A stretch of DNA of 23,071 nucleotides from positions 1 to 23,071 of IMG/VR virus record IMGVR_UViG_3300035670_001289; one strand, 5' to 3'. The translations under genes were made by a program, and so were the position numbers. Source of the stretch: a virus. A model generated the notes under the pieces. The model had not been told where the DNA came from, searched no databases, and saw only the letters and a program-made list of their open reading frames with translations. Below are positions 1 to 23,071 of this stretch, piece by piece. Numbering within the stretch: position 1 is the stretch's first letter; each line of letters begins with the position of its first letter.

Positions 1-53
1 ACTCTTTTCACGCGACCACACAAAGAAAACGTCTGTAATCGCAAGGCCAGACC

Positions 54-434
54 ATGACCAGGCACGCGCAGCCGCGCGAGATTGCGGCACTCAAAGGCTC
101 GATCGCCAAGAATCCGCAGCGGTACAAGCGGGAATTGCCGAAGGTGGACTATGACCTCGGCATGCCGCCCGACCACATGCCGGAGGATGCGAAGGCCGTA
201 TGGCATGAGATTGCCACGTATGCGCCGGTCGAGGTGCTCAAGGGCGCGGACCGGCTGATGCTTGAGATCGTCGCCAACAGCATCGCGGTCTATCGCCGCG
301 ACCCGGAGAACTACCCGGCGCAGCGGCTGGGTCAGCTCATGGGCGGCCTTGGCCGGCTGGGCATGTCGCCTGCCGACCGTCAGAAGCTGGGCGTGGAAAA
401 GCCGAAAGAGGCTGACCCGTTCGACGGGTTCTGA
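54..434 (+). CDS. terS: Phage terminase small subunit, P27 family
   Basis: A 126-residue protein that should recognise the packaging start on phage DNA and recruit the large terminase. The N-terminal part (MTRHAQPREIAALKG) and the C-terminal LGRLGMSPADRQKL stretch (about residues 99-112) are typical of the P27 small-terminase family, which is usually 110-170 residues long. The ATG at 54 is preceded by AAGG at 43-46, a 7-base spacing. The gene ends two bases before the large terminase start, the usual TerS-TerL arrangement. The helix-turn-helix DNA-binding region of this family is expected in the N-terminal half but was not modelled. The family call rests on recognising these motifs and on gene order. 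Confidence 0.9.
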   Translation: MTRHAQPREIAALKGSIAKNPQRYKRELPKVDYDLGMPPDHMPEDAKAVWHEIATYAPVEVLKGADRLMLEIVANSIAVYRRDPENYPAQRLGQLMGGLGRLGMSPADRQKLGVEKPKEADPFDGF

Positions 435-436
435 GC

Positions 437-2101
437 ATGACGCCGGCCGAATCAGCGCGGCAGTACGCGCGCGACGTGCTGGCGGGCGTGGTGCCGGCTG
501 GCAAGTATGTGCGGCTCGCTTGCGAGCGGTTCGAGCGCGACCTTGCGCGCCAGGACTGGCGGTATCGGTTCGATGAGGACCGCGCCAACCGGGCGGTTCG
601 GTTCATGGAGCTGATGCCGCACGTCAAGGGCAAGTGGGCGGCGAAGCAGGAACTGCTGCGGCTTGAGCCGTGGGCGCGGTTCGTGGAGTGCAACCTGTTC
701 GGCTGGGTCGACAGGGAGACGGGTCTGCGTCGGTTCCGCGAGGCATACGAGGAAGTGCCGCGAAAGAACGGCAAGTCGACGCGACTGGCGGCCCGCGGGC
801 TGTACCTGTTCGCTGCGGACGGTGAGGCGGGCGCGGAGGTCTACTCAGGCGCGACCAGCGAAAAGCAGGCGCATGAGGTGTTCCGGCCTGCGTGGCAGAT
901 GGCACACAAGCTGGCCGGCATGCGCAACCGGTTCGGGATCGAGCTTGCCGGCAATCCGAAAAACCCGGGCACGATGTACCGGACCTCGGACATGTCCAAG
1001 TTCGAGCCGATGATCGGCAAGCCTGGCGACGGCTCAAGTCCGCATGCCGCGATCGTGGACGAATACCACGAACACGATACCGATCACATGGTCGACGCCA
1101 TGCAGACCGGTATGGGCGCGCGCGAGCAGCCGCTGCTGTCGATCATCACGACGGCCGGATCGAACCTCGGCGGCCCGTGTTACGACAAGCGGCGCGACGT
1201 GATTCGCATCCTTGAGCAGCAGGTCGAGGACGACACGATCTTCGGGATCATCTACGGCTTGGACGAGGGCGACCGCTGGGACGACCCGGCGTCGCTGGTC
1301 AAGGCGAACCCGAACTACGGCGTGAGCGTGTTCCCTGAGTTCCTTCAGGCGCAGCTCGCACAGGCACGGCGGTCGGCCAGCAAGCAAAACGCCTTCCGCA
1401 CGAAGCACCTGAACGAGTGGGTCGGCGCGCGCACGGCATGGATGAACATGCTGGCGTGGCAGCGGCAGAAGCGGGCGCTGAACGTCGAGGACTTCGCCGG
1501 CTGTCGCGGCTGGATCGCCTGCGACCTGGCGTCGAAGATCGACGTGGCGGCGCTGGTGCTGCTGGTCGAGCGCGACGGCGCGTACTACGTGTTCCCGAAG
1601 TTCTACGTGCCGGAGTCCGCGCTTGAGGACAACGAGCGGTACGCAGCCTTCGTGACTGAGGGCGCGATGATCGCGACGCCCGGCGAGATGACGGACTACG
1701 CGTACATCGAGGAAGCGATAAAGGAAAGCGTGGCGCTGGGCGTCGAGGTGCAGGACATCGCGTTCGACCCGGCGCAGGCCACCTACCTGATGACGCGGCT
1801 TCAGCAGGACGGATTGCAGGTGGTCGAGTTCGCGCAGACCGTCCGCAACATGTCCGAGCCGATGAAGGACGTGGAGGCGCGGACCCTGAACCGCACGCTG
1901 TGGCATGACGGCAACCCGGTCATGACCTGGATGATGGGCAACGTGGTCGCGCGCATTGACGCGAAGGAACACATCTACCCGCGGAAGGAAACGCCCGCGG
2001 AGAAAATCGACGGCCCGGTGGGGCTCATCATGGCGATGGGTCGCGCGATGCTGCTGGCCGAGCGCAACGTCTACAACGACCGCGAGATGATCGTCCTATG
2101 A
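437..2101 (+). CDS. terL: Phage terminase large subunit (ATPase and nuclease)
   Basis: A 554-residue DNA-packaging motor of the HK97/phage terminase-1 group, which pumps DNA into the prohead and cuts the concatemer. The ATPase half has a Walker A-like loop RKNGKST at residues 109-115, a Walker B segment IVDE at 206-209 and a coupling-type TTAGSN motif shortly after. The C-terminal RNase H-like nuclease shows CDLASKID with Asp363, FDPAQA with Asp444 and a final acidic motif DGP with Asp525, a plausible catalytic aspartate triad. Length is normal for the family. The stop overlaps the portal start (ATGA at 2098-2101), which implies translational coupling. All key residues are present, so the protein should be active. 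Confidence 0.96.
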   Translation: MTPAESARQYARDVLAGVVPAGKYVRLACERFERDLARQDWRYRFDEDRANRAVRFMELMPHVKGKWAAKQELLRLEPWARFVECNLFGWVDRETGLRRFREAYEEVPRKNGKSTRLAARGLYLFAADGEAGAEVYSGATSEKQAHEVFRPAWQMAHKLAGMRNRFGIELAGNPKNPGTMYRTSDMSKFEPMIGKPGDGSSPHAAIVDEYHEHDTDHMVDAMQTGMGAREQPLLSIITTAGSNLGGPCYDKRRDVIRILEQQVEDDTIFGIIYGLDEGDRWDDPASLVKANPNYGVSVFPEFLQAQLAQARRSASKQNAFRTKHLNEWVGARTAWMNMLAWQRQKRALNVEDFAGCRGWIACDLASKIDVAALVLLVERDGAYYVFPKFYVPESALEDNERYAAFVTEGAMIATPGEMTDYAYIEEAIKESVALGVEVQDIAFDPAQATYLMTRLQQDGLQVVEFAQTVRNMSEPMKDVEARTLNRTLWHDGNPVMTWMMGNVVARIDAKEHIYPRKETPAEKIDGPVGLIMAMGRAMLLAERNVYNDREMIVL

Positions 2102-3351
2102 GCAGGTTCAGCAGCGATGAACTGGCCGTGCTGAACGCCATATGGAGCCGGCGCACGTCCATTGAAAACCCGACCGTGCCGCTGTCTGCCGCGACGATCG
2201 AGGACTTGTGGGGTGATGGCGGCTACCTGACCCCGGCCGGTCGTCGCGTGTCCGCCGAAAGCGCGATGACGCAGAGCGTGGTGTTTTCCTGCGTGCGAGT
2301 TCTGGCCGAGACGATCGCCAGCCTGCCGTGGCAGGTGTATCAGGACGTTGGCGAGAACAGCAAGGTGGCGCGGCAGCATCCGCTCTACCCGGTTCTGCAT
2401 GACGCGCCAAACCGGTGGATGACGTCGTTTCAGTGGCGCTCGACGTGGGTCACGCAGGCGCTGGTCTACGGGACCGGCTACTCGCTGATCGACGGCATGC
2501 TGCTGCTGCCGCCTCCGATCGTCCGCAAGGTATGGGACGAGCGCCGCGGGCTGGTCTATCAGGTGCGCTTCGCCGATGGTCTGGCCGAGTACGGCTCCGA
2601 CGAAATCCTTGAGCTTCCCGGCATTTCGTTGGACGGCCACAACAGTATCAGCATCGTGCTGACCGCGGCGCGCGACATCATCGGCGAGGCGATGGCGGTC
2701 GGCGAGCACTCGTCGCGGTTTTTCTCCAACGGTGCGCGCGTCGGCGGCGTCCTGAGCACTGACCAGGTGCTCAAGGACGACGCGATCAAGCGGCTGCGGC
2801 AGCAGTGGGAAAAGATGCAAGGCGGGCTGGTCAACGCATACCGGACCGCCGTGCTTGAGCAAGGCATGAAGTACCAGGCGGTCGGCATGCAGTCCGACCA
2901 TGCGCAGCTTGTGGAGACGCGCAAGCTGGTGACGGAGTACGTCGCGGGCGTGTTCCGCGTGCCGCCGATGTTCGTGGGCGACTACTCGCGCATGACCTAT
3001 GCCAACGCAGAGCAGAACGACCTGCACTTCACGAAACACTGCATCGCGCCGTGGCTGACGAAGATCGAGCAGGAAGTGAACCGCAAGATGTTCGCGGGCA
3101 CGGACTACTACTGCGAGTTCAACATGGCCGGCCTTCTGCGCGGTGACTTCAAAACGCAGATGGACGGTTTCGCCCGCGGCATCCAGTCGGCGATCTTCAC
3201 CCCGAACGAGGCGCGCGCGAAGCTGAACCTGCCGCCGCTTCCGGGCGGCGACAAGCTCTACATCCAGCAGAACATGGCAGCGGCAGATGCCTTGCCTTCC
3301 CCGACCGACGCGCCGCCTGCGCCCGGTCAATCAGAGGAACCCGAGGAATGA
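2098..3351 (+). CDS. Phage portal protein, HK97 gp3 family
   Basis: A 417-residue portal subunit. Twelve copies should form the ring at one capsid vertex through which DNA passes and to which the tail connectors bind. Recognisable family stretches are SVVFSCVRVLAETIASLPW near residues 60-80, the ALVYGTGY motif and the later VFRVPPMFVGDYSR segment. Length matches HK97-type portals (about 400-430). The ATG lies in an ATGA overlap with the large terminase stop. The C-terminus is rich in Pro and acidic residues (PTDAPPAPGQSEEPEE), a flexible tail common in these proteins, and overlaps the start of the protease gene. Confidence 0.95.
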   Translation: MSRFSSDELAVLNAIWSRRTSIENPTVPLSAATIEDLWGDGGYLTPAGRRVSAESAMTQSVVFSCVRVLAETIASLPWQVYQDVGENSKVARQHPLYPVLHDAPNRWMTSFQWRSTWVTQALVYGTGYSLIDGMLLLPPPIVRKVWDERRGLVYQVRFADGLAEYGSDEILELPGISLDGHNSISIVLTAARDIIGEAMAVGEHSSRFFSNGARVGGVLSTDQVLKDDAIKRLRQQWEKMQGGLVNAYRTAVLEQGMKYQAVGMQSDHAQLVETRKLVTEYVAGVFRVPPMFVGDYSRMTYANAEQNDLHFTKHCIAPWLTKIEQEVNRKMFAGTDYYCEFNMAGLLRGDFKTQMDGFARGIQSAIFTPNEARAKLNLPPLPGGDKLYIQQNMAAADALPSPTDAPPAPGQSEEPEE

Positions 3352-3944
3352 ACATCGAACGCCGCGCCTTCGCGTTGGAAGGCATCGAAATCGAGGAACG
3401 GGACGGCCAGCCGCCGGTCATCCGCGGCCATGCCGCCGTGTTCAACCAGCTCAGCGAGGACTTGGGCGGCTTCCGCGAGCAGATCGCTCCTGGCGCATTC
3501 GCCGACGCGATCCTGCGCGATGACGTGCGCGCCCTGTTCAACCATGACCCCAACTTCGTGCTGGGCCGCTCGCGCGCCGGCACGCTGCGGATGCGTGAGG
3601 ATGAGTCGGGCCTTGCGGTCGAGATCGACCCGCCCGACACGCAGTTCGCCCGCGACCTCGCCATCAGCATGCGCCGTGGCGACATCTCGCAGATGTCGTT
3701 CGGGTTCCGCGTGGAAAAGGGCGGCCAGTCGTGGGCGAAGTCGCCTGACGGCGGCGAGAGCATCCGCACCGTGACGAAGGTGCGGCTGTACGACGTTTCG
3801 CCGGTGACGTTCCCGGCATACCCGCAGACCGACGTTGCGATCCGCAGTCTGCGCGAGTTCATCGAATCGGAGTCCGAAGCCGCCGAGCAGCGACGGCGAC
3901 GGGCAAGGATGCGCTTGGCCTTGGCCGAGCGTCTGAAGGCGTAG
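3348..3944 (+). CDS. HK97-family prohead protease
   Basis: A 198-residue serine protease of the HK97 gp4 (peptidase U35) family, which trims the N-terminal delta domain of the capsid protein during head maturation. The hallmark segments are GHAAVFNQLSED near residue 27, the LFNHDP motif containing His66, and ISQMSFGF containing Ser117. His66 and Ser117 correspond to the catalytic His and Ser of the family. A basic Arg-rich C-terminus follows (RRRRARMRLALAERLKA). The ATG at 3348 overlaps the portal stop by an ATGA. Position between portal and capsid genes is standard. The gene ends in TAG and is followed by a hairpin-T-run terminator. Confidence 0.95.
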   Translation: MNIERRAFALEGIEIEERDGQPPVIRGHAAVFNQLSEDLGGFREQIAPGAFADAILRDDVRALFNHDPNFVLGRSRAGTLRMREDESGLAVEIDPPDTQFARDLAISMRRGDISQMSFGFRVEKGGQSWAKSPDGGESIRTVTKVRLYDVSPVTFPAYPQTDVAIRSLREFIESESEAAEQRRRRARMRLALAERLKA

Positions 3945-3969
3945 CGGTTTCCCGCACCGCCACAACACA

Positions 3970-3995
3970 ACCCGCCATCCGGCGGGTTTTTTTTT
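3970..3995 (+). terminator. Intrinsic terminator between protease and capsid genes
   Basis: A 7-base-pair GC-rich stem, ACCCGCC (3970-3976) with GGCGGGT (3981-3987), has a four-base ATCC loop and is followed by an unbroken run of T from 3987 to 3995. It is a strong-looking Rho-independent terminator inside the head operon. Only 18 bases separate it from the capsid ATG, and those are occupied by the ribosome binding site, so there is no space for a separate promoter. Transcription of the capsid gene must read through it or be antiterminated. Confidence 0.85.
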
Positions 3996-3998
3996 GCC

Positions 3999-4006
3999 AA
4001 AGGAGG
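3999..4006 (+). promoter_or_regulatory. Strong ribosome binding site of the capsid gene
   Basis: AAAGGAGG is a near-perfect complement of the 16S anti-Shine-Dalgarno sequence, seven bases before the ATG at 4014. It is stronger than the sites of the neighbouring genes, which fits the high output needed for the major capsid protein. Confidence 0.8.
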
Positions 4007-4013
4007 CAAGGAA

Positions 4014-5255
4014 ATGAGCATCAAAGCGCTGCGGGACCAGCACGCCGCCATCGTGGCGGAAGCCCGCAAGATCCTGGAGGCCGCGGAGTTCACGGGCGAC
4101 CGTGAGGCCGAGTTCGACAAGCGCATGGCGGACGCCGACGCCATCGCCAAGCGCATCGAGCGCGAGGAACAGCTCGCGAACGCCGAGGCGCGCACCGCTG
4201 CCCGCATCGCCGAGGCGGCCGAGAAGGTCGGCAAGTCCGAGTCGCAGGTCGCCGACGACGCGCAGGCCTACGCCAACGCGTTCCGCGACTACTGCCGGTT
4301 CGGCATGGAAGGCGTCGGCCCGGAGTACCGCGAGCTGTTCAAGCGTGGCTACTCGTCCGTGGACACCCGCGCGCAGAGCGTCACCGGCGGCTCGCCGGTC
4401 GGCATCTACGGCGGCTACACGGTGCCGGAGGGCTTCTTCAACGAGCTGGAACGCGCGATGAAGGCCTACGGCGGCATGCTGGAGACGGGCCGCGTCATCA
4501 CGACCGCCACCGGCAATGACCTGCCGATGCCGTACTCGGACGACACCGGCAACAGCGGCGCGATCCTCGGCGAGAACCAGCCGATCACCGAGCAGGACGT
4601 GACGTTCGGCGTCGTGACGCTGGGCGCGTACAAGTACACGTCCAAGCTGATCCGCGTCAGCTACGAGCTGTTGCAGGACTCCGCGTTCAACATGGAGTCG
4701 TTCATCGCCGAGGTGGCGGGCGAGCGCCTGGGCCGCGTGCTGAACTCGCACTTCACCACGGGCAACGGCACGTCGCAGCCGCAGGGCGTCGTGACCGGCG
4801 CTGCCGCTGGCGTCACCGGTCAGGGTTCGACCGTGCTGACGTACAACGACATCGTGGACCTTCAGCACTCCGTCGATCCGGCCTACCGCCGCAACGCGCG
4901 CTTCATGTTCAACGACAGCACGCTGAAGGCGCTGCGCAAGATCAAGGACAGCGAGGGCCGGCCGCTGTGGCAGCCGGACGTTCAGGGCGGCATCGCCGGC
5001 ACCCTGATCGGCGTCCCGTACACGATCAACCAGGACATGGCCTCGATCGGCCTGTCGGCGAAGTCGGTGCTGTACGGTGACTTCAGCCACTACTTCATCC
5101 GCCGCGTGCGCGACTTCACGCTGGTCCGGCTGAACGAGCGCTACGCGGACAACCTGCAGGTGGGCTTCTTCGTCTACTGCCGGTTCGACGCCAAGCTGAA
5201 GAACGCCGGCCAGAACCCGATCAAGTACCTGGTCCACCCGGCGGCCTCCCCGTAA
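4014..5255 (+). CDS. Major capsid protein, HK97 family
   Basis: A 413-residue HK97-fold capsid subunit with a built-in scaffold. Residues 1 to about 115 are charged and helical (Ala/Glu/Lys/Arg-rich), resembling the delta domain that the upstream protease removes. The mature part probably begins near TRAQSVTGGSPVG (residues 118-130), just before the conserved GGYTVPEGF (133-141). The exact cleavage site is inferred, not visible. Later family segments include SYELLQDSAFNMESF and the LIGVPYTINQDM region. Length is typical. No separate scaffold or decoration gene is seen nearby. The gene has an excellent ribosome binding site and ends with TAA, followed by a GC-rich hairpin. Confidence 0.95.
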   Translation: MSIKALRDQHAAIVAEARKILEAAEFTGDREAEFDKRMADADAIAKRIEREEQLANAEARTAARIAEAAEKVGKSESQVADDAQAYANAFRDYCRFGMEGVGPEYRELFKRGYSSVDTRAQSVTGGSPVGIYGGYTVPEGFFNELERAMKAYGGMLETGRVITTATGNDLPMPYSDDTGNSGAILGENQPITEQDVTFGVVTLGAYKYTSKLIRVSYELLQDSAFNMESFIAEVAGERLGRVLNSHFTTGNGTSQPQGVVTGAAAGVTGQGSTVLTYNDIVDLQHSVDPAYRRNARFMFNDSTLKALRKIKDSEGRPLWQPDVQGGIAGTLIGVPYTINQDMASIGLSAKSVLYGDFSHYFIRRVRDFTLVRLNERYADNLQVGFFVYCRFDAKLKNAGQNPIKYLVHPAASP

Positions 5256-5281
5256 GGGGCAACGAACAACGGCAGACAGGG

Positions 5282-5306
5282 GCGGCCGGGGCAACCCGGC
5301 CGCTTT
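5282..5306 (+). terminator. GC-rich hairpin after the capsid gene
   Basis: A perfect nine-base-pair stem, GCGGCCGGG (5282-5290) with CCCGGCCGC (5295-5303), is closed by a GCAA loop of the very stable GNRA type and followed by only three T residues. It may be a weak or partial terminator that reduces transcription after the capsid gene, or a 3' stabilising hairpin for the capsid mRNA. It ends seven bases before the next ATG (5311), which has no visible Shine-Dalgarno site. Confidence 0.55.
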
Positions 5307-5310
5307 CTCC

Positions 5311-5547
5311 ATGAAGATTCGCGTGCTGGAAAGCTGCGCAGGTCCGTACTACGACTTCGCGGTTGGCGTTCACGAAGTGTCCGAGCGCATCGGCTACGAG
5401 CTGTGCAACAGCGGATTGGCCGAGCCGATCCGCGAGGAAGTGCCGGAAGTCGCCGAGGTGGAAGCCGCGCCTGAGGTCGCGGTGACACGCCGCGCGCGAG
5501 GCCGTCCGCGTGGTAGCCGCAACCGGCCCAAGCCTGACGCGGAGTGA
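5311..5547 (+). CDS. Small post-capsid protein with AT-hook-like C-terminus
   Basis: A 78-residue protein. Residues 1-40 (MKIRVLESCAGPYYDF then an acidic stretch ending GLAEPI) resemble small phage proteins often found next to the capsid gene, whose role I do not know. Residues 41-58 are acidic and Pro/Val-rich. Residues 60-75 are strongly basic and contain RGRPRGSRNRPKP, which matches the AT-hook core (RGRP/GRPR) used for minor-groove DNA binding. No Shine-Dalgarno site is visible before the ATG, and a stable hairpin ends seven bases upstream. The last 38 bases overlap the next gene. It could be a minor head or DNA-associated protein, but this is inference. Confidence 0.7.
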   Translation: MKIRVLESCAGPYYDFAVGVHEVSERIGYELCNSGLAEPIREEVPEVAEVEAAPEVAVTRRARGRPRGSRNRPKPDAE

Positions 5548-6109
5548 CCTCGACGCTGTAAGGGCGGCGGGCATCCCGCTGCTGGTGGTGAACGACGCCT
5601 GGCGGCTCGCGCCGTGGGCGGATGACCTGTACGCCTGCGACTATCGCTGGTGGAAGGTCCACGAACAGGCATCGCGTGCGTTTCAGGGCACGCGGTGGAC
5701 GCAGGACCAGAAGGCGGCGCGCGAGTGGAAGTCGCTGCGGTTCATTCCAAGCGCGCCGCGGCTTGGGCTTGGCACGGATCCAGCGGGGCCGATCCATCAG
5801 GGGCAGAACAGCGGCTATCAGGCCGTGAATCTGGCGTACCTGCTGGGCGCGCGCACGGTGATCCTGCTCGGCTATGACATGTCGCACGACAACGGCCGGG
5901 CGCATTTCTTCGGCTCGCATTCTCAGAACGGGCTGATCGACGCGCCGGACTACCGTCCCTACGCCAAGGCTTTTGAGCACATGGCACCGGGGCAGTACGG
6001 GCTGACGGTCATCAATTGCAGCCGGAGGTCGGCGCTTGAGTGCTTCCCGCGAGAGCGGCTGGAGGACGTTCTGCTGCGCTATCAGGCAGCAGCCGCACTA
6101 CCGGCGTGA
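5510..6109 (+). CDS. Rossmann-fold glycosyltransferase-like protein (GT42/DUF115-like)
   Basis: A 199-residue protein. It opens with a hydrophobic strand and a nucleotide-binding-type loop ATGPSLT (residues 4-10), then a second strand LLVVNDAWRLAP. A later NSGYQAVNLAYLLGA helix runs into a strand VILLGYDM (residues 100-124). The end carries INCSRRSALECFPR (168-181). This order resembles bacterial sialyltransferases of family GT42 and the DUF115/MptE-like group, where a NGPSL-like loop binds the nucleotide. Substrate and exact activity cannot be told. The GTG start is supported by GAGG at 5498-5501, eight bases upstream, and an in-frame stop at 5483 leaves little room for another start. It opens the sugar cassette and overlaps both neighbours. 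Confidence 0.7.
   Translation: MVAATGPSLTRSDLDAVRAAGIPLLVVNDAWRLAPWADDLYACDYRWWKVHEQASRAFQGTRWTQDQKAAREWKSLRFIPSAPRLGLGTDPAGPIHQGQNSGYQAVNLAYLLGARTVILLGYDMSHDNGRAHFFGSHSQNGLIDAPDYRPYAKAFEHMAPGQYGLTVINCSRRSALECFPRERLEDVLLRYQAAAALPA
6024..6029 (+). promoter_or_regulatory. Ribosome binding site deciding a TTG start
   Basis: GGAGGT inside the end of the preceding gene sits six bases before TTG at 6036. It is the main reason for choosing this rare start codon for the next gene, as no ATG or GTG lies in that frame before the conserved N-terminal strand. Confidence 0.6.
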
Positions 6110-6809
6110 TGCGTTCGTCTCAGGGCTGCGCAAGGTCGGACTGAAAGAAACCGCAGCGGAGTCGGCGGACGTGTTCGTCTGCTGGAACCGCTATGGGATA
6201 TGGGACCGGCAGGCTGCATCGGTCGAGAGGCGCGGCGGCGTGGTGCTGGTCGCTGAGAACGGCTATCTCGGCAACGACTTCGCCGGGTCGCTTTGGTACG
6301 CCATCAGCCGATCGCAGCACAACGGCGCGGGGCAGTGGCCGATGGGCGACGCGGCGCGCTGGGATTCGCTGGGCGTGGATCTCGCGCCCTGGCGGCAGTC
6401 GGGCGAGACGGTGGTCCTCCCGCAGCGTGGGATCGGCCCGCAGGGCGTTGCGATGCCTGCTGGCTGGGTCGATTCGGTGCAGCATCGCCACGGACGGTTC
6501 CGGGTGCGCCCGCATCCCGGGCAGAACGAATGCGTACCGCTGGACCGTGACCTTGATCGCGCCGGGGCGGTGGTGACGTGGGGCAGCGGGGCGGCGCTGA
6601 AGGCGCTGCTGTGGGGCATCCCGGTGTTCTACGACTTCCCTCGCTGGATTGGCGCATCGGCCTCGCGCCCGCTGACGGATTACAAGCTCGGCCCGCGTCG
6701 AGACGACGGGGCGCGGCTTCGCATGTTCCATAGCCTCGCGTGGGCGCAGTGGCGTCTGCCTGAGATCGAATCGGGGGAAGCGTTTTGGCACCTGCTCGGG
6801 AGCTGGTAG
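6036..6809 (+). CDS. GT-B-like glycosyltransferase, capsule-synthesis (Kps) type
   Basis: A 257-residue protein starting with TTG and overlapping the previous gene by 74 bases. After a strand and CAIRQQPHYRR (residues 14-24) come ADVFVCW (44-50) and VVLVAENGYLG (69-79). The C-terminal half has RVRPHPG (156-162) and VTWGSGAALKALLWGIPVF (180-198). An Arg/His-Pro element followed by a T-S-alanine helix and GIPV is the donor-binding pattern of capsule polysaccharide proteins of the KpsC/KpsS type and related GT-B enzymes. The last 30 residues (MFHSLAWAQWRLPEIESG) recur in the gene at 8682, so the two are paralogues. No membrane segments. Donor sugar and acceptor are unknown. Confidence 0.65.
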   Translation: MSASRESGWRTFCCAIRQQPHYRRDAFVSGLRKVGLKETAAESADVFVCWNRYGIWDRQAASVERRGGVVLVAENGYLGNDFAGSLWYAISRSQHNGAGQWPMGDAARWDSLGVDLAPWRQSGETVVLPQRGIGPQGVAMPAGWVDSVQHRHGRFRVRPHPGQNECVPLDRDLDRAGAVVTWGSGAALKALLWGIPVFYDFPRWIGASASRPLTDYKLGPRRDDGARLRMFHSLAWAQWRLPEIESGEAFWHLLGSW

Positions 6810-6845
6810 TCAAGGATCCGCAAGTCTTTCTCTGGTAAAGTTTCA

Positions 6846-6909
6846 GGTGCGCCTAGGGTCGCACCCGAAAAGCCGTCATCCTGACCGGTCTGGCGCACAC
6901 ACAGTCAGG
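6846..6909 (+). promoter_or_regulatory. Two inverted repeats in the leader of the AT-rich gene
   Basis: The 118-base gap 6810-6927 is the longest between plus-strand genes in this window. It contains GGTGCG (6846-6851) pairing with CGCACC (6860-6865) around an eight-base loop, then CCTGAC (6880-6885) pairing with GTCAGG (6904-6909). Either could be an operator or a leader hairpin. A weak -10-like TAAAGT lies at 6836-6841 but no fitting -35 element is present, so I do not claim a promoter. Confidence 0.35.
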
Positions 6910-6927
6910 CTGTCACAGGAGACAGGC

Positions 6928-7269
6928 ATGGATACCGTCGTCAGCAAGATCGCAAGCGCTCAAATAAAGAAGGCCGTCAAGAGCAGCGTCGATTCATTGG
7001 AGGTCGAACTTGCGCAGATTGTGCGAGCGCAAGTCGCCATGTACGTTGAGAACAACTCAGACCAAATCGCCAGTGAAATTGGCAAGGCGGTCAAAAATCT
7101 CTTTTCTGATTTTTTCGTGCAACGTGTCACAAAAGAACTCATGAAGCCGTTGCTTGAACGTGCTTTTGAAAGGGCTTTTGAGTCATGGCACATTGCCGAA
7201 CACCTCTCCGCGCAAATTGGCCCCGCCATATCAAACGCCCTGAAAATCGAACAGGGTAAGCGCGAATGA
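6928..7269 (+). CDS. AT-rich small helical protein of unknown function (moron-like)
   Basis: A 113-residue protein that I do not recognise. It has no Pro until mid-protein and is almost entirely predicted helix with heptad-like hydrophobic spacing (SLEVELAQIVRAQVAMYV, VTKELMKPLLERAFERAF), so an amphipathic or coiled-coil oligomer is likely. No signal peptide or membrane helix. The ATG at 6928 follows AGGAGA at 6917-6922. An upstream in-frame start at 6847 is possible but would code through the leader hairpins. Base content is the oddity: 145 of 300 bases in 6961-7260 are G or C (48%) against about 70% in the flanking enzyme genes. With its own leader and a terminator behind it, this looks like a recently acquired, separately expressed insert. 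Confidence 0.75.
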   Translation: MDTVVSKIASAQIKKAVKSSVDSLEVELAQIVRAQVAMYVENNSDQIASEIGKAVKNLFSDFFVQRVTKELMKPLLERAFERAFESWHIAEHLSAQIGPAISNALKIEQGKRE

Positions 7270-7303
7270 AAAGCGCCGCATAGGCTTGGCTCATGTTTCG
7301 TTT

Positions 7304-7334
7304 AAAAGGCCGCCAAATGGCGGCCTTTTCTTTT
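7304..7334 (+). terminator. Intrinsic terminator after the AT-rich gene
   Basis: A perfect 11-base-pair stem, AAAAGGCCGCC (7304-7314) with GGCGGCCTTTT (7319-7329), has a four-base AAAT loop and is followed by CTTTT. The A-run and T-run on both sides mean it could work in either direction. It closes the AT-rich insert and stands only eight bases before the next ATG, so the downstream genes depend on read-through. Confidence 0.85.
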
Positions 7335-7342
7335 GAGGCCGC

Positions 7343-8185
7343 ATGAATATTCTCGTTACAGGGAAGGGCGGCCGGTCTGGAAGCTGGCAGATCCGCGGAT
7401 TGCAGCTCGGGCACGCCATCGGCGCGGAAGTGCAGCCGATGGCAGAGATCGCCGACTGCCTCGCCGCCGACGTGGTGGTGGTGGTCAAGCGCTACCCGCC
7501 GGAACTGATAGCGGCGATTCGCCGCAGCGGCCGGCCTTGGGTGCTCGATCTCGTGGACGGCTGGCCGCAGCCGTGCAACTGGTCGGAAGCGCAGGCGAAG
7601 GCATGGCTGCGCGACACCCTGGACATGTTGAAGCCGACAGGCGTGGTGTTCGGCACGACGGCCATGCAGGCCGACGCAGCGTTCGAGGGGCCGTCCATCG
7701 TGCTGCCGCACCATTCTTGGCAGCGGTACGTCGAGCACTCGCCGCTGGTCCGGCAGAGCATCGCCACGGTCGGCTACGAGGGCGCGGACGCTTACCTCGG
7801 GCGCTGGCGCAAGGTCGTGCAGAAGGAATGCGACCGCCGCGGATGGCGGTTCGTCGTGAACGGCGACATGCGGACGGTCGACGTTGGCGTGGCGCTGCGC
7901 GAGGGCGGCGGCTACCCGGCGCAGAAGTGGAAGCCGGGCACGAAGCTCAGCAACTTGCACGCGCTGGGCATCCCGGCGCTGTGCAGTCCTGAGCAGGGCT
8001 GCCGCGAGGTGTCCTGCGGGGCAGAGTTCTGGATCCAGTCGGCGGATGACGTGGCGCATGCGTTCGACACGCTTTGCGACCTCGACGTGCGCCTTCCGGT
8101 GGCGACCGCCATGCGCGACGCGATGCTACCGGTTCACCACGTCGCCGGCAGGTACGAAAAGTGGCTGACGACTATCGCGCGCTGA
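7343..8185 (+). CDS. GT-B-like glycosyltransferase
   Basis: A 280-residue protein. The N-terminus MNILVTGKGGRSGSWQIRG is a Rossmann strand and glycine loop of the kind that opens GT-B enzymes. AADVVVVVKRY (41-51) and RPWVLDLVDGWP (64-75) are further strands. The C-terminal domain has KPGTKLSNLHALGIPALCSPEQGCRE (197-222). In GT-B families a KP-x-TKL helix followed by a GxP strand and a late Glu binds the nucleotide sugar. Related proteins occur in other phage genomes, but I cannot name the sugar. The ATG has only a GAGG at 7335-7338, four bases away, and lies just after the terminator. It overlaps the next gene by 25 bases. Confidence 0.65.
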   Translation: MNILVTGKGGRSGSWQIRGLQLGHAIGAEVQPMAEIADCLAADVVVVVKRYPPELIAAIRRSGRPWVLDLVDGWPQPCNWSEAQAKAWLRDTLDMLKPTGVVFGTTAMQADAAFEGPSIVLPHHSWQRYVEHSPLVRQSIATVGYEGADAYLGRWRKVVQKECDRRGWRFVVNGDMRTVDVGVALREGGGYPAQKWKPGTKLSNLHALGIPALCSPEQGCREVSCGAEFWIQSADDVAHAFDTLCDLDVRLPVATAMRDAMLPVHHVAGRYEKWLTTIAR

Positions 8186-8691
8186 ACGAGTGGATGCGCC
8201 AGACGCTGCGGCCCAAGGGCCGGGCCCTGGTCGTCGGCTCCAAGGTCTACCACACGAAGCCGGACCGGCGTGCGCTGTACGAGGAAGCCTTCGGCGTCGA
8301 CATGGAGGACGGCCCGGGCGTCGATCTTGTGCATGACCTTGAACGCGCGCTTCCGCGCAAGCTGGGGCCGTTCCGGCATCTGGATTGCGTGAGCGTGCTT
8401 GAGCACGTCCGAAACCCGTTCAAGTTCTGCGCGAACGTGGAAAAGGCGCTCGATCCTGGCGCATCGGTGCTCATCAGCGTTCCTTGGGTCTGGCGGTTCC
8501 ACGGCTACCCGAACGACTACTGGCGGTTCACCCCGTCTGCGATCCGCGTGCTGTTCCCGTCCGTCGATTGGGTGGCCGAGGCTTTCCTCATCTCGGGCCG
8601 GATCATGGACGCGGTGCCGAAGGAACAGATTGGCCCGCACCGGTATCTGGCGAAGTCCGAGCTGGTCATGGCGGGGCGCGTGTGCGGCTGA
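8161..8691 (+). CDS. Class I SAM-dependent methyltransferase (type 11 like)
   Basis: A 176-residue protein with GTG start, supported by AGGT at 8150-8153 seven bases upstream. An alternative ATG at 8194 would remove ten residues before the SAM-binding fold. Motif I is degenerate (RALVVGSK, residues 21-28). An acidic segment VDLVHDLER (54-62), then CVSVLEHVRNP (76-86) and ASVLISVPWVWRFHGYPNDYWRFTP (101-125), correspond to the later strands of the class I fold. The HGYPxDYxRFTP stretch is typical of methyltransferases found with surface polysaccharide genes, which suggests sugar O-methylation as a working idea. It overlaps both neighbours, in keeping with coordinated expression. Confidence 0.75.
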   Translation: MADDYRALNEWMRQTLRPKGRALVVGSKVYHTKPDRRALYEEAFGVDMEDGPGVDLVHDLERALPRKLGPFRHLDCVSVLEHVRNPFKFCANVEKALDPGASVLISVPWVWRFHGYPNDYWRFTPSAIRVLFPSVDWVAEAFLISGRIMDAVPKEQIGPHRYLAKSELVMAGRVCG

Positions 8692-9467
8692 CGATCTGGC
8701 AGACGCACATGTGGCGGCCGCGAGTCGCGCGTTTCATGCGGATGCTGCAAAGCGCCGCGATCGGACACAAGCACAAGATTCAGGTCGTCTCAAGCGTCAA
8801 CAACGCGCAGGGCGTGCTGGTCGTGTGGGGCGCTGGCAAGTCGGAGACGGCGGCTGGTGTCGAGCAGTACGTGCGCAACGGTGGCCGGGCGATCTGCTGG
8901 GATGTCGGCTATTGGGGCAAGTGCCTGCGGCTGGCGTTTGACGGGCATCACCCCAGCTTTTTGCCGGAGCCGAACGAATACCGCGGCCGGGTGAACCCGG
9001 TTGCGCTGCGAAGCGAGCATGACCCGGACGGGCACATCGTGCTGGTCGGGATTGGCCCGAAGTCGCGGCACATGGCGCATTCGTGGGAAGCGGACGCACT
9101 CAGAAAGGTGCGCGAGGCGTACCCGGGCCGGCGGATCGTTTACAGACCGAAACCGAACCGGGAGTACGTCGAGCTTCCCGGCGTCGAGACAGACGGCCGA
9201 AGCAAGATCGAGGACGTGCTGCGCGGCGCTTCGCTTGTCGTGACCCGGCACAGCAATGTCGGAATCGACGCGTGCATCGCCGGCATTCCGGTGGTGACGG
9301 ATATGGGCGTCGCCGCCTTCCTGTATCGCGGTCCGCTCGACCACCCGACGCGGCCGACGCACTCGCAGCGCCGGCAGTTTCTGGACTCCGTTGCGTGGCT
9401 GAACTGGCGAGACGACGAAGCCCGCAGCGCGGCGCTGTGGAGCTTCCTGCAAAGGCACCTCGGATGA
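8682..9467 (+). CDS. GT-B-like glycosyltransferase, paralogue of the gene at 6036
   Basis: A 261-residue protein with a GTG start overlapping the methyltransferase stop by ten bases. It begins with a strand VRLTIWQTHMWRPR, then GVLVVWGAG (44-52) and GGRAICWDVGYWG (67-79). The C-terminal donor-binding region is VYRPKPN (153-159) and SLVVTRHSNVGIDACIAGIPVVTD (184-207), the Kps-type pattern. It ends with FLDSVAWLNWRDDEARSAALW, which lines up with the tail of the 6036 protein. The shared order of motifs supports an old duplication. No membrane segment is seen. An alternative ATG lies at 8709 but would cut into the first strand. The next gene starts in its stop codon (ATGA). Confidence 0.65.
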   Translation: MRLTIWQTHMWRPRVARFMRMLQSAAIGHKHKIQVVSSVNNAQGVLVVWGAGKSETAAGVEQYVRNGGRAICWDVGYWGKCLRLAFDGHHPSFLPEPNEYRGRVNPVALRSEHDPDGHIVLVGIGPKSRHMAHSWEADALRKVREAYPGRRIVYRPKPNREYVELPGVETDGRSKIEDVLRGASLVVTRHSNVGIDACIAGIPVVTDMGVAAFLYRGPLDHPTRPTHSQRRQFLDSVAWLNWRDDEARSAALWSFLQRHLG

Positions 9468-9679
9468 TCGTGTTCGTCATCATCGGAAGCGGCTTTGGCT
9501 CGCATGAGCCAGAGCGAGTGATGTCTGTTTGGACGACCAAGCAAGGGGCCGATGAGTGCTGTGCTCGGCTCAATGCCGAGTCAGCGCGTCCGCATTACGG
9601 GGAATACGAGGTCAGGGAGATCGAAACGGACGTGCAGGCGAGGTGCCCGCTTTCGGGTGGGCCGGACTTCATCAACTGA
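9464..9679 (+). CDS. Small protein of unknown function in the sugar cassette
   Basis: A 71-residue protein, MIVFVIIGSGFGSHEPERVMSVW at the start, then TTKQGADECCARLN and a final EYEVREIETDV strand. The strand-helix-strand layout resembles small phage proteins of the DUF7336 kind (a strand, an xVFSTKEEAE-like helix and a strand), but the match is only by eye. The ATG overlaps the stop of the preceding gene (ATGA). Its base composition looks lower in G+C than the flanking enzymes. A role in the cassette is not indicated by any motif. Confidence 0.6.
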   Translation: MIVFVIIGSGFGSHEPERVMSVWTTKQGADECCARLNAESARPHYGEYEVREIETDVQARCPLSGGPDFIN

Positions 9680-9686
9680 GCATGGC

Positions 9687-10208
9687 ATGAGAATCAACTA
9701 CGGCTGCGGCCGGCAAGTGCTGGACGGCTGGATCAACGTGGACGCCGTGCGCAGCCCGCAGGCTCCGCGCCCGCCTGACGTGCTGTTCGCCATGCGATTC
9801 GACGCAAGCGGCGCGCTGATCGAGCGCACGCCTTTGCCGGACGAGTGCGCGACGGACCTTCAGGCGATGCACGTGATTGAGCACTTCTATGCGTGGGAAG
9901 TGCCTGCGGTGCTGGCAGAGTGGCGGCGGCTGTTGCAGCGCGGCGGCCGGCTGATCCTGGAACTGCCGAACCTCGAAATGGCCGCCCGCAACCTGCTGTC
10001 GTGCATGGGCGACAAGATGAGCATGTGGCCGCTGTACGGCGACCCCGCGCACCGCGACCCGTACATGTGCCACCGATGGGGCTACACGCCGCGGACGCTT
10101 TCGCAGGCGCTGCTCGACGCAGGGTTCGTGAAGCCGCAGTTCCTTCCGCCGCAGACGCACGGGCGGAAGGTCAACCGGGACATGCGCTGCGAAGCGATCC
10201 GGCCGTGA
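9687..10208 (+). CDS. Predicted SAM-dependent methyltransferase (COG4627-like)
   Basis: A 173-residue protein with the SAM-binding signature NYGCGRQVLDGWINVDA at residues 4-20 (GCG loop and acidic Asp19), MHVIEHF at 61-67 and RGGRLILELPNLE at 85-97. These are the canonical motif I, motif post-II and motif IV positions of a short class I methyltransferase, often found among cell-surface sugar genes. It is unlike the other methyltransferase at 8161, so the two may act on different positions or molecules. The ATG follows the previous stop by seven bases and has a poor ribosome site. The stop overlaps the next GTG start. The later part holds several His, Cys and Tyr residues, with no membrane segment. 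Confidence 0.8.
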   Translation: MRINYGCGRQVLDGWINVDAVRSPQAPRPPDVLFAMRFDASGALIERTPLPDECATDLQAMHVIEHFYAWEVPAVLAEWRRLLQRGGRLILELPNLEMAARNLLSCMGDKMSMWPLYGDPAHRDPYMCHRWGYTPRTLSQALLDAGFVKPQFLPPQTHGRKVNRDMRCEAIRP

Positions 10209-10921
10209 GGTGCTACATCGGCTACGACCCGCGCGAGCGAATCGCGGCGCGGGTGGCAGAGTTTTCGCTGTTGTGCCGGTCGAGCATCCCGATCGAGTCG
10301 CACCGGATCGACTTGGTGGAATGCAAGTCGCGCGGCCTGTTCTGGCGACCGCAGGAAAAGCGCAACGGCCAGCTATGGGATGTCATCAGCGACGCGCCTT
10401 GCAGCACTGAGTTCAGCATCTCGCGCTTCCTTGTTCCGGTGATCCAGCACGAAGGCTGGGCGCTGTTCACTGACTGCGACGTGGTGTTCCTTGGCGACGT
10501 GGCCGAACTGGCCGAGATCGCCGACCCGCGCAAGGCCGTGATGGTCGTCAAGCACGACCACGCCGGAGACGAGGGCACGAAGATGGACGGCCAGATTCAG
10601 GCGCGCTATGCGCGGAAGAACTGGTCGAGCGTGGTGCTGTGGAACTGCGGCCACTCGGCCAATCGCCGGCTCGGCCTCGGCGGCGTGAACAACCTCCCGG
10701 GCCGCGCGCTGCATCAATTCTGCTGGCTTGAGGACAGCGAGATCGGCGAACTCCCGCCGGAATGGAACTGGCTTGTCGGCGTACAGCCGAAGCCTGCCGA
10801 ACCAAAGCTGGCGCACTTCACGCTTGGCGGCCCGTTCCTGCCGAACTGGCCGGGCGGCGAATACGACCACATCTGGAAGGACGAGCATGCGCGTCACTGT
10901 CATCGAACAGCCCACGGCTGA
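10205..10921 (+). CDS. GT-A-fold glycosyltransferase (GT8-like)
   Basis: A 238-residue protein with GTG start in a GTGA overlap. It begins VRCYIGYDPRERIAARVAEFSL, which matches a phage family of GT-A enzymes (xxxxGYDPRE). The strand WALFTDCDVVFLGD carries a DCD metal- and nucleotide-binding motif at residues 90-92, the DxD of GT-A glycosyltransferases. A later LAHFTLGGPFLPNW supplies His204, comparable to the C-terminal metal-binding His-x-x-Gly of GT8 enzymes. These residues suggest an active, metal-dependent sugar transferase. Donor and acceptor are unknown. It is the last member of the sugar cassette and overlaps the connector gene by 35 bases. Confidence 0.8.
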   Translation: MRCYIGYDPRERIAARVAEFSLLCRSSIPIESHRIDLVECKSRGLFWRPQEKRNGQLWDVISDAPCSTEFSISRFLVPVIQHEGWALFTDCDVVFLGDVAELAEIADPRKAVMVVKHDHAGDEGTKMDGQIQARYARKNWSSVVLWNCGHSANRRLGLGGVNNLPGRALHQFCWLEDSEIGELPPEWNWLVGVQPKPAEPKLAHFTLGGPFLPNWPGGEYDHIWKDEHARHCHRTAHG

Positions 10922-11471
10922 GCCGGTAAGCCTGGCGGAAGCCAAGGCGCACATGCGCGTCGACCTTTCGGACGACGACGCCCTGATCGAAGCGCTCATC
11001 ACTGCGGCACGGCAGTGGGTCGAATCCGTGACGAACCGGGCGATCGGCCTGCAACTGATCGAGGTCGCCTATCCGCGGTTCATGCGCGAGGTGGAGCTTC
11101 CGCGGCCACCGCTTCGGTCGGTGGTCGGTGCGTACTACCGCGACCAGCAGGGAGTCGACCAGACGGTTGACCCTGCGACTTACCGCGTCATCCCGTCGTC
11201 GGACAACCAGCCGGCCATGCTTGAGCGCGAGTATCAGCAGGCATGGCCGTCGCCGACGTACCGCAGCGAGCGCGCCGTGTGGGTGCGCTACTACGCCGGC
11301 TGGGACACGACCGGCAGCCCGGCGGACATCGTGCCTGCGGCGATCAAGCAGGCGATCCTGCTGGTGGTCGCGGACATGTACGAGCACCGCGAGGCGATGC
11401 TCGACGCGCAGACGTATGAAAACGTGTGCGCGCGCCGTCTGCTGGCGGTCCATGCGGTGCCTTCGCTGTGA
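10887..11471 (+). CDS. Head-tail connector protein, gp6-like
   Basis: A 194-residue protein of the HK97 gp6/SPP1 gp15-like adaptor family, which forms the ring under the portal. The family opening is clear: MRVTVIEQPTAEPVSLAEAKAHMRVDLSDDDALIEALITAARQWVES, followed by a strand-rich middle and a C-terminal helical part with IKQAILLVVADMYEHREA. Length is within the usual range. The ATG at 10887 lies inside the end of the glycosyltransferase gene, with AAGG at about 10877 upstream. The overlap shows that the sugar cassette is transcribed and translated as part of the head operon. Confidence 0.92.
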   Translation: MRVTVIEQPTAEPVSLAEAKAHMRVDLSDDDALIEALITAARQWVESVTNRAIGLQLIEVAYPRFMREVELPRPPLRSVVGAYYRDQQGVDQTVDPATYRVIPSSDNQPAMLEREYQQAWPSPTYRSERAVWVRYYAGWDTTGSPADIVPAAIKQAILLVVADMYEHREAMLDAQTYENVCARRLLAVHAVPSL

Positions 11472-11827
11472 AAGCAGGGACGCTCGACCGCCGCGTGACG
11501 CTGCAAAGGCAGTTTTCGACGCGCGACGCCTACGGTGGCGAGACGATTTCATGGATCGACGTGGCGACGGTGTGGGCTTCCGTCTCGGCAATCAGCGGTC
11601 GCGAGTTCCTGCAATCGCAGCAGATCGAAGGCGAGACGACGTACAAGGTCGTCATTCGCTGGCTGGCCGGCATCACGACCTCGAAGCTGCGCGTGGTCTA
11701 TCACGACGTGGACGAAGGCGGCAGCCCCACGCAGCAGATCATCCTCGACGTGGTGGCGATCCTGCCGAGCGCGGACCGCAAGCGGTACATCCAGTTCATG
11801 TGCCGGGCGGGCGTCAACGATGGCTGA
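11468..11827 (+). CDS. Head closure / head-tail joining protein (Hc1 type)
   Basis: A 119-residue protein of the SPP1 gp16-like head-tail joining family, which plugs the connector. It begins VKAGTLDRRVTLQR and continues with a strand-turn-strand pattern, DAYGGETISWIDVATVWASVSAISGREF, typical of this small beta-barrel family. The GTG start overlaps the previous stop as GTGA, and its own stop overlaps the next ATG by eight bases. Position between gp6-like and gp10-like genes is standard for HK97-type phages. Confidence 0.88.
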   Translation: MKAGTLDRRVTLQRQFSTRDAYGGETISWIDVATVWASVSAISGREFLQSQQIEGETTYKVVIRWLAGITTSKLRVVYHDVDEGGSPTQQIILDVVAILPSADRKRYIQFMCRAGVNDG

Positions 11828-12311
11828 GCAGATCCGCATCGAAGGGCTGCGCGAGCTGCTGGAAACGCTCAAGTCGCTGCCCAAGGAAATCGGCAGCAAG
11901 GGCGGCGGCCCGATCCGTGTCGCGCTGTTGCGCGCTGCGAAGCTCATGCAGGAGGAAGCGCAGGCGCGCGCCCCGCAGGACACCGGCCGGCTGCGCCGCA
12001 ATATCATCGCCTTCAGCGACCGCAACCCGCGCGCGTCTGGTGTGACCGAGCAGTACGGCATCACCTTCCGACGCGGCAAGCGGCGCGGCCAGAAATGGGC
12101 GAGCTACCTCACCAAAGGCGGCGGGGAGAACGACGCCTACTACGGCCGCTTCGTGGAGTTCGGCACGTCGCGTCAGCCAGCAAAGCCCTTCCTGCGTCCC
12201 GCATTCGAGACGAAGAAGATCGAGGCCGCCTTCCTGTTCCGCAACGAAATGGCCCGCGCGATTGAGCTTGCGGTGAAGAAACTCCAGCGAGGGCAGTTCC
12301 GTGGCCGATGA
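11820..12311 (+). CDS. HK97 gp10-family head-tail/tail completion protein
   Basis: A 163-residue protein. The N-terminal helix (IEGLRELLETLKSLPKE) is followed by ARAPQDTGRLRRNI, the signature of the HK97 gp10 family, and by YYGRFVEFGTSRQPAKPFLRPAF, its second conserved block. This protein helps join the tail to the head or finish the tail. The ATG overlaps the previous stop by eight bases. The C-terminus is basic (VKKLQRGQFRGR) and overlaps the next gene start by 11 bases. Confidence 0.92.
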   Translation: MAEQIRIEGLRELLETLKSLPKEIGSKGGGPIRVALLRAAKLMQEEAQARAPQDTGRLRRNIIAFSDRNPRASGVTEQYGITFRRGKRRGQKWASYLTKGGGENDAYYGRFVEFGTSRQPAKPFLRPAFETKKIEAAFLFRNEMARAIELAVKKLQRGQFRGR

Positions 12312-12672
12312 GTCGATCGTCTATACGTGGCTCGTCAACGGCTCGCCGTCTGCCGTGTCCGCGCTCGTCGGCCAGCGCGTCTACCCGACGCAGGCACCGC
12401 AGGACGTGGTGCGTCCCTTCATCGTCTATCGGCTGGTGGCGGCCGTGCCGCAGAACCAGCTCAGCGGCACGCCTGGAATCGACAACCGGCGAGTACAGAT
12501 CGACTGCTACGCCGAGAGCTACGCCGCGGTGAAGGAAATCTTGAGCGCCGTGCGCGACGAACTGGAGTGGGCCGACAGGTGCCACTGCAAGAACGAGAAC
12601 CCCGTCGACTTTGAGCCGGACACGCGCCTGTTTCGGGCGTCTGCCGACTTCAGCTTGTGGCTGCACAGGTAG
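12301..12672 (+). CDS. Tail completion protein, DUF3168 family
   Basis: A 123-residue protein with GTG start (read as MADESIVYTWL). The sequence VSALVGQRVYPTQAPQDVVRPFIVYRLVAAVPQNQLSGTPGIDNRRVQIDCYAESY is characteristic of DUF3168, a lambda gpU/SPP1 gp17-like tail terminator that caps the tail tube at the head end. It lies between the gp10-like and major tail genes as expected. It ends with TAG and is followed 20 bases later by a strong intrinsic terminator. Confidence 0.9.
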   Translation: MADESIVYTWLVNGSPSAVSALVGQRVYPTQAPQDVVRPFIVYRLVAAVPQNQLSGTPGIDNRRVQIDCYAESYAAVKEILSAVRDELEWADRCHCKNENPVDFEPDTRLFRASADFSLWLHR

Positions 12673-12692
12673 GCACAGCCTGCGCCGCTACA

Positions 12693-12715
12693 AACCCGCT
12701 TCGGCGGGTTTTTTT
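12693..12715 (+). terminator. Intrinsic terminator before the major tail gene
   Basis: AACCCGC (12693-12699) pairs with GCGGGTT (12704-12710) around a TTCG loop, one of the most stable tetraloops, and T residues run to 12715. As with the capsid gene, only 36 bases remain before the next start, with no recognisable promoter. The descending arm can alternatively pair with AAAACCCGC at 12722-12730. Confidence 0.85.
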
Positions 12716-12751
12716 GTGCCCAAAACCCGCCCGCAATAGGAGCAAAGTGTC

Positions 12752-13171
12752 ATGACCGATGGCGTCAAAACCCAGGGCCTCAAGCTGCAGCTCGGCTCGA
12801 CGGCTTCCCCGCAGACCTTCACCGATCTCGCGAACATTACCAACCTGACCGGCCTGAACAGCGGCCAGTCGTCCGAGATCGACACCACCGACTTCGATTC
12901 CGAGAACTTCCGCGAGTTCGTCCGCGGTCTGGCCGATGGCGGCCAGGTCACCGTGAACATCAAGTGGGACCCCGACCTGTCCACGCACCAGACGCTGTTC
13001 GACTTGAACCGGTCGGGCGCGACGCGTCAGTGGCGCGTGGTGCTGGTGCAGGGGACCATCTACGAGTTCAACGCGTTCATCTCGAACCTCGGCATCGACT
13101 TCGCGATCGACGACATCGTTCGCGCCACGATGACGCTGCGCGTCACCGGCAACGCGTCGCAGACCGTCTAA
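12752..13171 (+). CDS. Major tail protein (tail tube)
   Basis: A 139-residue tail-tube subunit. The order MTDGVKTQGLKLQLG, FTDLANITNLTGLNSGQSSEIDTTDFDSENFREFVRGLADGGQVTVNIKWDP and a C-terminal IDDIVRATMTLRVTGN matches tail-tube proteins of the lambda gpV/TP901-1 type, where LTG, EIDTTDFDS and GLADGG are the conserved parts. It should form stacked hexameric rings along the tail. It lacks the extra C-terminal Ig domain seen in some relatives, being at the short end of the family. AGGAG at 12738-12742 lies nine bases before the ATG. Preceded by a terminator hairpin and followed by a long inverted repeat. Confidence 0.92.
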   Translation: MTDGVKTQGLKLQLGSTASPQTFTDLANITNLTGLNSGQSSEIDTTDFDSENFREFVRGLADGGQVTVNIKWDPDLSTHQTLFDLNRSGATRQWRVVLVQGTIYEFNAFISNLGIDFAIDDIVRATMTLRVTGNASQTV

Positions 13172-13183
13172 CGGCTTCCCTTT

Positions 13184-13232
13184 GCTGGCGGCCGGGCGGT
13201 GCCTGCCGTCGCCGCGACAACCGGTCGCCAGC
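13184..13232 (+). repeat. Long inverted repeat after the major tail gene
   Basis: GCTGGCGGCCGG (13184-13195) and CCGGTCGCCAGC (13221-13232) can form a 12-base-pair stem with one G-U pair and a 25-base loop. It occupies most of the 82-base gap before the tail chaperone. No T-run follows, so it is not a classical terminator. It may protect the 3' end of the tail-tube mRNA or lower downstream expression. The nine bases TCTAACGGC occur on both sides (13167-13175 and 13234-13242). Confidence 0.55.
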
Positions 13233-13253
13233 ATCTAACGGCAGAGGTGTGAG

Positions 13254-13577
13254 ATGAGCAAGCAGGCATTCCTGAAAGCGGCGCGTTCTGCGCCGGAAGT
13301 GGTGACCCTGAGCAATGGCTTGCAGGCTGAGGTCCGCAAGTTCACGCAGGGCGAGTTCGAGTCAATCATCCGCGCGACGGCGAAGGCCGACGAGGCGGTG
13401 AAGGGCCTCGCCATGCAGCGCAAGCTGGTGGCGCTGACGGTCACGGTCGAGGGCGAGGCGCTGAGCGAGCAGGAGGTCGCGGCGGGTATCGACAACGATC
13501 TGCTGCGCGAGCTGTCCGAGCACGTCTCGCGCGTCAACGGCTTGAACCGCAAGCCGGAGGACACCGAGGGAAACTGA
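13254..13577 (+). CDS. Tail assembly chaperone, short form (lambda gpG-like)
   Basis: A 107-residue protein in the position of lambda gpG, between major tail and tape measure genes. Sequence features are LSNGLQAEVRKFTQGEFESIIRATAKADEAVKG and a charged C-terminus ending PEDTEGN. This family coats the tape measure during tail assembly and is normally made together with a longer frameshifted form. The ATG is preceded by GAGGT at 13244-13248. The last codons read GAG GGA AAC TGA and contain the slippery heptamer GGGAAAC directly before the stop, so both forms are expected. Confidence 0.88.
   Translation: MSKQAFLKAARSAPEVVTLSNGLQAEVRKFTQGEFESIIRATAKADEAVKGLAMQRKLVALTVTVEGEALSEQEVAAGIDNDLLRELSEHVSRVNGLNRKPEDTEGN
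13568..13574 (+). promoter_or_regulatory. Programmed -1 frameshift site GGGAAAC
   Basis: G GGA AAC fits the X XXY YYZ slippery pattern in the reading frame of the short chaperone, and differs by only the last base from lambda's GGGAAAG at the same gene junction. It stands directly before the TGA at 13575-13577. Possible stimulatory pairings downstream are GGGCGA (13579-13584) with TCGCCC (13605-13610), and GGAGCG (13588-13593) with CGCTCC (13614-13619). Together these would form a pseudoknot-like fold. Confidence 0.85.
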
Positions 13578-13915
13578 GGGGCGACCCGGAGCGTCAGTGG
13601 CTCATCGCCCTGGCGCTCCAACTCGGCCGGACGCCCGAAGAACTGCGCGAGACGCTGACCGTAGCCGATAAGGTCGAAATCATGGCGTGGTGCCGGATTC
13701 ATGGCCCGCTGCCGATCCTTCGCGCGGACTACCACGCGGCGCAGATCGCCGCGCTGATCCACAACTCGAACCTGAGCGAGAAAACCTCGCACAAGGCAAA
13801 GGGGATCGCGGATTTCCTGCTGTGGGGCGACAAGCCCGACGACGCGGAAGTTCAGATCACGCGCGCAATGAGCAAGCTCGGAATCAAGGGAAAACGGCGC
13901 AATGGCGACAAGTGA
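13574..13915 (+). CDS. Tail assembly chaperone, -1 frame extension (lambda gpT-like)
   Basis: This 113-residue segment has no good start of its own. Protein-like sequence (LRGDPERQWLIALALQLGRTPEELRET) begins exactly at the frameshift point, upstream of the first ATG at 13682. It continues as LTVADKVEIMAWCRIHGPLPILRADYHAAQIAALIHN, which has the layout of the gpT/DUF4035 type (helix, acidic-WxxxxxxxP, R-x-D, AA-x-IAALIHN). Read through the -1 slip it gives a 220-residue fusion with the upstream protein, made as a minor product. The C-terminus is basic (KGKRRNGDK). It overlaps the tape measure start by 14 bases. Confidence 0.85.
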   Translation: MRGDPERQWLIALALQLGRTPEELRETLTVADKVEIMAWCRIHGPLPILRADYHAAQIAALIHNSNLSEKTSHKAKGIADFLLWGDKPDDAEVQITRAMSKLGIKGKRRNGDK

Positions 13916-16900
13916 TCTAGGCCTTCTGCTCTTGCGCCTTGCTGCCGATGCCGGGCAGTTCGAGTCGGACCTTGGGCGCGCAGCGCGCATCGCCGACAAG
14001 AATGCGCGGGCGATCGAAAAGCGGTTCATTGCGGTGGGCGCTGCGGTGGGCACTGCGCTCGCTGGCGTGGCCGGGACGGTCGGGGAACTGACGCGGCGGG
14101 CGATCAACACCGCCGACGAGATGGGAAAGACCGCGCAGAAGGTCGGCCTCGCGGTCGAGGCTTTCTCGACGCTTTCGTTTGCGGCCGAGCAGTCCGGCGT
14201 GAACGTGCAGCAGCTTCAGACTGGGCTGGTCAAGCTGTCGCGCACCGCATCGGACGCTGCGACAGGCTCGCAGGCGGCGGCTGCCGGATTCGACGCCATC
14301 GGCGTGTCTGTGAAGGACGCGCAGGGCAACCTGAAAACAACCGACCAGCTACTGCTCGAAGTCGCCGACAAGTTCAGCGGCTACCGCGACAGCACGGAAA
14401 AGGTCGCGCTCGCCACGCAACTGTTCGGCCGGGCCGGCGCTGAGCTGATCCCGCTGCTGAACGCTGGTGCTGACGGCATTCGCGCATTGCAGGAGGAAGC
14501 GCGCGCGCTTGGGCTGGAAATCAGCACGGACACGTACAAGGCCGCCGAGCAGTTCAACGACCTCATGAACGTGCTGAGCAAGGTCGTTTCCGGCTTTGCT
14601 CTGGACATCGCGCAAAGCGTCCTGCCCGGGCTGGTCGCGCTTGCCAAGCTGTTCGCGGACAACGCAAAGGCTGGGCGTGAGTCTGCCGGCGCTGCGCAGT
14701 TCTTCGCGGACGCCATCAAGGCAGTCATCGGCGTCACGATCACGGCAGTCGCCGAGATCAAGAAGCTGGGAGCGGTCGCTGGCGCTGCCTTCGTTGGCGT
14801 ACAGAACGGCGCGAAGGCGATCGCAACGCAGTTTGAGAACGTCGCGCGGCTCGCGAAGGAGTCGTTCACCCTTGGCCCGGTGGCGGCGTATTCGCGCTTC
14901 CTGCAATCCGGATTCAACAGCGCCGGTCAGGCGATCGAAGGCGCGCGGCAGAACCTCGCTCGGCTGGGCGAAGGCTTTGACGAGATCGACCGCGAAGCCG
15001 AGGAACGCGTCGCTGCGCTTGCGACTGGCTTCAAGGGGCTTAGCACCGCCATCGGCGGCGAGACTGGCGAAGGCGTCGTGCCGCGCCTGCGCAACTATGG
15101 CGAGGAAGCCAAGGCCGCCGCGACCGCTGCTGCTGAACTGGCGAAGGCTCAGAAGCTGGCACAGGACTCCGCTGTGCGCGCGACGCTCGCGCTTGTCGCC
15201 GAGCTTGAGGCGAACGATGCGCTGGCCGCCCGTTTCGATGAGACGGTGCAGAGCCTTGAGGACGAGCTGCGCATCCTGTCGCTGGTGGGCGACGAGCGCG
15301 AAGCCGAGATCATCCGGATGGAAGCCGAGCGCCTGGCGCGCGACGCCAACAATGGCAGCATCGAGGAAAGCGTAGAGAGGTATCGGGAGCTTCTGACGCA
15401 GATCGCCGATGCGCGCAAGATTGCCGATGCGGCAGCGCAGCTGGAGCGAATTTGGCTCGATGCGGCGAACAGCATCGGCGACGCACTGACGGACGCGCTG
15501 TTCGACGGCGCGAAGTCTGGCGCGGAAGCGGTGAAGGACGTGATGCAGCAGCTTGCGCGCGACCTCGTCCGGTTCTGGATTCAGCAAAAAATCGTGATCC
15601 CGTTGCAACAGCAGCTCGTTGGCAATGCCTCCGGCGGCGCTGGAATTGGGGGAACTTCTGGCGGCGGTCTGTTTGGCGGGACGTTCGGTACGCTGCTGGG
15701 TGGCGCGAGCGTCGGCTACGGCATCAGCGGAAACGCTGGCGGCGCTATTTTGGGCGCGGCTGGCGGGTTTCTTGGGTCTGCTTTTGGGCCGCTTGGAACT
15801 GCTATCGGTTCGGCTATTGGCGGCGCTATTGCTAGCCTGTTTGGTGGAAACAAGCCGCCGGACTTCCGGCTCGGCGGCGTGGGCGTCACCCGCAAGCCAG
15901 AGGGCGAATTTACGTCGCAGCTTGGGACGTTCCAGTTCGGCGCGCGTGGCCTCGAAGGCGGCGAGCGCGAGCTGGTCAACGCGATCACCACGTTCGACAA
16001 CCAGATCGCGCAGCTTGTCGGCAGCATCAGCGGCGGCGACGAGCAGCTACAGCGGATCCGCGACGCCCTGTCGCAGTGGGCGATCGACCTGCGCGGTAGT
16101 GCGGTCACCGCAGAGAACGTGCTCGGGCAGCGTTTCGACGCCATCCTGCGGACGTTCGACGCCGACATTCAGGCCTTCGTTCGCGGTGGCGCGACGCTTC
16201 AGGAGCAGGTCGAGCGTCTGGCCGAAGTGCTCGCGAAGCCCGACCAGCTCAACCAGCTACTCGAAGGCCTGCGGCTTGAGGATTTCGTCGCCGGTCTGAC
16301 GCAGGCCGAGCGGCAGCTCTTTCAGGTCAATCGCCAGTTCGATGAGTACGCTGCCGCTGCCGCTGCGCTCGGCGCGTCGCAGGAACAGCTTGCCGAGATC
16401 GAGGAACTTCGCGCGAACGCGATTGGCCGACTGTCCGGCGAAACCGCCGACGCGACCGATGGAATCATCCGCCAGATCGAGCGTATCGCGGACATTCTCG
16501 GAGACGCGCAGTTCGAGGACTTCGTGGCCGGACTGTCGCCGCTTGAGGCTGAGCTTGCGGAGACGCGGCGGCGCTTTGCCGAGGCCGAAGCGCAGCTCAT
16601 CGCGCTGGGCGCGAGCGAAGGCGAACTGATCCAGCTTCGCGACCTGGAGGCGCGCGCCCTTGGCCGGATCATCGCAGCCGATGCAGCCGCAGAGTTTGAG
16701 CGCATCGCCGACGCCGTGGCGACGCTGGCCGGCATTGTCTCGACGATCGACGCCGAGATCGCCGACCTGTCTGCCGGGTCGGACTTCCAGCGGACGCAGC
16801 AGGGCATCGCGCGCAGCTACGCCGAAAACGTCGCGGCACTGAACGAGGCGGCCCGCGCTGCCGGTCTGGCAGCCGCCCGTGAGGAAGACTTGGCCCGGGC

Positions 16901-17975
16901 GTTGCAGCTCGCAACCCTCCAGCGCGTGCGCGCGATTCAGGCGCTCGAACAGGAAGGCCGGCGGCTTGTGCAGGCGCTCGGGTTCGATGCGCTGTCGCAG
17001 ATCGACCAGCAGATCGCCGCGCTACAGCAGCAGGAGTCCGGGGCAAGCATCGTCCGCGACTTCGGCGACGCGATGCAGGAGGCCTCGCAGGCGGCGTCGG
17101 ACGCGATCAACCTGCTGCTCGGCGACCTGTCGCCGCTGAAGGATGCGCAGAAGCTGCCGCTCGCGCTCCAGGCGTTGCAGGCCGGTCAGGTCGGCCCGGA
17201 GGACGTGCTGCGAATCGCACAGCGGCTGTTCGCGTCTGGCACCGATTACAACCGCATCTTCGCCCAGGTGCAGGCGATCGGCGACCGCCGGGGCATTGGC
17301 TCTGCACCGCAGCCGTCCGGCGGCCCTGAGCAGACGATCTCGGCGGCGCTGCGTGAGCTGCTCGACCAGCGCGATCTGATCCTCGCGCAGCAGCAGGAGG
17401 CCGAGCGGTTCACGAATGCGAACCAGCTTGCGCAGGTCATTGCCGACCTGGCCGGCGCGCGTGGTGAGGACTTCGCGGCCATTGCCGAGTCGCTGGGCCT
17501 GTCCGGCCTCGACCAGCTGCTGACCGACCTGCGCCTCGACTCGCTGGAATCGCTCGACGCGTACCTGACCAGCCTTCAGGCCGACAGCTACAGCCTCGCC
17601 GACCTTGCTGCGACCATCACCGCGGGCGAGCAGCTCATCGTGGACACCCTGCGCGAGATCGCCGGTCTGGATAGCGGGATCGAGGCGACGCCGTTCATCG
17701 GCAACAAGCCACTGCCGGGCTTCGAGGAAGGCGACTTCATCGGCAAGTCGCTGGAGAACGAGCAGGCCATGCTTGAGGAACTGCGCGCGCTTCGGCAGGA
17801 AGTGGCCGAGCTTCGCGCTGGGCCGGCGCAGCAGACGGCGGATGCAACGCACGCGACCGCCATCGCGCAGCGGGAGATTGCCGACACGCTGGCCGGCGAG
17901 CGCCTGAACGCCGAGGCGCGCATCTTCCGCAGCGACCGCCGTCCGGCGCTTCCGGGCATGGGGATCACGCCGTGA
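13902..17975 (+). CDS. Tail tape measure protein
   Basis: A 1357-residue protein, the longest gene here, which sets tail length. At roughly 0.15 nm per residue in known siphoviruses, it predicts a tail of about 200 nm. Residues 1-60 hold the family opening (LLLRLAADAGQFESDLGRAARIADKNARAIEKRF) and a hydrophobic helix VGAAVGTALAGVAGTVGEL. Residues around 575-650 are a Gly/Ala-rich hydrophobic region, as in other tape measures. Long Ala/Glu/Arg/Gln-rich helices follow, including a near-repeat beginning EDFVAGL at residues 793 and 872. The ATG lies within the end of the chaperone fusion. The stop overlaps the next start as GTGA. No lytic transglycosylase or peptidase motif was recognised. Confidence 0.93.
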   Translation: MATSDLGLLLLRLAADAGQFESDLGRAARIADKNARAIEKRFIAVGAAVGTALAGVAGTVGELTRRAINTADEMGKTAQKVGLAVEAFSTLSFAAEQSGVNVQQLQTGLVKLSRTASDAATGSQAAAAGFDAIGVSVKDAQGNLKTTDQLLLEVADKFSGYRDSTEKVALATQLFGRAGAELIPLLNAGADGIRALQEEARALGLEISTDTYKAAEQFNDLMNVLSKVVSGFALDIAQSVLPGLVALAKLFADNAKAGRESAGAAQFFADAIKAVIGVTITAVAEIKKLGAVAGAAFVGVQNGAKAIATQFENVARLAKESFTLGPVAAYSRFLQSGFNSAGQAIEGARQNLARLGEGFDEIDREAEERVAALATGFKGLSTAIGGETGEGVVPRLRNYGEEAKAAATAAAELAKAQKLAQDSAVRATLALVAELEANDALAARFDETVQSLEDELRILSLVGDEREAEIIRMEAERLARDANNGSIEESVERYRELLTQIADARKIADAAAQLERIWLDAANSIGDALTDALFDGAKSGAEAVKDVMQQLARDLVRFWIQQKIVIPLQQQLVGNASGGAGIGGTSGGGLFGGTFGTLLGGASVGYGISGNAGGAILGAAGGFLGSAFGPLGTAIGSAIGGAIASLFGGNKPPDFRLGGVGVTRKPEGEFTSQLGTFQFGARGLEGGERELVNAITTFDNQIAQLVGSISGGDEQLQRIRDALSQWAIDLRGSAVTAENVLGQRFDAILRTFDADIQAFVRGGATLQEQVERLAEVLAKPDQLNQLLEGLRLEDFVAGLTQAERQLFQVNRQFDEYAAAAAALGASQEQLAEIEELRANAIGRLSGETADATDGIIRQIERIADILGDAQFEDFVAGLSPLEAELAETRRRFAEAEAQLIALGASEGELIQLRDLEARALGRIIAADAAAEFERIADAVATLAGIVSTIDAEIADLSAGSDFQRTQQGIARSYAENVAALNEAARAAGLAAAREEDLARALQLATLQRVRAIQALEQEGRRLVQALGFDALSQIDQQIAALQQQESGASIVRDFGDAMQEASQAASDAINLLLGDLSPLKDAQKLPLALQALQAGQVGPEDVLRIAQRLFASGTDYNRIFAQVQAIGDRRGIGSAPQPSGGPEQTISAALRELLDQRDLILAQQQEAERFTNANQLAQVIADLAGARGEDFAAIAESLGLSGLDQLLTDLRLDSLESLDAYLTSLQADSYSLADLAATITAGEQLIVDTLREIAGLDSGIEATPFIGNKPLPGFEEGDFIGKSLENEQAMLEELRALRQEVAELRAGPAQQTADATHATAIAQREIADTLAGERLNAEARIFRSDRRPALPGMGITP
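16278..16668 (+). repeat. Internal tandem repeat in the tape measure protein
   Basis: Two copies, 79 residues apart (residues 793-844 and 872-923), share EDFVAGL, an arginine-rich F-x-E/A helix, ALGAS and a final A-x-GRI/L. It is a protein-level duplication with diverged codons. It would lengthen the tape measure, and so the tail, by a fixed step. Confidence 0.6.
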
Positions 17976-19351
17976 CGCTGCTCGTCACCATTGGGCCGCA
18001 GCTCGCGATCCTGTACGCCGAGGGCACGCTTCCGAAGGCTAACGTCACGATCACGTTCACCGCTGTCGGCTATGCCGGAACGCTGGCGTGGACGCTTGTC
18101 TCATCTGACCTGCCGAGCGAGTGGGACAACGCACTCACGGTGTCAGGCGATACGGCCACACTCAGCGCAACGCCTGCGCTCACGGGCGGCACGTACTCCG
18201 TCACGGTCGAGGTCGTGGACTCCACGCGGCAGCCTGTCCGTCGCACGGTGCCGGTGGTGATCTTCGGCAGCCCGGTGTTCGTGACAGGCACCTTCCCCTC
18301 GGCGTTTCAGACTGGAACCGTCGTCAACGAGACGCTGCCCATTACCGGCGGCTCTGGCACGTACAGCAGCGTCAGCGTCACCAATGGCGAACTGCCGCCT
18401 GGACTTTCCTTGGCGATCGACGGGACGAACGTCCGCCTGACTGGAACGATTGGCGATGTCGGCTATGCCTACGGGTTCGTTTTCACGGTGACCGACAGTC
18501 TCGGTTCGACTGGCGACAGTGATGCGCAGAGCATCGAAATCACGGGCAACACATGGACGCCGCTTAACATCAGCGGCGGACTTGCGTACCTGTATGACGA
18601 CCTGTCGAGCGTGACGAACGTCAGCGGCCTTGCGTCGCAGTGGAACGACCGCAGCGGCAACGCATGGCACGCGACGCAGGGCACCGCAGCGGATCGCCCG
18701 ACCATCGTTTCCTCGGCTATCAACGGCCTGCGCGCGCTCGACTGTGACGGCGGCGACAGCATGGGCATCGCGGGCGGTGCGATGGGCACATACCGTAACG
18801 TCGCGTCAGGCTGGATTTTCGCCTTGCACCGCCACGAAATCACGGACTCGCCAGCCGTTGCGCGCGCCATCTGCGTGTTCGGCGACAACGCATCGAACGT
18901 CCGCATCGGACTGTATGCGGGCCTTTCGACTGCCGGGAACAGGCCGTCAGTGGTGGCGCGGCGAACAGACGGCGAGACTGCCGCGACCTATTCGCACGGG
19001 TCGGCAATCGTTGACTCTTGGTCCATGAACCTCGCGCTGGTGGACTACTCCGCGCGCACGGTTGGGCTCTGGATCGACGGCGAGTTCAGTGGCGAGACGA
19101 CCGGCGCGTTTACCAGCGGCGGCAGCACGTCGAACACGGCCAGCGTTCGCGCGCGCCTGTTCGCGGCGGCCGGAGTCGGCGCGACGGCGCAGTGCAATGG
19201 AAAGTCGGCGGCGATCTTCGGCGCGGCCGCGCTGCCGTCCACGGCCGACCGTGACCGCATCTTCGGCTGGGCGGCGTGGAGGTATGACCTCACAGCGCAA
19301 CTTCCCGAGGATCATCCCTACAAACTCGGTCCTCCGGTGGTGCCAGCATGA
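17972..19351 (+). CDS. Tail-associated adhesin-like protein with Ig-like and LamG-like domains
   Basis: A 459-residue protein with GTG start overlapping the tape measure stop. Residues 1-90 form a beta-rich Ig-like domain. Residues about 105-190 match putative-Ig (He_PIG) domains (NETLPITGGSGTYSSVSVTNGELPPGLSL then FTVTDSLGSTGD). Residues about 200-440 look like a LamG/concanavalin-A-like jelly roll (LASQWNDRSGNAWHATQ, RALDCDGGDSM, ALVDYSARTVGLWIDG). The end, ADRDRIFGWAAWRYDLTAQLPEDHPYK, is a frequent C-terminal motif of such lectin-like phage and secreted proteins. The likely role is surface or sugar binding at the tail tip. This position is more often a distal tail protein, so a structural role is possible. 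Domain calls are by eye. Confidence 0.65.
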   Translation: MTLLVTIGPQLAILYAEGTLPKANVTITFTAVGYAGTLAWTLVSSDLPSEWDNALTVSGDTATLSATPALTGGTYSVTVEVVDSTRQPVRRTVPVVIFGSPVFVTGTFPSAFQTGTVVNETLPITGGSGTYSSVSVTNGELPPGLSLAIDGTNVRLTGTIGDVGYAYGFVFTVTDSLGSTGDSDAQSIEITGNTWTPLNISGGLAYLYDDLSSVTNVSGLASQWNDRSGNAWHATQGTAADRPTIVSSAINGLRALDCDGGDSMGIAGGAMGTYRNVASGWIFALHRHEITDSPAVARAICVFGDNASNVRIGLYAGLSTAGNRPSVVARRTDGETAATYSHGSAIVDSWSMNLALVDYSARTVGLWIDGEFSGETTGAFTSGGSTSNTASVRARLFAAAGVGATAQCNGKSAAIFGAAALPSTADRDRIFGWAAWRYDLTAQLPEDHPYKLGPPVVPA

Positions 19352-21891
19352 CCCGCCGATACGCCATCTTCGACGCGGCCGCGCTCGGCACCAGCCTGAG
19401 CCTCGACCGTGGCGGCACGATCCTGACCACGGACGCGTCCGGGCTGAACGTCAACCGGACAGCACGCGGCACCATCGCCGTCGAGGCCTACGACAACTTC
19501 GCCGAGTTCTACGTCTACGGCGATGGGGCGATTGCGAACAAGGTCAGCGTCGGCATCGTGACCGGCGACGCCAGCCTCGCGACCTACGTCGGCGGCGACG
19601 CGGAAGGCATCGGCTACCGCGTGGCCGAGGGCCAGATTCACACGGGCGGCGGCAGCATCGCGACTGTGACTGCTGGCGCGCTGCAAAGCATCGTCGGCGT
19701 CCGCCTGCTGTTCGATCCGCTGGGCAATGGCACCGTGGCCTTCTACCTCGACGGCCAGCTCATCGGCGACGAGCCCTTGCCGTCCGGCATGCAGGGCGAG
19801 CCGATCTATTGGGCCGTGAGCCTTGGGTCGGACGCAGAGGCCGGCGACATCAAGGTGCTGGCGAACGCAGGGCAGGATGCCTTTGAGCATCCGCTGACTG
19901 GCATCAGCGATGCCGGCTGGTGGTCGCAGGTCACCATCCCCGGCGCGATCCGCATCGCTGACCGGCCAGCGCTGACCAGGGGCACGGATTCGCCGCCCTA
20001 CACGCGCTGGGAAGGCGGCATCACGTCGCAAGACGTGGTGACCGAAAGCGAGTTCCACTGCTGGGTGTGGGGCCGTGGCGGCTCTGCGCGTGGCGGTGCT
20101 GTGTCGATTCAGGTCATAGACGAGCGCGGCCTTTTCGACAACGCGCTCGGCGGTCTGTACCGCGACCAGCCGGTGAGCATCATCGAAACCGAAAGCGACC
20201 TCGGCTCGCCGTCGCAGTCGCTGGGCAGCTTCGTGCTTGAGCGGATCGAGGTCGTCTCGGAGATCGAGCGCCGGATCGTGCTGCGCGACAGTCTCGCCAA
20301 GCTGGAAAGGGGCGTGCAGCGCCGCCGCATCCTGCCTGACGCAGCGCCGGACGCAGCCGGGCGCATGTGGCCGACGCTGCTGGGCGCGTGTTTCAGCGTC
20401 GACATGCCGCTGATTGACGAGCTGAACTACGTCTACGCCGTCGATAGCATCGGCGCGACCGGCATCGGCAAGGTGCGCGACGCTGGCGACCCGTTGCAGG
20501 CCGGCAGCCCGGCGGACTACGCGATCACGGACGGCGGCCAGACGATCACGCTGACCAATGTTCCCTTCGGCATCGTCACCCTTGACGCCTCGACCACGGG
20601 CGGCAGCTACGTCCCGCCGTCTCCGGTGGACGCGCTGGGCGGCGTTGGCGACCCCTTCGCCGGCACGCTGGGGCTGGTCCCGACCGGCTGGACGGATGGC
20701 GGCACGACGCCCGTGCTGGCGTCCGGCGGCCAGTGCAGCTTTGAGCAGAACACGACCGGCAGCGACGGCTACATCACCGCGAACGCCGTCACCCTGACAG
20801 CGGGGCAGGTCTACCGCTGGGAAGTGACCGTCAATGCGATGCAGCAGGCGGTCGGATCGAGCGGCCTCGCCCGTCTGCTGCTGTGCCAGGACTCCAACCC
20901 GTTTACCGCGTTCGTGACGATCAACGGCGCAGACGTGAGCGCGCCTTTCTCGTACCCGATCACGTATTCGGGCATCTACGTGCCAGCGGTGTCGCACGGC
21001 GTGACGGTCTACTACGACGCGAACAACGTCGCGGCAGGGCAGGCTTGCCTGATCGAAGGCATGACCTTTATCGAACTGGATCCGGTCGACGATACGGAAC
21101 CGGATGACGTGGTGGAGGACGCGCTCGAACCGCTGACCCTGAGCGCCATGCTTCAAGAGCTGATCGAGACGCGCGGCGGTCTGGATTCGTCGGCATGGCA
21201 GCAGTCGGACGCCGAGGCCTTGGACTCGGAAACCGGCTACCGCGGCCTCGGGCTGTACGTCCGTGAGCAGCTCAGCATCCGCGAGTGTATCGACGCGATC
21301 CTTGACGGCTACACCGCGGGCGTCTACTCCGATGAGGGCGTGCTGCGCATCGCCCGGCTGGTCGCGCCGGAGGACGAAGCCAGCGAGGCCAGCATCGGCA
21401 TCACTGACCTGCTGACGCCACCGCTGCCGGCGTGGGACGAAATGCCCGGGCTGTCGCGGCAGATGGGCGTCCGGCGGAACGAGCGGATCCTTGAGGATGC
21501 CGACCTTGTGACCGATGAGGTCGCCGTGACGCTGGCGCTGCGCCGCAAGCTCGGCCGACGGCACCGCTTCGTGACCGTCTACGGTGGCCCGCTTGCGCCA
21601 GGCTATGACCACGCCGAGGCCGCCGAGCCTGTCGGAACGCGCCTTGTGCGCCAGTCGGACGGGCAAGCCGAAATCAACCGCATCGGCGAGATCGCCGCCA
21701 CGCCGCGGTTTTTCTGGTCCTTCACCATGTGGGATCGCCCTGAGATCAAGCCCGGAATGATCGTGACGCTGACCTATCCGCGGTTCGGCCTCGACGCGGG
21801 CGTGAAGCTGCTCGTCAAGCGCGTGCGCCGCAAGCGGCTCGCGAAAACTGCCGAAGTCATCCTGTGGGGCACTGGCCCGGGGGAATCGTAA
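19348..21891 (+). CDS. Tail hub-like protein with SPRY-like and CBM-like insertions
   Basis: An 847-residue protein starting in an ATGA overlap. Residues about 38-150 have the SPRY/B30.2 order (VSVGIVTGDASLATYVG, GYRVAEGQIHTGGG, VGVRLLFDPLGNGTVAFYLDG). From about 205 to 400 and again from 585 onward the sequence looks like a baseplate hub/tail-tip platform (ISIQVIDERG-like strand, LRDSLAKLERGVQRR, GLYVREQLSIRECIDAIL, and a final WDRPEIKPGMIVTLTYPRFGLDAG with basic KRVRRKR). Between them, about 427-582, lies a carbohydrate-binding-module-like beta sandwich (ASGGQCSFEQNTTGSDGYITANAVTLTAGQVYRWEVTVNA). It probably forms the tail tip and contacts the host surface. Equivalence to lambda gpJ or a T4 gp27-type hub is inferred from position. 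Confidence 0.65.
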   Translation: MTRRYAIFDAAALGTSLSLDRGGTILTTDASGLNVNRTARGTIAVEAYDNFAEFYVYGDGAIANKVSVGIVTGDASLATYVGGDAEGIGYRVAEGQIHTGGGSIATVTAGALQSIVGVRLLFDPLGNGTVAFYLDGQLIGDEPLPSGMQGEPIYWAVSLGSDAEAGDIKVLANAGQDAFEHPLTGISDAGWWSQVTIPGAIRIADRPALTRGTDSPPYTRWEGGITSQDVVTESEFHCWVWGRGGSARGGAVSIQVIDERGLFDNALGGLYRDQPVSIIETESDLGSPSQSLGSFVLERIEVVSEIERRIVLRDSLAKLERGVQRRRILPDAAPDAAGRMWPTLLGACFSVDMPLIDELNYVYAVDSIGATGIGKVRDAGDPLQAGSPADYAITDGGQTITLTNVPFGIVTLDASTTGGSYVPPSPVDALGGVGDPFAGTLGLVPTGWTDGGTTPVLASGGQCSFEQNTTGSDGYITANAVTLTAGQVYRWEVTVNAMQQAVGSSGLARLLLCQDSNPFTAFVTINGADVSAPFSYPITYSGIYVPAVSHGVTVYYDANNVAAGQACLIEGMTFIELDPVDDTEPDDVVEDALEPLTLSAMLQELIETRGGLDSSAWQQSDAEALDSETGYRGLGLYVREQLSIRECIDAILDGYTAGVYSDEGVLRIARLVAPEDEASEASIGITDLLTPPLPAWDEMPGLSRQMGVRRNERILEDADLVTDEVAVTLALRRKLGRRHRFVTVYGGPLAPGYDHAEAAEPVGTRLVRQSDGQAEINRIGEIAATPRFFWSFTMWDRPEIKPGMIVTLTYPRFGLDAGVKLLVKRVRRKRLAKTAEVILWGTGPGES

Positions 21892-22748
21892 TGCTCTTTG
21901 GATACCGTCGCCCGAGTGGCGTTGCGTGGTCTGTGTCCGGCACGGGCGCAGCATTCCTTTCCGACGTTCGGCTCGACAACGGGCAGCCTGCCGAGGAAAC
22001 GCTGATTCGCTGGCTGCAATCGCCAGTTGATCAGACAGTCGGCGTCGGCCCTGTGATCGAAGGCCAATGGACCACAGCGCAGCCGGTCAGGGTCATCTGC
22101 GTGCTTGGGCTGAACTGCCCAGCAGGCACGCAATACCAACTCTACGGCAAGCGGCCGGTCGATTCCGGGTTCAGCTATGACATCGGGTTCAACGTGCCAG
22201 ACACTCGCACTGTAGAACTGCCAGACGGTCGCATCGCCATATGGGCCGTTCTGGCCGAAGGGCTGGATGACCTGATCGGCGTTTCCGTGTCCATCGTCAA
22301 CAGCGTCGGCGACGCCGCGATCCTGTGGGCAGACGCGAACACTGAGCTTGCGATCGGCGAGATCGGCATCTTTTCAGCCGTTGACCTGAAAGTGAAAACC
22401 GACCCGACGTTCGAGTGGCGCGACCCGTCGCAGGAGGTCCGCGACTTGGCCGGCGGGATCCGCACCGCAGCATTCCGCGCCTGGCGTGAGCTGGCGGTCG
22501 GTCTGGTCCCCAGCACGAACGCCAAGGTCCGCGGCGAGGGCTACGACGACTCGCAGGATTGGGAGAAGTTCACCGCCAACGCGATGGGCGACTCGCGCTG
22601 CTGCGCGATCCTCGACTACAGCACCACGGCAATGGCCCATCGGACGGCCGTGTTCGGGAAGCTCAAGCCCGGCGGCATGACCCGGGTTCCGTACTCGCGG
22701 AACTACTGGGAGCAGCCGTACCGGATCATCGAAGCGCCGACGCTCTGA
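21891..22748 (+). CDS. Minor tail protein (unknown tail-tip component)
   Basis: A 285-residue protein; the ATG overlaps the last base of the hub stop (TAATG). The sequence is beta-rich, with strands such as VRVICVLGLNCPAGTQYQLYGKRP and DGRIAIWAVLAEGLDDLIGVSVSIV, and a jelly-roll-like middle ending ELAIGEIGIFSAVDL. The last 100 residues contain WRDPSQEVRDLAGGIRTAAFRAWREL and FGKLKPGGMTRVPYSRNYWEQPYRIIEAPTL. That tail recalls distal/minor tail proteins that end with a short surface-exposed strand pair. I do not recognise the exact family. Its place as the last tail gene suggests a tip or fibre-attachment role. A GC-rich hairpin lies 16 bases after the stop. Confidence 0.7.
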   Translation: MLFGYRRPSGVAWSVSGTGAAFLSDVRLDNGQPAEETLIRWLQSPVDQTVGVGPVIEGQWTTAQPVRVICVLGLNCPAGTQYQLYGKRPVDSGFSYDIGFNVPDTRTVELPDGRIAIWAVLAEGLDDLIGVSVSIVNSVGDAAILWADANTELAIGEIGIFSAVDLKVKTDPTFEWRDPSQEVRDLAGGIRTAAFRAWRELAVGLVPSTNAKVRGEGYDDSQDWEKFTANAMGDSRCCAILDYSTTAMAHRTAVFGKLKPGGMTRVPYSRNYWEQPYRIIEAPTL

Positions 22749-22764
22749 CGGCGCGCCCCAGGAC

Positions 22765-22781
22765 CCCGGCGCAATGCCGGG
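22765..22781. terminator. Hairpin between the tail operon and the minus-strand gene
   Basis: CCCGGC (22765-22770) pairs with GCCGGG (22776-22781) around a GCAAT loop. There is no T-run on either strand, so it would be a weak terminator at best. It lies between two convergent genes, just where a shared terminator is expected. Confidence 0.35.
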
Positions 22782-22789
22782 CGAGGGAT

Positions 22790-23020
22790 TCAATCCCCTT
22801 CCAATGCCTTGATCGCCGCGCGAAGTTCCTGCCCGGCGAGTTTCCACAGTTCACGCCTGCGCGTTTCGTCTGACTCGCGCAGCATCTTCGCCCATCGCGT
22901 CGCGACGTATTGCGCCCATGCCGCGCGGTCGCTGATGTAAAGGCCATGTTCGGCTTCGTGGTCCATGCTGAGATGGTCGCCGCAAGTCCTTGACGCGCCG
23001 CGGTTAGGGCAGCGCGGCAA
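22790..23020 (-). CDS. Small minus-strand protein with a Cys/His cluster, unknown
   Basis: A 76-residue reading frame on the opposite strand, downstream of the tail genes. The first 15 residues hold CPNRGASRTCGDH, part of a possible zinc knuckle. The rest, EAEHGLYISDRAAWAQYVATRWAKMLRESDETRRRELWKLAGQELRAAIKAL, is charged and helical. I do not recognise a family. TTG at 23020 is the only start that keeps the Cys/His part (GGGGTG lies upstream). The first ATG, at 22966, would remove it. In the same frame, a further Cys (PGCNTV) lies upstream of the TTG and a TAG at 23048-23050 closes the frame. An ATG at 23066-23068 lies just beyond the TAG. The protein is plausible but the start is uncertain. 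Confidence 0.45.
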   Translation of the reverse strand: MPRCPNRGASRTCGDHLSMDHEAEHGLYISDRAAWAQYVATRWAKMLRESDETRRRELWKLAGQELRAAIKALEGD

Positions 23021-23071
23021 TACGGTGTTACACCCCGGATGTGGGGTCTAACTCGCGTTGGGCGTCATCCT

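Follow-up and report, generated by a model that had tools for sequence, protein, structure and literature searches.

In this study, we show that a 23,071-nucleotide stretch of viral DNA (the window) carries a cassette of seven enzyme genes, five encoding predicted glycosyltransferases (g1, g2, g3, g5 and g7) and two encoding SAM methyltransferases (g4 and g6), which fill positions 5510-10921 between the major capsid gene and the gp6-like connector gene. The ordered recurrence of this cassette in other loci is far beyond chance. Moreover, we tentatively propose that its products assemble in the cytosol a methylated, ulosonate-containing glycan that is co-produced with virions and is probably carried by a virion protein. 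The proposal draws on the fold and family identities of the enzymes, their ordered conservation, their position in the structural operon, the lack of membrane segments, the CMP-binding motif of g2 and, in one relative (L136), the linkage of g2 with a gene for CMP-Kdo synthetase; from these we infer late expression, the donor, the sequence of the glycan and the virion-protein acceptor.

Layout of the cassette

The first-pass annotation of the window had placed the set correctly between the capsid and connector genes and had counted six enzyme genes, where we count seven, together with two small ORFs in the same interval (Table 1). The overlapping starts that it described can be read from the sequence and span 4-74 bp (s1/g1, 38 bp; g1/g2, 74 bp; g3/g4, 25 bp; g4/g5, 10 bp; g5/s2, 4 bp; g6/g7, 4 bp; g7/gp6, 35 bp). 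Through these overlaps the cassette is intertwined with genes of the capsid module and the connector, so that production of the glycan probably coincides with that of the virions. Hydropathy analysis agreed with the annotation that the cassette proteins include no transmembrane segment, flippase or polymerase: the 19-residue hydropathy maximum is below 2.0 for every cassette protein of the window, and 0-3% of the homologues reach 2.0. In a nucleotide search against phage records the capsid gene alone matched, distantly, and defence-system models gave no match.

Table 1. Features of the cassette and its boundaries in the window
Feature	Position	Strand	Evidence
Major capsid protein, HK97-type, left boundary	4014..5255	+	PHROG 10, E 3.9e-77
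s1, small protein encoded between the capsid gene and the cassette, gene overlapping g1	5311..5547	+	PHROG 2616, E 6e-4
g1, GT42 / MptE-DUF115-like predicted glycosyltransferase, GTG start	5510..6109	+	PHROG 4603, E 9e-44
g2, retaining beta-Kdo transferase-fold GT-B, TTG start, GGAGG upstream	6036..6809	+	AlphaFold, fold search, motifs
Small ORF of low GC content, an insertion separating g2 from g3, outside the conserved set	6928..7269	+	GC, no homologues
Terminator-like hairpin 3' of the inserted ORF	7303..7330	+	Folding
g3, GT4-like GT-B predicted glycosyltransferase	7343..8185	+	AlphaFold, fold search
g4, class I SAM methyltransferase	8161..8691	+	Family profile against PDB; Methyltransf_23, weak
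g5, divergent g2 relative, RPKP in place of RPHP	8682..9467	+	Alignment and profile cross-hits with g2
s2, small window-specific ORF, ATGA overlap with g5	9464..9679	+	No homologue among loci
g6, class I SAM methyltransferase	9687..10208	+	Methyltransf_11, PHROG 5399
g7, GT-A (GT8-like) predicted glycosyltransferase, invariant DxD	10205..10921	+	PHROG 28018, DxD conservation
gp6-like head-tail connector, right boundary	10887..11471	+	PF05135, E 1.8e-12; PHROG 442, E 1e-26

Fold and family assignments

Two of the three GT-B assignments made in the first pass are invisible or weak by sequence, and a sequence-profile search of the PDB with g1, g2, g3 and g7 gave no meaningful matches. The structure prediction and fold search that it had suggested, run on g2 and g3, matched both proteins to glycosyltransferase folds and settled g2 as Kdo-type and g3 as GT4-like. 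The g2 model (AlphaFold pLDDT 94.7) finds its best fold matches in WbbB, KpsC and KrkA (Foldseek E 4e-5; VIA Z 12.2, with the next unrelated rows at Z ~6), and the retaining beta-Kdo (CMP-Kdo) transferases are the sole group clearly above background. Like WbbB (GT99), KpsC (GT107) and KrkA (GT140), g2 has this fold, the (K/R)xHP CMP-binding motif, here RxHP (R in 88/90, H in 81/90 and P in 83/90 homologues), and the Gln of QxxxD (89/90). In contrast to them, it is shorter and viral, and the catalytic Asp, the nucleophile of double displacement, is replaced, mostly by Gly (the +4 residue is G in 71/90 and D in 4/90), which leaves Kdo transfer by g2 uncertain. The roles of these motifs of Kdo transferases in CMP binding and as nucleophile have been described (PMC12887879; PMC10148158). 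The g2 and g5 families broaden the range of sequences known for Kdo-transferase-like folds, and the missing nucleophile poses a clear catalytic question.

An indirect hint at a CMP-beta-Kdo donor comes from L136, where the stop codon of g2 and the start codon of a KdsB gene share the sequence ATGA (TIGR00466, 162.6 bits against a cut-off of 155.2). Another locus (L066) has a PseF-like cytidylyltransferase inside the set. NeuB nonulosonate synthesis was found in 0/28 phages, and the three host genomes searched for comparison profiles contained no KpsC-type or MptE-like proteins.

The PHROG family matched by g1 is annotated as 'alpha-2,3-sialyltransferase', and the Pfam MptE-like match is weak, both in the window protein (E 0.005, below the cut-off) and in 28/34 homologues; g1 has no sequence match in the PDB. 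The GT42-type PHROG match and weak MptE-like (DUF115) match suggest a likeness of g1 to the Maf / GT42 transferases that act on proteins with sialic or other nonulosonic acids, although g1 is much shorter and falls below the Pfam cut-off. Its homologues include D3 orf7, PAJU2 ORF010 and P1 PmgO. The g3 model (pLDDT 96) matches HepE, PimB, BshA and SdgB (Foldseek E 9e-8) and has the GT4-type GT-B fold, as seen against PimA (Z 21.2, rmsd 2.8 over 263 residues). As for the methyltransferases, the g4 family profile matches UbiG-type O-methyltransferases in the PDB (E 1.6e-5) and the gene is present in a minority of cassettes, while g6 matches Methyltransf_11 at 23.6 bits (cut-off 21.2) and PHROG 5399 at E 2e-5. 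The g7 protein matches its PHROG family at E 3e-48 and Glyco_transf_8 weakly (16.9 bits, cut-off 24.3), and D90 and D92 of its DxD motif are 100% conserved in 28 homologues.

Recurrence and relation to known phages

A gene-neighbourhood search, also suggested in the first pass, showed the set to be a travelling unit: g1 and g2 occur together in 63 non-redundant loci, the six-gene core is present in 24 loci, and 18 of these 24 have the exact order 1-2-3-5-6-7. The recurring set lies nearly always within the head/connector module and always on the same strand as the structural genes, most commonly between the head-closure and gp10-like genes (14) or between the capsid and gp6 genes (6). Most queries in this search were g2, g3 or g7, and those scans therefore did not select for head-gene context. 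Many of the carriers are uncultured bacterial viruses, and metagenomic fragments make up nearly all of the relatives. Alternatives in the same slot also encode glycosylation enzymes, either g1 with a GT9-like protein and a methyltransferase, or g1 and g7 with RfaE-II-like, HAD and FkbM-like proteins. The hosts named for proteobacterial carriers are diderms (Caulobacter, Mesorhizobium, Rhodospirillaceae and Pseudomonadales), and one cassette locus lies in a Mesorhizobium chromosome. Among the open-access papers that we searched, none names the cassette.

Pseudomonas phage D3 is a classical HK97-type phage, and it shares with PAJU2, also a Pseudomonas phage, and the window a g1 homologue in the head-connector region. 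In D3, orf7 is found directly 3' of the capsid gene and orf6.5, the positional counterpart of s1, and orf13 is a methyltransferase between the head-closure and gp10-like genes; in PAJU2 the homologue carries the annotation of a structural protein. However, g1 alone is detectably common to these phages and the window; none of g2, g3, g5, g6 and g7 turned up in them. The Caulobacter giant phages CcrColossus and the Bertelyviruses have a single run that holds g1, g2, a g5-like gene (detected by family profile only) and g7, along with a methyltransferase gene and a GT9-like one, and their g2 keeps the QRGIG and RPHP/RAHP motifs; in contrast to the window, the run stands between the tail genes and the lysis genes, which follow it, and gave no g3 match. 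In phage P1, pmgO and the adjoining pmgP and pmgQ are non-essential (PMC10695390). Mycobacteriophage-encoded glycosyltransferases have been proposed to decorate structural proteins (Freeman 2023, via PMC12619734, PMC11256854), a likeness to the window set in both enzymes and proposed target. In Maravista, of the F1 group like Che8, the glycosyltransferase genes are near the genome 3' end, whereas the window set is among the head genes; for Che8 the modification is demonstrated, whereas for the window set it is proposed.

Possible target of the proposed glycan

It seems plausible that the cassette encodes a late-expressed cytosolic assembly line whose product would be a methylated acidic oligosaccharide. 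In this scheme g2 would transfer an ulosonic acid from its CMP-activated form; the simplest candidate is Kdo, a normal product of diderm hosts. Further sugars would be added by g1, g5, g3 and g7, g4 and g6 would methylate the glycan, and attachment would most likely be to a structural protein, altering the particle surface. The virion-protein target suggested by the first-pass annotation has gained partial support from the finding of transferase-like proteins in a travelling set tied to structural genes, and a virion protein is thus a tentative acceptor. No Ser/Thr-rich C-terminal extension on capsid or tail-tube proteins marks carriers versus non-carriers. Moreover, the several capsid layouts with which the set is seen and its tail-side placement in the Caulobacter phages are not predicted by a capsid-specific system, and the capsid as the specific target is not favoured. 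We counted against virion glycosylation the terminator-like hairpin inside the set, the non-essential pmgO of P1, the lost nucleophile Asp and the metagenomic nature of the relatives. It would go further, and we think it unlikely, to see here an unnamed and widespread phage system that coats virions with a methylated glycan, taking Kdo or another ulosonic acid from the host CMP-Kdo pool by means of a new Kdo-transferase-like family that has lost the nucleophile and uses a different, perhaps inverting, mechanism.

The main rival, somewhat unlikely in our judgement, is late remodelling of the host envelope, in which the soluble enzymes would work on the inner face of the membrane in the course of lytic growth, lengthening or capping the LPS core or a different lipid-linked glycan. 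This would either keep progeny from becoming trapped on debris and infected neighbours or block superinfection. The GT8-like g7 and the Kdo-type fold of g2 are LPS-core-like, as are the GT9 (heptosyltransferase family), RfaE-domain-II-like nucleotidyltransferase and CMP-Kdo synthetase of the variants; the set works with unrelated capsids, and the named proteobacterial hosts are diderm. LPS-core glycosyltransferases (GT8, GT9, GT4 and Kdo transferases) are soluble or peripheral proteins without transmembrane segments, so that the absence of such segments cannot separate virion glycosylation from host-glycan modification, and the first-pass argument from that absence to a virion target is weak. 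However, the genes overlap inside a structural operon rather than forming a separately promoted conversion locus, and a kept gene order would be surprising for LPS cores that vary greatly by host class. The other target named in the first pass, DNA, fares worse than host glycan, as most long relatives have no hydroxymethylation partner. DNA-glycosylating phage transferases are known (Pyle 2024, via PMC12619734), but hypermodification, in which transferases would decorate modified bases before packaging, is most improbable: a thymidylate-synthase/hydroxymethylase homologue is absent in 26/27 records (the fold is present in 1/27), mostly longer relatives and incomplete, Tet/JBP matched 0/27 of these incomplete records with the control silent too, and a multi-sugar methylated set among head genes would be unusual for DNA modification.

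Temperate relatives exist (D3 and the Mesorhizobium chromosome locus), as classical lysogenic O-antigen conversion of the Gtr kind would have it, yet the set contains no GtrA, GtrB or polytopic Gtr-type protein (flippase, bactoprenol glycosyltransferase or polytopic transferase) and no transmembrane-like segment, and its genes are within a structural operon and not a lysogenic locus, which leaves such conversion hardly probable. We also consider it very unlikely that the enzymes modify a collagen-like fibre whose gene follows that of the portal and whose prolines some phages would hydroxylate. Many carriers do have collagen-like genes upstream of the cassette (Pfam Collagen in 18/47 records), and 2OG-Fe(II) oxygenases lie inside two cassettes, but in a portal-sampled control collagen genes were found at 4/21 g1-positive versus 9/15 g1-negative loci and so show no tie to the set, and the window has no collagen-like ORF. 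The fibre as dedicated substrate, strong in the first cassette sample, was rejected on this control, as was a prolyl hydroxylase as a regular cassette member on its presence in 2/47 records only.

To our knowledge, phage-encoded virion glycosylation has been proven in few phages. A conserved multi-enzyme set in a structural operon with a predicted CMP-ulosonate transferase, together with cultured Caulobacter phages carrying its core, would make virion glycosylation directly testable in phages of Gram-negative hosts; if the target is the host envelope, the set would correspond, in the lytic phase, to serotype conversion.

A feature absent from the first-pass annotation is the low-GC ORF with a terminator-like hairpin that splits the set between g2 and g3. 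The ORF has a GC content of 0.49, against 0.65-0.68 in the seven enzyme genes, and no homologue among 130 loci or in phages. A promoter/terminator consensus scan of the region gave no site on the + strand; the hairpin, with an 11-bp stem and a U-rich tail, was spotted by eye and then confirmed by folding (positions 7296-7345, MFE -21.2 kcal/mol, z -3.5).

Organization and distribution of the cassette

The 23,071-base fragment, which comes from a collection of viral contigs, carries a siphophage structural module with small and large terminase, portal, protease, capsid, connector genes, tail tube and tape measure. Seven enzyme genes (g1 to g7) lie on one strand between the capsid gene and the gp6-like connector, most with overlapping ends; the first-pass annotation had counted six, one too few. 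No membrane segment was found in the g1-g7 proteins.

Coordinates of the cassette features, in the window unless a relative locus (L-number) is named
Feature	Positions	Assignment or remark
Capsid	4014-5255	left flank of cassette
g1	5510-6109	PHROG 4603 (named alpha-2,3-sialyltransferase), 9e-44
g2	6036-6809	nearly blank by sequence; assigned by predicted structure
Insert	6928-7330	113-aa ORF and hairpin
g3	7343-8185	GT4-like GT-B; predicted model pLDDT 96
g4, g6		class I methyltransferases
g5	8682-9467	divergent relative of g2
71-aa ORF	9464-9679	window-specific
g7	10205-10921	predicted GT-A, GT8-like; DxD invariant
gp6-like connector	10887-11471	right flank of cassette
L136	10822-12152	KdsB-type and HAD phosphatase genes
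L182	8678-11290	variant gene set
L061	10988-11779	2OG-Fe(II) oxygenase
L110	3986-4723	2OG-Fe(II) oxygenase
L060	11301-12029	PAPS-reductase/sulfurtransferase-like
L013	5607-6515	collagen-like gene

Relatives were located by scans with g7, g2 and g3 as queries, and all loci were then mapped by profiles. Whether the set travels as a unit, a question raised earlier, can be answered in the affirmative: g1 and g2 occur together in 63 non-redundant loci, 24 of which hold the six-gene core (g1, g2, g3, g5, g6 and g7), with the exact order 1-2-3-5-6-7 in 18. The commonest slots are head-closure/gp10-like (14 loci) and capsid/gp6 (6 loci); in L094, L096, L116 and L189, g1 lies in the connector region and the remainder behind tail or tape-measure genes. 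In a portal-similarity sample, g1 occupies the slot region in 21 of 36 loci (not a general frequency, as portals of cassette carriers were the queries), often with GT9-like and methyltransferase genes replacing g2-g7, and the slot is therefore a recurrent site for glycosylation genes. The cassette is real, widespread and ordered, with strong enzyme-level assignments, and adds a variant to known phage-encoded glycan modification, not a new category.

Among relatives in culture, the Caulobacter phages CcrSC and CcrColossus have a single run behind the tail genes that comprises g1, g2 (with QRGIG and RPHP/RAHP motifs), a g5-like gene, g7, and genes for a methyltransferase and a GT9-like protein. 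Homologues of g1 occur in D3, PAJU2 (there annotated as a structural protein) and P1. P1 can do without pmgO, pmgP and pmgQ (PMC10695390), which fits a modification system but is not specific to one.

Enzyme assignments and the predicted donor of g2

Fold searches with the g2 and g3 models upheld the glycosyltransferase reading of the first-pass annotation, both being GT-B folds. The g2 model (pLDDT 94.7) matched the retaining beta-Kdo transferases WbbB, KpsC and KrkA, with Z from 12.2 to about 8 for Kdo transferases and about 6 for unrelated GT-B enzymes. These three enzymes have two donor-site motifs, (K/R)xHP for CMP and QxxxD, in which Gln binds the Kdo carboxylate and Asp is the nucleophile (PMC12887879, PMC10148158). 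Among 90 g2 sequences RxHP is conserved (R in 88, H in 81, P in 83), and 89 retain the Gln. At the position of the nucleophile, however, 71 have Gly and just 4 have Asp, so that g2 resembles a CMP-ulosonate transferase that would work without the known covalent mechanism. The donor of g5 is less certain because RxKP predominates there (52 of 82 sequences). The MptE-like (DUF115) Pfam family was matched weakly by 28 of 34 g1 family members.

Neighbouring genes agree with the independently obtained g2 fold result. In L136, a Rhodospirillaceae MAG locus that also encodes terminase, portal, capsid and tail proteins, the start of a gene for a KdsB-type CMP-Kdo synthetase (TIGR00466, 162.6 bits vs an equivalog cut-off of 155.2) overlaps the g2 stop by ATGA, and a HAD phosphatase gene follows with another ATGA overlap; L066 has a PseF-like cytidylyltransferase within its cassette. 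Such CMP-sugar synthesis genes are missing from most carriers, as would be expected if host CMP-Kdo is used, and NeuB was found in none of the 28 records searched.

Target of the glycan

We favour a product made together with the virion because of the cassette's position, its overlap with structural genes and the absence of flippase-type proteins. Remodelling of the host envelope is a serious rival, since LPS-core enzymes are soluble too and the cassette enzyme types resemble an LPS-core set. Neither virion-side prediction was supported: collagen-like genes showed no link to the cassette (4 of 21 g1-positive vs 9 of 15 g1-negative loci), and no Ser/Thr-rich C-terminal extension was seen on capsid or tail-tube proteins. 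As for DNA as the target, 26 of 27 records had no partner enzyme for the hydroxymethylase route; a Tet/JBP search of 27 records gave no match, its control being silent as well.

Insert and variable genes

The 113-aa ORF between g2 and g3 (49% GC) has a good ribosome-binding site and no homologue in cassette loci or in phages. It is followed 3' by a terminator-like hairpin (-21 kcal/mol, U-rich tail); if this terminates, g3 through the connector would require read-through or antitermination, the latter being what termination within a late operon would call for. The 71-aa ORF overlaps g5 by ATGA and has no family match.

Gene content also varies among relatives. L182 fills the same connector slot with g1, g7 and genes for a HAD-IIB protein, an FkbM-like methyltransferase, a nucleotidyltransferase resembling RfaE domain II, and a further GT-like protein. 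The oxygenases within the cassettes of L061 and L110 are of the prolyl-hydroxylase type, and both phages encode a collagen-like protein after the portal as well. Genes for collagen-like virion proteins, as in L013, are common at this place in the phage group, cassette or not. The L060 protein is encoded inside a cassette and possibly points to sulfur or sulfate chemistry. In L084, L086, L133 and L078, the stretch separating g5 from g7 encodes Radical SAM/SPASM-type proteins.
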